64,000 bases of DNA from Galbibacter sp. BG1 (GTDB taxonomy: Bacteria > Bacteroidota > Bacteroidia > Flavobacteriales > Flavobacteriaceae), in NCBI RefSeq assembly GCF_013391805.1, contig NZ_CP058364.1:2108501-2172500 (forward strand). Direction: 5' to 3'. Both the position numbers and the translations under genes were made by a program. A model generated the notes under the pieces. The model had not been told where the DNA came from. It searched no databases and was given only the letters and a program-made list of their open reading frames with translations. Shown in pieces: positions 1 to 64,000 of this stretch; positions within the stretch are counted from its first letter, which is position 1; each line of letters begins with the position of its first letter.

Positions 1-881
1 GGAACACCACTGCAGCTGTGGGTAAAGGTTTTGCCATTGCCTCTGCGGCTTTAACAGCTTTAGCTTTATTTGCGGCTTATGTAACATTTACGGGAATCGA
101 TGGTATTAATATTTTTAAGGCGGATGTGTTGGCAGCACTTTTTGTAGGTGGCATGATCCCTGTTGTTTTTTCTGCATTAGCTATGAAATCTGTAGGAAAA
201 GCGGCCATGGAAATGGTACAAGAAGTACGTAGGCAATTTAAGGAGATTCCAGGGATTTTAGAAGGCACAGCCAAACCTCAATATGGAAGATGTGTTGAAA
301 TATCAACCAAAGCGGCATTGAGGGAAATGCTGTTGCCAGGGTTGTTAACTATTATTACCCCCATTATCATCGGACTCGTATTCGGGGCGGAACCCTTGGG
401 AGGTTATATGGCCGGGGTTTGTGTGTCGGGAGTAATGTGGGCAATATTTCAAAATAATGCTGGTGGAGCGTGGGATAATGCCAAAAAATCGTTTGAAGCC
501 GGAGTGGAAATAAATGGGGAAATGACTTTCAAAGGGTCAGAAGCTCATAAGGCCGCTGTTACCGGAGATACGGTTGGAGATCCTTTCAAGGATACTTCAG
601 GTCCTTCCATGAATATCCTTATAAAACTTACGTGTTTGGTTGGCTTGGTAATTGCACCAATTTTAGGAGGTCATTCTTCCGAGACAATGGTTGCCAATTC
701 CAAAGAAATCATTCAGAAGGAAATAACAATAAAATCGAATGCTACAGAATTCGAATCTGCCAGAGCGGTTATTACCACCTCTAAAATGGTAGATGGGAAA
801 TTGGTTACTGAAGAAAAAGTAATTGAAGGAACCCCTGCAGAAATCGAAGCACAAATTAAGAAGCTGAAAAGTAAAGAGTAA
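1..881 (+). CDS. hppA: Membrane-bound ion-translocating pyrophosphatase, C-terminal part (5' truncated by window)
   Basis: The reading frame is open from base 3, so this is the last ~292 residues of a longer gene. It hydrolyses pyrophosphate to pump H+ or Na+ across the inner membrane. Visible: the family motif [12 protein letters not shown] at the very start, several long hydrophobic helices, and an LGG-type segment near the C-terminus. In this family an Ala right after GNTT (here GNTTAA) goes with K+-dependent enzymes, Lys at the next position with K+-independent ones; I infer a K+-dependent enzyme. Which ion is pumped cannot be told because the N-terminal two thirds are missing. The last ~70 residues form a charged tail (ends KKLKSKE). 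A strong terminator follows at 999. Identification is firm. Confidence 0.93.
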
Positions 882-998
882 GTATTATATGTTTTTTATG
901 ATTGTAATGTATTGTAAATCAAAATAATATATTTAAATTTGTAATGAAACTGTTACTTGTGTTTAGAGTAGGATGCAAGTAACTTGGGGTAGTTTTGA

Positions 999-1039
999 GA
1001 AGCTAAAAACGTTTTTTTAATGTTTTTAGCTTCTTTTTT
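999..1039 (+). terminator. Rho-independent terminator after the pyrophosphatase gene
   Basis: A perfect 12-bp inverted repeat (GAAGCTAAAAAC at 999-1010 and its complement at 1022-1033) is followed by a T run to 1039. The stem is AT-rich at its tip. It closes the pyrophosphatase transcript. The rest of the 882-1231 spacer holds only the toxin-antitoxin operator. Confidence 0.8.
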
Positions 1040-1191
1040 AATTGAAACCAATGTGTTTGTTTGAATAATCTCGACCGTCAGCGTCGGAGTCTTTATGAAT
1101 TTTTTTTCTGTCCAAATTTCAAAAGCCGTAGTCTATCAAAATGTATTGGTTTTAAAATTCCGTTTCATTAATTTTTCATTTTTCAACCTTT

Positions 1192-1227
1192 AAAAGTACG
1201 TTTTTAAGTACTTTTTGAGTATTTTTG
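1192..1227 (+). promoter_or_regulatory. Probable autoregulatory operator and -7 element of the YefM/YoeB operon
   Basis: A perfect 8-bp inverted repeat (AAAAGTAC at 1192-1199, GTACTTTT at 1208-1215) sits 17 bp upstream of the antitoxin ATG. YefM-family antitoxins bind palindromes with a GTAC core, so this is the likely operator. A TATTTTTG at 1220-1227 fits the Bacteroidota -7 consensus, which would make the antitoxin mRNA nearly leaderless. The repeat is direct observation; the function is inferred from the family. Confidence 0.6.
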
Positions 1228-1231
1228 TGTT

Positions 1232-1480
1232 ATGGAAGTAGTTAATTATACAGATTTTAGATCGAATTTAAAGCATTGGTTTGATAAAGTGATCAACGAT
1301 GTTAGTGATATCGTAATCAAGCGTAAAGGAGGTAAAGACCTCGTGCTAATTTCTTTAGACGAATACAATTCGTTAAAGGAAACCACCTATTTATTAACAG
1401 GAAAGAATAGAGACGTTCTTTTAAATTCCATAAAAGAATTAGAAGCTGGGGATGGTATTGAAAAAGATTTGGCTGAATAA
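1232..1480 (+). CDS. yefM: Type II antitoxin, YefM/Phd family
   Basis: 82 residues, the usual size for YefM. The N-terminus (VVNYTDFRSNLKHWFDKV) matches the Phd/YefM DNA-binding fold, and the segment VIKRKGGKDLVLISLDEYN is the family signature. The acidic C-terminus would wrap the toxin. It neutralises the downstream YoeB and probably represses the operon through the palindrome at 1192-1215. The stop codon shares one base with the toxin start (TAATG), the normal arrangement for translational coupling. Confidence 0.92.
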   Translation: MEVVNYTDFRSNLKHWFDKVINDVSDIVIKRKGGKDLVLISLDEYNSLKETTYLLTGKNRDVLLNSIKELEAGDGIEKDLAE

Positions 1481-1740
1481 TGAAGTTGATATGGTCTATT
1501 ACTGCTTGGAATGATTATTTATATTGGCAAAAAGTAGATAGAAAAACGGTGAAGCGCATTAATGAACTCGTGAAGAGTTGCATTCGAACCCCGTTTGAAG
1601 GGATCGGCAAGCCCGAAGCCTTAAAAGGCGATTTGCAGGGCTATTGGTCCAGGCGAATCACTTCAGAACATCGGTTGGTATATAAGTTTACGAACGAAAG
1701 TCTGTGGATTGCGGCCTGTCGCTATCATTATGGTAAATAG
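1480..1740 (+). CDS. yoeB: Type II toxin YoeB, ribosome-dependent mRNA endonuclease
   Basis: 86 residues and highly similar to the YoeB family over its whole length. The known catalytic residues are at identical positions to the E. coli protein: Glu46 (GKPEALK), Arg65 (SEHRLVY), His83 and Tyr84 (ACRYHY), so the toxin should be active. YoeB cleaves mRNA in the ribosomal A site during stress. It overlaps the antitoxin by one base. The gene is convergent with the kinase gene at 1786, with no obvious terminator in the 45 bp between them. Confidence 0.95.
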   Translation: MKLIWSITAWNDYLYWQKVDRKTVKRINELVKSCIRTPFEGIGKPEALKGDLQGYWSRRITSEHRLVYKFTNESLWIAACRYHYGK

Positions 1741-1785
1741 AAAAGTTCTTATCGTTCAAATTTTCAACACTTCAATATTTAATGC

Positions 1786-2400
1786 CTAAAACAATCCGTT
1801 TATTTCGGCGTCTATTTTGTTAATGATTTCCCCTAAATCTTCTGGATTGTCCACGAAATTATATTTATCCACATCGATAACCAAAAGTTTTCCTTTGTCG
1901 TAACCGTGGATAAAGGCCTCATAGCGCTCATTAAGACGGCTTAAATAATCGATGGAGATTGAATTTTCATATTCGCGGCCGCGCTTGTGAATTTGGTTTA
2001 CTAAATTGGGGATAGAGCTTCTTAGGTAAATTAAAAGATCGGGAGACTGCACCAAGCTTTCCATAAGGTTAAAAAGTGAAGTGTAGTTTTTAAAATCCCT
2101 ATTGGTCATTAAACCCATTGAATGTAAGTTGGGAGCAAAAATATAGGCATCTTCATAGATCGTTCTATCCTGAATTATTTTTTTACCGCTTTCCCGAATT
2201 TCCAAGATTTGTCTAAACCGACTGTTTAAGAAGTAAATTTGCAGGTTAAAACTCCAACGTTCCATCTGATTGTAAAAATCATCTAAATATGGATTGTCTA
2301 CAACATCTTCAAAATGAGGTTCCCATTTAAAATGTTTGGAGAGAAGTCTGGTTAAGGTCGTTTTTCCGGCGCCAATATTACCTGCAATTGCAACGTGCAT
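1786..2400 (-). CDS. Deoxynucleoside kinase
   Basis: 204 residues. It phosphorylates deoxynucleosides for dNTP salvage in the cytoplasm. Seen: P-loop GNIGAGKTT at residues 7-15, the family motif QDRTIYED near residue 77 (DR[ST] substrate/metal motif), and a lid-like Arg-rich stretch KRGREYE near residue 140. The family is the dGK/dAK/dCK type common in Bacteroidota and Firmicutes; the preferred base cannot be read from sequence. A possible minus-strand promoter -7 (TATCTTTA, 2434-2441) lies 33 bp before the start. Confidence 0.9.
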   Translation of the reverse strand: MHVAIAGNIGAGKTTLTRLLSKHFKWEPHFEDVVDNPYLDDFYNQMERWSFNLQIYFLNSRFRQILEIRESGKKIIQDRTIYEDAYIFAPNLHSMGLMTNRDFKNYTSLFNLMESLVQSPDLLIYLRSSIPNLVNQIHKRGREYENSISIDYLSRLNERYEAFIHGYDKGKLLVIDVDKYNFVDNPEDLGEIINKIDAEINGLF

Positions 2401-2639
2401 GGGTGAGTTTGTTTTTATTGATAATAACTTCGGTAAAGATACAAGTTATGATGGTTTGATGAAAAATAATTTCCTGTACTGCTCTAAAAATAATTAATTA
2501 AGAGTGCTTGTCTAAAAACTGCTAGCTACTATATTGCTATTTGCCTTGTAATAGCCAAAGGTTGTTGGATTTTGGAAAGCGGAAAATGGCGATAATGAGA
2601 ATGAAATAATAAGAAGGGTTAAATAAAAATGGCCAAACA

Positions 2640-2670
2640 TTTTTCAATTTCAATCTTATTCTTACATTTG
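2640..2670 (+). promoter_or_regulatory. Candidate metK promoter
   Basis: TACATTTG at 2663-2670 fits TAnnTTTG exactly, with a TTTT about 19-20 bp upstream as a weak -33. It would give a ~125-nt leader for metK. The rest of the 2401-2799 spacer shows no convincing gene: the only ORF (2537-2761, minus) has no recognisable domain and no start signal. Confidence 0.4.
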
Positions 2671-2799
2671 TATCCAGAATTTTGAGGAAAGATTTGACTG
2701 ATTGCCACCTCATAAAAAAAGAGCTAAAGCAGTGATAAACTTCTTTAGGCGCGCCTGTCAAAATTCTTTTTCCTCTTTCAAGTATAGAAACAACGGTTT

Positions 2800-4056
2800 A
2801 TGGCATATTTATTTACATCGGAGTCTGTTAGTGAAGGACATCCTGATAAAATAGCAGATCAAATTAGCGATGCGCTTTTAGATAATTTTTTAGCTTTCGA
2901 TCCAGAGAGTAAAGTAGCTTGCGAAACATTAGTTACCACGGGTCAAGTTGTACTTGCCGGAGAGGTAAAGAGCGCTACGTATTTAGACGTGCAGTCTTTG
3001 GCTCGGGAGGTGATCAATAAAATTGGGTATACCAAAGGTGCGTATCAATTTAGTGGAGATTCTTGTGGGGTAATCTCTTTAATCCACGAGCAATCCCAAG
3101 ATATCAACCAAGGTGTAGATAGAGCTTCAAAAGAAGAGCAGGGAGCAGGAGATCAAGGAATGATGTTCGGTTATGCCACCAACGAAACTGAGAATTACAT
3201 GCCTTTGGCGTTAGATATTTCCCATAAAATTTTAATGGAATTGGCCAATCTACGTAAAGAAGAAAAAGAAATAACTTATTTGCGTCCCGATGCCAAAGCA
3301 CAAGTTACCATAGAATATTCTGATGAAAATGTGCCACAACGCATAGACACCATTGTTATTTCTACACAACATGATCCTTTTGATGCCGATGATGAAAAAA
3401 TGTTGGCACAAATTAAAAAGGATGTTTTAGAAATTTTGATGCCTCGCGTAATTGCCCAATTACCGGAGTACGTTCAGAAATTGTTCCAAGGGGCGATTAA
3501 ATATCACATCAATCCAACTGGAAAGTTTGTAATTGGTGGTCCTCACGGAGATAGCGGTCTTACGGGAAGAAAGATTATTGTAGATACTTATGGAGGTAAA
3601 GGTGCCCACGGTGGTGGTGCTTTTAGCGGAAAAGACCCTAGTAAAGTAGACCGAAGTGCAGCTTATGCAGCGAGGCACATTGCAAAAAATCTGGTAGCAG
3701 CTGGGGTAGCCGATGAGGTTTTGGTACAGGTTAGTTATGCTATTGGCGTTGTAGAGCCTACATCCATTTTTGTTAATACCTACGGAAGTTCCAAGGTGGA
3801 TTTAAAGGATGGTGAAATCGCTAAAAAAGTAGCACAGCTTTTCGACATGCGTCCTTTTGCTATTGAAGATCGTCTCAAACTTCGAAATCCAATTTATTTG
3901 GAGTCTGCCGCCTACGGGCATATGGGTAAACAACCACAAACTGTTACAAAAGTTTTTGAATCTCCATACAACGGTAGAATTGAACGTGAAGTTGAATTGT
4001 TTACTTGGGAGAAATTGGATTTTGTAGATAAAGTAAAGGAAACTTTTTCTTTGTAG
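2800..4056 (+). CDS. metK: S-adenosylmethionine synthetase
   Basis: 418 residues, full length. It makes SAM from methionine and ATP. Signatures: TSESVSEGHPDK at residues 6-17 (ATP/methionine binding), the hexapeptide GAGDQG with MMFGYATNE following, GGPHGDSGLTGRK, and the phosphate-binding loop GGGAFSGKD. It stands directly upstream of the SAM-riboswitch-controlled methionine genes, so the end product of the pathway is made at the head of the cluster. No riboswitch is visible in front of metK itself. Confidence 0.98.
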   Translation: MAYLFTSESVSEGHPDKIADQISDALLDNFLAFDPESKVACETLVTTGQVVLAGEVKSATYLDVQSLAREVINKIGYTKGAYQFSGDSCGVISLIHEQSQDINQGVDRASKEEQGAGDQGMMFGYATNETENYMPLALDISHKILMELANLRKEEKEITYLRPDAKAQVTIEYSDENVPQRIDTIVISTQHDPFDADDEKMLAQIKKDVLEILMPRVIAQLPEYVQKLFQGAIKYHINPTGKFVIGGPHGDSGLTGRKIIVDTYGGKGAHGGGAFSGKDPSKVDRSAAYAARHIAKNLVAAGVADEVLVQVSYAIGVVEPTSIFVNTYGSSKVDLKDGEIAKKVAQLFDMRPFAIEDRLKLRNPIYLESAAYGHMGKQPQTVTKVFESPYNGRIEREVELFTWEKLDFVDKVKETFSL

Positions 4057-4190
4057 GAAGATTTCTAAAGTATCGTTTGGAAAATCAAATATATTTTCTG
4101 AATCTTTGGAGTCAGACATTTTAGGAGTTTTTCAGTAAAAAATGTAATAAAAACACCCACCTAGTGGGAAGTTCATAAATAAATTGTTAA

Positions 4191-4334
4191 TGTTATCAAG
4201 AAAGGCGGAGGGAATAGACCTGTCGATGCCTTAGCAACCCTTTATCTGTAAAGAAGGTGCTACATTCTACCACGGGAATTTGTGGATAGATAACAAGAAT
4301 TTTATTCTTACGCGTTTACGCTTTTCTTGCTAAC
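4191..4334 (+). promoter_or_regulatory. SAM riboswitch (S-box/SAM-I type) controlling metY and the fused metX-hom gene
   Basis: The aptamer runs from about 4191 to 4295. P1 pairs GTTATC (4192-4197) with GATAAC (4289-4294); inside are the S-box landmarks AAGAAAGGCGGAGGGA, ATGCCTTAGCAACC and AAGGTGCTACATTCTACC. SAM binding should turn the operon off. Expression platform: bases 4320-4334 (GCTTTTCTTGCTAAC) could pair with the 5' side of P1 (4192-4206) at 13 of 15 positions, mutually exclusive with P1. I see no classical terminator, so control could be at transcription or at translation. The 4057-4190 stretch before it holds only a small CCCAC/GTGGG hairpin (4156-4168). Confidence 0.93.
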
Positions 4335-4387
4335 ATTTATGAGTCGATATATAAGTTCGACGAAAAATAAATTAAAAATCTAAAGAA

Positions 4388-5668
4388 ATGAGTAAACAAA
4401 AATTTTCAACAAACGCATTGCATGCCGGACATGATGTAAAAAATAACGCCGGTACAAGAGCCGTTCCTATTTATCAAACATCTTCCTATGTTTTTAACAA
4501 CGCAGAGCATGCGGCCAATCTCTTTAACTTATCTGAGCCTGGATTTATTTATACAAGATTAAATAACCCAACCAACGATGTTTTGGAGCAGCGATTAGCT
4601 GCCCTAGATGGTGGGATTGCAGCCGTGGTTACCGCGTCTGGAACCGCTGCTATTTCTACGGCTCTTTTAACCATGTTAAAATCGGGTGATCATATAGTTG
4701 CGTCGAGCAGTCTTTATGGCGGAACCTATAATTTGCTTAGCAATACTTTGCCACGGTTAGGTATTACAACTACGTTTGTGGATCCAGATGATGCTACTAA
4801 CTTTCAAACGGCCGTCCAAGAAAATACTCGCGCTATTTTTATAGAATCCCTCGGGAACCCGAAGTTGGATGTATTGGATATTAAAGCCATTTCCGCGGAA
4901 GCTAAAAAAGCAGAAATACCTTTGATAGTTGATAATACGGTAGCTACTTCTTTTCTAGTAAAACCTATTGAGCATGGTGCAAATATTGTGATTCATTCAT
5001 TAACCAAGTATATCTGCGGAAATGGAACTTCATTGGGAGGTGTCATTGTAGACGCTGGGACTTTCAATTGGGGCAATGGGAAATTTCCTGAGTTTACCGA
5101 GCCTTCGCCAAGTTATCACGGATTGGTGTATCACGAGGTGTTAAAAGAAGCTGCCTTTATCGCTAAAGTAAGGATTGAAGGTTTACGCGATTTCGGTGCG
5201 GCTCTTAGTCCGCTAAATGCTTTTCAAATTTTACAAGGGTTGGAAACGCTTCCAATTCGTATTAAAAAACACAGTGAAAATGCATTAGCTCTTGCAGAAT
5301 GGTTGCAGGATCAACCGGAAGTGGCGTGGGTTAAATATCCGGGACTAAAAGGGGATAAATATAAAAAATTGGCTGATGAATACTTGCCAGAAGGAAAAAG
5401 CGGACTGGTAACTTTTGGGATTGATGGAGGTTACGAATCTGCCAAAATAGTGGCCGATAACACTAAAGTATTTTCTTTGCTGGCCAATATTGGAGACACA
5501 AAATCTTTAATTATTCATCCAGCCAGTACTACGCACCAACAGTTGGCAGACGAAGCGCAATTATCCACCGGGGTTACCAAAGATTTAATTAGGCTCTCGG
5601 TAGGTCTGGAAGACCTCGAAGACTTAAAAGCTGACTTAAAACAGGCATTCGAACACATAAAAAAATAA
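4388..5668 (+). CDS. metY: O-acetylhomoserine sulfhydrylase (aminocarboxypropyltransferase)
   Basis: 426 residues, the length typical of MetY rather than the ~390 of MetZ/MetB. A PLP enzyme of the Cys/Met metabolism family that makes homocysteine from O-acetylhomoserine and sulfide. Seen: the N-terminal FSTNALHAGHD, YTRLNNPT, TASGTAAI, and the PLP lysine K207 in HSLTKYICGNG. It is the first gene after the SAM riboswitch and is followed after 5 bp by the fused MetX gene that makes its substrate. Confidence 0.96.
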   Translation: MSKQKFSTNALHAGHDVKNNAGTRAVPIYQTSSYVFNNAEHAANLFNLSEPGFIYTRLNNPTNDVLEQRLAALDGGIAAVVTASGTAAISTALLTMLKSGDHIVASSSLYGGTYNLLSNTLPRLGITTTFVDPDDATNFQTAVQENTRAIFIESLGNPKLDVLDIKAISAEAKKAEIPLIVDNTVATSFLVKPIEHGANIVIHSLTKYICGNGTSLGGVIVDAGTFNWGNGKFPEFTEPSPSYHGLVYHEVLKEAAFIAKVRIEGLRDFGAALSPLNAFQILQGLETLPIRIKKHSENALALAEWLQDQPEVAWVKYPGLKGDKYKKLADEYLPEGKSGLVTFGIDGGYESAKIVADNTKVFSLLANIGDTKSLIIHPASTTHQQLADEAQLSTGVTKDLIRLSVGLEDLEDLKADLKQAFEHIKK

Positions 5669-5673
5669 ATACG

Positions 5674-8600
5674 TTGACAAACGAATTGTTACATATTCCA
5701 TTAAAAAACTATACAACACTAAACGGTGTTTCGCAGGACTTAAATCTTTCTTACCAAATATTTGGTAAGCCATTACACAGCGCACCAATTGTAATGGTGA
5801 ATCATGCGCTCACAGGAAATTCTGAAGTGAGCGGAGCCAATGGCTGGTGGAAAGATTTAATTGGGGGAGGAAAAGCAATAGACACCGGTTATTATACCGT
5901 TTTAGCTTTTAATATTCCCGGAAATGGTTACGACGGATTTGTGATTGATAACTACAAAGATTTTGTAGCACGGGATATTGCTAGAATCTTTCTTTTGGGA
6001 TTAGAAAAGCTTAAAATTAAAAAGCTTTACGCGCTTATAGGTGGCTCCCTGGGGGGCGGGATAGCTTGGGAAATGGTTGCGCTAAAGCCTGCGATAACCG
6101 AGCATTTTATTCCCGTGGCCACAGATTGGAAATCCACAGATTGGCTCATTGCCAATTGTCAAATTCAAGAGCAATTTTTGGTTAATTCCAAACAGCCTGT
6201 CCACGATGCGCGGATGCATGCCATGCTTTGCTACCGAACTCCAGAATCGTTCAAAACGCGCTTTAAACGAACAACCAATGAAGAATTGCAGGTTTTTAAT
6301 GTGGAGAGTTGGTTGCTTCACCACGGAAAAAAATTACAGGAACGCTTTCAGCTTTCAGCTTATAAATTAATGAATCAGTTGCTAAAAACCATTGATGTTA
6401 CCCGAGATCGTCCACAACACTTTAATGTGTTGGAATCTATCGATGCCAATGTGCATATAATAGGGGTCAACTCCGATTTATTTTTTACTGCTGAAGAAAA
6501 CCGCGAAACCTACAAGCAACTAGCACAATCCAGCGACCGAGTAAGATATGGAGAAATAGTATCGGTACATGGGCACGATGCATTTTTAATAGAATATGAA
6601 CAATTGGAAAAAATAATAGGAGGCATTTTTCAGTCGTCTCTTAAAGATAATAAAATGAAAGTATTAAAATTTGGAGGAAAATCGCTTGCCAATGGTAAAG
6701 GGATTAATAATGTGGTAGAGATCATAGAAAATAAGGTAAAAGAAGGTGAAAAAATTGCTGTGGTAGTTTCTGCCAGGAACAATGCCACCAACGAATTGGA
6801 GAGTATCCTAGAAACCGCTGCCAACAATCAAGATTACCAACACTTGTTTGATGCTTTTAAAAAGTATCAAACCGAAGATTATGCCCAAGCCGATTTATCC
6901 ATAGAGTTCGATAGATTGGAGAAACTATTTTCGGGAGTCAGTTTGTTGGGCGATTACAGTACCAAAATCAAAGATGAGGTTCTGGCACAAGGGGAAATCA
7001 TTTCAGCAAAACTAATTACTGAAATTTTAAAAGTAAAAGGAGTAAATGCCAATTTTACCGACTCTAGGGAGCTTATAAAAACCGATGAAAAATTTGGCGA
7101 TGCACAGCCCATAGAAAAGGTTTCTAAAGAAAATGTATTACGGCATTTTGCACAGCATAATGAAACCACAGTAAATATTATTACCGGTTTTATCGGTTCC
7201 AACAAAAATAATGAAACCACCACTTTAGGAAGAAACGGAAGCAATTACACCGCTTCATTGTTGGCCAATTTCTTGGATGCAGGCGAATTGCAAAGTTTTA
7301 CACATGTAGATGGTATTTTTACGGCTAATCCAGATCTAGTGCCAACAGCCCAACGTATTGAAGAGTTGTCATTTAATGAGGCCAATGAACTGGCAAATTT
7401 CGGGGCAACTATTTTGCATGCTAAAACCATTATTCCTTTAATAGAAAAAAACATTCCACTGCGTATTTTAAATACTTTCAACCACGATAATAAAGGGACT
7501 TTAATTACAGCAAACCCTAAAAAGGAAGGGATAAAATCACTTTCTGTGCTGGAAAATGTGGCGTTGGTGAATCTAGAAGGACGCGGTTTATTGGGCAAAG
7601 CAGGGGTTGACGCTCGTATTTTTAATGCCTTGGGTAAAAAGGAGATTAGCGTAAGTATAATTTCGCAAGGATCTTCTGAACGTGGAATCGGATTGGTGGT
7701 AAATGCAAAAGATGCTACCGAAGCTATGATTGCTTTGGAAAAAGAGTTTGAAAACGATTTTTACTCCAAAGATGTTAATAAAATCTCGGTAGTAGACGAT
7801 GTATCGGTAATCTCGATTATAGGGCAGGATTTAAGTTCATTTCATAAACCATACAACGCACTTATAAAAAATCAAGTAATTCCAATTCTGTTTAACAATA
7901 CAGTCACTGGAAAAAATGTGAGTTTGGTGGTGAAAAAGTCTGAGCTTCATAAAGCTATGAATGTGATTCATGGGGAGATTTTTGAAATTTCAAAAAAAAT
8001 AAATATCGCCATTTTCGGCCATGGATTAGTGGGTGGAACGTTAATCGACCAAATTCTCACATCGGCCTCGAATATTGAAGAACGAAAAAAAATAAAACTA
8101 AATATTTTTGCGGTTTCCAACTCTAGACAATTGCTACTGGCTAAAGATGGAATTGATGCCAATTGGAAGGATAAAATCGAAGCGAGCAACCATTCAGCCC
8201 AAGTAAAAGACGTAATCGCCTTTACCAAAGATCATCATTTGGAAAATTTAATTGCAATAGACAACACAGCAAGTAAAGATTTTGTAGAAAATTATAAGGT
8301 CTTGGTGGAAAACGGATTCGATTTGGTATCATCCAATAAAATTGCGAACACCTTGGACTTCAGTTTTTATAAAGAGCTGAGGGCATTGCTCGAAAAAAAT
8401 CAGAAACAATATTTATACGAAACAAATGTTGGCGCAGGGCTACCATTGATTGATACGATTAGGATTCTTCACCTTTCCGGAGAGAACATAACAAGGATTC
8501 GAGGTGTTTTTTCGGGTACGCTCAGCTATTTGTTCAATAGGTTTTCTGCGGAAGAAAAACCGTTCAGCGAAATATTAAAGGATACCATTGATAAAGGCTT

Positions 8601-9069
8601 TACTGAACCCGATCCGCGGGAAGATCTATATGGCAACGACGTAGGTAGAAAACTACTTATTTTAGCGAGGGAGCTTGATCTTCAAAATGAATTTGAAGAT
8701 GTTAATATTGAAAATCTTGTTCCCGAAAAATTACGGGATAAAGATGTGCCGGAGTTTTTGAAAAGTTTAGGGGAATTTGATGCTCCATATTTAGAAAAGA
8801 AGAAAAATCAGCAGTCGGGACATGTGTTGCGTTATGTAGGTGATTTGCACGGAGATTTACAACAAGATAAGGGTATTTTAGATGTTAAATTGGTATCGGT
8901 ACCTGCAGATAGTGTTTTAGGGCAAGTAAAGGGAGCCGATTCAATTTTTGAAATTTATACAGAGTCTTACGGAGATCGGCCAATTGTTATCCAAGGTGCA
9001 GGGGCTGGAGCGGCTGTTACCGCGCGTGGCGTATTTGGAGACATTTTAAAGTTGGCCGAAAAAGGATAA
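5674..9069 (+). CDS. Fused homoserine O-acetyltransferase / aspartate-kinase-like domain / homoserine dehydrogenase
   Basis: One uninterrupted 1131-codon frame starting at TTG 5674. Residues ~1-325 are MetX: nucleophile elbow IGGSLGGG, Asp in GVNSD, His in HGHDAFL. Residues 328-770 resemble aspartate kinase but deviate at key sites: KFGGKS for KFGGTS (K336), GRNGSN for GRNGSD (N524), THVDGIF for TDVDGVY (H544, F549), and NPDLV for DPRxV. Two ACT-like stretches follow. Residues ~774-1131 are homoserine dehydrogenase with intact GHGLVGG, NVGAGLPLIDT, GTLSYLFNRF and EPDPREDL. HSD makes homoserine and MetX acetylates it, so both flanking activities serve MetY next door. The middle domain may be a poor kinase or regulatory. 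A possible internal start at ATG 6655 has no strong ribosome site. Confidence 0.93.
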   Translation: MTNELLHIPLKNYTTLNGVSQDLNLSYQIFGKPLHSAPIVMVNHALTGNSEVSGANGWWKDLIGGGKAIDTGYYTVLAFNIPGNGYDGFVIDNYKDFVARDIARIFLLGLEKLKIKKLYALIGGSLGGGIAWEMVALKPAITEHFIPVATDWKSTDWLIANCQIQEQFLVNSKQPVHDARMHAMLCYRTPESFKTRFKRTTNEELQVFNVESWLLHHGKKLQERFQLSAYKLMNQLLKTIDVTRDRPQHFNVLESIDANVHIIGVNSDLFFTAEENRETYKQLAQSSDRVRYGEIVSVHGHDAFLIEYEQLEKIIGGIFQSSLKDNKMKVLKFGGKSLANGKGINNVVEIIENKVKEGEKIAVVVSARNNATNELESILETAANNQDYQHLFDAFKKYQTEDYAQADLSIEFDRLEKLFSGVSLLGDYSTKIKDEVLAQGEIISAKLITEILKVKGVNANFTDSRELIKTDEKFGDAQPIEKVSKENVLRHFAQHNETTVNIITGFIGSNKNNETTTLGRNGSNYTASLLANFLDAGELQSFTHVDGIFTANPDLVPTAQRIEELSFNEANELANFGATILHAKTIIPLIEKNIPLRILNTFNHDNKGTLITANPKKEGIKSLSVLENVALVNLEGRGLLGKAGVDARIFNALGKKEISVSIISQGSSERGIGLVVNAKDATEAMIALEKEFENDFYSKDVNKISVVDDVSVISIIGQDLSSFHKPYNALIKNQVIPILFNNTVTGKNVSLVVKKSELHKAMNVIHGEIFEISKKINIAIFGHGLVGGTLIDQILTSASNIEERKKIKLNIFAVSNSRQLLLAKDGIDANWKDKIEASNHSAQVKDVIAFTKDHHLENLIAIDNTASKDFVENYKVLVENGFDLVSSNKIANTLDFSFYKELRALLEKNQKQYLYETNVGAGLPLIDTIRILHLSGENITRIRGVFSGTLSYLFNRFSAEEKPFSEILKDTIDKGFTEPDPREDLYGNDVGRKLLILARELDLQNEFEDVNIENLVPEKLRDKDVPEFLKSLGEFDAPYLEKKKNQQSGHVLRYVGDLHGDLQQDKGILDVKLVSVPADSVLGQVKGADSIFEIYTESYGDRPIVIQGAGAGAAVTARGVFGDILKLAEKG

Positions 9070-9235
9070 CCGTATGGACCGACCCGTGCGTCTGTCCGCC
9101 CATTTGACGTAACGTTTTCGTGCGTCGAAAAATGGATGTGTCCGTGGAAAATAACGCATGTGTCCGTCCAGAAATTGCAGAGAAATCAATAAATAACGGA
9201 TGAACACATAGGTTCGTCCATATAATAATATAAAA

Positions 9236-10402
9236 ATGAGTGAAAATAATTTTGAAACAGATGCCATACGTACACAGATAAACAGGTCGGAATACCTAGA
9301 ACATTCTGCACCCATTTATTTGTCTTCCAGTTTTGTGTTTGAAGACGCAGAAGATATGCGGGCATCGTTTGCGGAAGAAAAAGAACGGAATCTATACAGT
9401 AGGTTTACCAATCCAAATACTTCAGAATTTGTAGAAAAAATCTGTAAAATGGAAGGTGCCGAAGCAGGATATGCTTTTGCAACTGGTATGTCTGCCGTGT
9501 TTTCAACTTTTGCAGCCTTATTAAACAGTGGAGACCATATTGTTTCGGCAAGATCGGTATTTGGCTCTACCCATTCTTTGTTCACCAAATTTCTTCCGAA
9601 GTGGAATATAGAAACTTCTTATTTTAAAGTGGATGAGGTAGCTACTGTAGAAGAGTTGATACAACCCAATACCAAAATACTTTTTGCTGAAACGCCTACC
9701 AATCCAGCGGTTGATGTTTTGGATCTCGAATTTTTAGGTGAAGTCGCCAAGAAACACAATCTTATTTTGATTATAGATAACTGTTTTGCGACCCCTTATT
9801 TGCAAAAACCTATAGATTTTGGAGCGCATATTGTGGTGCATTCTGCGACTAAACTAATTGATGGACAAGGGCGTGTGCTCGGTGGGGTAACTGTAGGTCC
9901 AGCGGATTTAATCCGGGAGATTTATTTGTTCTCCAGAAATACAGGACCTGCTTTGTCGCCATTCAATGCCTGGGTGCTTTCCAAAAGTTTAGAAACCTTA
10001 GCAGTAAGGGTAGACCGCCATTGTGAAAATGCCTTGAAAGTAGCTGAGTTTCTAGAGAGCCACCCACAGGTTAATTTTGTAAAATACCCATTCTTAAAAT
10101 CGCATCCTCAGTATGAAATCGCCAAGAAACAGATGAAAAAAGGAGGCAGTATTGTTGCTTTTGAAGTGAAAGGAGGGGTAGAAGCTGGAAGGAAATTTTT
10201 AAATGCGATAAAAATGTGTTCGCTTTCTGCCAATTTGGGAGATACAAGAACAATTGTAACGCATCCTGCCTCAACTACCCACAGCAAACTCTCTGAAGAA
10301 GATAGGATGCAAGTAGGTATTTCGGATGGATTGGTGAGGGTTTCCGTAGGTTTGGAAACAGTAGAAGATATTATAGCAGACCTAAAGCAGGCATTAGCCT
10401 AA
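9236..10402 (+). CDS. metZ: Trans-sulfuration family PLP enzyme, probable homoserine-ester sulfhydrylase (MetZ-like)
   Basis: 388 residues, Cys/Met metabolism PLP family. Seen: SAPIYLSSSF, YSRFTNPN, FATGMSAVF and the PLP lysine K206 in HSATKLIDGQG. Length and the DGQGR motif fit O-succinylhomoserine sulfhydrylase (MetZ); MetB/MetC activity cannot be excluded. It follows the fused MetX gene by 166 bp, in a spacer with repeats and a hairpin, and is closed by a terminator at 10411. With MetY it gives the cluster two sulfhydrylases; a MetX that produces acetyl esters suggests the substrate here may also be O-acetylhomoserine. Confidence 0.9.
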   Translation: MSENNFETDAIRTQINRSEYLEHSAPIYLSSSFVFEDAEDMRASFAEEKERNLYSRFTNPNTSEFVEKICKMEGAEAGYAFATGMSAVFSTFAALLNSGDHIVSARSVFGSTHSLFTKFLPKWNIETSYFKVDEVATVEELIQPNTKILFAETPTNPAVDVLDLEFLGEVAKKHNLILIIDNCFATPYLQKPIDFGAHIVVHSATKLIDGQGRVLGGVTVGPADLIREIYLFSRNTGPALSPFNAWVLSKSLETLAVRVDRHCENALKVAEFLESHPQVNFVKYPFLKSHPQYEIAKKQMKKGGSIVAFEVKGGVEAGRKFLNAIKMCSLSANLGDTRTIVTHPASTTHSKLSEEDRMQVGISDGLVRVSVGLETVEDIIADLKQALA

Positions 10403-10410
10403 AAAATATG

Positions 10411-10454
10411 TAAACCAAACTTGTTAAAGCTTGGCTTTTAGCAAGTTTGGTTTA
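10411..10454 (+). terminator. Hairpin terminator after the MetZ-like gene
   Basis: A perfect 13-bp inverted repeat (TAAACCAAACTTG at 10411-10423 and its complement at 10442-10454) with a loop that can itself pair (TAAAGC/GCTTTTA). The T tail is short (TTTA), so termination may be partial. It separates the methionine operon from the sulfite-reduction operon. Confidence 0.65.
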
Positions 10455-10576
10455 AAATTGAGGTTTTAGAGTCTTTTTAGAATTTTGGTGGAAATCCCTG
10501 ATAATCATCAATTTTTCTCATTTTAAAAAGGTTTTTTTTCATTTCTTGAATTCTTTCGTTAAAAATCGCAAAAAAC

Positions 10577-10642
10577 GTTGGGATTTCTAGAATTATATAG
10601 TACTTTCGCTTTTAAATTCTATTAACCTATCGACTAAGTAGA
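10577..10642 (+). promoter_or_regulatory. Promoter and candidate repressor site of the sulfite-reduction operon
   Basis: TTG (10578-10580), a 20-bp spacer and TACTTTCG (10601-10608) match the Bacteroidota promoter with one deviation. About 20 bp downstream lies an imperfect dyad TCGACTAAGTAGA (10630-10642). Its place just after the predicted transcription start and its ACT-A-AGT core recall sites of Rrf2-family regulators such as IscR/CymR, which control cysteine and Fe-S genes. The promoter is reasonably supported; the regulator is a guess. Confidence 0.55.
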
Positions 10643-10661
10643 GTATTAAAAGAAAGAGCAG

Positions 10662-10922
10662 ATGATTTTAGATAAGGTATTACAGGGAAATCGCAGTAAG
10701 GTAAGTGGAAATAAATCTGCTACCAGCGATAAAATAAGCAGGAGTATAGCTAAATCTGTAAGCTGGAGAATAGTGGGTACCATAGATACCATTTTAATAT
10801 CATGGTTTATCACGGGAACAATAAGTTTGGCCTTATCGATTGGTTTAATAGAACTAGTAACCAAAATGACACTTTACTTTTTTCATGAACGCCTATGGGA
10901 GCGAATAAAGTGGGGTAAATAA
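10662..10922 (+). CDS. DUF2061 family small membrane protein
   Basis: 86 residues. The pattern SRSIAKSVSWRIVGTIDT followed by two hydrophobic stretches (ISWFITGTISLALSIGLIEL and a C-terminal TLYFFHERLWERIKWG) is characteristic of DUF2061, a two-helix inner-membrane family of unknown function often found beside sulfate/sulfite assimilation genes. It is the first gene of the operon and precedes the sulfite reductase by 17 bp. A role in sulfur metabolism or transport is inferred from context only. Confidence 0.88.
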   Translation: MILDKVLQGNRSKVSGNKSATSDKISRSIAKSVSWRIVGTIDTILISWFITGTISLALSIGLIELVTKMTLYFFHERLWERIKWGK

Positions 10923-10939
10923 TTTGAAAATTTAAAGAG

Positions 10940-13045
10940 ATGCAAAGTTTTAGAACAGAGATTGAAAATCCCGTTGTAGAGAAAGACATTATAGAATTAG
11001 AAAAAAAGATTCGTCTTTTTAAAGAGGGAAAAGTAGATGAAGAACGCTTTAGAAGCTTGCGTTTGGCCCGTGGAGTTTATGGCCAGCGTCAAGAGGGTGT
11101 TCAAATGGTTCGTATAAAATTACCTTACGGAAAGGTAACGGGAGTTCAGCTGTTACGTATTTGCGATGTTTCCGATGAGTATTCAAGGGGAAGGTTGCAC
11201 ATTACTACCCGTCAAGATATTCAAATTCACTATGTGAGTTTAGATAGAACACCAGAGTTATGGGCAGAGCTGGAAAAAAGCGATGTTACCATTCGTGAGG
11301 CTTGCGGAAATACCGTTAGAAACGTAACGGCAAGTCCAGAGGCGGGAATCGATCCCAACGAGCCTTTCGACGTAACACCTTATGCTCATGCTACGTTTCA
11401 GTTCTTTTTAAGAAACCCTATCTGTCAGGAAATGGGACGTAAATTTAAAATGTCCTTTTCTTCTTCAGATAGCGATACGGCTTTGTCTTACATCCACGAT
11501 CTAGGGTTTATTCCAAAGATAAAAGATGGTAAAAAAGGTTTTAAAGTAATGTTGGGCGGCGGGTTAGGTTCTCAACCACGACATGCAGATGTAATGTACG
11601 AGTTTTTGCCAGCCGACCAAATTATTCCAGTGATAGAAAGTGTTTTAAGAATTTTTGATCGCCATGGAGAACGTGCAAAACGTTTAAAGGCGAGAATGAA
11701 GTTTTTAATAAAAGATATAGGGCTGGAATCGTTTTTACAGCTTATTGAAGAAGAGAAGTTGGCGCTTTCTACGCATTTGTACCCTATAAGCGAGTCCGAT
11801 TTTGAATTCGATCGTTCTGTGGTGGAGTCCATTTCGGTTCCCAAAGTAGATCTTAAAGATGTAGAAGGCTACGAAAAATGGAGAAACTCGAATGTATTTC
11901 AGCAAAAGCAAGAAGGCTTATTCTCAATTGGGATTAAAGTAAAATTAGGTGATTTTTATACAGATAAAGCGCGAAAACTAGCACATTTAATTAAAAAATA
12001 TGCGGCCGATGAATTAAGGTTAACATTAAGACAGGATATTTTAATCCGTCATGTGAAAGCCGATCTATTGCCTTTATTTTATTTGGAATTGAAAGAACTC
12101 GGTTTTGTAGATCTAGGTTACAATTCTACTGCAGATATTACGGCTTGTCCCGGTACAGATACTTGTAATCTTGGGATTGCGAGCAGTACTGGAATTGCCG
12201 ATGTTTTGGAAGATGTATTAAATAAAGAATACCCACAATATATAAATAATCATGATGTAGCCATTAAAATAAGTGGTTGTATGAATGCCTGTGGACAACA
12301 TAATATGGCTCATATTGGTTTTCAAGGAATGTCCATCCGCACCAAGGATAAATTGGTGGCTCCTGCGCTTCAAATATTGTTGGGTGGTGGAGTTTTAGGA
12401 AATGGAGATGGTAGATTTGCCGATAAGGTTATTAAAATTCCTTCTAAAAGAGGGCCACAAGCATTGAGATTTATTTTAGATGATTATCAAGAGAATAAAA
12501 TTAATGGAGAGAGCTTTTTAGCTTATTACGATAGACAAGAGCAGAAATATTTTTATGATTTTCTGAAACCTTTATCAGACACAGACAATCTAACTGAAGA
12601 TGATTTTGTAGATTGGGGACATGATAAGAGGTATGTTCAGGAAGTAGGAGTAGGGGAATGTGCCGGGGTAGTAATTGATTTGGTTGCAACACTTCTGTTT
12701 GAGAGTGAAGAGAAAATTGAAAAAGCACAACTATCTTTTAACGATAGTAAGTGGGCCGATAGTATTTATCAATCATATACATCGTTGATAAATACAGCAA
12801 AAGCATTATTAACAGCAGAAAACAAAAAAACCAATACCCAAGCGGGTATCATAAATCAGTTTGACGAAGTGTTTGTCTCACCCGGAAAGATTCCACTAAA
12901 CTTATCTTTCCACGATCTCGTTTATCAAATTAAAATTAATGAACCAACTGAAGCATTTGCAAAATCGTTTTTAGCGGATGCGCAAGCTTTCTACAAAAAA
13001 GCAGATGCTTTCAGGAGATTAGAATTAGCTAATGCAGACAAATAA
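10940..13045 (+). CDS. Ferredoxin-type nitrite/sulfite reductase with a C-terminal HEPN-like domain
   Basis: 701 residues. It reduces sulfite to sulfide at a siroheme-4Fe4S centre. The two homologous halves of the family are visible, with the cluster cysteines C403 and C409 (CPGTDTC) and C447 and C451 (CMNAC). The catalytic part ends near residue 560. Residues ~570-690 form an extra, mostly helical domain whose central segment (residues ~600-620, KWADSIYQSYTSLINTAKAL) resembles HEPN domains. Neighbours supply siroheme (cobA, siroheme synthase) and electrons (ferredoxin-NADP reductase), so sulfite rather than nitrite is the likely substrate. The stop lies 14 bases inside cobA. Confidence 0.9.
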   Translation: MQSFRTEIENPVVEKDIIELEKKIRLFKEGKVDEERFRSLRLARGVYGQRQEGVQMVRIKLPYGKVTGVQLLRICDVSDEYSRGRLHITTRQDIQIHYVSLDRTPELWAELEKSDVTIREACGNTVRNVTASPEAGIDPNEPFDVTPYAHATFQFFLRNPICQEMGRKFKMSFSSSDSDTALSYIHDLGFIPKIKDGKKGFKVMLGGGLGSQPRHADVMYEFLPADQIIPVIESVLRIFDRHGERAKRLKARMKFLIKDIGLESFLQLIEEEKLALSTHLYPISESDFEFDRSVVESISVPKVDLKDVEGYEKWRNSNVFQQKQEGLFSIGIKVKLGDFYTDKARKLAHLIKKYAADELRLTLRQDILIRHVKADLLPLFYLELKELGFVDLGYNSTADITACPGTDTCNLGIASSTGIADVLEDVLNKEYPQYINNHDVAIKISGCMNACGQHNMAHIGFQGMSIRTKDKLVAPALQILLGGGVLGNGDGRFADKVIKIPSKRGPQALRFILDDYQENKINGESFLAYYDRQEQKYFYDFLKPLSDTDNLTEDDFVDWGHDKRYVQEVGVGECAGVVIDLVATLLFESEEKIEKAQLSFNDSKWADSIYQSYTSLINTAKALLTAENKKTNTQAGIINQFDEVFVSPGKIPLNLSFHDLVYQIKINEPTEAFAKSFLADAQAFYKKADAFRRLELANADK

Positions 13046-13793
13046 CCAACCAAAACTGACTTTAATAGGGGCAGGTCCGGGAGATCCGGACTTGCTTACT
13101 ATTAAGGGTATGAAAGCTTTACAGAGTGCCAACGTTGTTTTATACGACGCCTTGGTAAACCCGCAATTGTTGGAGCATGCACCAAATGCTTCACACATAT
13201 TTGTAGGAAAAAGAAAAGGATGCTATGCTTTTCAGCAAGAACAAATAAACGAACTCATTGTAAGCAGTGCCAAAAACTATGGGCATGTAGTTCGATTAAA
13301 AGGAGGCGATCCTTTTGTTTTTGGTAGAGGGGCAGAAGAAATGGAATACGCTATTTCACATGGTGTGGAAAGTAAATTTGTACCTGGGATATCCTCGGCA
13401 TTGGCGGTTCCAGCGTATCAAAATATTCCAATTACCAAACGGGGGAGTTCAGAAAGTTTCTGGGTGATCACGGGCACCACCAAAGCCCATAAATTATCCG
13501 ACGATGTGGTATTGGCCTCAAAATCTAATGCAACAGTGGTTATTTTAATGGGTATGAGCAAGCTGCCAGAAATAACAGCCTTGTTTAAACAACAAAACAA
13601 ACATGAATTGCCAGTGGCCATTATTCAAAATGGGACCACTCCAGAAGAGAAAGTTGGGGTGGGAACCATAGAAACAATAGTGGACGTTGTAGCAAAGGAA
13701 GAACTTTCCAATCCAGCCATTATTTTAATAGGCGAGGTGGTAAAGCATAGAGAGAAATTAAGGAAAATAACGCAGCAAGTAGCAACGGTATAA
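13032..13793 (+). CDS. cobA: Uroporphyrinogen-III C-methyltransferase
   Basis: 253 residues. It methylates uroporphyrinogen III twice with SAM to give precorrin-2, the siroheme precursor. Motifs: LIGAGPGDPDLLTIKG at the N-terminus, VVLYDALV, and VRLKGGDPFVFGRGAEE (the SUMT signature). It overlaps the sulfite reductase gene by 14 bases and is followed after 8 bp by the next siroheme gene, so the three are translationally close. It consumes SAM, the product of metK upstream. Confidence 0.95.
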   Translation: MQTNNQPKLTLIGAGPGDPDLLTIKGMKALQSANVVLYDALVNPQLLEHAPNASHIFVGKRKGCYAFQQEQINELIVSSAKNYGHVVRLKGGDPFVFGRGAEEMEYAISHGVESKFVPGISSALAVPAYQNIPITKRGSSESFWVITGTTKAHKLSDDVVLASKSNATVVILMGMSKLPEITALFKQQNKHELPVAIIQNGTTPEEKVGVGTIETIVDVVAKEELSNPAIILIGEVVKHREKLRKITQQVATV

Positions 13794-13801
13794 AGTTAAT
13801 A

Positions 13802-14392
13802 ATGAAGATGGAAGCGGTAGAAAGAAATGAATTGTATCCGGTTTTTTTGAAGGTAAATTACCTCAATACACTTATTGTTGGTGGAGGAAACGTAGCCTTG
13901 GAGAAACTTACTTTTTTACTGAAATCGAGTCCGAATGCCAATGTGCAAATGGTAGCTCCTTTCTTTCGGGAAGAAACCATTGCGAAAGCCAACGCTCATG
14001 GGGTGCAAATGGTTGAAGGGGAGTATGAAGAAAAATATTTAGAAGGAAAACACATAGCCATTGCCACCACCGATAAAGAGGAGGTTAATGTACAAGTGTA
14101 CAACGATTGCAAAAAGCGAAATACCTTGGTGAATGTGGCCGATAATCCACCTTACTGCGATTTCTACATGGGCGGAATTGTTACTAAGGGCAACGTGAAA
14201 ATTGCAATTTCCACCAATGGAAAATCCCCCACGACTGCCAAAAGGTTACGACAATTTTTTGAAGAAGTAATCCCAGAAAATATCGATGATTTGGTTCAGA
14301 ATTTAAATGAATACAGAAAAACCATCAAAGGGAATTTTGAAGAGAAAGTGGAAAAATTGAATGAGTTTACAAAGAGTTTAGTAGAAAAATAA
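13802..14392 (+). CDS. Precorrin-2 dehydrogenase / sirohydrochlorin ferrochelatase
   Basis: 196 residues, matching the N-terminal half of CysG and yeast Met8. It oxidises precorrin-2 with NAD+ and inserts iron to finish siroheme. Seen: NLIVGGGNVALEK-type dinucleotide fold (LIVGGGNVALEK), the conserved VNVADNPPYCDFYMGG segment that carries the catalytic Asp, and ISTNGKSPTTAKRLR. An alternative start lies two codons in (ATG 13808). With cobA it covers siroheme synthesis for the reductase upstream. Confidence 0.93.
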   Translation: MKMEAVERNELYPVFLKVNYLNTLIVGGGNVALEKLTFLLKSSPNANVQMVAPFFREETIAKANAHGVQMVEGEYEEKYLEGKHIAIATTDKEEVNVQVYNDCKKRNTLVNVADNPPYCDFYMGGIVTKGNVKIAISTNGKSPTTAKRLRQFFEEVIPENIDDLVQNLNEYRKTIKGNFEEKVEKLNEFTKSLVEK

Positions 14393-14438
14393 AATCTTAA
14401 ATATAAATAATCCCGTTTGTCGGGGAAAGTGAGAAATC

Positions 14439-15494
14439 ATGATTAAAACAGATATATTAATAATAGGAGCGGGTCCAACTGGATTATTCACGGTATTTGA
14501 AGCAGGATTGTTAAAATTAAAATGTCATTTAATAGACGCTTTGCCGCAGCCAGGCGGACAGTGTTCAGAAATTTATCCGAAGAAACCCATTTACGATATT
14601 CCTGCTTTTCCAGAGATTTTGGCTGGAGATCTGGTAAAAAATCTATTGGAACAAATAAAATCTTTTGAACCAACTTATACATTGGGGGAAAGGGCAGAGA
14701 CCATTGAGAAATTAGAAGATGAAAGTTTTATCGTAACTACCAATAAGGGAACCAAGCACCATGCGCCAGTAGTCGTTATTGCCGGTGGATTGGGAAGTTT
14801 TGAGCCTAGAAAGCCGCAGTTGGAGAATATTGCAAAGTACGAAGATAATGGGGTGGCTTACATGATTAAAGATCCAGAAGTTTACCGCAATAAAAAAGTA
14901 TTGATTGCGGGGGGAGGCGATTCTGCCTTAGACTGGTCCATTTTCTTAGCCGATGTGGCTTCCGAAGTATATTTGGTGCACCGAAGAAACGAATTTAGGG
15001 GTGCGTTGGATTCTGTTGAAAAAGTTGCCGAACTTTCTAAAAAAGGAAAAGTGGAATTGATCACAGAAGCCGAAGTTACCGAGCTTCACGGAGAAGATCA
15101 ATTGGAGGCGGTAACCGTAAAACATTTAAAAAATGGTGCATCCCATATTGAGGTCGATAACTTCATTCCTTTGTTTGGACTTTCACCAAAACTCGGCCCC
15201 ATTGCCAATTGGGGATTGGAAATAGAGAAAAATGCTATAAAGGTTAACAATGCGTATGATTATTCCACAAATATACCCGGTATATATGCTATTGGCGATG
15301 TAAATACCTATCCAGGGAAATTAAAGTTAATTCTTTCTGGTTTTCATGAGGCCGCGGTAATGTGCCAAAGTGCGTATCAGAGGATTTTCCCGGATAAAAA
15401 ATATGTTATGAAGTATACTACCGTTGGTGGTGTACAAGGATTCGATGGAACCAAAAAAGAAGCGAAAAAAGAAGTAGTTAAGAGTATCGTTTAA
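14439..15494 (+). CDS. Ferredoxin-NADP+ reductase, thioredoxin-reductase-like type
   Basis: 351 residues. FAD motif IIGAGPTGLF, NADPH motif AGGGDSALDW, and the QPGGQCSEIYPKKPIYDIPA segment typical of TrxR-type FNRs (the YumC group). The CxxC redox pair of true thioredoxin reductase is absent, and the C-terminal FAD site GIYAIGDVN is present, followed by the FNR-type C-terminal extension. Its place at the end of the sulfite-reduction operon suggests it feeds electrons through ferredoxin to the reductase. A terminator follows at 15517. Confidence 0.93.
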   Translation: MIKTDILIIGAGPTGLFTVFEAGLLKLKCHLIDALPQPGGQCSEIYPKKPIYDIPAFPEILAGDLVKNLLEQIKSFEPTYTLGERAETIEKLEDESFIVTTNKGTKHHAPVVVIAGGLGSFEPRKPQLENIAKYEDNGVAYMIKDPEVYRNKKVLIAGGGDSALDWSIFLADVASEVYLVHRRNEFRGALDSVEKVAELSKKGKVELITEAEVTELHGEDQLEAVTVKHLKNGASHIEVDNFIPLFGLSPKLGPIANWGLEIEKNAIKVNNAYDYSTNIPGIYAIGDVNTYPGKLKLILSGFHEAAVMCQSAYQRIFPDKKYVMKYTTVGGVQGFDGTKKEAKKEVVKSIV

Positions 15495-15516
15495 TACGAA
15501 CTTTATAGTATAGTAG

Positions 15517-15552
15517 AAAGCAGATATTATTTATGGCATCTGCTTTTTTATT
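15517..15552 (+). terminator. Rho-independent terminator of the sulfite-reduction operon
   Basis: Perfect 9-bp stem (AAAGCAGAT at 15517-15525, ATCTGCTTT at 15538-15546) followed by a T run. It lies 22 bp after the ferredoxin-NADP reductase stop. Confidence 0.85.
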
Positions 15553-15598
15553 ACGATTATATGCTCTTTATTTGTGCTGAAATAATGAATACTTTCGA

Positions 15599-16159
15599 AT
15601 GAAAAAAATACTTTTGCTACTGCTGACATTGCTTAGTCTTCAGCAGTCCTTAGCCCAAAACCCCGATGTGGAAAAATCCATTTTTGGGGTACAAACAGGA
15701 TTTCTTGGTTTCTGGGGGTTCAATGAATCTAGATTAGCCACCAAAATAGCTTTACGATCAGAAATTGGGTTGAATGCGGGTTTTTTTGGCGGTACTTTCA
15801 TAGAAGATGGATTTATAATGGTGCCAAGTTTTACCTTGGAACCTAGATATTATTATAACATCAACAAAAGGAATGAAAAAGGAAAACGCACACATCATAA
15901 TGCGGCTAATTTTGTTTCCTTGGATATAACATACCTGCCCAAATGGTTTGCTATTTCCAACGTAGAAAATGTTGGGGTACTCGATAATATTTCATTTGTA
16001 CCCAAATGGGGCATCCGAAGAAACATTGGGGAGCACTTTAATTATGAAATAGGATTAGGCCTTGGGTATAGAATCTATTTTTCAGACGAAATTACCAACC
16101 CAGAAGATAAAGAAGAGCTGGCTGGAGACCTCCATTTAAGAATAGGATATACCTTTTAG
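15599..16159 (+). CDS. Predicted outer-membrane beta-barrel protein
   Basis: 186 residues with a clear Sec signal peptide (MKKILLLLLTLLSLQQSLAQ, cleavage after SLA or LAQ). The mature part alternates aromatic/hydrophobic and polar residues, is rich in Gly and Tyr, and ends in RIGYTF, a C-terminal aromatic as in barrel proteins. I do not recognise a named family. A near-consensus -7 (TACTTTCG, 15590-15597) abuts the ATG, so the mRNA may be leaderless. No evident link to sulfur metabolism. Confidence 0.75.
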   Translation: MKKILLLLLTLLSLQQSLAQNPDVEKSIFGVQTGFLGFWGFNESRLATKIALRSEIGLNAGFFGGTFIEDGFIMVPSFTLEPRYYYNINKRNEKGKRTHHNAANFVSLDITYLPKWFAISNVENVGVLDNISFVPKWGIRRNIGEHFNYEIGLGLGYRIYFSDEITNPEDKEELAGDLHLRIGYTF

Positions 16160-16221
16160 TTTCTAATCTTCTAGAAAACACCTTCTTTTGGTAAAATTCT
16201 TATTCATTTAAAGGGCTTCTA

Positions 16222-16253
16222 TTTGTCTAGCAGTAAAATGTAAATTATATTTG
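16222..16253 (+). promoter_or_regulatory. Consensus promoter of the metH riboswitch transcript
   Basis: TTTG (16222-16225), a 20-bp spacer and TATATTTG (16246-16253) match the Bacteroidota housekeeping consensus perfectly. The transcript would start near 16258-16260, about 22 nt before the SAM riboswitch. Confidence 0.85.
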
Positions 16254-16280
16254 CAGTTCGATTGTTCATTACTTTATTGA

Positions 16281-16425
16281 GCGTTATCAAGAAAGGTGTA
16301 GGGATTAGACCCGCAGAAGCCTTAGCAACCCTTAACCCTAATATGTTTTTAGAAATTCAAACAAACATAATTTGGGCACAAGAAGGTGCTACATTCTACC
16401 ACGCCCCGGTGTGGACAGATAACAA
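16281..16425 (+). promoter_or_regulatory. SAM riboswitch controlling the two-gene metH and probably metF
   Basis: P1 pairs GTTATC (16283-16288) with GATAAC (16418-16423). The S-box core AAGAAAGGTGTAGGGA, AGCCTTAGCAACCC and AAGGTGCTACATTCTACC is present. Compared with the first riboswitch one internal helix is ~40 nt longer: CCC...ATGTTT (16336-16348) can pair with AAACAT...GGG (16363-16376). After the aptamer an AT-rich AAAAAGA/TCTTTTT hairpin with a T run (16424-16441) could act as a weak terminator. The remaining leader 16442-16662 has no gene I can support. Confidence 0.93.
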
Positions 16426-16662
16426 AAAGACTTCTTTTTTATTCACATTTTTTTTTGACGCGCCATAAAATCTCGATTACGAACGTATTCGAGCCCTTGA
16501 ACAATGCCTTTGTTATAACAGGATTTTATAATGTCATGATCCAAAGGCAAAGCCGAAAGGAATTGATTTTTTTGTTGCCTTTTCAAATATTTACAAGGTG
16601 TAAAGGCATCAAAGCATTTATAGACGCCACTTAGTGGGTTTAAACTATTTCAAATAAATAGT

Positions 16663-17670
16663 ATGAAAAGTATATCAGAAGAACTCGAAAAAAGAATTTT
16701 GGTACTCGATGGAGCCATGGGAACCATGTTGCAACGTTATAAGTTTACCGAAGACGATTTTCGAGGGGAACGTTTTAAAGATTTTGAGCATCCATTGCAA
16801 GGAAACAACGATTTATTGTCGCTAACACAGCCGAAAGCAATAGCCGATGTCCATGCGAAATATTTTGAAGCCGGGGCAGATATCGTAGAAACCAATACCT
16901 TTTCGGGGACTACCATTGCCATGGCAGATTATCATTTAGAAGACGTGGTATATGAGCTCAATTACGAATCTGCTAAAATTGCGAAACAGGTGGCAGATGA
17001 GTTTACTGCTAAGAATCCGCAAAAACCACGTTTTGTTGCCGGAGCCATGGGCCCCACAAACAGAACGGCGAGTATGTCTCCAGATGTAAATGATCCTGGT
17101 TATCGTGCCATTACTTTTGAAGAACTTCGGGTTGCTTATAAACAGCAGGCTGAAGCATTAATAGATGGAGGAGTGGATGTTTTGCTGGTAGAAACTATTT
17201 TTGATACGCTAAATGCCAAAGCGGCTCTTTTTGCTATCGAAGAAGTTAAGGAAGGACGTAATATAGATATCCCCGTAATGGTAAGTGGAACAATTACGGA
17301 TGCTTCGGGAAGAACGCTGTCGGGGCAAACCGCCGAAGCTTTTTTAATAAGTATTTCCCATATCCCATTGTTAAGTGTTGGTTTTAATTGTGCTTTAGGG
17401 GCAGATCAACTATTGCCTTATGTAAAAAGGCTTTCCCAAAAATCACCTTTCTTTATTTCAGCATATCCAAATGCGGGCTTACCCAATCATTTCGGGGAAT
17501 ACGATCAAACTGCCGAAGAGATGCAAGCTTTAATTCGCTCTTACATGGAAGAAAATGTTGTAAATATTGTGGGTGGATGCTGCGGAACAACCCCAGAACA
17601 TATAAAGCTATTGGCAGAAATAGCAAAAGAGTACCAACCGAGAAAAGTCTTAGAAGAAAGCCTTAATTAA
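16663..17670 (+). CDS. metH: Methionine synthase, homocysteine-binding subunit (MetH N-terminal domain)
   Basis: 335 residues, equal to the homocysteine S-methyltransferase domain of cobalamin-dependent MetH. It binds homocysteine through zinc; the ligand cysteines are C243 (GFNCALGAD) and C306/C307 (GGCCGTTPEH). Also seen: LDGAMGTMLQ and VETNTFSGT. The rest of MetH is encoded by the next gene, 73 bp downstream. It is controlled by the SAM riboswitch upstream. Confidence 0.95.
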   Translation: MKSISEELEKRILVLDGAMGTMLQRYKFTEDDFRGERFKDFEHPLQGNNDLLSLTQPKAIADVHAKYFEAGADIVETNTFSGTTIAMADYHLEDVVYELNYESAKIAKQVADEFTAKNPQKPRFVAGAMGPTNRTASMSPDVNDPGYRAITFEELRVAYKQQAEALIDGGVDVLLVETIFDTLNAKAALFAIEEVKEGRNIDIPVMVSGTITDASGRTLSGQTAEAFLISISHIPLLSVGFNCALGADQLLPYVKRLSQKSPFFISAYPNAGLPNHFGEYDQTAEEMQALIRSYMEENVVNIVGGCCGTTPEHIKLLAEIAKEYQPRKVLEESLN

Positions 17671-17743
17671 TGTGAAATTGTCATGCTGAATACATGTGCT
17701 GAAAATTATTTCAGGATGTCTAAGCATAGATGGAAAGAATGAA

Positions 17744-20470
17744 ATGGACACAAAAAACAAACAACCAATAACCCATATCCAAGAACCGAACAACAGGAGT
17801 CAACAAAGAAAACCTCTTGTATTATCGGGTTTAGAGCCCTTAATAATTACAGAGAACACAAATTTTGTAAATGTTGGGGAGCGAACCAATGTTACTGGGT
17901 CGCGTAAGTTTCTTCGGTTAATTAAAGAAGAAAATTACGATGAAGCACTTGAGGTTGCAAGAGCACAAGTGGAGGGTGGTGCGCAGATTATCGATATAAA
18001 TATGGACGAAGGAATGCTCGATGGCAAACATGCCATGGTGAAGTTCCTAAATCTAATTGCTGCTGAACCGGATATTGCTAGAGTGCCGATAATGATCGAT
18101 AGTTCCAAATGGGAAATTATTGAGGCCGGATTGCAAGTAGTACAGGGGAAGGGGGTCGTGAATTCCATTAGTTTAAAGGAAGGCGAAGAACAATTTTTAC
18201 ATCATGCAAAGCTTATTAAACGTTACGGTGCGGCCGTCATTGTAATGGCTTTTGATGAGGTAGGGCAAGCGGATTCTTTTGAAAGAAGAATAGAAATTTG
18301 TAAGCGTTCGTACGACATTTTGGTGAACAAAATAAACTTTCCTCCTCAAGATATCATTTTCGATCCGAATATATTTCCGGTAGGTACAGGCATGGAAGAA
18401 CACCGCCAAAATGCTGTAGATTTTTTCCGAGCGACCAAGTGGATCCGGGAAAATCTTCCGCATGCACATATAAGCGGTGGGGTAAGTAACGTTTCATTTT
18501 CCTTCCGAGGGAATAATACCGTAAGGGAGGCGATGAATGCCGCATTCCTTTACCACGGAATTCAGCATGGAATGACTATGGGAATTGTGAACCCAGAAAT
18601 GCTTGAAATCTATGACGAGATCGATAAAGAACTGCTGCAGTATATTGAGGATGTATTGCTGGATAGGAGAGATGATGCTACAGAACGGCTTCTCGATTAT
18701 GCTGAAACCGTAAAAGGGAATGGTAAAATAAACGAAAAACAGGCACAAGAATGGCGCAATGGAACGTTGCAGGAAAGAATTACGCATTCCCTGGTTAAAG
18801 GGATTTTGGAATTTGCGGAGGTAGATGCAGAGGAAGCCAGGCAGGCTGTCGATAAGCCCATCGAGGTTATCGAAGGCTATTTAATGAACGGAATGAATGT
18901 GGTGGGAGACCTCTTTGGAAGCGGAAAAATGTTCTTGCCTCAAGTAGTGAAGTCGGCTCGTGTAATGAAAAAATCAGTTGCCTACTTACTACCGTATATT
19001 GAAGCAGAAAAAGATGAAAACTCGCGTTCTGCTGGAAAGGTATTAATGGCCACAGTAAAAGGGGATGTCCACGATATCGGTAAAAACATCGTGAGTGTGG
19101 TATTGGGCTGTAATAATTATGAGATTGTAGATCTTGGTGTTATGGTGCCACCAGAAAAAATTATACAAACGGCTATCGAACAAGAGGTTGACATTATTGG
19201 TTTAAGCGGACTGATAACCCCATCTTTGGATGAAATGGTGTATTTGGCCAAAGAGTTGGAGAAATTAAACCTTAATATTCCGGTAATGATTGGTGGTGCT
19301 ACTACCTCTCGTGCCCATACCGCGGTTAAAATAGCACCAGAATATTCCAAAACGGTCGTCCACGTTAACGATGCTTCCCGGGCGGTAAATGTAGCGGGAA
19401 GTCTGCTAAATCCAAAGTTAAAGGAAGCGTATGGAATAAACCTTAGAAAAGAGTATGACAAGCTTAGAGAGGGATTCTTAAACAGGTCTCGGAACAAAAA
19501 TTTCCTGAGTATAGAACAGGCACGGGAAAATAAATTGCAATTGGATTGGGAAGAATATACACCTGCCAAACCAAATTTTGTAGGAGTTAAGGAGATAGAT
19601 GTTACTCTGGAGGCCTTGGAACCTTACATCGATTGGACTCCTTTTTTTAGGTCTTGGGAGTTACATGGGAAATATCCGGCTATTTTAGAAGATGAGGTAG
19701 TGGGAAAAGAAGCGACCAAGTTATTCGCAGAAGCCAAAACCATGCTAGCGCAGATAATAAAAGAAAAATGGCTTACCGCTAAAGGAATTTTAGGGATTTT
19801 TCCAGCCAATCAAGTCAACCATGATGATATTCAGTTATTGGATGATGACGGAAACGAAATAGGGAAGTTTTTAACGTTGCGGCAGCAATCAGAGAAAAAT
19901 AAAAGAGCGAATAATATAGCTTTGGCCGATTTTATTGCGCCTAAAGAAAGTGGGAAGCGAGATTATATCGGAGCTTTTTGTGTTACCACTGGATTTGGCG
20001 TAGATGAAATTTCCGATCGCTATGTAAAAGATTTAGACGATTATAATTCCATTATGATAAAAGCATTGGCAGATCGTTTAGCGGAAGCTTTTGCAGAGTA
20101 CTTGCATGAAAAAGTACGTAAGGAAATTTGGGGGTATGCTTCCGAAGAAAAATTATCCAATGAAGAATTGATCAAAGAAAGCTATAAAGGCATTCGTCCG
20201 GCACCGGGATATCCTGCATGTCCAGATCATTTGGAAAAGAAAACCATTTGGAAACTGCTTCAAGTGGAAGAAACCATAGGAGTAAAACTTACCGATAGCC
20301 TCGCCATGTGGCCAGCATCATCGGTTTCTGGATATTATTTTGCCAATCCGGAAAGTAAATATTTTGGATTAGGAAAAATAAAAGAAGATCAAGTGAGCGA
20401 TTATGCTGATCGAAGAGGGATTTCGGTCGAAGAGGCTACCAAATGGCTAAACCCAAACATAGCGGACTAA
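17744..20470 (+). CDS. metH: Methionine synthase, folate-, cobalamin- and activation-domain subunit
   Basis: 908 residues from ATG 17744. This start is chosen because a purine-rich GGAAAG lies just upstream; GTG 17696 would add 16 unlikely residues. Domains in order: pterin-binding ([16 protein letters not shown], residues ~45-300), cobalamin-binding cap and Rossmann domain with the axial ligand His443 in GDVHDIGKN, and the C-terminal SAM-binding reactivation domain ([12 protein letters not shown] near residue 823). It transfers the methyl group of methyltetrahydrofolate via B12 to homocysteine held by the partner protein. A separate homocysteine-domain gene is what distinguishes it from E. 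coli MetH. Confidence 0.95.
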
Positions 20471-20702
20471 TTTAAAATAATATACTCTCTCTTCGAGCGC
20501 AGGCGAGAAGTGTTTGAATAATTAATTTATGAATTTAATGAAGCCAAACTAAAGAGAACTAGCTCTAGGTAGCTACCTTATATTTCACGGATTTATAAAG
20601 GCAAGAAAGAGGTTTTAGAAGGGTTTTCTAAGAAAGTAGTTTCAGATTTGAGTATAGGCAACAATTAACGAATAACACATATTGAATAACCAATAAAATA
20701 GA

Positions 20703-21656
20703 ATGAAAGTAACCGATCATATAAAAAAAGCCAACGGGAAAACCTTGTTTTCGTTTGAAATTATTCCACCACAAAAAGGAAAAAGCATTCAAGAACTGTA
20801 CGACAACATCGATCCTTTAATGGAATTCAATCCGCCGTTTATTGATGTAACCACTTCAAGGGAAGAATTTGTTTACATTGAAAAAGATGGACTCTACGAT
20901 AGAAAAATTACACGTATGCGTCCGGGAACGGTTGGAATTTGTGCCGCCTTAAAACATAAATACGATGTAGATACCATACCGCACGTTCTCTGTGGTGGGT
21001 TTACCAAGGAGGAGACCGAATATTTACTGGTAGATTGTCAATATTTAGGTATTGAAAATGTAATGGCATTGCGTGGAGATGCGATGAAACACGAACGTTA
21101 TTTCAAGCCAACGGAAGGAGGCCATAATTATGCTACAGATTTGGTGAAGCAAATTAGAAATATGTGCGATGGTAAATATTTACATGAAACGATAGAAAGC
21201 AGTAATTGTTCCGATTTCTGCATAGGGGTGGCCGGGTACCCAGAAAAGCATTTGGAAGCCCCTTCGTTGGACTTCGATCTTAAAAAGTTAAAAGAAAAGG
21301 TAGATGCTGGTGCCGATTATATTGTTACGCAAATGTTTTTCGACAATAGTAAGTTTTTTGAATTTGTTGAGAAAGCAAAATCTATGGGCATTAATGTGCC
21401 AATTATCCCTGGAATCAAGCCAATTGCAGTGAAAAAACACCTTCAGCTATTACCCCAGGTTTTTAAAATAGATCTTCCCGAAGATTTGGTGAACGCTGTA
21501 GACAATTGCAAAAACAACAAAGAAGTTCGTCAAGTAGGGATCGACTGGTGTATTCAGCAATCCAAGGAATTGAAAGATGCAGGAGTACCTTTACTTCATT
21601 ATTATTCCATGGGAAAATCTGATAATATTAAAGCCATTGCTTCGGCATTATTTTAA
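20703..21656 (+). CDS. metF: 5,10-methylenetetrahydrofolate reductase
   Basis: 317 residues. It supplies the methyltetrahydrofolate used by MetH. Family features: LFSFEIIPPQKG at the N-terminus (catalytic Glu), ENVMALRGD, FCIGVAGYPEKH and DAGADYIVTQMFFD. It follows metH after 232 bp that contain a decayed-looking repeat (TTCGAGCGCAGGCGAGAAG near 20492-20510) but no gene. Co-transcription with metH from the SAM riboswitch promoter is plausible, since no promoter or terminator is evident in the spacer. Confidence 0.96.
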   Translation: MKVTDHIKKANGKTLFSFEIIPPQKGKSIQELYDNIDPLMEFNPPFIDVTTSREEFVYIEKDGLYDRKITRMRPGTVGICAALKHKYDVDTIPHVLCGGFTKEETEYLLVDCQYLGIENVMALRGDAMKHERYFKPTEGGHNYATDLVKQIRNMCDGKYLHETIESSNCSDFCIGVAGYPEKHLEAPSLDFDLKKLKEKVDAGADYIVTQMFFDNSKFFEFVEKAKSMGINVPIIPGIKPIAVKKHLQLLPQVFKIDLPEDLVNAVDNCKNNKEVRQVGIDWCIQQSKELKDAGVPLLHYYSMGKSDNIKAIASALF

Positions 21657-21690
21657 AAATTAGGTATATTTTTGTCGCGAAATCATTTTT

Positions 21691-22797
21691 ATGAAGCGAT
21701 TACTCGTTATTCTTTTTACTGCGATTGCTTTGGTGGCCGCAGCGCAAGAAAATCCGAAGGCTTACGCGTCTTATTTTGACCTAAATTATTTCTACGGAAA
21801 TATTTCTAGGCATAACAACGATATCTTGCATTTAATTACGGGGCATCCAGAAGGTTTTATCCTAAGCTGGAACCAAAAAACGTTTGGAAACAAAGAATGG
21901 GAGCAATTGTACGGGTATCCAGATTATGGAGTCTCTTTGGGATATCAAGACTTAAAAAATGAGTTCATGGGCGACAACCTCGCTCTGTATGGCCATTACA
22001 ATTTTTATTTTTTCAATCGTAACTTAATGTTGCGTATTGGGCAAGGAGTGGCAGTTGCTTCCAATCCGTATGATAAGGAAGAGAATTACCGCAATGTGGC
22101 GTTTGGTTCAAAATTATTGAGCAGTACTTATTTAATGCTGAATTACAAAAAGGAGCGTTTGTTGGATCGGTTAGGGGTTCAAGCGGGACTCTCACTTATT
22201 CATTATTCCAACGGAAATACCAAAGCCCCCAATACCAGTATCAATTCCATAGCTCTAAATGTGGGTCTAAATTATCAATTGGAAAAAGAAGATCCAGAGT
22301 TTATGGTTACAGAAGGTTTGACAAATCGTTTTAACGAACCTGTACGGTATAATTTTGTTTTTAGAAGTGGAGTAAATGAAAGTGATGTTATCGATAGCGG
22401 TCAATTTCCTTTTTACGTTTTCTCTTTTTATGCCGATAAGCGTATCAATAAAAAGAGTGCCCTTCAGCTGGGAACCGATATTTTTTATTCAAATTTCTTA
22501 AAGGAATATATTAAATTCAGTAGTATAGCATATCCCGAAAGGGGCATCGATGGAACGGAAGATTACAAAAGAGCCGGAATTTTCGTGGGGCATGAACTTT
22601 TTATTAACAGGCTCTCTGTGATAACCCAGGCTGGTTATTATTTGTATTACCCAATTGATTATGAAGGGCGTATGTATCTAAGGGGTGGCTTAAAAGGATA
22701 TATTACCAAAGAAAAGAAATTGTTTGCTACGGTGGCTGTTAAGGCGCACGCCGCCCAAGCAGAAGGTATAGAAATAGGTATTGGGTATAGGTTGTAA
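21691..22797 (+). CDS. PagL-like lipid A deacylase / acyloxyacyl hydrolase family outer-membrane protein
   Basis: 368 residues with a signal peptide (cleavage near VAAAQ). The Bacteroidota acyloxyacyl-hydrolase family relates to PagL, which removes the 3-O acyl chain of lipid A; the PagL catalytic pair lies in an HxS motif, and here H171-Y-S173-N-G fits. The rest is beta-strand-rich and ends in EIGIGYRL, barrel-like. A -7 element TATTTTTG (21667-21674) precedes the start. It is longer than Pseudomonas PagL (~170), as usual in this phylum. Enzyme activity is inferred. Confidence 0.78.
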   Translation: MKRLLVILFTAIALVAAAQENPKAYASYFDLNYFYGNISRHNNDILHLITGHPEGFILSWNQKTFGNKEWEQLYGYPDYGVSLGYQDLKNEFMGDNLALYGHYNFYFFNRNLMLRIGQGVAVASNPYDKEENYRNVAFGSKLLSSTYLMLNYKKERLLDRLGVQAGLSLIHYSNGNTKAPNTSINSIALNVGLNYQLEKEDPEFMVTEGLTNRFNEPVRYNFVFRSGVNESDVIDSGQFPFYVFSFYADKRINKKSALQLGTDIFYSNFLKEYIKFSSIAYPERGIDGTEDYKRAGIFVGHELFINRLSVITQAGYYLYYPIDYEGRMYLRGGLKGYITKEKKLFATVAVKAHAAQAEGIEIGIGYRL

Positions 22798-22807
22798 AGT
22801 AAACTGT

Positions 22808-23578
22808 ATGAAAATAGTACGAAACATATTTTGTATTCTAAGCGTCTTATTATTAGGAACTGCACTAACATCTTGCGATAGCGAAAATGCGAACGATTGT
22901 ATACAGTCCTCTGGGAAAATAATAAAAGAGGAAAGGGCGGTAACGCCATTTTCTAGGATTTTGGTGAATGAAGAAATTTCTTTGGTGCTTAAACAAGATT
23001 CTGTATACAAGGTTGAGGTGGAATCTGGAGAAAACCTTTTGAACGATATTGATGTAGAAGTAGTAGAAAATCAACTTGTTTTAACCAACCATAATATTTG
23101 TAACTTTTTTAGGGAATATAACAATACCACGGTTTATGTTTCTACGCCAACTATTTCGGAAATTCGAAGTGCCACCCAGCGGGATATCATTTCGGATGGG
23201 GTTTTGGAGTCTGAAAAATTAGTGGTCTACTCCGAGAATTATCAAAATAATGAATACTTAACGAGTGCCGACTTTTATTTAGAAGTTAACGTGAAATCAT
23301 TTCAAATGGTATTTAACGGGATTTCCAATATGAATATCAGCGGGGAAGCTACCAATCTAAATATAAATATGGCTTCGGGAAATGGCCGTTTTGAGGGGAG
23401 GGGACTTTCCGTAGAAAATGCTAATATTTATCACCGTGGTTCCAACGACATTATTGTAAAAGCGTCTAAAACTTTAAGTGGCGATATTTATAGTACAGGT
23501 GATCTTATCTCTATAGGAAGGCCGGAAACTGTTGAGGTTACCGAACACTATAAAGGCAAATTGATTATTGAAGAGTAG
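22808..23578 (+). CDS. GIN-domain (DUF2807-type) lipoprotein
   Basis: 256 residues from ATG 22808; this start is preferred over 22781 because it begins directly with a lipoprotein signal peptide whose lipobox is LTSC (Cys23). The remaining sequence shows the repeating strand pattern of the head-GIN/DUF2807 family: VTPFSRILVNEEISLVLKQ, VVENQLVLTN and several Asn/Gly-rich turns. These are surface or periplasmic beta-helix-like proteins of unknown function. It follows the PagL-like gene by 10 bp, so the two may share a transcript. Confidence 0.85.
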   Translation: MKIVRNIFCILSVLLLGTALTSCDSENANDCIQSSGKIIKEERAVTPFSRILVNEEISLVLKQDSVYKVEVESGENLLNDIDVEVVENQLVLTNHNICNFFREYNNTTVYVSTPTISEIRSATQRDIISDGVLESEKLVVYSENYQNNEYLTSADFYLEVNVKSFQMVFNGISNMNISGEATNLNINMASGNGRFEGRGLSVENANIYHRGSNDIIVKASKTLSGDIYSTGDLISIGRPETVEVTEHYKGKLIIEE

Positions 23579-23818
23579 TTGGAGGTTTTTGGTTTTATCT
23601 AAATAAATTATAAATTTTCCTACACCAATGGCAGAGTTCTATGCCCAAATAAAAAAGTTAAAAACCATCATTTTTTTAAAAATTTGTGGAGAAACTCATA
23701 TTTCAAGTATCTTTTAGCGCGATGAGATGCTGCATCTTTTAATATGCTGAAAAACTAATCTTTCCTTAAAAAAGCAAAATTCTTCAGCTAGATTATCTTT
23801 TTACTAATTGGTTTGTAA

Positions 23819-23855
23819 TAACTTTGAAAAACATGAGTTTTTTATTAAAAAGAGG
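23819..23855 (+). promoter_or_regulatory. -7 element and Shine-Dalgarno deciding the NADH dehydrogenase start
   Basis: TAACTTTG (23819-23826) fits TAnnTTTG exactly, placing the transcript start near 23831. AGAGG at 23851-23855 lies 7 bp before ATG 23863. Together they argue against the upstream TTG (23824, inside the promoter) and ATG 23833 as starts. The spacer 23579-23818 otherwise shows nothing I can name. Confidence 0.6.
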
Positions 23856-23862
23856 TATACAA

Positions 23863-25131
23863 ATGAAAAAAAAGATTGTAATTGTTGGTGGTGGATTTGC
23901 AGGCATTGAACTGGTCGATAAACTTAAAAAATCAGATCTTTATGAGGTTGTTCTTGTAGATTTAAATAATTATAATTTTTTCCCACCACTCTTATATCAA
24001 GTAGCCTCTGGATTTATGGAACCTTCTGCAATTAGCTATCCTTTTCGTAAAATATTAAGAGGTAAAAACAATGTGAGATTTCGTTTGGGGGCGCTTCAAA
24101 AAGTAGTTCCTGAAGAAAATAAAATCATTTTGAGCAATGGAGAGGTTTCTTACGACATGCTTGTGATGGCTACAGGTACAGAGAGTAACTTTTTCGGTAA
24201 TAAAAATATAGAACGCGATGCCTTACCCATGAAAACCATTGGAGATGCGTTGGCATTGCGAAACTTAGTTTTTACGCGCTTAGAAAGGGCTACGCGGGTA
24301 GAAGATCCGCTACGTAGAAAAAAGCTCCTATCTTTTGTAATTGCTGGTGCGGGTCCTACTGGAGTGGAGCTGTCTGGAATTCTGGCAGAAATGCGGAAGC
24401 ATATAATTATTAAAGATTATCCGGAACTAGAGCGCGAGGATCTAGGTGAAATTTATCTATTGGATGGTTTGGATGCGGTATTGGCGGCGATGTCGGAAAA
24501 AACACAGAATTATACCAAAGAAAAACTCGAGGACTTAGGGGTGAAAGTGAAGCTGAACACCTTGGTTAAAGATTTTAACGATGGGGTCGTTTATTTGTCC
24601 GATGGAACGACCATAGCTTCTAAGAACCTAATTTGGGCGGCTGGAGTTTCCGCCAAAGTATTCGACGGTTTTAAAAAAGAAGATTATGGCCGCGGTCGGC
24701 GCTTAATTACCGACACCTTTAATAGGGTAAAAGGCTACGAAAACATTTTTGCAGTAGGGGACACGGCTATTCTGGAAGGCGATCCAGGATATCCCGATGG
24801 ACACCCACAAGTGGCTCAAGTAGCGATACAAATGGCGGATAATTTAGCCGAAAACCTTTTAAAAGATGGAATAGATTGGCAGCCTTTTCAATACAGTGAC
24901 AAAGGCTCGATGGCTATAATTGGTAGAAACAAAGCGGTAACAGACGGACCAAATGAGAGCTTCTTTCTAAAAGGGTTCCCAGCTTGGTTTGTTTGGATTT
25001 TTGTGCACATTATGTCTTTGGTAAATTATAAAAACCGAATTCGTGCATTGTACGATTGGATTGGATACTATTTTAGTAAGGACCAGTCTTTTAGAATGAT
25101 TATTAAGCCGCGGGATACTTCTAAGAAATGA
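23863..25131 (+). CDS. ndh: Type II NADH:quinone oxidoreductase
   Basis: 422 residues from ATG 23863. A single-subunit, non-pumping flavoprotein that passes electrons from NADH to menaquinone at the inner face of the membrane. FAD motif IVIVGGGFAGIELV at the N-terminus, NADH motif FVIAGAGPTGVELSG near residues 160-175, second FAD motif NIFAVGDTA near residue 300, and the quinone-side AQVAIQMADNLAENL. The hydrophobic C-terminal FPAWFVWIFVHIMSLV is the membrane anchor region typical of NDH-2. Confidence 0.94.
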   Translation: MKKKIVIVGGGFAGIELVDKLKKSDLYEVVLVDLNNYNFFPPLLYQVASGFMEPSAISYPFRKILRGKNNVRFRLGALQKVVPEENKIILSNGEVSYDMLVMATGTESNFFGNKNIERDALPMKTIGDALALRNLVFTRLERATRVEDPLRRKKLLSFVIAGAGPTGVELSGILAEMRKHIIIKDYPELEREDLGEIYLLDGLDAVLAAMSEKTQNYTKEKLEDLGVKVKLNTLVKDFNDGVVYLSDGTTIASKNLIWAAGVSAKVFDGFKKEDYGRGRRLITDTFNRVKGYENIFAVGDTAILEGDPGYPDGHPQVAQVAIQMADNLAENLLKDGIDWQPFQYSDKGSMAIIGRNKAVTDGPNESFFLKGFPAWFVWIFVHIMSLVNYKNRIRALYDWIGYYFSKDQSFRMIIKPRDTSKK

Positions 25132-25196
25132 ATGAAAGACCTAAAAAGTTTGTATGGCTACGAACTTTATTCAAATGAAATTAGTAAATTTAAGTT

Positions 25197-25433
25197 ATGG
25201 AAATTGATGATATTCAAGATAAAAAATTAGAGTTGATCCAATGGCTTTCCACTTTGGATGATTTAGCTGTTATTGAGAAATTATTGGCTTTAAGGAACTC
25301 TGAGAAGCTGGACTGGTGGAACGAACTTTCTGCCACAGAAAAAAAATCAATTGATAAGGGCATTGAAGATGCCGATAATAAAAAATTAGTTCCAGATGCT
25401 AAAGCCAAAGAAATTTATGGAAAATGGCTTTAA
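25197..25433 (+). CDS. Putative antitoxin of a ParE/RelE-type toxin-antitoxin pair
   Basis: 78 residues. No DNA-binding motif is obvious, but the layout (a helical N-terminal half, then SATEKKSIDKGIEDADNKK and an acidic/lysine-rich C-terminus) is that of small Bacteroidota antitoxins that precede ParE-like toxins. It overlaps the toxin start by 17 bases. Function rests mainly on this pairing. Confidence 0.75.
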   Translation: MEIDDIQDKKLELIQWLSTLDDLAVIEKLLALRNSEKLDWWNELSATEKKSIDKGIEDADNKKLVPDAKAKEIYGKWL

Positions 25434-25758
25434 AATTTTTTGGACAAAAAATGCATTATTGGAGTTAAAAGAAACTGTAAACTATTTAGAGGAGAACTGG
25501 ACAGTTAAAGAGTTAAAAAATTTCGCTACAAAACTCGATCACGCAATCCAATTAATATCCAAAGAACCTGAATTATTTCCTAGATCAAAAGTAAAAAACT
25601 CAATTAGAAAAGCAGTTGTAGATAGAAATAACACTCTTTACTATAGGACTAATAGTAATTCAGTTGAAATTATTTCGCTTTTTTCTAATAAAAAGGCTCC
25701 ATCTCGAAAAAAAATTGGTAATCTATTTATTCGTCAATTCGATAAACAAACTCTCTAA
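25417..25758 (+). CDS. ParE/RelE-superfamily toxin
   Basis: 113 residues from ATG 25417 (an upstream in-frame ATG at 25396 would add seven residues). The pattern FKIFWTKNALLELKETVNYLEENW, then LFPRSK and VVDRNNTLYYRT with a C-terminal ISLFSNKK strand is that of the ParE/RelE fold. ParE proteins poison gyrase, RelE proteins cleave mRNA; sequence alone does not decide. Its last 36 bases overlap the 3' end of gldA on the opposite strand, so insertion or drift has joined the two genes tail to tail. Confidence 0.85.
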   Translation: MENGFKIFWTKNALLELKETVNYLEENWTVKELKNFATKLDHAIQLISKEPELFPRSKVKNSIRKAVVDRNNTLYYRTNSNSVEIISLFSNKKAPSRKKIGNLFIRQFDKQTL

Positions 25759-26619
25759 ATTTTTATTTTTCTGATTTAACTGAAGTGTTTTGAGTCCGTT
25801 GTCATGCGCAAAATCGAAAACTTTGGCACGCATATCCTTGTCAGTTTCAAAAGTGAGCTCGTAAACAAAACCAATGGTATTTTTTACTTTAGTTACCATA
25901 GGAAGTTGCTTAAGTAATACATCTTCCACGCGGTAATCAAATTCCACCTCTATTATTTGTTGTTGGGATTTTCTAAGATCGGCCAATTTTTTATCGGCAA
26001 CAATTTTGCCTTTATTAATTATAATTACCCGATCGCAAATGGCTTCCACTTCTTGCATAATATGGGTGGATAGTAGAACCGTTTTTTCTTTGCCTATATT
26101 TTTTATGAGTTTTCGAATTTCCAGAAGTTGATTTGGGTCAAGGCCTGTAGTAGGTTCATCTAGAATTAAAACTTCGGGATTTCCTATAAGGGCTGCTGCC
26201 AAACCTACACGTTGGCGATATCCTTTAGAGAGTGCACCTATTTTTTTATTTGCTTCAGGTTTTAGTCCGCATTGGGAAATAAGTTCTTCTATCCTATTTT
26301 TGGGAGTTTTGTATAAGCTGGCAGTATATTCTAAATATTCGCGTACATACATATCTAAATGTAACGGGTTGTGTTCGGGCAAATACCCTACGCTTTTTTG
26401 AACTCCCATTTTGTCCCTATCGATGGCAAAATGATTCACTTCTGCACTTCCGCTGCTAGGAGCTATAAAAGTGGTTAGAATTTTCATCATCGTAGATTTT
26501 CCAGCTCCATTTGGACCCAAAAACCCTACTATTTCCCCTTTATTAATGGAAAATGAAACATCTTTAAGCGCCTCTTGTTCGCCGTAATTTTTAGAGATAT
26601 TTGCAACCTTTATAGACAT
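25723..26619 (-). CDS. gldA: Gliding-motility ABC transporter ATP-binding protein GldA
   Basis: 298 residues from ATG 26619 (a TTG at 26628 would add three). Walker A GPNGAGKST, signature LSKGYRQR, Walker B LILDEPTTGLDP, switch His in LLSTHIMQEVE. The C-terminal ~80 residues match the GldA-type extension. GldA partners with the membrane proteins GldF and GldG in flavobacterial gliding; neither is in this window. It follows pncB on the same strand after 60 bp. Other ABC exporters look similar, but length and overall sequence favour GldA. Confidence 0.88.
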   Translation of the reverse strand: MSIKVANISKNYGEQEALKDVSFSINKGEIVGFLGPNGAGKSTMMKILTTFIAPSSGSAEVNHFAIDRDKMGVQKSVGYLPEHNPLHLDMYVREYLEYTASLYKTPKNRIEELISQCGLKPEANKKIGALSKGYRQRVGLAAALIGNPEVLILDEPTTGLDPNQLLEIRKLIKNIGKEKTVLLSTHIMQEVEAICDRVIIINKGKIVADKKLADLRKSQQQIIEVEFDYRVEDVLLKQLPMVTKVKNTIGFVYELTFETDKDMRAKVFDFAHDNGLKTLQLNQKNKNLESLFIELTNK

Positions 26620-26679
26620 GAATGACAAATTAAGGGTTAAAAATACAAAGTTAGCAGCAAAGATTTTAGTCTGGGTTGC

Positions 26680-27867
26680 CTATTTTATTCTAAGAAGCTC
26701 TTTTGCAAGGGCAATCATTTTCGGGTCTCCCGTGTGTTTATTGGGTTCGTCGGAAAGTTTAACCGTGGGTAACCATTCTTGGTCGCTAGTTAAAACATCC
26801 GTGAGTTTTATAACTATGTTCATAGGCTTTAAGCCAACATCATTAGTAAGATTGGTGCCAATCCCGAATGACAGTCCGATTTTCCCCTTACACGCTTTGG
26901 TAATCGCTTCTACTTTTTTAGGGTTAAGGCCGTCTGAAAATATAATGTATTTGTAAAGTGGATTGATCCCGTGACTTTTGTAGTGGGCAATGGTTTTTTC
27001 GGCGAACTCAATGGGGTCGCCGCTATCATGCCTCACGCCATCAAAGAGTTTGGCAAACTTGGTATCGAACTGTTTAAAGAAAACATCTGTGGTGTAGGTG
27101 TCAGACAGGGCAACACCTAAATCCCCGCGGTAAACGTCTACCCAGTGTTCTAAAGACATGGCGTTGGCCATTTTAAAACCAAATTCTGCGGCATGAAACA
27201 TAAACCATTCATGCGCATGGGTGCCAATAGGCTTTACATTGTAGAGCATTGCCATGTGCACATTGCTGGAGCCGGAAAAACTTTTTCCTTTATAAGAAGA
27301 TAAAGTACGGGTTACTTCTCGATGGGTTCGGTAAGAATGCCTACGACGGGTGCCAAATTCAGCAAAGGTTACCCCTAGCTCATTGTAGAGCTTAATTTTA
27401 TCCAATGTTTTTTGTACTATTTGTTCTTCAGACCAACCTTTTTGATCGGTAAGCTTATAGAATAGTTCGCTTATTAAAGCCAATAAGGGCACTTCCCATA
27501 AAATGGTACGGTACCAATATCCAGATATATAAACCTCCAAATCTTCTCCTGCTTGGGAAATAGTGACTTCTGAAGGATCGTAGCGGTAACCTTCTAGAAA
27601 ATCTATGTAAGCCGGATTTAAATACTGGCAATTTTCAATAAGAAACTGCTTTTCTTCTTTGGTGAGTTTAAGTAAAGCCATATTGTCTATTGCGGTGCGT
27701 AGGGCTTTATCAAAATGGGGCGGGAATTTGTGTTCGCCCCGGTTTATAAACTTGTATTTGGCTTTGGTATGGGGAAACAATTTTACCACGGCACATTGCA
27801 TGGTGAATTTATAAAAATCGTTATCTAATATAGAATTGAAGACCTTATAGTTTTGTTCTGTAAGCAT
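26680..27867 (-). CDS. pncB: Nicotinate phosphoribosyltransferase
   Basis: 395 residues. It makes nicotinate mononucleotide from nicotinate and PRPP in NAD salvage. Seen: DNDFYKFTMQ at the N-terminus, EFGTRRRHSYRTH, SGSSNVHMAMLY, GTHAHEWFM (the phosphorylated His region), and DGVRHDSGDP. The downstream neighbour on the strand is gldA. nadE, acting later in NAD synthesis, lies 24 kb away. Confidence 0.95.
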   Translation of the reverse strand: MLTEQNYKVFNSILDNDFYKFTMQCAVVKLFPHTKAKYKFINRGEHKFPPHFDKALRTAIDNMALLKLTKEEKQFLIENCQYLNPAYIDFLEGYRYDPSEVTISQAGEDLEVYISGYWYRTILWEVPLLALISELFYKLTDQKGWSEEQIVQKTLDKIKLYNELGVTFAEFGTRRRHSYRTHREVTRTLSSYKGKSFSGSSNVHMAMLYNVKPIGTHAHEWFMFHAAEFGFKMANAMSLEHWVDVYRGDLGVALSDTYTTDVFFKQFDTKFAKLFDGVRHDSGDPIEFAEKTIAHYKSHGINPLYKYIIFSDGLNPKKVEAITKACKGKIGLSFGIGTNLTNDVGLKPMNIVIKLTDVLTSDQEWLPTVKLSDEPNKHTGDPKMIALAKELLRIK

Positions 27868-28147
27868 TGCTATTTATTTATACGGGAAGTTACTATATAT
27901 TTTTGAATCCTTTTTCTTGTATCGGGTACGGATTTTTTCAGAAAAGAATAAATAAAAGTTGTGTGGATATATGGTGACGGAAAAAATCCTTCAGAAGGGA
28001 GATTTAAAAATTATTAGTAAATCGTGATTTTTAAAATTAATTATGGAAAAAAAGTTAAGAAATTATATTTTATTCAAAAAAATAAACCAAAGGGCTTTTT
28101 TATTCTAAATTAATAATTACATTAGCATCATAAACAAGAAAAATTTC

Positions 28148-28225
28148 ATGTTAGCAAACGGATACATCTGGAACTTTTACTTTTTCTTCTTCTATTTTTT
28201 TAATAAAAGAACGGGACGGTTATAG
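28148..28225 (+). CDS. Phe/Tyr-rich leader peptide of the aromatic amino-acid operon
   Basis: A 25-codon ORF, ATG 28148 to TAG 28225. Eleven of its 25 residues are aromatic: seven Phe, three Tyr and one Trp, with the run FYFFFFYFF in the middle. The next gene is prephenate dehydratase, so ribosome stalling at Phe codons would report phenylalanine shortage. The 3' end of the ORF carries the antiterminator half described for the attenuator. Confidence 0.85.
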   Translation: MLANGYIWNFYFFFFYFFNKRTGRL

Positions 28226-28280
28226 GTTTTTGCTAACGAACAATATATAGAGTCCCGAAATTATTTCGGGACTTTTTTTT
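28150..28280 (+). promoter_or_regulatory. Ribosome-mediated transcription attenuator of the phe/tyr operon
   Basis: Three pairings can be seen. (1) GTTAGCAAA (28150-28158, leader start) with TTTGCTAAC (28229-28237). (2) Antiterminator CGGGAC (28212-28217, end of the leader ORF) with GTCCCG (28252-28257). (3) Terminator AGTCCCGAAA (28251-28260) with TTTCGGGACT (28264-28273), then a T run to 28280. Pairing 2 excludes 3. With enough Phe the ribosome reaches the stop at 28225 and covers the antiterminator half, so the terminator forms; stalling at the Phe run frees it. The remaining 27868-28147 spacer shows a possible weak -7 (TACATTAG, 28118-28125) and an AT-rich inverted repeat, nothing else. 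Confidence 0.88.
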
Positions 28281-28293
28281 ATGCAAAATTTAA

Positions 28294-29121
28294 ATGAACA
28301 ATAGAGTTGCCATACAGGGAATATTAGGATCTTTTCACCATCAAGTAGCGCAGGAGTATTTCGGTAGCGCAGTGGAAGTAAATGAATGTCTTTCTTTTGA
28401 TGCGTTGGTAGATAGCTTGATCAACAAAACAAGCGACATAGCGGTAATGGCCATAGAAAATTCCATTGCGGGTTCTATAATTCCCAATTATGCGTTGATT
28501 GATAGTAACAACCTCCATATTATTGGGGAGCACTACATAAACGTTAACCATAATTTCATGGCTCTTAAGGGACAATCCATTAGCGATATTAAAGAGGTTT
28601 ACTCTCACCCAATGGCTTTGTTGCAGTGTAAAACTTTTTTTAAACAATATCCCCATATAAAACTGGTGGAGGATGCCGATACTGCCGAGGTTGCCAGAAG
28701 AATCCATCAAGGTCAGCTAAAAGGGGTGGGAGCCATAGCCAGCAAGGCAGCAGCTTCTATTTTCGATCTGGAAATCCTGGCAGAGAAAATACAGACTATT
28801 CAAACCAATTCAACTCGGTTTGTGATTGTAAAAACCAAGAATTCCATCATTCCTAAGGAAGAAATAAACAAAGCATCCATCATGTTCGAACTGGGGACCA
28901 AACGCGGGAGTCTGGCAACCGTACTAAATGTAATGAGCGATTGTAAGTTGAATCTTACCAAGATACAATCCTTACCTAAAATAGAAACACCCTGGCGTTA
29001 TTCTTTCTTCGTGGATGTAACTTTCGAGCAATACGAAGATTTTGAAAAAGCAAAAGCGCTGCTAGGCATTATGGCTTCGCATTTTAAAGTGCATGGGGAA
29101 TATAAAAACGTAAAAAGATGA
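28294..29121 (+). CDS. pheA: Prephenate dehydratase
   Basis: 275 residues, a monofunctional enzyme converting prephenate to phenylpyruvate. The catalytic NSTRFVIV motif is present and a C-terminal ACT domain follows (residues ~195-270). The ACT Phe-binding motifs GALA and ESRP read GSLA and QSLP here, which may alter feedback inhibition. Chorismate mutase is not fused here but to the DAHP synthase at the end of the operon. The stop overlaps the aminotransferase start by 4 bases. Confidence 0.95.
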   Translation: MNNRVAIQGILGSFHHQVAQEYFGSAVEVNECLSFDALVDSLINKTSDIAVMAIENSIAGSIIPNYALIDSNNLHIIGEHYINVNHNFMALKGQSISDIKEVYSHPMALLQCKTFFKQYPHIKLVEDADTAEVARRIHQGQLKGVGAIASKAAASIFDLEILAEKIQTIQTNSTRFVIVKTKNSIIPKEEINKASIMFELGTKRGSLATVLNVMSDCKLNLTKIQSLPKIETPWRYSFFVDVTFEQYEDFEKAKALLGIMASHFKVHGEYKNVKR

Positions 29122-30263
29122 TTGAAGTAGCGAAACGTTTACAGAGCGTACAGGAATACTACTTTTCTAAAAAATTAAGGGAAGTTAGAGGGTTAATGGC
29201 CAAGGGAAAACCAATAATCAATATGGGAATTGGAAGCCCAGACATGGCTCCTTCCGAAGATGTTCTACAGGCTTTGGTAGCGTCCCTTCGGGAAGATAAG
29301 GCGCATCAATACCAGAGTTACCAAGGCTTGCCAGAATTGAGAAATGCCGCAGTAAATTTCTACAAAGATCATTTTGATGTTACCATCGATAGTGAAACCG
29401 AGATTTTACCGTTAATGGGCTCTAAAGAGGGTATTATGCACATAAGCATGGCTTTTTTAAATGAAGGCGATGAGGTGCTTATTCCTAATCCGGGGTATCC
29501 AACTTATACATCGGTTACAAAATTGGTGGGTGCCATTCCTAAATATTACGATTTAACGGAAGAAAAAGGTTGGTTGCCGAATATGGAAGCTTTGGAGGCT
29601 GAAGACCTTAGCAAGGTAAAGGTAATGTGGCTCAGTTATCCTCATATGCCCACCGGGGCCAACGCCAGTAAAGAAGCTTTCAGCCAATTGGTTGCTTTTG
29701 CAAAACGCCACAACATCCTATTGGTAAACGACAACCCATATAGCTTTGTGTTGAACGACGAAAGATTGAGCATTTTGTCAATCGCAGGGGCAAAGGATGT
29801 GGCTTTGGAATTAAATTCGCTAAGCAAAACCTTTAATATGGCAGGTTGGAGAGTTGGATTTGTGTTTGGAAACGCCAAACATTTGGAAGCAGTTTTAAAG
29901 GTTAAAAGTAATATGGATAGCGGTATGTTTTACGGCCTTCAAAAAGGGGCCGTTAAAGCGTTGGAATCTTCCGCAGAATGGTATGCCGACTTAAATAAGG
30001 TATACAAAAAAAGAAGGGATCTTATTTTTCAACTGGCCGATAAATTAAATTGTACATACGATCGCAGTGCTTCTGGAATGTTTGTTTGGGCTAAACTCCC
30101 AACGGGAATAACTTCCGCAGAAGAATTTATAGACGGCATTTTGTACGACAAAAGTGTTTTTATTACCCCAGGAACTATTTTTGGTAGTAATGGTGAAGGA
30201 TATATTAGGTTTTCCCTTTGCGTAAAAGAGGATAAAATAAAGGAAGCGATAGAGAGGTTTTAG
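29118..30263 (+). CDS. Class I/II PLP aminotransferase, probably aromatic or prephenate aminotransferase
   Basis: 381 residues. PLP lysine K237 in LNSLSKTFNMAGWR, NPGYPTY and NDNPYSF for cofactor binding, and RFSLCVKED at the C-terminus for the substrate carboxylate. Its place between pheA and tyrA, with a 4-base overlap to pheA, suggests it transaminates phenylpyruvate and 4-hydroxyphenylpyruvate; sequence cannot exclude aspartate or prephenate as substrate. Confidence 0.9.
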   Translation: MIEVAKRLQSVQEYYFSKKLREVRGLMAKGKPIINMGIGSPDMAPSEDVLQALVASLREDKAHQYQSYQGLPELRNAAVNFYKDHFDVTIDSETEILPLMGSKEGIMHISMAFLNEGDEVLIPNPGYPTYTSVTKLVGAIPKYYDLTEEKGWLPNMEALEAEDLSKVKVMWLSYPHMPTGANASKEAFSQLVAFAKRHNILLVNDNPYSFVLNDERLSILSIAGAKDVALELNSLSKTFNMAGWRVGFVFGNAKHLEAVLKVKSNMDSGMFYGLQKGAVKALESSAEWYADLNKVYKKRRDLIFQLADKLNCTYDRSASGMFVWAKLPTGITSAEEFIDGILYDKSVFITPGTIFGSNGEGYIRFSLCVKEDKIKEAIERF

Positions 30264-30330
30264 GTCATAGAAAAAGAAGAGAGTAAAGAAAATAGAGAAG
30301 TGAAAGGAAGTGGGTTTACGTTTTTAAAAC

Positions 30331-30358
30331 CATAATTCGTAAATCATAATTCGTAAAT
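30331..30358 (+). repeat. Perfect tandem duplication of a 14-bp unit
   Basis: CATAATTCGTAAAT occurs twice without a gap (30331-30344 and 30345-30358) immediately before tyrA, followed by a partial third copy (CGGAATTCG). It may be a product of slippage. Confidence 0.9.
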
Positions 30359-30369
30359 CGGAATTCGAA

Positions 30370-31230
30370 ATGAATGTATTTGTAATAGGGTTAGGGCTCA
30401 TAGGAGGATCGATGGCGTTAGACATAAAAGCCAGCAATAAGGAGGTCAAGATTTTTGGTTTTGATGCGAATGAGAACCATATGGAGGAAGCCTTAGCACT
30501 AGGTTTTATTGATGAAAAGGTCCATTTTGAAGAGGTAACGAAAGCAGATGTGGTAATTGTTTCAATACCTGTAAATGCTGCTATGGAAGTGGTTCCAAAA
30601 CTTTTGGATATCGTAAAAGATGAAACTTTGGTTTTTGATGTTGGCTCTACAAAGGCTAATATTTGCAGCGTTTTGGAAAACCACACCAAAAGGAGGAATT
30701 TTTTGGCAACCCACCCCATTGCGGGTACCGAGTTTTCGGGGCCAAAAGCAGCGATACACGGTTTGTACAGAAATAAAACAAATATTATCTGCGAGGTAGA
30801 AAAAACAGCGTTTAAGCTACAGGAAAAGGCATTTAAGATATTTAACGATCTCGGGATGCGTATTCGGTACATGGAGCCTAAAGCACATGATAGACATATT
30901 GCGTATGTCTCGCATCTATCGCACATAAGTTCGTTTATGTTGGGGAAAACGGTTATTGAGAAGGAGAAAAACGAACGCGATATTTTCGATATGGCGGGAA
31001 GTGGATTTGAAAGTACGGTGCGTTTAGCAAAAAGTTCGCCAGCGATGTGGAGCCCAATTTTTGAACATAATAAAGAAAATGTAATTGAAACCTTGGAGGA
31101 GTACATAGCCAACCTTCAAAAGTTTAAGGAGCTAATGAAAGAAGACAATTTTGAAGCTATTTATCAAGAAATGGCAGACACCAATAGAATAAAAGAAATA
31201 TTAAAAGGAATTTCAATCAAAACTTCATAA
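30370..31230 (+). CDS. tyrA: Prephenate dehydrogenase
   Basis: 286 residues. It oxidatively decarboxylates prephenate to 4-hydroxyphenylpyruvate. NAD motif VIGLGLIGGSMA at the N-terminus, FDVGSTK, and the active-site segment ATHPIAGTEFSGP, with YVSHLSH further on. No chorismate mutase or ACT domain is attached. The gene lies 106 bp after the aminotransferase and 12 bp before the DAHP synthase gene. Confidence 0.95.
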   Translation: MNVFVIGLGLIGGSMALDIKASNKEVKIFGFDANENHMEEALALGFIDEKVHFEEVTKADVVIVSIPVNAAMEVVPKLLDIVKDETLVFDVGSTKANICSVLENHTKRRNFLATHPIAGTEFSGPKAAIHGLYRNKTNIICEVEKTAFKLQEKAFKIFNDLGMRIRYMEPKAHDRHIAYVSHLSHISSFMLGKTVIEKEKNERDIFDMAGSGFESTVRLAKSSPAMWSPIFEHNKENVIETLEEYIANLQKFKELMKEDNFEAIYQEMADTNRIKEILKGISIKTS

Positions 31231-31242
31231 GTAAATTTAAAA

Positions 31243-32325
31243 ATGGAAAATTCAGCAGGATTAAGAACATGGTTAGATGGGATGAACTTAGATCATCCAT
31301 TAGTAATAGCTGGCCCATGTAGCGCAGAGACAGAAGAGCAGGTAATGCAAATTGCTCACGATTTAAAAGATACCGACGTAAATTACTACCGTGCTGGTAT
31401 TTGGAAACCAAGAACAAGACCTGGAAATTTTGAAGGTGTTGGTTCTATTGGTTTAAAATGGTTACAGCGCGTAAAAGAGGAAACCGGATTAAAAACAGCT
31501 ACAGAGGTTGCCAACAGAGCACACGTGGAGTTGGCATTGGAACACGATATCGATTTGTTGTGGATTGGTGCACGGTCAACAGTGAGTCCGTTTATTGTTC
31601 AAGACATTGCTGATGCTCTAGAAGGTACCGATAAAGTGGTATTGGTTAAAAACCCAGTGAATCCAGATTTGGCTTTATGGCTTGGTGGTATTGAGCGTTT
31701 GTATAGCAAAAACATTAAAAATTTAGGGGTTATTCACCGAGGATTTTCTTCTTACGAAAAGTCTAAATACCGTAACAATCCAGAGTGGCAATTGGCGATT
31801 GAATTACAAAATAAGTTTCCAGATCTCCCACTAATCTTAGATCCATCCCACATTACCGGAAACAGGGAGATGATTTTTGATGTTTCCCAAACCGCATTGG
31901 ATTTAAATTATGATGGTTTAATGATTGAAACGCATTGTACGCCAGATAAGGCTTGGAGTGATGCCGCCCAACAGGTAACACCAGAATCGTTGAAGCAGAT
32001 CATGAAAGATTTAAAAATTAGAAAAGAAACAGATCAGGAAGCAGAATACAACAGTAAGTTAACCAATTTCCGTGCACAAATAGATGTTATCGACAATTCC
32101 CTAGTGGAAACTCTAGGGAAGCGTATGAAAATTTCTGATGAAATTGGACAGCTCAAAAAACAACGTAACGTAGCCGTGCTTCAATCGAAACGTTGGAACG
32201 AGATTTTAGGGAAAATGATTATGGATGGTGAGGAAAAAGGCCTTAGTGAAGAATTCATTTTAAGAATTTTCAAAGCCATTCACCAAGAGTCCATAAATCA
32301 CCAGGAAAAGATTGTAAAATCCTAA
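31243..32325 (+). CDS. Bifunctional DAHP synthase / chorismate mutase
   Basis: 360 residues. The first ~255 are a class I-beta 3-deoxy-7-phosphoheptulonate synthase (AGPCSAE, AGIWKPRTRPG, WIGARSTVSP, DPSHITGNR). The last ~90 are an AroQ-type chorismate mutase (DVIDNSLVETLGKRMKISDEIGQ). It catalyses the first step of the shikimate pathway and the branch reaction to prephenate. Having the mutase at the C-terminus is the Bacteroidota arrangement. It ends the operon started by pheA and is thus also under the attenuator. Confidence 0.95.
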   Translation: MENSAGLRTWLDGMNLDHPLVIAGPCSAETEEQVMQIAHDLKDTDVNYYRAGIWKPRTRPGNFEGVGSIGLKWLQRVKEETGLKTATEVANRAHVELALEHDIDLLWIGARSTVSPFIVQDIADALEGTDKVVLVKNPVNPDLALWLGGIERLYSKNIKNLGVIHRGFSSYEKSKYRNNPEWQLAIELQNKFPDLPLILDPSHITGNREMIFDVSQTALDLNYDGLMIETHCTPDKAWSDAAQQVTPESLKQIMKDLKIRKETDQEAEYNSKLTNFRAQIDVIDNSLVETLGKRMKISDEIGQLKKQRNVAVLQSKRWNEILGKMIMDGEEKGLSEEFILRIFKAIHQESINHQEKIVKS

Positions 32326-32341
32326 CAATTGTAGAAGTAAG

Positions 32342-32630
32342 AAGTTAAAAGTACAAAGTAAGATTGAAGTTGTTTGTTGGAAAAGTCAACCGCTAATTTC
32401 TTAATTTGTACTTTTGCTTAAATTATTTATAGAATAAATGATTTGGGGATTATTTTAAAAACTCCTTATCTTCAGAATAGTAATCAAAAGCTACGAGAGC
32501 AGGAGCGCAGGTACGGAGCGACGCGGAGTTTTGATTACGGTTTTTCGACTTCATGGTCGAAAAAATTCCTTGGATAAGGCGCCCTTTTCTTTGTTTCGTT
32601 TCTTTTGGGCGAACAAAAGAAATGAAAGAG
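32342..32630 (+). repeat. Cluster of five inverted repeats in a gene-free spacer
   Basis: The 371-bp gap between the DAHP synthase gene and rsgA holds five inverted repeats. (a) 32342-32363 with 32399-32420, centred on AAAAGTACAAA/TTTGTACTTTT. (b) CCTTATC 32464-32470 with GATAAGG 32573-32579, enclosing (c) GTAATCAAAA 32480-32489 with 32529-32538, and (d) TTTTTCGAC 32541-32549 with 32556-32564. (e) 32589-32607 with 32614-32630. Pairs b-c-d would fold as a three-way junction. Non-coding repeat or RNA; the function is unknown. Confidence 0.7.
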
Positions 32631-32696
32631 ATTATGGTTTTAAAAATTTTATTAAAACCACTTATTTAATAAATACAAACAGGTGCATTTAAATTA

Positions 32697-33644
32697 ATGA
32701 CAGGGATCGTTTACAAATCTACCGGAAGCTGGTACAGTGTTAAAGCTGATGACGGACAGTTCTACAATTGTAGGATTAAAGGAAAATTCAGGATACAAGG
32801 TATTAAAAGCACCAACCCCGTTGCCGTAGGCGATTTAGTGGAGTTCGATTTAGAAACCATTGGCGACGAAACCATAGGGATTATAAAAGACATTCAAGAG
32901 CGAAAGAATTATATCATCCGAAAATCGGTAAATCTTTCCAAGCGTACGCATATTATTGGAGCCAATGTAGACGTTGCTTTTTTATTAGTAACGCTAAACA
33001 ATCCCACAACTTTTACAGATTTTATCGATCGTTTTTTGGTAACCTCCGAGGCTTATCATGTAACGCCTATTTTACTTTTCAACAAAATAGATACGTATAA
33101 CGAAGAGGAGCTTATAGATGTGAAATATTTGCAGAATGTCTATACAAATATAGGGTATCAATGTATTGAAGTATCGGCAAAAAATAGTACTAATGTAGAA
33201 ACTGTAAAGCAATTAATGGTGGGTAAAACCAGTATATTTTCTGGACATTCTGGCGTTGGTAAATCTACTTTGATAAATGCCATTGAACCTGGATTGGATT
33301 TAAAAACAGCCGAAATTTCTGAACAACACAAACAAGGTCAACATACAACCACCTTTGCTGAAATGTTCGATTTAAGTTTTGATGCCCGAATTATCGATAC
33401 ACCTGGAATAAAAGGATTTGGAATTGTAGATATGGACAAATATGAAGTTGGTAACTATTTTCCGGAATTCTTTGAACTGAAAAGCGAATGTAAATTTAAT
33501 AATTGTTTACATGTGGACGAACCGAAATGTGCGGTAAAAGACGCTTTGGAAAACGATGAAATTGCATGGAGTCGTTATAAAAGTTATTTACAGATTTTAG
33601 AAGGCGAAGAGGAGAATTATCGAACCGATATTTATGGGGATTAA
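32697..33644 (+). CDS. rsgA: Small-subunit ribosome biogenesis GTPase RsgA
   Basis: 315 residues. A circularly permuted GTPase that acts late in 30S maturation. Order of parts: N-terminal OB fold (residues ~1-65), G4 motif NKID near residue 145, then G1 GHSGVGKSTL near 184, G3 DTPGIKGFG near 235, and a zinc-binding C-terminus (ECKFNNCLHVDEPKC). The reversed G4-G1-G3 order is diagnostic. Confidence 0.96.
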   Translation: MTGIVYKSTGSWYSVKADDGQFYNCRIKGKFRIQGIKSTNPVAVGDLVEFDLETIGDETIGIIKDIQERKNYIIRKSVNLSKRTHIIGANVDVAFLLVTLNNPTTFTDFIDRFLVTSEAYHVTPILLFNKIDTYNEEELIDVKYLQNVYTNIGYQCIEVSAKNSTNVETVKQLMVGKTSIFSGHSGVGKSTLINAIEPGLDLKTAEISEQHKQGQHTTTFAEMFDLSFDARIIDTPGIKGFGIVDMDKYEVGNYFPEFFELKSECKFNNCLHVDEPKCAVKDALENDEIAWSRYKSYLQILEGEEENYRTDIYGD

Positions 33645-33788
33645 CCCGTAATAGGATTTTTGAGAAATAAAGAATAGCTTTTCCAAAGAATAATCCATCG
33701 GGTATTGTGTTGAAAAAAGTATCCGTAAACGGAAAAGGGGCAGTTTTTAGTAAGGGATTAAAACAAAAAACTATAAACCGTTAATTGA

Positions 33789-34241
33789 ATGCGCGTTGTA
33801 ATACAGAGAGTAAACGAGGCAAGTGTTACTATTGAAGGTAAAGTAAGTTCAGCAATAGAAAAAGGGGTACTTATTTTACTGGGAATTGAAGAAGCCGATA
33901 CCGATGAAGATATTCAATGGCTGTGCAGGAAAATAGGCGGACTACGTATTTTTAATGATGAAAACGGGGTGATGAACCTCTCCTTAAAAGATATAGACGG
34001 AGAAGCTTTGGTAGTCAGTCAATTTACTTTGCATGCTTCCACTAAAAAAGGGAATAGGCCATCGTATATAAAAGCAGCCAAACCCGATATTGCGATACCG
34101 CTTTACAAAGCCTTTGTAGAACAACTAAAACAAGAACTGGGAAAGGAAATCTGCACAGGAACTTTTGGTGCCGATATGAAGGTAGCGCTGCTAAACGACG
34201 GACCGGTTACTATAATTATAGACTCTAAAAATAGGGAATAA
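33789..34241 (+). CDS. dtd: D-aminoacyl-tRNA deacylase
   Basis: 150 residues, standard length. It hydrolyses D-amino acids (and glycine) mischarged on tRNA. Motifs: SQFTLHA (active-site Thr region) and the C-terminal NDGPVTIII with the cis Gly-Pro that screens chirality. It follows rsgA after 144 bp containing a small TCCG/CGGA hairpin and no gene. Confidence 0.95.
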   Translation: MRVVIQRVNEASVTIEGKVSSAIEKGVLILLGIEEADTDEDIQWLCRKIGGLRIFNDENGVMNLSLKDIDGEALVVSQFTLHASTKKGNRPSYIKAAKPDIAIPLYKAFVEQLKQELGKEICTGTFGADMKVALLNDGPVTIIIDSKNRE

Positions 34242-34321
34242 GGTTTAAATACATAAATAATTCTATGATTTATAGATAGTTTTTATATTTTTAGAACCTA
34301 AACCAACACCTTAACCCTATA

Positions 34322-36241
34322 ATGTCAACCAAAATTTATGGAGTTTTTATTTGCATATGCGTTTTCTGTGGCTTTGCGAATGCTCAGCAAGCTTTTTCTT
34401 TACAATCGTTAATTTTAAATTCGGAATTAATTGAAGATTCCAATGCTATTATAAGAAATGATAGCATTTCCATTGAATTGGATGCGGTGGACGACATGAA
34501 AATTTATAAGGAATTTTCAGTAACCGTTTTAAATAAACTTGGAGAACGATTCGTAGAATCTTCAGAATATTTTAATGAGGGTAGGAATATTAAATCTTTA
34601 GAGGCCTACATTTACGATCAGTCGGGAAATGAGATCAAGAAATTCAGGAAGAAAGATTTTAGGGAGCGGAGTGCCGTTCCAAGAGGTCAATTATATTCAG
34701 ATGATCGTGTATTGTTCTTAGACTACACACCTACATTTTACCCCTATACCATCAAATTTATATCAGAAGTAAAAACAACCAATACCGTTTTTATACCTTC
34801 TTGGTTTTTTGTTTCTGGGTACAATGTAGGTGTTGAAAAAAGCGTTTTCAGAATTAATGATAAAGCCAACCTAGGTGTCCGTTTTCACGAATCTAATTTT
34901 AATGGATTTTCAATAGAAAAAGAAAAGAATGATAGCGAAATTATTTATAAGGCTACCAACCTAAGTGCTATTAAAAGCGAAGAACTATCCCCAAACTTTT
35001 CTAAAATTGTTCCGGCCTTGCATTCCGCAGTAAATAACTTCTTTATCCATGGAGTAGAAGGATATGCTACCAATTGGGAAGAAATGGGTAAATGGATGAA
35101 TTCTTATATTTTAAAGGATCGTGCTGAGTTGCCAAGCCATACGGTAAATTACATTAACTCTCTAGTAGATGGTGTCGAAAACCCTATGGAAAAGGCCAAA
35201 ATTATCTATAAATATGTACAGGAACAGACCAGGTATATAGGCGTTCAAGTGGGAATTGGGGGAATTCAACCAATTGCAGCTTCTGAAGTCGATCAAGTTA
35301 AATACGGGGATTGTAAGGGGTTGTCCAACTACACTCTGGCACTTTTAAAGGCTGTAGGGGTAGATGCCTATTACGTTCATGTTCAAGCGGGTGCCGAAAA
35401 AATAGATTTTATTGAAGATTTTGCCTCACTCAATCAAGGGAACCATGCCATACTCGCTATTCCGAATAACGAATCTTATTGCTGGATCGATTGCACCAGT
35501 AGAATTCATCCCTTCAATTTTGTAGGCGATTTTACCGATAATAGAAAGGTATTGGTTATGAAACCGGAAGGAGGGGAAATTATGGAAACCATGGCTTATT
35601 TAAATGGGCATAACCAGCTTAAAAGCGTTGGGAGTTTTCAGCTTAATGAAAACAATAGTATTACTGCTTCGGTAGCAATGACCTCTACCGGTATTATGTA
35701 CGATAATCATTTTTATTTGGGAGAGAAGTCGGCTGAGGACCAAATAAAGGCCTTTAAAGAATATTGGGGGCACATAAATAATTTAGATATCAAATCCTTA
35801 GTTTTTGAAAATAATGAAGATGAAATTTCCTTTGTGGAAAAATCCAACTTTAGTGCGGAAAATTACGGATCGATTACCGGGGAAAGAATAATTTTTGAAG
35901 CCAATCTTTTCAACCGTATTTCTTATGTTCCCAAACGCTATAAAGATAGGGAAATGCCATTTGAGGTTTCAAGAGGCTTTGCATACAAGGATGACATTAC
36001 GATTAAAATACTTGAAAATTATGAGGTGGAGGCGATGCCTGAAGAAGTCTCTATAATAAATGAATTTGGGAATTATACTTTAAAGCTTACTAAAATAAAT
36101 GATGGAGAACTGCATTACGAAAGGGAGTTTCTTTTGAAATCGGGTTTCTATGAAGCTCAAAAATATAAGGACTATCGCGATTTTAGAAAACAAGTTTCTA
36201 AGTTGGAAAATGCAAAGATAGTTCTCATTAAAAAAACCTAA
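34322..36241 (+). CDS. Exported DUF3857/transglutaminase-like protein with complete catalytic triad
   Basis: 639 residues, signal peptide cleaved near FANAQ. An N-terminal DUF3857 beta domain (~40-270) is followed by a transglutaminase-like core and a C-terminal DUF3858-like beta region. The triad is C331 (KYGDCKG), H375 (NHAIL) and D390 (IDCTS), so it may be an active protease or amidase in the periplasm. Substrate unknown. It lies 24 bp before a paralogue that has lost the triad Cys and His. Confidence 0.85.
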   Translation: MSTKIYGVFICICVFCGFANAQQAFSLQSLILNSELIEDSNAIIRNDSISIELDAVDDMKIYKEFSVTVLNKLGERFVESSEYFNEGRNIKSLEAYIYDQSGNEIKKFRKKDFRERSAVPRGQLYSDDRVLFLDYTPTFYPYTIKFISEVKTTNTVFIPSWFFVSGYNVGVEKSVFRINDKANLGVRFHESNFNGFSIEKEKNDSEIIYKATNLSAIKSEELSPNFSKIVPALHSAVNNFFIHGVEGYATNWEEMGKWMNSYILKDRAELPSHTVNYINSLVDGVENPMEKAKIIYKYVQEQTRYIGVQVGIGGIQPIAASEVDQVKYGDCKGLSNYTLALLKAVGVDAYYVHVQAGAEKIDFIEDFASLNQGNHAILAIPNNESYCWIDCTSRIHPFNFVGDFTDNRKVLVMKPEGGEIMETMAYLNGHNQLKSVGSFQLNENNSITASVAMTSTGIMYDNHFYLGEKSAEDQIKAFKEYWGHINNLDIKSLVFENNEDEISFVEKSNFSAENYGSITGERIIFEANLFNRISYVPKRYKDREMPFEVSRGFAYKDDITIKILENYEVEAMPEEVSIINEFGNYTLKLTKINDGELHYEREFLLKSGFYEAQKYKDYRDFRKQVSKLENAKIVLIKKT

Positions 36242-36265
36242 CCGAAACACTAAATAACTAATTTT

Positions 36266-38275
36266 ATGAAATCATTTTGTCTACTACTCGTTGTTTTTCT
36301 TTCTCTCAATGCAACTGCTCAAGATTACAGATTTGGAAAAGTATCCAAAGAAGAATTAAAATTAAAAAAACATCCATATGATTCTACGGCCGCCGCTTCG
36401 GTACTTTATGAAAACAGGAATAGCTATATTCTGTATACTCAAAGCATCGGTTTTCAATTAATCACAGAAGTACAAAAGCGTATAAAAATTTATGACGAGT
36501 CTGGATTTCAATACGGTACGGAAAAAGTTTATTTGTACCATGGTGATTCTGATAAGGAGGATTTTTCTGGACTCAAAGGATATACTTACAATTTAATTAA
36601 TGGAAAGATTGAAGAATCCAAACTTCAGAAAGATGGTGTTTTTAGCAATGAAGAGTCCAAATATTGGAACAGTGAAACATTTACTTTTCCCAATCTAAAG
36701 GAAGGTAGTGTAGTAGAATTCAAATATAAAATTGCTTCACCGTTTATTACCAACGTTCAAGAAACAACAGTACAAAAAGAAATTCCCGTAGACTACTTGG
36801 AGGCTTCTTACAAATTTCCAGAATACTTTTATTTTAAACCTGTTATTAAGGGTTACTATCCATTAGATATTAAAAACACCACAAAACCCTTGAGTATAAA
36901 TTTAACCAGTAAGAGCCGAAGCGGCGGCCCTTGGGAGCCTGTTTCAACAACCTACGATAACCAAAAGATTGATTATATTGAAAAAAATAACAGTATAACG
37001 GTTACCAATGTTCCGGCATTAAAAGAAGAGCCTTATGTAAATAACATCGACAATTACAGATCGAGCATCGATTTCGAATTGGCTTATGTTAAAATGCCTA
37101 ACAGTCCCATTGAATACTATTCATCCACTTGGGAAGATGTGACGAAGAAAATTTATGATTATCCAGAATTTGGAGGTGAGCTTAAAAAATCGGGATATTT
37201 TGAAGACGAGATAGACGCTCTCTTATCGGATAGCACAAGTGAAGAACAAAAAATAGCCTTAATATTCAATTATCTTCAACATAAAATGACATGGAATGGA
37301 ATGTACTCTTATATCGTTGATGATGGGGTTCGAAAGGCATTTAAAAATAATAGCGGCAACAGTGCGGAAATCAATCTAATGCTTACGGCTATGATGAATT
37401 ATGCTGGCGTAGAGACTTTCCCTGTATTGGTAAGTACGAGATCTCATGGTATTCCATTATTTCCTACCAGAGAAGGTTTTAATTATGTTATTGCTGCAGC
37501 AAGTATTAATAATCAACTTGTACTTTTGGACGCCACTAGTAAGTATACCCTCCCAAATATTCTTCCTGAAAGAGCTTTAAATTGGCAAGGAAGACTTATA
37601 AAGAAAGATGGGAATTCGTTAAATATAAATTTATCTCCTTCCACGTTGTCGGACACTAAAATAATGATGCATATCAATATGGATAAAGAAGGAGGTATAA
37701 CTGGTAAGGTAAGAAACCAATATTTAGATTATAGCGCTTTAAATTATAGGATGAGCAACGACCAAAAGGCCCATGAAACTTTAATGCAAGGTTTGGAAGA
37801 CAAGTATACAGGAATAGAAATAGATTCCTATGAAATTGAAAACCAATATGAAATCAATAAACCATTGGTGGAGCAGTACCAATTTTACATGGATAATGCT
37901 TATGATAAAATAGACGATAAAATTTATATTTCACCTATGTTTTTTCACGCGTTGACAGAAAATCCTTTTAAACTTGAAAAACGTGAATTTCCAATCGATT
38001 TCTCCTATCCCCAGAAGGACTCCTTTTTAGTAACGATAAATGTTCCGGAGGGCTACCAAATACTGTCAATGCCAGAATCTACGAAAATGCTTTTACCAGA
38101 AGACTTGGGTAGTTTTTCTTACATCATTGGTGGAACTGAAAATACTATTCAGTTAAATGTTTCCTTGGAATTATCTTCTCCAAATGTTCCTTCCCTTCAT
38201 TATGAATCAATAAAACAGTATTTTAGCAAAATCATTGAAAAAGAAACAGAAAAGATTGTTTTAAGTCAGATTTAA
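36266..38275 (+). CDS. Exported DUF3857/transglutaminase-like paralogue, catalytic Cys replaced
   Basis: 669 residues with a signal peptide (cleavage near NATAQ). Same architecture as the preceding protein: DUF3857 N-terminal part, transglutaminase-like core, beta-rich C-terminus. At the position of the catalytic Cys it has S366 (NSGNSAEINLML), and the His segment reads NYVIAAAS, while the Asp equivalent D422 (LLDATS) is kept. I infer it is catalytically inactive and may be a binding partner of its neighbour. Family assignment is firm, function unknown. Confidence 0.82.
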   Translation: MKSFCLLLVVFLSLNATAQDYRFGKVSKEELKLKKHPYDSTAAASVLYENRNSYILYTQSIGFQLITEVQKRIKIYDESGFQYGTEKVYLYHGDSDKEDFSGLKGYTYNLINGKIEESKLQKDGVFSNEESKYWNSETFTFPNLKEGSVVEFKYKIASPFITNVQETTVQKEIPVDYLEASYKFPEYFYFKPVIKGYYPLDIKNTTKPLSINLTSKSRSGGPWEPVSTTYDNQKIDYIEKNNSITVTNVPALKEEPYVNNIDNYRSSIDFELAYVKMPNSPIEYYSSTWEDVTKKIYDYPEFGGELKKSGYFEDEIDALLSDSTSEEQKIALIFNYLQHKMTWNGMYSYIVDDGVRKAFKNNSGNSAEINLMLTAMMNYAGVETFPVLVSTRSHGIPLFPTREGFNYVIAAASINNQLVLLDATSKYTLPNILPERALNWQGRLIKKDGNSLNINLSPSTLSDTKIMMHINMDKEGGITGKVRNQYLDYSALNYRMSNDQKAHETLMQGLEDKYTGIEIDSYEIENQYEINKPLVEQYQFYMDNAYDKIDDKIYISPMFFHALTENPFKLEKREFPIDFSYPQKDSFLVTINVPEGYQILSMPESTKMLLPEDLGSFSYIIGGTENTIQLNVSLELSSPNVPSLHYESIKQYFSKIIEKETEKIVLSQI

Positions 38276-38277
38276 AT

Positions 38278-38604
38278 ATGGATATAAAAAACGCTCAGCA
38301 AGAAGTAGATACATGGATAAAGGAGCACGGAGTTCGTTACTTTAACGAGCTTACCAATATGGCGCAGCTTACCGAAGAAGTAGGTGAGGTTGCCAGGATA
38401 ATTGCCCGAAGGTATGGCGAGCAAAGTGAAAAGGAAAGCGATAAGAATAAAGATTTGGGCGAAGAACTTGCCGATGTTGTATTCGTAGTGCTTTGCTTGG
38501 CCATTCAAACGGGGGTCGATCTTCAAGCTGCGTTCGATAAAAAAATGGACATTAAGACAAAAAGAGATCACGATAGACATCATAACAACGAGAAACTAAA
38601 ATAA
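38278..38604 (+). CDS. MazG-like nucleotide pyrophosphohydrolase
   Basis: 108 residues. The all-alpha NTP pyrophosphatase signature is present: TEEVGEVARI and, about 35 residues later, EELADVVFVVLCL (the ExxE and ExxD metal ligands). It hydrolyses (d)NTPs, perhaps non-canonical ones, to the monophosphate. It starts 2 bp after the DUF3857 gene and 26 bp before aroA. Confidence 0.88.
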   Translation: MDIKNAQQEVDTWIKEHGVRYFNELTNMAQLTEEVGEVARIIARRYGEQSEKESDKNKDLGEELADVVFVVLCLAIQTGVDLQAAFDKKMDIKTKRDHDRHHNNEKLK

Positions 38605-38630
38605 CAAACAACCGCATTAACTAATTAATT

Positions 38631-39860
38631 GTGAATTTACTTCTTTCTTCCAACCACAGAAACATTCATCAACACATACAAATTACAGGGTCTAAAAGTG
38701 AAAGTAATAGGGCTTTATTGTTACAAGCTTTATTTCCTTCACTTGCCATCGAAAACCTTTCAAATTCCGATGACTCCCAAGTAATGAAAAAAGGACTGCA
38801 AATACATAATGGAGAAGTCGACATACACCATGCGGGAACAGCCATGCGTTTTCTCACTGCATTTTTTGCCACCCAGAATGGGCGTGAGGTGGTGTTAACC
38901 GGTTCACAACGTATGACAGAGCGCCCAATAAAAATACTGGTCGATGCATTAAAACAATTGGGGGCCGATATTTCCTATGTAAAAAATGATGGCTACCCTC
39001 CATTAAAAATTGTTGGGAAATCAATTACCCAAAACAAAGTTTCTTTGGCGGCCAATGTAAGCAGCCAATACATTTCTGCCCTGCTACTGGTGGCACCAAC
39101 ATTAGAAAACGGCTTGGAACTTACCTTGGAGGGTAAAATAACTTCGGTGCCGTATATAAAAATGACGTTGTCGCTTTTAAACGAAATCGGAGTTAAAACC
39201 GCTTTCGAAGGAAACGTTATTTCCGTTAAACCCATCGAGGAAGTAGCTGCCAAAACGCTGGTTGTAGAATCCGATTGGAGTTCGGCGTCCTATTTTTACA
39301 GTATCGCCGCCTTGTCTGAAGTAGGATCTGAAATATCCCTGGCAAGCTATAAGTCTAATAGTTTACAGGGAGATAGTGTGCTGCAAGATATTTACAGGCA
39401 ATTCGGGGTAGAAACTGCATTTAACAAACATGTGGTAACCTTAAAAAAAACGAAGGATATTCCTTCGGAAACTTTGGTAAAAATAGACCTCTCCAATGCG
39501 CCAGATATTGCACAGACCATCGCTGTTACTTGCTTTGCACTTAGATTGAAATGCGAACTTAGCGGACTCCATACCTTAAAAATTAAGGAAACAGATAGAT
39601 TGGAAGCTTTAAAGAAAGAACTCGGCAAATTGGGAGCCGATATTTCTGTAACCGATAAAGAGTTGTTTTTAGATCCTTCTGAAGTAATTAATAGAAATAT
39701 AGCTATCGATACGTATAACGATCATAGAATGGCGATGGCTTTCGCACCTTTAGCCCTGCATGTTCCAATAATTATAAATGATGCTGAGGTAGTTTCTAAA
39801 TCTTATCCCGATTTCTGGAAGGATATGGGAGCGGTACAGATAAAATTCCAAAAAGCGTAG
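38631..39860 (+). CDS. aroA: 3-phosphoshikimate 1-carboxyvinyltransferase (EPSP synthase)
   Basis: 409 residues with a GTG start; no ATG lies near the conserved N-terminus. It joins PEP to shikimate-3-phosphate. Motifs: TGSKSESNRALLLQAL, HAGTAMRFLTAF, GSQRMTERPI, KETDRLEALKKEL and YNDHRMAMAFA. The usual GNAGT reads HHAGT, a variation common outside proteobacteria. It is not in the attenuator-controlled operon 6 kb upstream. The downstream pentapeptide gene is convergent. Confidence 0.95.
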   Translation: MNLLLSSNHRNIHQHIQITGSKSESNRALLLQALFPSLAIENLSNSDDSQVMKKGLQIHNGEVDIHHAGTAMRFLTAFFATQNGREVVLTGSQRMTERPIKILVDALKQLGADISYVKNDGYPPLKIVGKSITQNKVSLAANVSSQYISALLLVAPTLENGLELTLEGKITSVPYIKMTLSLLNEIGVKTAFEGNVISVKPIEEVAAKTLVVESDWSSASYFYSIAALSEVGSEISLASYKSNSLQGDSVLQDIYRQFGVETAFNKHVVTLKKTKDIPSETLVKIDLSNAPDIAQTIAVTCFALRLKCELSGLHTLKIKETDRLEALKKELGKLGADISVTDKELFLDPSEVINRNIAIDTYNDHRMAMAFAPLALHVPIIINDAEVVSKSYPDFWKDMGAVQIKFQKA

Positions 39861-39909
39861 TGTTGCCGGCAGGCTTAAAGAGAATTGCCGTTGTTCGCAC
39901 AATATTTTT

Positions 39910-40626
39910 TCAGTGGTTGATTTTTTTATTTAACTCATACCCATTTACGATATCTTCAAAAATCCTTCTCGAATTTTCTGTCTTAAAAAAGGACTCCAGA
40001 AATAATTCATCAAGGATGATTGGATTTTGTCCTTGTTTGAGTGTTTTTCTAAATATCACTTCTGATTCGATTTTATCATCAGACTCTATTTCTCCACAAT
40101 ACCTTTCAGCTCGCTCTATTAGTTTATCATCTTTATTGTCGAATAATCTAATTCCTTTATTTGGGAGAATACAATTGTTAAAAATGTTTTTGCCATATAC
40201 ATTCACATTTTCAAAAATTAAACCACTTAAATCACAATTTTTAAAAACCGTTTCATTGTTAATAATTTTTGCATGTTCATCATTCAAGATTGAATTTTTC
40301 ATTAATCCAGATAATTGGCAATCATAAAAGTATTGGCCAGTGAATAAGTCGATGCCTATAAATTGACAATTTACAAATCGACAATTATAAAAGGATGAAG
40401 GTGGACCAAGTGAACTATATTTTCCGTAAAATCTGCAATCAATAAAAGTGCAGTCGGAATATTTAGAATTATACCCTAGAAAGCAGTTTTTGAAATGAAC
40501 ATTTTGAAAAATCACTTTTTTTATCTGGGCTTTTCTAACTGTCAGTTCGTTAAATAAAATATTAATGAACTTTTTATTTTCGATTCTTCCGCTCCAATCT
40601 AATTTATGTTCTTTGGTTCTTTTCAT
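39910..40626 (-). CDS. Pentapeptide-repeat-like protein
   Basis: 238 residues, soluble. Residues ~30-165 show a degenerate five-residue rhythm with an aromatic or Cys at the centre (for example VIFQNVHFKNCFL, CTFIDCRFYGKY, CRFVNCQFIGIDL, VFKNCDLSGLIFENVNV), as in right-handed quadrilateral pentapeptide helices. The C-terminal ~70 residues are helical and charged. It lies convergent to aroA in what looks like an accessory island. Function unknown. Confidence 0.7.
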   Translation of the reverse strand: MKRTKEHKLDWSGRIENKKFINILFNELTVRKAQIKKVIFQNVHFKNCFLGYNSKYSDCTFIDCRFYGKYSSLGPPSSFYNCRFVNCQFIGIDLFTGQYFYDCQLSGLMKNSILNDEHAKIINNETVFKNCDLSGLIFENVNVYGKNIFNNCILPNKGIRLFDNKDDKLIERAERYCGEIESDDKIESEVIFRKTLKQGQNPIILDELFLESFFKTENSRRIFEDIVNGYELNKKINH

Positions 40627-40863
40627 TCGACTTGCGCAGTACGGTTTAGCTAAGTTCAGTGCGGAGGCAAGGAGACCTTTGTTTTCGTCTTTGCAGAAAG
40701 CTAAAGCTTATTGTTTTTGATTTATTTTTGTGCTCTAAAGCTTAATTCATAAGATTTGGCGAGTTTTTAAATTTATACAGACCTTTCTGTTTTGTCCAAA
40801 AATCCGTAATACGCTTAGTTATTGTTGCTCAACGTTTTTTTCTCTGGACTTTACTGAAGTTAT
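40627..40863 (-). other. Gene-free spacer resembling a flavobacterial cassette-type intergenic element
   Basis: The 237 bp between two minus-strand orphan genes contains strings such as GACTTGCGCAGTACGG, CTTTGTTTTCG and TTGTCCAAAAATCCG that I associate from memory with recurrent spacers between unrelated orphan genes in Bacteroidota. On the minus strand it ends in GCGCAAGTCGA directly at the pentapeptide gene's ATG. I see no ORF in it. The resemblance is recollection, not a search result. Confidence 0.4.
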
Positions 40864-41469
40864 TTATTCAAATAGTTTTCCTTTTTTATTTTCTAATATG
40901 AAATAATTCAGAATAGCCATCCACATAATTACAGAAGGGATCATTCGATAGTCCTTTCGAATCACATGAAGAATGATTAAAATTCCTATAGTATAACTTG
41001 TAATTACCCAAACTAGTTTTAAAAAATCCAGACTTCTTTTAATTGGTTTATTTAAGAAACTAAAAAAGTATGTTATCATTATCCCGATAAACCCAACTGT
41101 TAATATGTTATTACCAGATACACCTTGAAATTCCCAATGCAAAATTTTGATTAAGGCTCCTATAATTATAATTGCGATAATTCCTTTTAATATTCTAAAG
41201 TATTTAGTTTTTATAAAAGTACCATTAAAGAACAACATGAAAAATCCAGCAGTTTGTCCTATCCATAAACCTCTTTCAAACCATACTTCGGCGTTTGGAT
41301 TGTTTGTTAAGTTTATAGAAACAAACGAAGCCAAAGCTATTACTAGTCCGATTATAACTATAGTAACATAGTAAAAATTGTTTTTCATATTGTTGTGTAG
41401 CTCCTCTACAAACACAATAGCGTTTATTTCTTCTATCAAATCTACTAAATTATCTTTTTTCTGTATCAT
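40864..41469 (-). CDS. Hypothetical multi-pass membrane protein
   Basis: 201 residues. A hydrophilic ~25-residue N-terminus is followed by about six hydrophobic segments (two near 32-52 and 68-84, then 92-108, 125-142, 150-170 and 178-193). The stretch KILHWEFQG followed by a Gly-rich LTVGFIG resembles the K-x-x-HW-x motif seen in many small Bacteroidota membrane proteins, including GldL-like ones, but I do not assign it to a family. It belongs to the accessory island between aroA and queA. Confidence 0.6.
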   Translation of the reverse strand: MIQKKDNLVDLIEEINAIVFVEELHNNMKNNFYYVTIVIIGLVIALASFVSINLTNNPNAEVWFERGLWIGQTAGFFMLFFNGTFIKTKYFRILKGIIAIIIIGALIKILHWEFQGVSGNNILTVGFIGIMITYFFSFLNKPIKRSLDFLKLVWVITSYTIGILIILHVIRKDYRMIPSVIMWMAILNYFILENKKGKLFE

Positions 41470-41538
41470 ATAAAAAAATATTTCTATGACGAACTTATTG
41501 GCGCCATTATTAAAATCCTCCGTCTTTTGGGTACAAGC

Positions 41539-41691
41539 ATGGAGTGTTTAGGTGCTAAGACCTTGTTTTTGGATTCTATAACCAAAGCTTTCAACGTTTT
41601 AATCAAAGTTTGGGTGATATCTATCAAACTTTTAAAAGAACCCTTTAAAATTTTAACCCCTAGAGGTAAAAACTTTAGAGCTTCGGGTTAA
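41539..41691 (+). CDS. Possible 50-residue protein of heptapeptide repeats (doubtful)
   Basis: ATG 41539 to TAA 41691 opens the first seven units of the 21-bp array, so each DNA unit encodes seven residues: MECLGAK, TLFLDSI, TKAFNVL, IKVWVIS, IKLLKEP, FKILTPR, GKNFRAS. A Lys at position 2 and a hydrophobic pair at 3-4 recur. No clear ribosome site, and the following units contain stops in all frames. It may be a remnant of a repeat gene or chance in a periodic sequence. Confidence 0.3.
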   Translation: MECLGAKTLFLDSITKAFNVLIKVWVISIKLLKEPFKILTPRGKNFRASG

Positions 41692-41916
41692 ATTTTTAAT
41701 GGTTATTGCTAAAAACAAGGTTGTTTAACCAAAACAGGGTGTCAGCACACCTAAAAAATTGGTCTAGCTATCTAAAAGGTTTATAAATTGACCTAAATGT
41801 TTTGGCTCCGTAGCTAAAAACTTTGATAGGAAGCCTAAATTTTTAGGTGCCGAACCTAATTATTTAACCGTCTTACCTAAATGATTGCGTGCCAGGGCTC
41901 AAAATTTGAATGTGTG
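41539..41916 (+). repeat. Degenerate tandem array, 18 units of exactly 21 bp
   Basis: Cutting 41539-41916 every 21 bp aligns a shared core without a single indel: positions 3-12 approximate C[TA]AAAnnTTT, positions 1-2 are mostly A and C/T, and positions 13-21 vary freely. Well-matching units start at 41581, 41602, 41686, 41749, 41791, 41812, 41833, 41854 and 41875. Within the 732-bp gap 41470-42201 this array is followed by a promoter-terminator unit. Twenty-one bp is two helical turns, so the A and T tracts are in phase. It is not a CRISPR: units are too short and too divergent. Confidence 0.85.
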
Positions 41917-41982
41917 TAACCGAAAATGCAGTTGGGATATAAATCTTAAAACCTTGAATATTAGAAATAATTGCCGTTTTCC

Positions 41983-42014
41983 TTGACAACCCCTATCTCC
42001 ATATTGTATATTTG
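41983..42014 (+). promoter_or_regulatory. Promoter upstream of a candidate small RNA / queA
   Basis: TTG (41983-41985), a 21-bp spacer and TATATTTG (42007-42014) fit the Bacteroidota consensus well. The transcript would start near 42019. No ATG lies between here and the terminator at 42114. Confidence 0.75.
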
Positions 42015-42018
42015 CAGC

Positions 42019-42166
42019 TCGCTAATTGGCGATTGTAGGAAATTTATACAAATAAGTATTTAATTCCATTTTTTAAAACGGATTTGAGCCTAATAAAATA
42101 ATTAAAAATACACACCGATTTTCCTTAAAATCAATACTGGTTTTAAGGATATCGGTTTTTTATTTT
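42019..42166 (+). ncRNA. Candidate small RNA or attenuated queA leader
   Basis: A ~148-nt unit bounded by the promoter at 41983-42014 and a strong intrinsic terminator (ACCGAT...CCTTAAAA at 42114-42130 pairing with 42141-42156, then a T-rich tail). It lacks any start codon. A GCTC/GAGC closing pair and an inner hairpin (GGAA...TATAC with GTAT...TTCC, ~42037-42067) suggest a rod with internal loops, which would suit a 6S-like RNA, but I cannot place it in a family. Alternatively it is a leader ending early before queA, whose ATG is 36 bp downstream. Confidence 0.45.
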
Positions 42167-42201
42167 AACCATTAGGTTCCTGAAAAAATAAATTGTAGCA
42201 A

Positions 42202-43251
42202 ATGAAATTATCACATTTTAATTTTGAACTTCCAAAGGAGTTATTGGCAGAATACCCTTCAGAAAATAGGGATGAATCCCGTTTAATGGTACTGCACCGT
42301 AAAGAGCAGAAAATCGAACATAAAATGTTCAAGGATTTAATAGATTATTTCGATGAAGGAGATGTAATGGTTTTAAACAATACCAAGGTTTTTCCAGCGA
42401 GGTTATTTGGTAATAAAGAGAAAACCGGAGCCCGTATCGAAGTTTTCCTGTTAAGGGAATTAAATGTTGAGCAACGCCTTTGGGATGTATTGGTAGATCC
42501 TGCCAGAAAAATTAGAATTGGTAATAAATTATATTTTGGTGAAGACGAAAGTCTTGTGGCCGAAGTTATAGATAATACTACCTCTAGAGGAAGAACGCTT
42601 CGTTTCCTGTATGATGGCTCTTATGAAGAATTCAGAAAAAAATTGAATGATTTAGGGGAAACACCGCTTCCTAAATACATAAAAAGAGATGTAGAGGCTA
42701 CAGACGAAGAGCGATATCAAACCATTTACGCCAAGACAGAAGGAGCTGTGGCGGCACCTACAGCTGGGCTTCATTTCTCTAAGCACTTGTTAAAGCGTTT
42801 GGAAATTAAAGGGATTGATTTTGCTGAACTTACCCTACATGTCGGATTGGGAACTTTTAACCCTGTGGAAGTGGAAGACCTATCCAAACATAAAATGGAT
42901 AGCGAAGAATTGTTTATCGATGAAAAGGCAGCGGCTATTGTAAATAACGCCAAAGACAACAAACGAAAAGTATGTGCTATTGGGACTACGGCTATGCGTG
43001 GTTTGGAGAGTTCTGTCTCTTCAGACTTAATGCTGAACCCTTACGAGGGTTGGACCAATAAGTTCATTTTCCCTCCATACGATTTTAGTATTGCCAATTG
43101 TATGGTTACCAACTTCCATACTCCTAAATCTACACTTTTAATGATGATTTCTGCTTTTGCAGGTCACGATTTTATGATGAAAGCTTATAAGGAAGCCATA
43201 AAAGAAGGGTATAGATTCTACTCTTATGGAGATGCGATGCTAATTTTATAA
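42202..43251 (+). CDS. queA: tRNA preQ1(34) S-adenosylmethionine ribosyltransferase-isomerase
   Basis: 349 residues, full length. It transfers the ribosyl part of SAM to preQ1 at the wobble base during queuosine synthesis. Motifs: [54 protein letters not shown] and [24 protein letters not shown] split over residues ~215-238. No other queuosine gene lies nearby. A terminator separates it from rlmN. Confidence 0.96.
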
Positions 43252-43275
43252 ATAGCACAAAACCTTAAAATATTT

Positions 43276-43316
43276 AAAGACCTGACAAGTTTAAGTAGCC
43301 TGTCAGGTCTTTCTTG
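43276..43316 (+). terminator. Rho-independent terminator after queA
   Basis: Perfect 12-bp stem (AAAGACCTGACA at 43276-43287, its complement at 43301-43312) followed by TTCTTG. The stem is symmetrical with A and T flanks, so it could work in both directions. Confidence 0.85.
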
Positions 43317-43350
43317 TAATAGAATCCGCCTATTTTCCTAAATCAAAACG

Positions 43351-43358
43351 TATCTTTG
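43351..43358 (+). promoter_or_regulatory. -7 element of rlmN
   Basis: TATCTTTG (43351-43358) matches TAnnTTTG; only five bases separate it from the ATG at 43364, predicting a leaderless or near-leaderless mRNA. No good -33 element is visible. Confidence 0.55.
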
Positions 43359-43363
43359 CAATT

Positions 43364-44404
43364 ATGCAAACCAAGAAAAAAGACATACGCGCTTTAACCA
43401 AAGAACAGTTGAGGGATTTCTTTGTATCTCAAGGGGATAAAGCCTTCCGTGGTAACCAGGTTTATGAATGGTTATGGGGAAAAGCGGCGTACTCTTTCGA
43501 TGCGATGACCAATATTTCTAAGGAAACCCGCCAAATGCTGGAGGATAACTTTGTGATCAATCACATAAAAGTAGACCAAATGCAGCGCAGTAGCGATGGT
43601 ACCATAAAAAATGCGGTGCGTTTGCACGACGATTTAATTGTAGAATCGGTTTTAATTCCCACGGCAACCAGAACAACCGCTTGTGTATCGAGTCAGGTTG
43701 GGTGTAGTTTAGATTGTAAATTCTGTGCTACCGCCAAATTAAAGCGGATGCGTAATTTAAATCCAGACGAGATCTACGATCAAGTGGTGGCCATCGATAA
43801 CGAAAGCAGGCTGTATTTCGACAAACCGCTCTCCAATATTGTATTTATGGGGATGGGCGAACCTCTTATGAATTATAACAATGTGTTGGCGGCCATCGAA
43901 AAAATAACTTCTCTAGAAGGATTGGGGATGTCTCCACGAAGGATTACCGTTTCTACCTCGGGAGTGCCAAAAATGATTAAAAAAATGGCAGATACCGAGG
44001 TAAAATTTAAATTGGCAGTTTCGCTGCACTCCGCCATCGATGAGGTGCGTACTACCATTATGCCTTTTAATGCCACTTTTCCTCTTGCCGATCTTCGGGA
44101 AGCGTTGGAATATTGGTACAATAAAACCAAAAGTAGAATTACCTACGAGTATGTGGTTTGGCGAGGGATTAACGATCGACGTAAAGATGTAGAGGCCTTG
44201 GTTCAATTCTGCAAATTCGCCCCTTCAAAGGTAAATATCATTGAGTACAATCCCATTGGCGACGATCAGTTTAAACAGGCAGACAGCAACGCTTTGGATA
44301 TGTACAAAGAAATTTTGGAACGCAATGGAATTACGGTTACCGTAAGACGTTCCAGGGGAAAGGATATCGATGCTGCCTGCGGACAGTTGGCAAACAAGTC
44401 TTAG
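43364..44404 (+). CDS. rlmN: 23S rRNA (adenine2503-C2)-methyltransferase, radical SAM
   Basis: 346 residues. Methylates A2503 of 23S rRNA and A37 of some tRNAs. The radical SAM cysteines are in GCSLDCKFCATA (C-x3-C-x2-C), and the second catalytic Cys, which carries the methyl group, is in DAACGQLA at the C-terminus. MGMGEPLMNYNN and RRITVSTSG are further family marks. Confidence 0.96.
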   Translation: MQTKKKDIRALTKEQLRDFFVSQGDKAFRGNQVYEWLWGKAAYSFDAMTNISKETRQMLEDNFVINHIKVDQMQRSSDGTIKNAVRLHDDLIVESVLIPTATRTTACVSSQVGCSLDCKFCATAKLKRMRNLNPDEIYDQVVAIDNESRLYFDKPLSNIVFMGMGEPLMNYNNVLAAIEKITSLEGLGMSPRRITVSTSGVPKMIKKMADTEVKFKLAVSLHSAIDEVRTTIMPFNATFPLADLREALEYWYNKTKSRITYEYVVWRGINDRRKDVEALVQFCKFAPSKVNIIEYNPIGDDQFKQADSNALDMYKEILERNGITVTVRRSRGKDIDAACGQLANKS

Positions 44405-44480
44405 TAAGAGAACCCTTATAAAAATCATTTTTTAACCAATTGGAAAAAGTTGAAATGAGTTCATTATCTTTACCCTTTCT

Positions 44481-45458
44481 ATGAAGGTAGTAGAACAAAT
44501 TAAAGAACCCATACGCACGGAAATGGAACTTTTTGAAAAAAAGTTTCACGAATCCATGTCTTCCAAAGTAGCCTTACTCAACCGTATCACTTACTACATT
44601 GTAAACAGAAAGGGGAAGCAAATGCGCCCTATGTTTGTTTTTTTGGTAGCCAAAATGGTTTCTGGAGGCAAGGTGAACGATCGTACCTACCGTGGCGCCA
44701 GTGTTATAGAGTTAATCCACACAGCCACTTTGGTGCACGACGATGTGGTAGACGATAGTAATAGACGTAGAGGGTTTTTCTCATTAAACGCTCTGTGGAA
44801 AAACAAGATCGCAGTGTTGGTGGGCGACTATTTATTGTCTAAAGGGTTACTGCTCTCTATAGATAACGAAGATTTCGATTTGCTGAAAATCATTTCGGTG
44901 GCCGTTCGCGAAATGAGTGAAGGGGAATTGCTTCAAATTGAAAAGGCCAGGCGCTTGGATATTACCGAAGAAGTCTACTACGAAATCATCCGGCAAAAAA
45001 CAGCCACCTTAATAGCGGCATGTTGTAGTTTGGGTGCTTGCTCGGTAAAACCAGATTCTGAAGAGGTGGCCCAAATGCGAAAATTTGGAGAACTCATCGG
45101 GATGGCTTTTCAAATAAAAGACGATTTGTTCGATTATACCGATGGCCCTATTGGAAAACCTACTGGAATCGATATCAAGGAACAAAAAATGACGCTACCT
45201 TTAATTTATGCCCTTAATACGGCCAATAAAAAGGAGAAAAAGTGGCTTATCAATTCCGTTAAAAAATATAATAAAGATAAGCAGCGCGTTAAAGAAGTAA
45301 TTGCATACGTAAAAGATCATGGCGGCTTGGAATATGCAGAGCAGAAAATGATAATCTTTCAACAGCAAGCTCTTGAGATTTTAGCCACATTTCCTACTTC
45401 GGTTTACAAAGATTCTTTAGAACTTATGGTAAATTACGTTATTGAACGTAAAAAATAA
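44481..45458 (+). CDS. Polyprenyl diphosphate synthase (menaquinone side chain)
   Basis: 325 residues, trans-prenyltransferase. First Asp-rich motif DDVVDDSNRRRG near residues 88-99, second DDLFDYTDG near residue 214, and GGKVNDRTYRG. It condenses IPP units to a long-chain prenyl diphosphate for the respiratory quinone; chain length cannot be read from sequence. A -7-like TATCTTTA (44466-44473) sits just before the start. Confidence 0.92.
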   Translation: MKVVEQIKEPIRTEMELFEKKFHESMSSKVALLNRITYYIVNRKGKQMRPMFVFLVAKMVSGGKVNDRTYRGASVIELIHTATLVHDDVVDDSNRRRGFFSLNALWKNKIAVLVGDYLLSKGLLLSIDNEDFDLLKIISVAVREMSEGELLQIEKARRLDITEEVYYEIIRQKTATLIAACCSLGACSVKPDSEEVAQMRKFGELIGMAFQIKDDLFDYTDGPIGKPTGIDIKEQKMTLPLIYALNTANKKEKKWLINSVKKYNKDKQRVKEVIAYVKDHGGLEYAEQKMIIFQQQALEILATFPTSVYKDSLELMVNYVIERKK

Positions 45459-45611
45459 GATTACTTTTTATTAAGAAAGATTTATTATTTATGTCTGACT
45501 ACCAGTGTTTTAACCTCTTTATTTAATATTTTTCCTTTATTTTTCAATAAAAATAGTTGCTTCAGGCAACTTTCCCTTCAAGCTTTACGTCTATGTAAAT
45601 AGAAACCAACA

Positions 45612-46199
45612 ATGAAACGGATCTTGAAAGTCATACCCATCAACAAAAATAAAACCAAGCTCATTAAAAGAGCCCAAAATGGGTATAGGGATGCTCAAGA
45701 AGAAATCTATCGTGAATTTTCTGCTAAAATGCTTTCGGTGTGTAGATACTATATAAAGGATATTCATTTTGCTGAAGATGTTATGATAACAGGTTTTTTT
45801 AAGGTTTTCAAGCATCTAAATAGTTTTAAAAACACGGGGAGTTTCGAAGGTTGGATACGCAGGATTATGGTCAATGAATGCTTGTCATTTCTAAGGCGTA
45901 AAAACGAATTGGTATTTTTGGATTCAGAAGAAGAAAAGAGGATTTTGGAAACTGAAGAAAACCAATTTCAAAAAATCTCAGATGTCGCTTACATTCAAAA
46001 GGCAATAGATGGCTTGCCCGATGGCTATAAAACCGTTTTCCTGTTATTTGCCATAGAAGGGTATTCCCATAAAGAAATAGCGGTACAGCTCCATATTGCC
46101 GAGAGCACATCGAAATCCCAATTGTTCAAGGCGCGAAAAATGTTGCAGGAAAAGATAAATGAATTTAATAAACAATGCTATGAGTCGCAATCCTCTTGA
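45612..46199 (+). CDS. ECF-type RNA polymerase sigma factor
   Basis: 195 residues. Sigma region 2 (AQEEIYREFSAKMLSVCRYYIKD onward; motif parts YREF and HFAEDVMITGFFKVF) and region 4 with its helix-turn-helix (GYSHKEIAVQLHIAESTSKSQL) are both clear. The 153-bp spacer upstream holds a GTTGC/GCAAC hairpin (45556-45570). The following gene overlaps its end and encodes a membrane-anchored protein likely to be its antagonist. Confidence 0.92.
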   Translation: MKRILKVIPINKNKTKLIKRAQNGYRDAQEEIYREFSAKMLSVCRYYIKDIHFAEDVMITGFFKVFKHLNSFKNTGSFEGWIRRIMVNECLSFLRRKNELVFLDSEEEKRILETEENQFQKISDVAYIQKAIDGLPDGYKTVFLLFAIEGYSHKEIAVQLHIAESTSKSQLFKARKMLQEKINEFNKQCYESQSS

Positions 46200-46893
46200 T
46201 GAAGACATAAAAAATAGGTTGGAAAACCGAAGAATAGCTACTTCCAGTAATGCTTGGCAGAAATTGGAAGCCAAACTAGATATGCCTAACAATGAGGCAA
46301 AGACAAAAAGCAGGCCAATTAACTGGGTTGCGGCTAGTATACTTTTGCTATTTGCTACCGGAACCTATGTTTTTTTTAATGCTGAAGAAAATGTGTCAGC
46401 TGTCGTAGTAAAAGACAGGGATAAGAAAATGGAGCCAGAGGGAGTAAATAAGCTTCCCGAGACTTTTGAAAACAAAGAAGGTGGAGTTACTGAAAAGAGC
46501 ACGAAGAAAGAGTTTGTTAAGCAAAACAGTACTAAGGAAGCACCCGTAAAAACAAAAGAAGCCATTACAGATGGGGTAGAGATCGTGCAAAATGAGAGCA
46601 TGAAAAAGGAAGATTTTGAAACTCAAAAAATCAATGAGGTCGCTTCTCAAATTATCGAGTTAAAGCAAAACGAAACGGTAACAGACGAGGAAATAGAAGC
46701 CCTGCTTTTAGCGGCACAAAAATCAATTTATAAAGAAAGAATTAATAAAAAATCACCAGATAGCTTAAGTGCCATGGCCTTGTTGGAGGAGGTGGAGACC
46801 GAACTGGATCAATCTTTTAAGGAAAAAGTCTTCGAAGCAATAAAAGAAGGGTTTGTTAAGGTTAAAACCGCTGTGGCCGAACGTAATCAATAG
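46159..46893 (+). CDS. Membrane-anchored protein downstream of the ECF sigma factor, possible anti-sigma factor
   Basis: 244 residues from ATG 46159, which has AGGA 8 bp upstream and overlaps the sigma gene by 41 bases; ATG 46180 is an alternative. A short cytoplasmic part (ENRRIATSSNAWQKLEAKLD, residues ~18-40) precedes one transmembrane helix (INWVAASILLLFATGTYVFF, ~54-73), then a long Lys/Glu-rich periplasmic part. No zinc anti-sigma HxxxCxxC motif is present. The anti-sigma role is inferred from position and topology. Confidence 0.65.
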   Translation: MNLINNAMSRNPLDEDIKNRLENRRIATSSNAWQKLEAKLDMPNNEAKTKSRPINWVAASILLLFATGTYVFFNAEENVSAVVVKDRDKKMEPEGVNKLPETFENKEGGVTEKSTKKEFVKQNSTKEAPVKTKEAITDGVEIVQNESMKKEDFETQKINEVASQIIELKQNETVTDEEIEALLLAAQKSIYKERINKKSPDSLSAMALLEEVETELDQSFKEKVFEAIKEGFVKVKTAVAERNQ

Positions 46894-46922
46894 TTTATTC
46901 ATCAATCAAAATCAAAAAAATC

Positions 46923-47981
46923 ATGTTTAGAATCTTTATGTTTATCGCATATGCGATCCTGTATTTCTTTGTTCAATTTGCAAATGGACAAAATGAAAAT
47001 GACACCATAACGGTTGCAAATAAGCAACAGATTGAAAACTTGGAATCTCAAAAAAACCAAGTTATCACCAAAGAAAAACAAGCGCTCAAGGAGAAGGTGC
47101 AAGATATATCCAACAAAGTTGCTTCAGGGGAATTAACGGAAGAAGAAGGGCAAAGGCAAAAAGAAGCAGCCGCCGAGAAGGCAGCTTTAAACATTAAGAA
47201 TAAGACGGCTATTATCGACAATGAAATAGCTTTGCTCAGCAGGGGAGAAACGATAGAGAAAGAAAGTGGTTTTTTTGAAAATGACTGTGACGATTTTTGG
47301 GATTTTGGATGTAATGACGATTCTAAAAAAAGTGTTTACGATAAAAGAACCCATTCTGATATTGTTATGGCCTTTGGCTTTAACAACGCTATCATCGATG
47401 GCCAATCTTTCAACGAAACACCATATAAAGTAGGGGGGAGTAAGTTTTTTGAAATAGGTTGGCAATGGAAAACCAGGTTGCTCAAATATAGTAATGCTAT
47501 TAGGATAAGTTATGGGATCACCTATCAAACCAATGGTTTTAAAGCAGACGATAATCAATATTTTGTAAAAAATGGAGATGTAACCACCTTAGAAGATTTT
47601 GATGGGGTTGTGCACAAGGCCAAACTTCGAATGGATAATTTTGTGATTCCTGTCTATTTCGAGTTCGGTCCGTCAGAAAAGAAGGATAAAGGGGATTATT
47701 TTAGGTACACTACCCATAAAAAATTTGTTTTTGGAATTGGAGGTTATGCTGGATTAAATACCAGTACGCGGCAAAAGCTTAGGGCTACCAATACCGAAGG
47801 AATGAAATTTGAAGATAAAATTAAAGACAATTACAATACCGAGAATTTTATTTATGGAATTGGGAGTTATATTGGGATTAGGGGTTTTGCATTATACGTA
47901 AAATACGATTTAAATGAGATCTTTAATGAGCCCAATGTTGAACAGCATAATATTTCTGTAGGTTTACGTTTGGAAATATAG
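46923..47981 (+). CDS. Predicted outer-membrane beta-barrel protein with N-terminal coiled coil
   Basis: 352 residues, signal peptide ending near FANGQ. Residues ~30-95 are Lys/Glu/Gln-rich and predicted coiled coil (IENLESQKNQVITKEKQAL and following). A short acidic patch with two cysteines (NDCDDFWDFGCNDD, ~119-132) leads into a beta-rich C-terminal domain ending in SVGLRLEI. It is probably in one transcript with the sigma factor and its partner (30 bp gap). A terminator follows. No named family recognised. Confidence 0.7.
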   Translation: MFRIFMFIAYAILYFFVQFANGQNENDTITVANKQQIENLESQKNQVITKEKQALKEKVQDISNKVASGELTEEEGQRQKEAAAEKAALNIKNKTAIIDNEIALLSRGETIEKESGFFENDCDDFWDFGCNDDSKKSVYDKRTHSDIVMAFGFNNAIIDGQSFNETPYKVGGSKFFEIGWQWKTRLLKYSNAIRISYGITYQTNGFKADDNQYFVKNGDVTTLEDFDGVVHKAKLRMDNFVIPVYFEFGPSEKKDKGDYFRYTTHKKFVFGIGGYAGLNTSTRQKLRATNTEGMKFEDKIKDNYNTENFIYGIGSYIGIRGFALYVKYDLNEIFNEPNVEQHNISVGLRLEI

Positions 47982-48009
47982 CGTTTCCATTAATAATTAA
48001 TTATTTTTG

Positions 48010-48045
48010 ATTCCCATTTTTCTGAAGTGGGAATTTCTTATTTTT
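48010..48045 (+). terminator. Terminator after the ECF sigma gene cluster
   Basis: ATTCCCA (48010-48016) pairs with TGGGAAT (48028-48034), followed by a T-rich tail. It separates the sigma cluster from dnaG. Confidence 0.75.
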
Positions 48046-48061
48046 AAATAAAATATACCGT

Positions 48062-50065
48062 TTGATTTCCAAGAATACCATAGACAAAGTTTTTGATGCC
48101 TCCCGTGTAGAGGAGGTAATTGGCGATTTCGTTCAGTTAAAAAAATCAGGCTCCAATTTTAAAGGATTGAGTCCGTTTTCTGACGAAAGAACGCCAAGTT
48201 TTATGGTGTCCCCGGTAAAACAGATATGGAAAGATTTTAGTAGTGGCAAGGGAGGGAATGTGGTCGCGTTTTTAATGGAGCACGAACACTATACCTATCC
48301 TGAAGCCATAAAATATTTGGCAAGAAAGTACGGGATTGAAGTAGAAGAAACCGAGCAGACTAATGAAGAGAAGGAGAAATCCAGCGAGCGGGAAAGTATG
48401 TATTTGGTTTCTGAGTTTGCCCAAAAATATTTTCAGTCCACTTTAAAGAATACAGAGCTTGGAAAGGCTATTGGGTTAACATATTTTAAGGAAAGAGGTT
48501 TTTCCAATGCCACAATCGATAAATTTAAGCTGGGGTATTCTTTAGATGAATGGGATGCATTTACCAAAGAAGCTTTGGGAAAAGGCTACCAATTGGAGTT
48601 TTTGGAAAGAACCGGTCTCACCATAGTCAAGGAAAAGGAAAATTCTGGGGAAAAACGAATGTTCGATCGGTTCAAAGGGCGTGTAATGTTTCCAATACAT
48701 TCCATGAGTGGAAGGGTTTTGGGTTTTGGTGGCCGTATTTTAACAAACGATAAAAAAGCAGCCAAATACCTCAATTCCCCAGAGAGTGATATTTACCATA
48801 AAAGCAAGGTGCTTTACGGGATTTATCATGCCAAACAGGCCATTGCCAAACAGGATAATTGCTATTTGGTAGAAGGATATACCGATGTAATTCAATTTCA
48901 CCAAAGTGGTATAGAAAATGTTGTTGCTTCCAGCGGAACTGCCTTGACATCCGATCAAATTAGATTGGTTAACCGTCTTACCAAAAACATTACGGTACTG
49001 TTCGATGGCGATGCAGCCGGATTAAGGGCTTCCATACGCGGAATAGATCTTATTCTGGAGCAGGGAATGAACGTGAAAGTGTGCACCTTTCCAGAAGGGC
49101 AAGATCCCGATAGTTATGCACGGGAAAACAGTCCAGAAGAATTACAATCTTTTTTGGAAGAAAATGCAACCGATTTTATTCGGTTTAAAGCATCCCTTTT
49201 GGTAAAAGATGCTCAAAACGATCCCATAAAAAAGGCAGATACCATTCGGGAGATTGTAAATAGCATATATAAAATTCCAGATCGTATACAAAGGGAGGTG
49301 TATATACAGGAGTGCTCCCGAATTATGGATATTTCGGAAGATGTGCTTTATAACACTCTAGCACAATTGGGAAATAAAGAAGTAGCCGATGCCAATAAAA
49401 AATATAAAGAAGAACGAAAAAAGAATACGCTTAGCAAGGTAGAAAACACCCCAGGAACGGTTTCTAAAAAAGTGAATCAATTAGATGAGCTCGAACGTTC
49501 CATTATTGGGGTTTTATTATTTCACGGAGATAAAATGGAAACGTTTACAGACATTGTGCTGGAGGAAGATGATGCTGGAAATATGCTGGAAAAAGAGGTG
49601 AAGGTAGAACTAAAAGTATACGAAAAAATATACCTCGACCTACAAACCGACGAAATAGAGTTTGCCAACGAAAACTTCAATCAGATTTATGCTATTTTAA
49701 TTGAAATGTATAATCGTGAGGGTTCTTTAAAAATGGATGATTTCCTTCAGAAGTTGACATTTGAGCAGAATGCCTTGGTGGTCGATATTTTAATGAATGA
49801 AGAAAAGTACGCCTTATCCAATTGGGAAAGCAAGGATATTTTGGTGAAGGACAAGGATATGTCGGTCGGTTTACTTGTTTTTCAAACCATCTCTATGCTT
49901 CGTTTAAAGCTATTGAATATGTTGGTGGAGAATATTCATCAACTAATTGGGGCCAATAACAATGCCACCAGCGAGCAGTTGGAAGATGTAAAGAATTATT
50001 GGGAGTTGCGTAAAATTTTGTCAGAACGTTTTGGTTTGGTAACCAATACCACTTTCAATACCTAA
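48062..50065 (+). CDS. dnaG: DNA primase
   Basis: 667 residues with a TTG start; the conserved N-terminus MISKNTIDKVFDASRVEEVIGDFV begins there (shown in parts: VEEVIGDFVQLKKSG). It makes RNA primers at the replication fork. The Toprim core is intact (VEGYTDVIQFHQ and LFDGDAAG). The N-terminal zinc ribbon keeps its fold residues but not its ligands: the usual CPFH reads SPFS and the usual CxxC reads DFSS. This loss appears to be usual in Bacteroidota. A helicase-binding C-terminal region follows from ~residue 470. Confidence 0.95.
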   Translation: MISKNTIDKVFDASRVEEVIGDFVQLKKSGSNFKGLSPFSDERTPSFMVSPVKQIWKDFSSGKGGNVVAFLMEHEHYTYPEAIKYLARKYGIEVEETEQTNEEKEKSSERESMYLVSEFAQKYFQSTLKNTELGKAIGLTYFKERGFSNATIDKFKLGYSLDEWDAFTKEALGKGYQLEFLERTGLTIVKEKENSGEKRMFDRFKGRVMFPIHSMSGRVLGFGGRILTNDKKAAKYLNSPESDIYHKSKVLYGIYHAKQAIAKQDNCYLVEGYTDVIQFHQSGIENVVASSGTALTSDQIRLVNRLTKNITVLFDGDAAGLRASIRGIDLILEQGMNVKVCTFPEGQDPDSYARENSPEELQSFLEENATDFIRFKASLLVKDAQNDPIKKADTIREIVNSIYKIPDRIQREVYIQECSRIMDISEDVLYNTLAQLGNKEVADANKKYKEERKKNTLSKVENTPGTVSKKVNQLDELERSIIGVLLFHGDKMETFTDIVLEEDDAGNMLEKEVKVELKVYEKIYLDLQTDEIEFANENFNQIYAILIEMYNREGSLKMDDFLQKLTFEQNALVVDILMNEEKYALSNWESKDILVKDKDMSVGLLVFQTISMLRLKLLNMLVENIHQLIGANNNATSEQLEDVKNYWELRKILSERFGLVTNTTFNT

Positions 50066-50079
50066 TAAATTCAGATAAA

Positions 50080-50709
50080 TTAATAGAGTTCGAGCGCCTT
50101 TGCTTGCTGCAACATATCAACCATATTATCAACATTAAGTTTACGCATTAAACGCGCTTTGTAGGTACTTACTGTTTTTTCGTTGAGTTGCAATTCTTCG
50201 GCCACTTGTTTATTGCGCCTTCCGGTAGCAAGCAGTTTTAAAACTTCTATTTCCCGTGTAGACAATTTTCTGAAAAATTTTCGTGGTTTGTTGGAGCCTT
50301 CATCAAAGGCCAATCGTTGTGCCAGCTCGTTGGTAATAAACATGCCGCCATCCGCTATTTTATCAATAGCTGCTTTAAGAATATCTATGGAAGCATTTTT
50401 GGAAACATAGCCAGAAGCACCTGCCCTTAATGTACTCAAGGCATAGACTTCTTCCGCTTGCGCACTGTAAATAAGGACACCCACATTTTTATGGTCTTTT
50501 TTTAATCGCCTCAAGGCAGTAATCCCGTTAACTTCGGGAATATCCATTTCCATTAAAACGATATCGGGTTTTTTAGTGGTGAGCATATTGAACAATTCAG
50601 AAGTCGTAGCGGCAGTTCCCACTATTTCGATATCTTCATTTTGTTCAAAAACGGTTCCGAGACCTATCCTTACTATGGGATGGTTATCTGCTATTAAAAC
50701 TTTAATCAT
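50080..50709 (-). CDS. NarL/LuxR-family response regulator with Glu at the phosphoacceptor site
   Basis: 209 residues from ATG 50709 (an upstream in-frame start adds a non-homologous hydrophobic stretch). Receiver domain 1-120: acidic pair D8-N9, conserved Lys in GYVSKNA, Ser in LIYSAQ. The phosphoacceptor Asp is replaced by E54 (IVLMEMDIPEVNG), which often mimics the phosphorylated state. The C-terminal LuxR helix-turn-helix (KLSTREIEVLKLLATG, NEKTVSTYKARLMRKL) is intact. No sensor kinase gene is adjacent. Confidence 0.9.
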   Translation of the reverse strand: MIKVLIADNHPIVRIGLGTVFEQNEDIEIVGTAATTSELFNMLTTKKPDIVLMEMDIPEVNGITALRRLKKDHKNVGVLIYSAQAEEVYALSTLRAGASGYVSKNASIDILKAAIDKIADGGMFITNELAQRLAFDEGSNKPRKFFRKLSTREIEVLKLLATGRRNKQVAEELQLNEKTVSTYKARLMRKLNVDNMVDMLQQAKALELY

Positions 50710-50863
50710 AATACATTTTTTAAAGTTCAGTAGAATAAGCCATAACAAGATAGAACGCAACGTTTACGCTTCATGTTAGCTTGGGGGTATTTAGATTGTT
50801 TGTAAGTAAATATACTAAAAGTTAGTTCTATTTTCAAATACTTAATAAAGTAGTTCTATAAAA

Positions 50864-51655
50864 TTAACTTTTTAGTGATTTTGGAATCTCACATACGGGA
50901 ATCGGATTCATTTTGTGCCTGTTGGCGCGGTTAAATCGTGTGTAGATTTCAAATACTTCTTTTTTCCGATCGGTAAAATCTGCTGCTGTTTTGCCTTCGT
51001 CTGCCATTTGCATTGCCCATTCCAACTCGGGATAGGAGGCGCCAATTTGGTCTTCGTCGGTTCTGTCGTCACCCCAAAGCCCATCTGTAGGAGCGGCTTT
51101 TTGAATGTCTTCATTAACCCCTAAAACTCTGGCAATCTCGTAAACTTCCGTTTTGAGTAAATCGGCAATCGGACTCAAATCTACACCGCCATCACCATAT
51201 TTGGTATAAAAACCAACCCCAAAATCCTCTACCTTATTTCCAGTTCCGGCAACCAGGTATTTTTCTAAGGCAGCAAAGTAATAAAGAGAAGTCATTCGCA
51301 GTCTTGCACGGGTATTGGCAAGCGTCATAAAACGTTCTTCTTCATAGGCTACTTTTGGGAAAGCAGCGACCAAACTATCGAAAACAGGGGTAAGGTTTAC
51401 CTGTGTGGTTTTTACATTAGAAAAATTTTCTTGTAACCATTTTATATGGTTGGTAGCCCTGGTAACTTGGTTTTCCGCTTGGTGAATGGGCATCTCCAAA
51501 CACAGTAAGTCCAATCCAGTTTTGGCACAAAGCGTTGAGGTTACGGCAGAATCAATCCCTCCAGAAACGCCTATAACAAAGCCATTCATTTTTGCGTTTT
51601 CGGCATAATCTTTCAGCCATTTAACTATGTAATCAATAATTTTTTCTGTTTTCAT
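50864..51655 (-). CDS. nadE: NAD+ synthase, ammonia-dependent
   Basis: 263 residues, so without the glutaminase domain of the long form. It amidates nicotinate adenine dinucleotide to NAD+. PP-loop SGGIDSAV near residues 31-38, GTGNKVEDFGVGFYTKYGDGG for the substrate site (in parts), and the C-terminal KMNPIPVC. Its promoter overlaps that of gldB on the other strand. Confidence 0.95.
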   Translation of the reverse strand: MKTEKIIDYIVKWLKDYAENAKMNGFVIGVSGGIDSAVTSTLCAKTGLDLLCLEMPIHQAENQVTRATNHIKWLQENFSNVKTTQVNLTPVFDSLVAAFPKVAYEEERFMTLANTRARLRMTSLYYFAALEKYLVAGTGNKVEDFGVGFYTKYGDGGVDLSPIADLLKTEVYEIARVLGVNEDIQKAAPTDGLWGDDRTDEDQIGASYPELEWAMQMADEGKTAADFTDRKKEVFEIYTRFNRANRHKMNPIPVCEIPKSLKS

Positions 51656-51743
51656 AATTTGTGGTTCTTGTATCCGTTGTAAATATTCAATAGTAAAAAA
51701 TAGAGATCTCTATAAAAATATAGGTGTAATTTTTACATTCGAT

Positions 51744-51763
51744 TACCTTTGTAAACAAATGTA
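51744..51763. promoter_or_regulatory. Overlapping divergent promoter elements of nadE and gldBC
   Basis: TACCTTTG (51744-51751, plus) and TACATTTG read on the minus strand (51756-51763) are exact TAnnTTTG elements four bp apart. Together they form an imperfect 20-bp palindrome with the core TTTGTAAACAAA. The minus promoter also has an A-run (TTTT on its strand) about 20 bp further out. The two transcription starts would cross. Confidence 0.6.
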
Positions 51764-51818
51764 ACAGATTCTTAAATTTATAAAAAGCGAAAATATAAAA
51801 GCTTTTAAATTAATATCT

Positions 51819-52775
51819 ATGAAGAAATTTTCATGCTTTCTTATTGCCATATTGTTAATGGCATGTTCGAATGAGTCGGAGTTGGAGAAGGAAATAGAAA
51901 AAATTGAGGTTCAAACAAAAATAGAACGCTTTGATAAGAAATTTGCGACTTCCAACCCTTCCGATTTACCGAAACTCAAAAGCAATTACCCGTATTTGTT
52001 CCCCGAACAATTTGCAGACAGTGTTTGGATTGGAAAAATGAACGATACTTTACAAAGGGAGTTGTTTGATGAAATAGATAAGCAATTTCCTGATTTTGAA
52101 GAAGACACTACCGAAATAAGAGCCGTTTTTCAACATGCCAAATATTATTTTGAAGCATTTCGCGCTCCCAAAATCGTAACGGTAATTTCTGATGTCGACT
52201 ATAAAAATCGGGTAATCTACGCCGATAGTTTAATGCTGATAGGGTTGGATAATTATTTGGGCAAAGACCATAGGTTTTATAGCGGGATCCAGGAATATAT
52301 TAAAAACAATTTTGAAGCAGAACAAGTGTCGGTAGATGTGGCCAGGACTATTGCCAAAAGCCAGATAAGAGGTCCTCAAGATCGAACTTTTTTGTCGCAA
52401 ATGATCTATTATGGAAAGCTCTACTACGTCATGAAATTGCTTGTTCCTTTTAAGGAAAATGCTGCAATTATGGGTTACCACACCGATGAATACAATTGGG
52501 CGTTGGCCAATGAAAACTATATTTGGAGGTATTTTATTGAAAAAGAATTGCTTTTCTCTACGGAAGGAAAACTGGCCGAACGTTTCATTAATCCAGCACC
52601 ATTTTCTAAATTTTATTTGGAACTGGATAACGAATCTCCAGGAAGAATTGGTCAATTTATCGGATGGCGAATCGTGGCTTCGTATATGGAAAATAATAAA
52701 GTATCTTTGCAGCAAATGCTAAATGCATCTTCAGAAGAGATTTTTAACAATTCAAAATATAAACCAGAAAAGTAA
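51819..52775 (+). CDS. gldB: Gliding-motility lipoprotein GldB
   Basis: 318 residues. Lipoprotein signal with lipobox LMAC (Cys16). The body matches GldB, including FDKKFATSNPSDLPKLKSNYPYLFP near residues 38-62 (in parts: LPKLKSNYPYLFPEQF) and IGQFIGWRIVASYM near the C-terminus. GldB is required for gliding and for stability of the gliding/secretion machinery. The stop overlaps gldC by one base (TAATG), the same pairing as in Flavobacterium johnsoniae. Confidence 0.92.
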   Translation: MKKFSCFLIAILLMACSNESELEKEIEKIEVQTKIERFDKKFATSNPSDLPKLKSNYPYLFPEQFADSVWIGKMNDTLQRELFDEIDKQFPDFEEDTTEIRAVFQHAKYYFEAFRAPKIVTVISDVDYKNRVIYADSLMLIGLDNYLGKDHRFYSGIQEYIKNNFEAEQVSVDVARTIAKSQIRGPQDRTFLSQMIYYGKLYYVMKLLVPFKENAAIMGYHTDEYNWALANENYIWRYFIEKELLFSTEGKLAERFINPAPFSKFYLELDNESPGRIGQFIGWRIVASYMENNKVSLQQMLNASSEEIFNNSKYKPEK

Positions 52776-53110
52776 TGGCTAAAACACATAGCTCCGACAT
52801 AAATTTACATATCGAACTGGATGAAAATAAAGTTCCAGAAAAATTAAATTGGACCGCAAAAGATGGTGGGGTGGAGAACGAAAAGGCAAAGGCCTTTTTA
52901 TTGTCTGTATGGGATAGCGAAAAACAGGAAACGCTAAAAATTGACCTATGGACCAAAGATATGCCAGTAGATGAAATGAAGAAATTCATGCATCAAACAT
53001 TGGTTTCTTTAAGTGATACTTACCAAAGAGCTACCCAAGATGATAAAATGACGGCTACCATGCGTGATTTTTGTAGTTATTTTGCTGAAAAATTAGAACT
53101 TACAAAATAG
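52775..53110 (+). CDS. gldC: Gliding-motility protein GldC
   Basis: 111 residues, cytoplasmic, no signal peptide. Typical GldC sequence: SDINLHIELDENKVPEKLNW near the start and FCSYFAEKLEL at the end. In F. johnsoniae gldC enhances gliding and follows gldB; the one-base overlap here suggests coupled translation. Biochemical role unknown. Confidence 0.92.
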   Translation: MAKTHSSDINLHIELDENKVPEKLNWTAKDGGVENEKAKAFLLSVWDSEKQETLKIDLWTKDMPVDEMKKFMHQTLVSLSDTYQRATQDDKMTATMRDFCSYFAEKLELTK

Positions 53111-53238
53111 GGTCATTGCGAGCTCTGTTCTTCCATTCCGAGAATATCTTATAAAAAGATTGTTAGACACTTTATTTTAAGCGGCTGTAACAAAATTTTA
53201 AACCGTTCGTCTTCCTTGTATAACCAAAACAAAAAAAG

Positions 53239-53709
53239 ATGAAAAATGTTTTAACGATCTTGTCTGCTGCTTTCTTGCTCGTATCCTGTGGTGCTTCTAC
53301 TCCCTATGATGCTTTTAGGAAAGAAAATAAAAAAGATATAGCCTTTTCTTTGAGTGCTTCCAATTTTTTAGTGAATATGTTCGTGGATGAAGAAGATTTA
53401 AAAGAGCTTAATGAAGTGGTCGGAGGTATTTCCCGATATCGCGTGCTGGTAGGGGAAAAAGTATCCGCTGAATATTTAGAATCCGAATTCAATACTTTTA
53501 TCGCAAAAAGAGGCTACGAATCTCTTATGTACGTAAATAGCGATGGGAGTAGAGTTGGACTTTACTACTTTGAAAAAAGAGGTCGGGTTCGTGAGGTTAT
53601 CATGAAAGTTAAAGACGACGAGGATTTCGTAATCCTCAGTGCAGAGGGAAACATTAAAATAAAAGACTTAGATAAATTGATGAGTAAGGCAGTAGTAGAG
53701 TTGCAGTAG
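53239..53709 (+). CDS. DUF4252 lipoprotein
   Basis: 156 residues. Lipobox LVSC (Cys17), then the DUF4252 pattern FSLSASNFLVNMFVDEEDLKEL (in parts: LVNMFVDEEDLKEL), RVLVGEKV, and VGLYYFEKRGRVREVIM. This family is common in Bacteroidota and has no known function. The 128-bp spacer before it starts with GGTCATTGCGAGCTC, a short string like the dispersed repeats of these genomes. Confidence 0.85.
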   Translation: MKNVLTILSAAFLLVSCGASTPYDAFRKENKKDIAFSLSASNFLVNMFVDEEDLKELNEVVGGISRYRVLVGEKVSAEYLESEFNTFIAKRGYESLMYVNSDGSRVGLYYFEKRGRVREVIMKVKDDEDFVILSAEGNIKIKDLDKLMSKAVVELQ

Positions 53710-53712
53710 ATG

Positions 53713-54315
53713 CTACTTTATCTGGTTGTTAATTCCTTCTATATAATTTAAAATCTCGTCTTTGCCCATTCCAGAGGTGGAAGAGGTAACAAAATAATTG
53801 GGAGCTTCTTCCCAAACCCCTTCCAAGAGCGTATTTATGTAGTTGTCTACATGGCGCTCTATGGCTTTAGGCTTTAATTTATCGGCTTTAGTAAAAATTA
53901 TGGAAAAAGGAATCTGATTTTCACCAAGCCATTCCATAAATTCCATATCTATTTTTTGTGGATCGTGGCGAATGTCTATTAAAACAAAGGCAGAAACCAG
54001 TTGTTCCCGTTGGGAAAAATATTGGGTGATAAATTTCTGGAATGTGCTCTTTACTTTTTTAGAAACTTTGGCATAACCATAACCTGGTAGATCTACCAAA
54101 AACCACTGTTCGTTTATTCGAAAGTGGTTTATAAGCTGTGTTTTTCCCGGTCTTCCTGAGGTTTTTGCCAAGTGCTTACGGTCTGTAAGCATATTTATAA
54201 GAGAAGATTTACCAACATTAGACCTGCCGATAAAAGCGTATTCTGGAATAGGCTCGTTCGGGCATTTTTTAACGTCGGAATTGCTAACAACAAAATTTGC
54301 CGATTTAATCTGCAT
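53713..54315 (-). CDS. engB: Ribosome biogenesis GTP-binding protein (YihA/YsxC)
   Basis: 200 residues. GTPase motifs in order: G1 GRSNVGKSSLI, G3 DLPGYGYAKVS, G4 TKADK, G5 TSS. It acts in 50S assembly. Six bp separate it from the hydrolase gene upstream on the strand, so they form an operon. Its 3' end lies 3 bp from the convergent DUF4252 gene. Confidence 0.95.
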   Translation of the reverse strand: MQIKSANFVVSNSDVKKCPNEPIPEYAFIGRSNVGKSSLINMLTDRKHLAKTSGRPGKTQLINHFRINEQWFLVDLPGYGYAKVSKKVKSTFQKFITQYFSQREQLVSAFVLIDIRHDPQKIDMEFMEWLGENQIPFSIIFTKADKLKPKAIERHVDNYINTLLEGVWEEAPNYFVTSSTSGMGKDEILNYIEGINNQIK

Positions 54316-54321
54316 ATTGCT

Positions 54322-55089
54322 TTATTGTAGGTTTCTCTTTTCCAGCCAAGAATCTAAAATAGCATTAAAATCTTTTGGATGCTCCATCATTGGTGCATGT
54401 CCGCATTTTTCAATCCAATACAGTTCAGAATCTGGTAACAGCTCATGAAACTCTTTAGCTACAGAGGGTGGTGTTACCGTGTCGTTCTCTCCCCAAATAA
54501 TACACGTGGGTGTGTGCATGTGGGGTAGGTCTTTTGCCATATTATGCCTGATGGCGCTTTTGGCAATAGCTAAAGTTTTAATAAGTTTATTCCTGTCGTT
54601 TACGGTTGCAAAAACTTCATCTACAATCTCTTTGGTGGCCACAGCCGGATCGTAGAATACGTCTTGGCTTTTCTTTTTAATAAACTCGTAGTCCCCACGT
54701 TTTGGGTAACCATCGCCCATGGCATTTTCGTATAGACCAGAACTTCCGGTTATTACCAAGGCTTTTACCTTTTCTGGGTAAAGTTTAGTGTGCAGTAAAC
54801 CAATATGTCCGCCCAAGGAATTACCAAGGAGTATTACTTCATCTAAATTTTTAAACTCAATAAATTTTTCTAAATAGTTTGCAAAGCTCTTTACGTTAGT
54901 TTTTAGTAAAGACATGCTGTATATGGGTAGCTGCGGGATTAGTACTTTGTATCCTTTTGCTGAAAAATAGTTAGCAACATCACTAAAGTTACTCAATCCG
55001 CCCATTAATCCATGTAGGACTATCATAGGGGTTCCTTCTCCAACTTCTAAATAAGTAAATTTACCGTCCTTCTTTAAATCGTGTGTCAT
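54322..55089 (-). CDS. Alpha/beta-fold hydrolase
   Basis: 255 residues, cytoplasmic. Oxyanion region LHGLMGG, nucleophile elbow GNSLGGH (Ser), acid in WGENDTVTPP, and catalytic His in CGHAPMMEHP. It resembles MhpC/BioH-type esterases; substrate unknown. It is the first gene of an operon with engB, as in several flavobacteria. Confidence 0.88.
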   Translation of the reverse strand: MTHDLKKDGKFTYLEVGEGTPMIVLHGLMGGLSNFSDVANYFSAKGYKVLIPQLPIYSMSLLKTNVKSFANYLEKFIEFKNLDEVILLGNSLGGHIGLLHTKLYPEKVKALVITGSSGLYENAMGDGYPKRGDYEFIKKKSQDVFYDPAVATKEIVDEVFATVNDRNKLIKTLAIAKSAIRHNMAKDLPHMHTPTCIIWGENDTVTPPSVAKEFHELLPDSELYWIEKCGHAPMMEHPKDFNAILDSWLEKRNLQ

Positions 55090-55115
55090 TAAGGATTAAT
55101 TACATTCTTCGGAAA

Positions 55116-55145
55116 CAAATATAGGCATTTCGAAATTATATTAAA
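55116..55145 (-). promoter_or_regulatory. Promoter of the hydrolase-engB operon
   Basis: Read on the minus strand: TTTA, a 19-bp spacer and TATATTTG (plus-strand 55116-55123 reads CAAATATA). It lies 26 bp upstream of the hydrolase start. Confidence 0.65.
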
Positions 55146-55293
55146 CGATTTAAAACCCATGCCGGGATTTATTCCCTAAAAATGGCAAAAATATGCTTTT
55201 TCAGTTCCAAATAGGGATTCCGTCCAGTTATTAACAATTTTATAACGCTCGCATTTACTGGTGTTTGGCGTGTCGTCACCTCAATTTATTAAC

Positions 55294-55350
55294 AAAGTGG
55301 TAAAAAGTGACAAAAAGTGGTAAAAAGTGGTAAATAATTCTCTATATTTG
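55294..55350 (+). promoter_or_regulatory. MraZ-box array and promoter of the division/cell-wall cluster
   Basis: Four tandem 10-bp boxes lie at 55294-55333: AAAGTGGTAA, AAAGTGACAA, AAAGTGGTAA, AAAGTGGTAA. Repeats of AAAGTG[GT]N3 are the known MraZ target in other bacteria. Ten bp downstream is TATATTTG (55343-55350), an exact -7 element, so the boxes cover the -33 region and MraZ should repress its own operon. The start would be near 55356. Confidence 0.88.
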
Positions 55351-55377
55351 AAAAGTTAACTACTAAACCAACGGGGG

Positions 55378-55857
55378 GTGATTCAGTTTTCAGAAGAATA
55401 TGAGTGTAAGGCAGATAGCAAAGGGCGCATTATGGTGCCGTCCTCTTTGCGTGCTAAACTCGCCCCAGTTTTACACGATGGTTTGGTGTTAAAACGGTCC
55501 ATTTTCCAAAAATGCTTAGAAGTTTACACCATGGCCGCATGGGAAAAAGAAATGAAGCAGGTTGGGAAGTTGAATCGTTTTGTAAAAAAGAACAACGATT
55601 TTATCCGCCAGTTTACAGCAGGTGTTCGAGTGGTGGAAATTGATGCGAGCGGCCGCTTGTCGCTTCCTAAAAATTTAATGGCCTTTGCTGGAATTGAAAA
55701 GGAAGTGGTGCTCTCTGAGTCGATCGATAGGATTGAGATTTGGGACAAGCAAAAGTACTACGATGTGCTGGATGCTGGTGCCGATTCTTTCTCTGATTTA
55801 GCGGAAGATGTTATGGGAGGTTTTGAATTAAATGAAGGAGAAGATGGAGTATCATAA
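55378..55857 (+). CDS. mraZ: Transcriptional regulator MraZ
   Basis: 159 residues with a GTG start behind a G-run. Two SpoVT/AbrB-like halves, each with a family motif: YECKADSKGRIMVPSSLR (residues ~5-22) and VVEIDASGRLSLPKNL (~85-100). It binds the repeat boxes just upstream and controls the dcw cluster. The gene overlaps rsmH by 14 bases. Confidence 0.95.
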   Translation: MIQFSEEYECKADSKGRIMVPSSLRAKLAPVLHDGLVLKRSIFQKCLEVYTMAAWEKEMKQVGKLNRFVKKNNDFIRQFTAGVRVVEIDASGRLSLPKNLMAFAGIEKEVVLSESIDRIEIWDKQKYYDVLDAGADSFSDLAEDVMGGFELNEGEDGVS

Positions 55858-56740
55858 TCCGGTCTTGCTGAAGGAAACCGTAGATGGTTTGGCCATAAAA
55901 GAAGATGGTGTTTATGTGGATGTAACTTTTGGAGGCGGTGGCCATTCAAAAGAGATTTTAAAAAGATTGGGTCCAAATGGGAAATTGCTTGCGTTCGATC
56001 AAGATGAAGATGCGGTTAAGAATAAGTTAGACGACCCGAGATTTACTTTGATAGAGGAGAATTTTAGGTTCTTAAAGCGTTTTTTGAAATTTTATGGAGT
56101 AAAGCAGGTAGATGGGGTTTTAGGGGACTTCGGAGTTTCCTCTCATCAATTCGACGTGGCTGAGCGTGGTTTTTCAACTCGATTTGAAGCCGATTTGGAT
56201 ATGCGTATGAGTAAAAAGAACCCGATTTCTGCAATGGAAGTTGTGAACGATTATGCTGAAGGGGATTTGCGCACCGTACTTAGTTTGTATGGCGAGTTAA
56301 GGAATGCTCCCGCAATGGCAAGAGCCATAGTGGAAAAGAGGTCGGAGTCGCCTATAAAAACATCCGAAGAGTTGAAAGCTGCCCTAAAAAAGTTTTTGCC
56401 ACAACATAAGGAGCATAAAATACTAGCTCAGATTTATCAGGCGATTCGAATAGAGGTGAATCAGGAAATGGAGGCTTTAAAAGAATTTTTGCAGCAAACT
56501 CCAGAAGTGTTGAAAGAAGGTGGGAGATTGAGTTTAATAAGTTATCACTCCCTTGAAGATAGATTGGTGAAACGATTTATTAGGAGTGGGAAGTTTGAAG
56601 GGGAACCCGAAAAGGATTTTTATGGAAACATTGAAGTGCCGCTAAAAAAAGTGGGCGGACTCATAACTCCTTCAAAAGAAGAAATAAAAGAAAATAACAG
56701 AGCGCGTAGCGCAAAATTAAGAATAGCAGAAAAGTTGTAA
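55844..56740 (+). CDS. rsmH: 16S rRNA (cytosine1402-N4)-methyltransferase
   Basis: 298 residues from ATG 55844, chosen because AAGGAG lies at the right distance upstream; ATG 55832 is in frame but contains that site. SAM motif VDVTFGGGGHS, then LAFDQDEDA and GVLGDFGVSSHQFD, plus the C-terminal RARSAKLRIAEK. It methylates C1402 in the ribosomal P site. Confidence 0.96.
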   Translation: MEYHNPVLLKETVDGLAIKEDGVYVDVTFGGGGHSKEILKRLGPNGKLLAFDQDEDAVKNKLDDPRFTLIEENFRFLKRFLKFYGVKQVDGVLGDFGVSSHQFDVAERGFSTRFEADLDMRMSKKNPISAMEVVNDYAEGDLRTVLSLYGELRNAPAMARAIVEKRSESPIKTSEELKAALKKFLPQHKEHKILAQIYQAIRIEVNQEMEALKEFLQQTPEVLKEGGRLSLISYHSLEDRLVKRFIRSGKFEGEPEKDFYGNIEVPLKKVGGLITPSKEEIKENNRARSAKLRIAEKL

Positions 56741-56747
56741 TTGAGAA

Positions 56748-57065
56748 ATGAGGAAAGGAATTCTAGACATATTAAAAGGAAGGTTTTTAGTAAGCGAAGA
56801 TTCGTTTAAGAATTGGCGGTTTATACTTTTTGTGTCTGTTTTAGCAGTTGTTATGATTTCCAGTGCGCATCAAGCAGATAGAAAAGTGCATGAGCTGGCA
56901 AAATTGAACGATGAAGTGTTGGAGCTAAGAAGCGAGTTTGTAGATGTAAGAACGAAAGTACAACAGGTAAAGTTAGAGTCCAACGTTACGGCAGAAGTGG
57001 CTTCATCTGGATTGAGGCCATCTTTAATTCCACCGAAAAAAATAATGGTTGCCCATAAAAAATAG
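56748..57065 (+). CDS. ftsL: FtsL-like cell division protein
   Basis: 105 residues. A short cytoplasmic N-terminus, one transmembrane helix (FILFVSVLAVVMISSA, ~24-39) and a periplasmic coiled-coil heptad stretch (VHELAKLNDEVLELRSEFVD in parts). Topology, size and location between rsmH and ftsI identify it as the FtsL equivalent. Sequence similarity to E. coli FtsL is low, as usual. Confidence 0.85.
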   Translation: MRKGILDILKGRFLVSEDSFKNWRFILFVSVLAVVMISSAHQADRKVHELAKLNDEVLELRSEFVDVRTKVQQVKLESNVTAEVASSGLRPSLIPPKKIMVAHKK

Positions 57066-57068
57066 AAT

Positions 57069-59078
57069 ATGCCAATAACCGATAAAAACATATTAAGCCG
57101 TTTGTATTTCATAGCCGGGTGTATGTTTTTCTTTGCTTTGGCTGTGGTGGTAAAATTAGTTACCATTCAATTTCCAGAAGGAGAGAAATACAGGGAGCTG
57201 GCAGAGCAACGTACCATTAAGAATTTTACCATAGAGCCCAAACGTGGTAATTTATATTCAGATGATGGTAGTTTGTTAGCTACTTCTGTGACTAAATACG
57301 ACATCCGTTTTGATGCGGTTACCCCGCAACATAAAGAATTTGAACGAAACATAAAGGCTTTGTCAGACTCCCTTTCGAAAGTGCTTGGGAAGTCCTCATC
57401 TTATTATCAAAACCTAATGCGAAAAGCCCGGGCAAACAAAAATCGTTATTTGTTAATCGCTAGGGATCTTGGATACACGGAGTATGTTCAAATAAAAAAT
57501 TTCCCATTATTTAATCTAGGCCCTTACAAAGGCGGGATCATCGTAGAACAGGAAACCAAAAGGGAGTATCCTTTGGGTGGAATGGCACACAGAAGTGTGG
57601 GTTACGAGCGTGTGGACGATCAAGGGTATTACACCCGAGTAGGGCTGGAAGGTGCTTTTGGGGATTACTTGAGAGGAACAGAAGGACATCGATTAAAGCA
57701 AAAAATTGCCAAAGGGCAATGGAAGCCTATTACCGATTATAACGAAGTAGAGCCAAAAGACGGATACGATGTGGTGTCTACAATCAATGTGAATATTCAG
57801 GATATTGCGCACCACGCACTACTTAATCAGTTAGAAAAATATAAAGCCGATCACGGTTCAGTGGTGGTTATGGAGGTCGCTACCGGGGAGGTGAAAGCCA
57901 TTTCCAATTTAGGGCGCACAAAAGATGGGAAGTATTACGAGCGGTTAAATTACGCCGTGGGGGAGTCTCATGAACCTGGATCCACTTTTAAACTAATGTC
58001 TATGATTGCTGCTTTAGAGGATAAAGCAGTAGATACCAGTGATGTTGTCGATACCGAAGATGGGATCATATCATTTTATGGTAAAAAGGTTAGGGATTCT
58101 AAAAGAGGAGGTTACGGAAAGATAAGTGTTTCCGAAGTGTTGGAGCGTTCTTCCAATGTTGGGATTGTAAAGATTATTGATGGTTACTATAAAAAACAAC
58201 CGGAAAAATTTGTAAACCGACTTTATAATATGGGGCTTAATGAAAAGTTGGGCATGTCCATAAAAGGGGAAGGTGCACCTATCATCCCGCATCCAAACGA
58301 TAAAAGTAGGTGGAGTGGAATTGCGTTGCAATGGATGGCTTATGGCTACGGAGTATCTTTTACGCCGTTGCAAACCCTAACGTTTTACAATGCTGTTGCC
58401 AATGGAGGTGAAATGGTAAAGCCCCGATTGATAAAAGAAGTAAGGGAGTGGGATAAGGTAATCAACAAGTTTGATAAGCAAGTAATCAATCCGTCTATCT
58501 GTTCTAAAGAAACCATTGCCAAAGTACAGGCGATGCTTAAAAATGTGGTAGAGAATGATCACGGTACCGGACATGGATTGTATTCCCCTAATTTTTCGAT
58601 GGCAGGTAAAACAGGAACTTGTCAAAAAGACTATCGCGATAAAAGTAAACTTAACTATATCTCCAGTTTTGCTGGGTATTTTCCAGCGGAGAATCCGAAA
58701 TATTCCTGCATTGTAGTTATTCACGAGCCCGATAAAAGTGTTGGGTATTATGGAGCTGATGTTTCGGGGCCGGTTTTTAAGAGCATTGCTCAAAAAATTT
58801 ATACCAATTCCCCTTTGATCGACACCATTGAAGAGTTGGATCAAGAAAATTCTAAAGTAGAAAAAGATTACAAGGCTTACTATGCCGAAGTAAAAAAGAG
58901 AAACGATAAGATGCCAAATGTAGAAGGTATGAGCGGAATGGATGCTGTTTCTTTATTGGAAAACCTTGGAGTAAAGGTGAAAGTAGAGGGAAGCGGGATA
59001 GGAAAAGTTAAAAGTCAGTCTGTAAAAAGCGGACAAAAAATAGAGTCGAACCAAACAATCGTATTGCAGTTGTCATGA
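57069..59078 (+). CDS. ftsI: Division-specific peptidoglycan transpeptidase (PBP3 class) with PASTA domain
   Basis: 669 residues. N-terminal signal-anchor (FIAGCMFFFALAVVVKLV), PBP dimer domain, then the transpeptidase domain with S305-T-F-K308 (GSTFKLM), RSSN near residue 361 and KTGT near 513. The last ~60 residues (NVEGMSGMDAVSLLENLG) are a PASTA module, which E. coli FtsI lacks. It cross-links septal peptidoglycan. The stop overlaps murE by 4 bases. Confidence 0.95.
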   Translation: MPITDKNILSRLYFIAGCMFFFALAVVVKLVTIQFPEGEKYRELAEQRTIKNFTIEPKRGNLYSDDGSLLATSVTKYDIRFDAVTPQHKEFERNIKALSDSLSKVLGKSSSYYQNLMRKARANKNRYLLIARDLGYTEYVQIKNFPLFNLGPYKGGIIVEQETKREYPLGGMAHRSVGYERVDDQGYYTRVGLEGAFGDYLRGTEGHRLKQKIAKGQWKPITDYNEVEPKDGYDVVSTINVNIQDIAHHALLNQLEKYKADHGSVVVMEVATGEVKAISNLGRTKDGKYYERLNYAVGESHEPGSTFKLMSMIAALEDKAVDTSDVVDTEDGIISFYGKKVRDSKRGGYGKISVSEVLERSSNVGIVKIIDGYYKKQPEKFVNRLYNMGLNEKLGMSIKGEGAPIIPHPNDKSRWSGIALQWMAYGYGVSFTPLQTLTFYNAVANGGEMVKPRLIKEVREWDKVINKFDKQVINPSICSKETIAKVQAMLKNVVENDHGTGHGLYSPNFSMAGKTGTCQKDYRDKSKLNYISSFAGYFPAENPKYSCIVVIHEPDKSVGYYGADVSGPVFKSIAQKIYTNSPLIDTIEELDQENSKVEKDYKAYYAEVKKRNDKMPNVEGMSGMDAVSLLENLGVKVKVEGSGIGKVKSQSVKSGQKIESNQTIVLQLS

Positions 59079-60538
59079 TGTTATTAAAAGACATATTGTA
59101 CAGGGTGAATATAAATGCAGTAGCAGGAAATACGGTAGCGCATGTTAATTACATACATTTCGACTCGCGCAAAGTATCCCTCGATGATGTTTTTGTTGCT
59201 GTTCCAGGAACTGTGGTCGACGGACATGATTATATTACCAAGGCGGTAGAAGCCGGTGCCATAGCTGTTGTTTGCGAGCGTTTCCCAGAACAACTCATCA
59301 ATGGAATCACCTATGTGGAAGTTGAAAATGCACATAGGGCATTGGCGGTAATGGCAGCAAATTTTTATAAAAACCCTTCACAGAACCTAAAGTTGGTTGG
59401 GGTGACGGGTACCAACGGAAAAACTACGGTTACCACCTTGCTTTACAGTTTGTTTAAGAAAGCAGGCTACAAAGTAGGCTTGCTATCTACGGTAAAAGTA
59501 ATGGTAGACGATAAGGAATACCCCGCTACGCATACCACACCAGACTCCCTTACCATAAACCGGTATTTATCGTTAATGAATGAGGCCGGTGTCGAGTGTT
59601 GTTTTATGGAAGTGAGTTCGCATGGGATTCATCAACAACGAACTGCAGGGTTGCATTTTGCAGGTGGGGTTTTTACAAATTTGTCACACGATCATTTAGA
59701 TTACCATAAAACTTTTGCAGAGTATAGGGATACCAAAAAAGTATTTTTCGATGAGCTGCCAAAAACGGCTTTTGCACTTACCAATGAAGATGATAAAAAC
59801 GGGCCTGTAATGGTGCAAAACACAAAAGCCCGTAAAGTTACCTATGCACTTAAATCATATGCAGATTACAAAGCTCAGATTTTAGAAAATCAATTTACGG
59901 GGTTGCTACTGAAGATAAACGACAATGAAGTTTGGTCCCGATTGATTGGAAGCTTCAATGCTTATAACTTGTTGGCCGTGTATGCCGTAGCCGATTTATT
60001 TGAGTTGGAAACCTTGGAAACGCTTCAGTATGTGAGTGAATTGGAAAGTGTGGGCGGGCGTTTTCAGTATTTTATTTCAGAAGAAAAAATTACCGCTATT
60101 GTAGATTATGCGCACACCCCAGATGCTTTAAAAAATGTTCTGGAAACCATAAACACCATACGCACCGGAAATGAAAATTTAATTACGGTGGTTGGTTGTG
60201 GAGGCGATAGGGATGCTACCAAAAGACCAATAATGGCAAAAATAGCTTCTCAGCTAAGTACTAAAGCTATTTTTACTTCGGATAATCCCCGAACCGAAGA
60301 TCCAAAAAAAATTATTGAAGAAATGGAAGCTGGAGTAGAACCTCAAAACTTCAATAAAACCATTTCGATTGAAGATAGAAAGCAAGCCATTAAAACGGCA
60401 TGCCAATTTGCACAGTCTAATGATATTATATTAATCGCAGGCAAAGGGCACGAAACATATCAAGAAGTTAATGGGGTAAGAACCGATTTTAACGATATGC
60501 AGATTGTTAAAGAATTATTGTTGAACGTAAAGAAATAA
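59075..60538 (+). CDS. murE: UDP-MurNAc-L-Ala-D-Glu:meso-DAP ligase
   Basis: 487 residues. ATP motif GVTGTNGKTT near residue 109. The motif DNPRTE near residue 405 is the one that goes with meso-diaminopimelate rather than lysine. EVSSHG and VDYAHTPDAL are further Mur ligase marks. The next step enzyme MurF is not in this cluster. Confidence 0.96.
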   Translation: MMLLKDILYRVNINAVAGNTVAHVNYIHFDSRKVSLDDVFVAVPGTVVDGHDYITKAVEAGAIAVVCERFPEQLINGITYVEVENAHRALAVMAANFYKNPSQNLKLVGVTGTNGKTTVTTLLYSLFKKAGYKVGLLSTVKVMVDDKEYPATHTTPDSLTINRYLSLMNEAGVECCFMEVSSHGIHQQRTAGLHFAGGVFTNLSHDHLDYHKTFAEYRDTKKVFFDELPKTAFALTNEDDKNGPVMVQNTKARKVTYALKSYADYKAQILENQFTGLLLKINDNEVWSRLIGSFNAYNLLAVYAVADLFELETLETLQYVSELESVGGRFQYFISEEKITAIVDYAHTPDALKNVLETINTIRTGNENLITVVGCGGDRDATKRPIMAKIASQLSTKAIFTSDNPRTEDPKKIIEEMEAGVEPQNFNKTISIEDRKQAIKTACQFAQSNDIILIAGKGHETYQEVNGVRTDFNDMQIVKELLLNVKK

Positions 60539-60571
60539 GCAGCAACCTCCCAAAGGAGCAAAGAAGTTTAT

Positions 60572-61804
60572 ATGTTATACTATTTATTCGAATTTTTAGA
60601 AAAAGAATATCAACTGCCAGGAGCGGGGCTGTTTCAGTTCATCACCTTTAGGGCTTCTGCTGCCGTTCTTTTGTCCTTGCTTATTTCCACCATATATGGG
60701 AAAAGAGTTATTAACTACCTGCGTTCCAAACAAATTGGGGAAAGTGTAAGGGAGTTGGGCTTAGATGGGCAATCTCAAAAAGCGGGTACACCAACCATGG
60801 GGGGTGTTATTATAATAATGTCTACGCTTATACCGGTATTGCTTTTTGCAAAACTTGAAAATATCTACGTAATCGTGCTTATTGTCACTACGGTATGGAT
60901 GGGGATTATAGGTTTTGTGGATGATTATATAAAAATTTTCAAAAAAGATAAGGAAGGATTAAAAGGAAAGTTTAAAGTGCTGGGACAGGTTGGGATAGGA
61001 CTCATAGTAGGAGCTACCTTGTACTTCCATCCCAATGTTACTGTTAAGGAAGAGCTTAAAACGCCTTCCGGGATTGAAATTTCTGCTGATAGGGATGCGA
61101 GCTTAGATTATGGGGACGAAGAAAAGTCTACTAAAACTACCATCCCATTTGTAAAAGATAATGAGTTCGATTATGCGCTCTTACTGTCTTGGATGGGCGA
61201 TGATTATGAAGATTATGCGTGGCTAATATTTATTCCCATTGTTATTTTTATCATCACTGCGGTGTCTAACGGTGCCAATTTAACCGATGGTATTGATGGC
61301 TTGGCAGCAGGTACTTCAGCCATTATAGTATTGACACTTGGTATTTTCGCATGGGTTTCCGGTAATATAATTTTCTCAGATTATTTAAACATTATGTACA
61401 TCCCTCGTGCTGGGGAGATTACCGTATTTATTGCAGCTTTTGTGGGTAGCTTGGTTGGATTTTTATGGTACAATGCTTTTCCAGCTCAAGTTTTTATGGG
61501 AGACACCGGGAGTTTAACCATAGGAGGAATTATTGCAGTGATCGCCATTGCAATCCGAAAGGAATGGTTAATTCCCATTCTCTGCGGAATTTTCCTAGCG
61601 GAAAACTTATCGGTGGTAATGCAGGTGAGTTATTTTAAATATACAAAGAAGAAGTTTGGAGAGGGCAAGCGAATATTCTTAATGTCGCCTTTGCATCATC
61701 ATTATCAGAAAAAGGGATATCACGAAAGTAAAATTGTAACTCGATTTTGGATTGTTGGAATTTTACTGGCAGTAATAACGGTGGTGACATTGAAGCTCAG
61801 GTAA
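60572..61804 (+). CDS. mraY: Phospho-MurNAc-pentapeptide translocase
   Basis: 410 residues, about ten transmembrane helices. Motifs: [26 protein letters not shown] (Asp-rich Mg site), [22 protein letters not shown] and [11 protein letters not shown]. It makes lipid I. A ~60-residue acidic insert (residues ~165-215) between helices, longer than in E. coli, is a Bacteroidota trait. The stop is directly adjacent to murD. Confidence 0.96.
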
Positions 61805-63139
61805 ATGAAAAGATTAGTTGTTCTAGGAGGAGGAGAAAGTGGTGTAGGAACCGCTATTTTGGGAAAGAAAGAAGGGTTTGAAGTTTTTGTTTCCGATAAG
61901 GGAAAGATCAAAGAAAAATATAAGAACGTTCTTGAAAATATTGAAGTTGATTGGGAAGAAGGAGTGCATTCTGAAGAAAAAATTTTGAATGCCGATGTGG
62001 TAATGAAAAGTCCGGGAATACCCGATAAGGCTCCCTTGGTAAGAAAACTGTTGGAGGAGGGAATTCCTGTTATTTCCGAAATCGAATTTGCAGCATTGTT
62101 CACCGATGCCAAAATTGTGGGGATTACTGGAAGTAATGGTAAAACCACCACCACCATGTTGACCAACCATTTATTAAAAAATGGAGGGTTGAATGTGGGA
62201 ATGGCCGGTAATATTGGCGACAGTTTTGCACAAATGGTAGCTGAAACGAAGAAGGATTTGTATGTGTTGGAAATTAGTAGTTTTCAATTGGATGGAATTG
62301 AGAAATTTTGTCCGCATATTGCCATTATTACCAATATCACACCCGATCATTTGGATAGATACGAATACAAGTTTGAGAATTACATAGCATCCAAATTTAG
62401 AATCGCTATGAATCAAACGGAAGAGGATTACCTGATTTACGATGGAGATGATCCTGTAATAACAAATTGGTTAAGGGAACATCCCGTAAAATCGAGGTTA
62501 CTGCCGTTTTCCGTAGAGAGAAAAATAGAAAACGGCGCATATTTAGAAAACAACAAAATTATAATTAACATAGATAAACAGCATTTGGAAATGTCAACAG
62601 ATACTTTAACACTAGAAGGGAAGCACAATACAAAGAACGCAATGGCAGCTTCTACGGTGGCACAATTATTAAAAATTAGAAAGGCAACAATACGGGAGAG
62701 TTTGGAGAACTTTCAGGGTGCTGCCCATCGATTGGAAAAAGTGCTGAAAATTCAAAATGTACAATACATAAACGATTCTAAGGCAACCAATGTAAATGCA
62801 ACTTTTTATGCTTTAGACAGTATGAAAACACCTACTGTTTGGATCGTTGGAGGGCAGGACAAAGGGAACGATTACCTGAGTTTAATGCCTTTGGTAAGGG
62901 AGAAGGTAAAAGCCATTGTTTGTCTCGGGCTGGATAACGCAAAAATCATAGAGACTTTTGGGAGTGTGGTTGATTTTGTAGTGGAAACTACCTCCATGAG
63001 GGATGCGGTTAAAATAAGCAATGAGGTTGCAGAAAGGGGCGATACAGTTCTACTATCTCCTGCTTGTGCATCTTTCGATCTCTTTACGAATTATGAAGAT
63101 AGGGGAGATCAATTTAAAGAAGAAGTAAGAAAATTATAA
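61805..63139 (+). CDS. murD: UDP-MurNAc-L-Ala:D-Glu ligase
   Basis: 444 residues. ATP motif GITGSNGKTTTT near residue 103, LEISSFQLD, ITPDHLDRY, GAAHRLE, NDSKATN and LLSPACASFD. It adds D-glutamate to UDP-MurNAc-L-Ala in the cytoplasm. It starts with no gap after mraY and 11 bp separate it from ftsW. Confidence 0.96.
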   Translation: MKRLVVLGGGESGVGTAILGKKEGFEVFVSDKGKIKEKYKNVLENIEVDWEEGVHSEEKILNADVVMKSPGIPDKAPLVRKLLEEGIPVISEIEFAALFTDAKIVGITGSNGKTTTTMLTNHLLKNGGLNVGMAGNIGDSFAQMVAETKKDLYVLEISSFQLDGIEKFCPHIAIITNITPDHLDRYEYKFENYIASKFRIAMNQTEEDYLIYDGDDPVITNWLREHPVKSRLLPFSVERKIENGAYLENNKIIINIDKQHLEMSTDTLTLEGKHNTKNAMAASTVAQLLKIRKATIRESLENFQGAAHRLEKVLKIQNVQYINDSKATNVNATFYALDSMKTPTVWIVGGQDKGNDYLSLMPLVREKVKAIVCLGLDNAKIIETFGSVVDFVVETTSMRDAVKISNEVAERGDTVLLSPACASFDLFTNYEDRGDQFKEEVRKL

Positions 63140-63150
63140 AAAGATAATAA

Positions 63151-64000
63151 GTGCGGGAAATTTTTAAAAATATAAAAGGGGATAAAGCTATCTGGGCCGT
63201 GGTTGGCCTATTGGCACTGTTTTCTTTTTTACCTGTTTACAGTGCTAGTACCAACTTGGTCTATGTGGTTGGTAGCGGTACTACATTCGGGTATTTATTT
63301 AAGCATGCCGTACTTTTATTAATGGGCATATGCGTAATCTATGCCGTTCATAAAATCCCCTATCGCTATTTTAAAGGTTTGTCCATAATAGCGATGCCAA
63401 TTATTATTTTATTACTAATCTATACCCTGGCGCAGGGAACAACAATTGGCGGTGCCAATGCCAGTAGGTGGATACAGGTGCCTTTTGTAGGGATTACTTT
63501 TCAGACCTCCACCTTGGCTTCCATTGTATTGCTTATTCACGTGGCCAGGTATTTGGCAAAAATTAAGGACAGGCAAGTAACATTTAAAGAGAGTGTCGTG
63601 CCGTTGTGGTTGCCGGTTTTTGTGGTTCTAATGCTCATCTTACCAGCAAACTTATCTACCACAGCAATTATATTTTTTATGGTTTTGGTACTATGTTTCT
63701 TGGGAGGATATCCCTGGAAATATTTGATGGGAATTATTGGTGCTGGTATTTTAGGACTTACCATGTTTGTTTTAACGGCCAAAGCATTCCCAGGATTGTT
63801 CCCAAATCGTGTGGACACTTGGATTAGTAGGATAGAAAGTTTTGCTGATGATGAAGATACTGAAGCCGACTATCAAATAGAAAAAGCAAAAATAGCCATT
63901 GCCACTGGTGGAATTGTAGGTCTGGGGGCTGGAAAAAGTGTGATGAAGAATTTTCTTCCGCAGAGTTCATCCGATTTTATTTACGCGATTATTATTGAAG
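63151..64000 (+). CDS. ftsW: Septal peptidoglycan polymerase FtsW (3' truncated by window)
   Basis: The first 283 codons from GTG 63151; the frame is open to the window end. SEDS-family polytopic membrane protein: NASRWIQVP (after GGA), LPANLSTTAII, and AKIAIATGGIVGLGAGKS followed by FLPQSSSDFIYA. FtsW polymerises glycan strands with the ftsI product at the septum. The GTG start fits the hydrophilic N-terminus MREIFKNIKGDK. Confidence 0.93.
   Translation, partial: MREIFKNIKGDKAIWAVVGLLALFSFLPVYSASTNLVYVVGSGTTFGYLFKHAVLLLMGICVIYAVHKIPYRYFKGLSIIAMPIIILLLIYTLAQGTTIGGANASRWIQVPFVGITFQTSTLASIVLLIHVARYLAKIKDRQVTFKESVVPLWLPVFVVLMLILPANLSTTAIIFFMVLVLCFLGGYPWKYLMGIIGAGILGLTMFVLTAKAFPGLFPNRVDTWISRIESFADDEDTEADYQIEKAKIAIATGGIVGLGAGKSVMKNFLPQSSSDFIYAIIIE

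Follow-up and report, generated by a model that had tools for sequence, protein, structure and literature searches.

A probable orphan among phased dyad arrays: 21-bp repeats upstream of queA in Galbibacter sp. BG1

The stretch of Galbibacter sp. BG1 DNA analysed here (64,000 nucleotides, hereafter the window) contains, shortly before queA, an array of short units repeated every 21 bp, which probably belongs, as a worn orphan, to a class of phased dyad arrays that often lie just downstream of a gene we call X, and which is a candidate docking site for a DNA-binding complex. This reading draws on the period of the array and the dyad symmetry of its unit, the head-to-head symmetry of the related arrays (class 1), their dispersal, their linkage to X, the correlation between X identity and array motif, and the occurrence of gaps only in whole units, all of which were observed directly; that X binds the array is what we infer from the sequences.

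Methods

Genome G000 is the source of the window, and the remaining G and L numbers denote the compared genomes and loci. Genus and family searches for arrays used R1, a sequence-only model four units long that was built partly from the window array, its matches there therefore not being independent. Periodicity around X was evaluated in 600 bp on each side of the gene at a period of 20–22 bp, with 200 shuffles per X locus and 100 per control ORF. The first set of loci, drawn from the genus and family, comprised 25 X copies minus two cut by contig ends, and the phylum set comprised 28 of 30 loci; the excluded loci were L158 and L165 (internal stops), L178 and L179 (contig ends behind X), and L219 and L220 (partial matches).

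Results

Period and unit of the array

Identity at lag 21 was 0.490 over positions 41539–41916, against 0.274 ± 0.023 in dinucleotide shuffles (z = 9.3; none of 2000 shuffles as high), which bears out the 21-bp period proposed in the original prediction. Lags 42 and 63 were likewise elevated (0.46 and 0.41), the maximum over lags 2–59 never rose above 0.37 in 500 shuffles, and the top-scoring 378-bp stretch of the whole 64 kb over the same lags was the array itself, at lag 21 and with a start at 41509. The signal was raised over about 41482–41961, wider than the span of recognisable units (about 41560 to 41916). Tandem Repeats Finder, run at score 30, did not report the array. Eighteen units without an indel had been predicted; the period is real, but the first unit, at 41539, is a misfit (leave-one-out score of −10.2 against the unit matrix), and half-site tracking preferred a single 22-bp step in the left part of the array, a shift of the motif by 1 bp that leaves the absence of indels nearly right.

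The division of the unit into a conserved half and a free half had overlooked a dyad. The unit is two-sided, consisting of the 14-bp dyad CCTAAA-NN-TTTAGG or, in its fuller form, (A)CC[T/A]AAA-NN-TTT[A/T]GG(T), and this form is plain in the clean arrays of the congener G101. The window copy is worn, the fraction of its units that keep a perfect half-site being 0.25 (of 16) versus 0.74 (of 189) in G101. The other X-bearing genomes gave 0.65 of 54 units (G104), 0.45 of 64 (G100) and 0.11 of 19 (G102), and G000 as a whole, in which X was not found, gave 0.34 of 47.

An insertion between aroA and queA

About 2 kb are inserted between aroA and the queA promoter in the window, with the array at the right edge. 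By-eye comparison found no such insertion in any of the six other genomes of the genus, where the conserved queA promoter comes straight after aroA with no array, and the accessory location that had been proposed is supported. Homology to these empty sites resumes at about 41952, immediately past the right edge of the array (about 41951). The features of the region are as follows.

39870–41951, no strand: insertion separating aroA from the queA promoter, with two genes on the minus strand and, at its right edge, the array (queA upstream sequence in seven genomes, by eye; left edge approximate)
39910–40626, minus strand: 238-aa pentapeptide-repeat-like gene within the insertion, a bystander (ORF list, Pfam)
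40864–41469, minus strand: 201-aa membrane-protein-like gene that weakly matches GldL_N and is divergent from the array, a bystander (ORF list, Pfam)
41380–41480, no strand: left flank common to the second array (567 kb) of the same genome, spanning the start of the 201-aa gene (pairwise alignment)
41539–41916, no strand: 21-bp-period dyad array with core CC[T/A]AAA-NN-TTT[A/T]GG (lag-21 autocorrelation, unit matrix, half-site tracking, matches of model R1)
41834–41847 (G000:C1:2150334-2150347), no strand: sole perfect dyad of the array, CCTAAATTTTTAGG (genus-wide dyad search, unit scores)
41952–42018, plus strand: queA promoter region, kept in congeners (comparison with L103-L107 and L002)
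42202–43251, plus strand: queA, the core gene to the right of the insertion (matched in 97 of 100 family genomes)

Two sets of nearby genes were considered as partners of the array and set aside: the 201-aa gene, whose matches in congeners are partial and weak (35–39% over 62–77 residues), and the toxin-antitoxin-like and HNH genes, which lie near the genome's other two arrays and are not common to the window array. The queA leader (42018–42200) carries a hairpin-like stretch and a T run ahead of the start codon, seen by eye and similar in congeners, with no Rfam match at gathering score, and a 6S-like RNA downstream was considered and found no support in Rfam. Elsewhere, 14 kb of the window hold one SAM-II and two SAM-I riboswitches (2678–2737, 4190–4296 and 16281–16425).

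A dispersed family of class-1 arrays

Similar arrays occur in relatives, as the original prediction had required. The genome of the window itself has at least three class-1 arrays, namely the window array, a second at 567 kb (66% identity and E 2.9e-8 in a DNA search of the genome) that has about 100 bp of left flank in common with it, and a third at 957 kb with E 0.014, yet plain on reading. Model R1 placed class-1 arrays at a minimum of 14 places in G101, 4 in G104, 4 in G100 and 2 in G102, and among the matches listed there was no convincing class-1 array in G030 (best E 0.0035) or G103 (0.001). A strict-filter R1 search of 299 family genomes at E <= 1e-4 returned the genome of the window itself plus three weak, isolated matches (L231-L233), in which no clear 21-bp period was found on reading and the best lag-21 value was 0.44–0.47. 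The exact two-dyad pattern was present in three contigs of the GTDB contig collection, all from Bacteroidota metagenome-assembled genomes and each containing an array, and in none of the viral contigs.

Several other repeats were observed around these and related loci. Direct repeats of ~100–230 bp (longer in L087) recur along L082, L087, L095, L096, L098 and L040 among the arrays and accessory genes, and by analogy these look something like gene-cassette boundaries, in the manner of attC. Text-like low-complexity intergenic sequence (aaacttcaaactagaaac...) is repeated on both sides of the arrays in L085, L083 and L089, and 98-bp tandem repeats that are 94–96% identical occupy L100 8039–8876 (G102), where a weak array lies about 2 kb away. 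In another genus, L018 112–260 is a 22-bp-period array (TTGAACATnnnGGATGTTT) about 1.2 kb from queA, possibly an orphan with still another motif.

Anatomy of the better-kept arrays

The well-kept class-1 unit is (A)CCTAAA-NN-TTTAGG(T), a 14-bp dyad followed by 7 variable bp, in which the CC and GG outside the A/T tracts are among the best-conserved letters. Complete dyads are central; the half-site TTTAGG persists on the left of an array and CCTAAA on the right, as in the half-site scores of L083 (left 212453666566566, right 566666665642321). Logos of 83 left-arm units and of 69 reverse-complemented right-arm units were near-identical (21 of 26 arrays, with L091, L097, L098, L100 and L101 left out and one of the two arrays in L082 tracked), and class-1 arrays are therefore head-to-head, with half-sites pointing inward. 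This gradient is faint in the window copy and in L039 and good in L040.

Among six G101 paralogues, compared as 15 pairs that are not independent of one another, 879 substitutions were counted over 4686 aligned array positions; the gap runs there numbered 14, of which ten were 21 bp and four were 42 bp long, whereas the flanks contained 73 (left) and 45 (right) gap runs, mostly of other lengths. Since gaps occur only in whole units, either selection maintains the phase or gain and loss involve entire units only, a result that supports the spacing constraint suggested in the original prediction.

A second class of arrays

The dyad ACGTATCC-N-GATACGT, with one mismatch allowed, was found at five places in the window's genome, six in G100, four in G101, four in G104 and one in G103, and the reversed-pattern control gave none in all seven genomes. 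A 43-bp double period was present in all nine second-class places that were read. The five arrays of the window's genome (L222-L226, at 387, 1110, 2402, 3290 and 3667 kb) carry the motif ACGTATCCnGATACGT, which also occurs in four congeners, and the array in G103 (L227) is fresh, with a lag-43 identity of 0.94, in a genome in which X was not found. Orphan arrays of at least two motifs thus coexist in the genome of the window.

Identity and distribution of gene X

Gene X encodes a protein of about 157 aa that appears helical by eye. Searches of Pfam, NCBIfam, PHROG and PADLOC yielded no convincing family for it (the best E of any single member, about 0.001, was to weak and unrelated families), and no PDB chain came below E 0.23, so nothing flags X as a DNA-binding protein. 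Within the genus it was found in G100, G101, G102 and G104, the congeners with class-1 arrays, and was absent from G000, G030 and G103 at the thresholds used; its best tblastn match in the window had E 0.11, and its own-genome searches found none at E <= 0.001 or 1e-5. Beyond the genus, X was present in 9 of 397 genomes of the family sample and, in the phylum sample of Bacteroidota, in 29 of 395 genomes, which cover 21 of 171 genera; it was not found in viral contigs or, with two queries for each collection, among phages and plasmids.

X is a stand-alone gene with neighbours that vary between loci (25 copies, by eye). At L174 (G355) a tandem pair of X genes is followed by one weak array, and at L183 and L184 (G238) a short gene of 117 and 120 aa, respectively, perhaps helix-turn-helix by eye, comes right after both arrays; it is possible that this gene is a third part of the system. 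A literature search of open-licence papers, a body of text in which the nameless X is hard to query, found nothing describing such arrays or X.

Linkage of X to phased arrays

Five class-1 arrays in four congeners lie past the 3′ end of X, with an IS-like gene between the two in L095. A 20–22-bp-period array was present within 600 bp downstream of 32 of the 51 X genes and upstream of 6 (Fisher p = 1.3e-7, pooled), leaving 19 loci with no significant downstream array. At p <= 0.01, the downstream and upstream counts were 15 and 4 of 23 in the genus and family set and 17 and 2 of 28 in the phylum set. Control ORFs at the first-set loci had a significant periodic array in 16 of 115 cases, so the background of periodic intergenic DNA is not nil, and the downstream regions of X in the first set differed from these controls at p 1.2e-6. 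At L198 and L201 (G480 and G590), a strong, A/T-rich array of 21-bp period lies upstream, not downstream, of X.

The core CCTAAA-NN-TTTAGG of the window array recurs in the X-adjoining arrays L092, L099 and L080 and weakly in L101. Elsewhere the X-linked motifs vary, and include AACGTA..TACGTT (L154/L188), ACGTATCC..ATACGT (L187, L189), CTAAC-NNNN-GTTAG (L183), ACCCCAA..TTGGGGT (L180) and GGTA..TTCGGAA..TACC (L211), among others. Their consensus units were dyadic (p <= 0.02 versus column shuffles) at 11 of 17 loci and then at 15 of 19, two of the 19 being arrays upstream of X, and the 356 unit steps measured were of 21 bp (275), 22 bp (67), 20 bp (4) and 42 bp (10). In L180 and L183, outside the genus, one half-site is kept throughout and the arrays are not head-to-head (by eye).

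Over 31 loci, the similarity of motifs rose with X identity (Spearman 0.33; no value as high in 2000 permutations), L095 being excluded since its IS-like gene parts X from the array. A CCTAAA-like motif accompanies X copies that are 44–60% identical in G101, G100 and G667, across families. This correlation may reflect joint inheritance instead of recognition.

Discussion

Four other explanations of the array were weighed against a docking site for a DNA-binding complex. We think it unlikely that the array is a mobile repeat, that is, a non-autonomous, MITE-like form of an X-plus-array element that is copied by X or by a host enzyme. Many scattered copies exist, most of them without X, and their occurrence is patchy; two G101 copies are 81% alike over 335 bp within unrelated flanks, the two sides of the L083 array match separate places in six of six relatives, and the window copy lies inside an insertion missing from all six congeners. 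Against mobility, the one G101 pair that was compared has neither sharp ends nor target duplications, its likeness fading across the outer units, and X carries no transposase signature in the libraries tried and was not found among phages, plasmids or viral contigs in the searches above. The hypothesis that the arms pair with each other, as a structured RNA or a single-stranded DNA hairpin, is the least probable of those considered. The core half-sites of one arm are the reverse complements of those of the other, but complementarity beyond the core was 0.24–0.44 in 17 arrays (taken about the axis of best core pairing, with no expected value computed), the folding energy of six arrays was not clearly below that of spacer-permuted versions (z −1.6 to +0.8), and at gathering score no Rfam family matches the window array, an Rfam search of 41400–42300 by E-value giving nothing but chance matches at the array.

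That phased A/T tracts curve the DNA through roughly a full circle, with the bend itself as the function, seems highly improbable to us. A dinucleotide wedge model predicted a net bend of 327 degrees in the window array versus 85 in shuffles, 283 degrees in L040 and 356–369 in four G101 arrays (shuffles near 80). Elsewhere, an excess of bend was predicted for 7 of 13 X-linked arrays. The strong bend anticipated in the original prediction is thus predicted for the window array, but the other six of the 13 (L202, L211, L206, L216, L215 and L189) keep the period without excess bend, on which ground curvature was rejected as the common cause, and the conserved CC and GG lie outside the A/T tracts. 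Phasing, not bending, is therefore the feature common to the arrays, and we think that bending is a by-product of some motifs. Slightly more improbable still is a functionless worn tandem repeat or the relic of a heptad-repeat protein (PKxLGxx), the latter corresponding to the seven codons per unit raised in the original prediction. The frame CCT AAA NNT TTA GGN has no built-in stops, and some congener arrays are open for ~100 codons or more. When this frame was followed on both strands of 26 arrays, however, the window array contained 10 stops on the plus strand and 8 on the minus strand over 41500–41951; the coding reading was rejected on these stops and on the dyads, and it also sits poorly with the 67 steps of 22 bp among the 356 in X-linked arrays. 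The dyad symmetry and the 22-bp steps also speak against a repeat without function, as do paralogue gaps of only 21 or 42 bp, though whole-unit slippage would give the same pattern.

We favour the docking-site reading, under which a sequence-specific protein, X or a partner, would bind the 6-2-6 dyads as dimers. With a spacing of two helical turns from unit to unit, the dimers would all lie on one face of the helix and could pack cooperatively, forming one regular nucleoprotein body of some 10–20 units, and in class-1 arrays the inward-facing half-sites would be the essential contacts. As a first guess, the complex would be a docking or tethering site working like a plasmid centromere. The window array has dyad units at a 20–22-bp period, several of them in register, and a motif common to X-linked arrays, with X absent within 600 bp. 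X was not found in its genome at the thresholds used, so we call the copy an orphan; it is probably either a relic or one that another protein serves. The per-genome half-site fractions only partly bear out the idea that array quality simply tracks whether X is present: G000 and G103 have arrays without X, and the class-1 arrays of G102, which has X, are the poorest, so the decay of arrays upon loss of X does not hold cleanly.

More tentatively, and in our estimation with slightly less than an even chance of being correct, X and its own two-turn-phased array may constitute a two-part system spread across the phylum Bacteroidota, in which each X would recognise its own motif, several specificities would share a genome, and cognate arrays would be scattered as docking sites for a centromere-like, chromosome-organising or selfish machine built on a protein of no known family. 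If X binds the array, the two would represent a new kind of sequence-specific protein–DNA assembly, with X in about 7% of the sampled Bacteroidota genomes (29/395), and would account for intergenic repeats of a type that can escape a standard tandem-repeat finder. Natural pairs of X and array with differing specificity make recognition directly testable, and the arrays may reveal a new way of marking, tethering or spreading chromosomal DNA.

Comparison with known systems

CRISPR repeats are near-identical and over 20 bp long, and are accompanied by unique spacers and cas genes. Unlike these, the arrays described here have a 14-bp conserved core with 7 variable bp between, and no cas-like neighbours were seen by eye. 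The ends of Tn7-type transposons carry ~22-bp transposase sites that are inverted between the two ends. Class-1 arrays resemble them in the inverted orientation of sites of about this length, but have no cargo, no sharp ends that could be seen, and no shared transposase neighbour at the X loci (by eye).

REP and BIME repeats are accompanied by a dedicated small gene, that of the RAYT transposase. The likeness to REP/RAYT lies in intergenic palindromic repeats (for REPs, PMC12306157), many orphans and one dedicated small gene. REP palindromes are 20–40 bp long and scattered between genes; the arrays are intergenic and palindromic, but phased and clustered. They further differ from REP/BIME in their 21-bp phase, in having about 10–20 units per array, and in the head-to-head arrangement of class 1. 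X gave no match to a Y1 (HUH) transposase in the libraries tried.

Iterons are often spaced about two helical turns apart beside the gene of a Rep initiator, and the arrays are iteron-like in their two-turn phase and in adjoining one gene. They are unlike iterons and Rep in that many orphan arrays occur per chromosome and X was not found in the plasmid collection; X matches no Rep family, and no Rep initiator was noticed by eye among the differing neighbours.

The arrays resemble the parC/ParR type II partition systems in that a small protein adjoins phased repeats with a family-specific sequence. One paper (PMC9426499) gives parC repeats of 20 bp in pSK41, 11 bp in R1 and 17 bp in pCW3, and states that ParR does not bind non-cognate parC from another family. 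The differences are the dyad units, the head-to-head class-1 arrays, the chromosomal location and the many copies. The neighbours of X (25 genes, with ORF starts judged by eye only) include no shared family and none that reads as ParM, and the ribbon-helix-helix trait of ParR found no match for X in Pfam (22 members) or NCBIfam (4 members). The arrays thus fail a defining feature of each of parC/ParR, iterons/Rep and REP/RAYT where tested. Literature silence and failed family searches suggest that the arrays and X may together be a new kind of system, although its principle may prove to be centromere-like.
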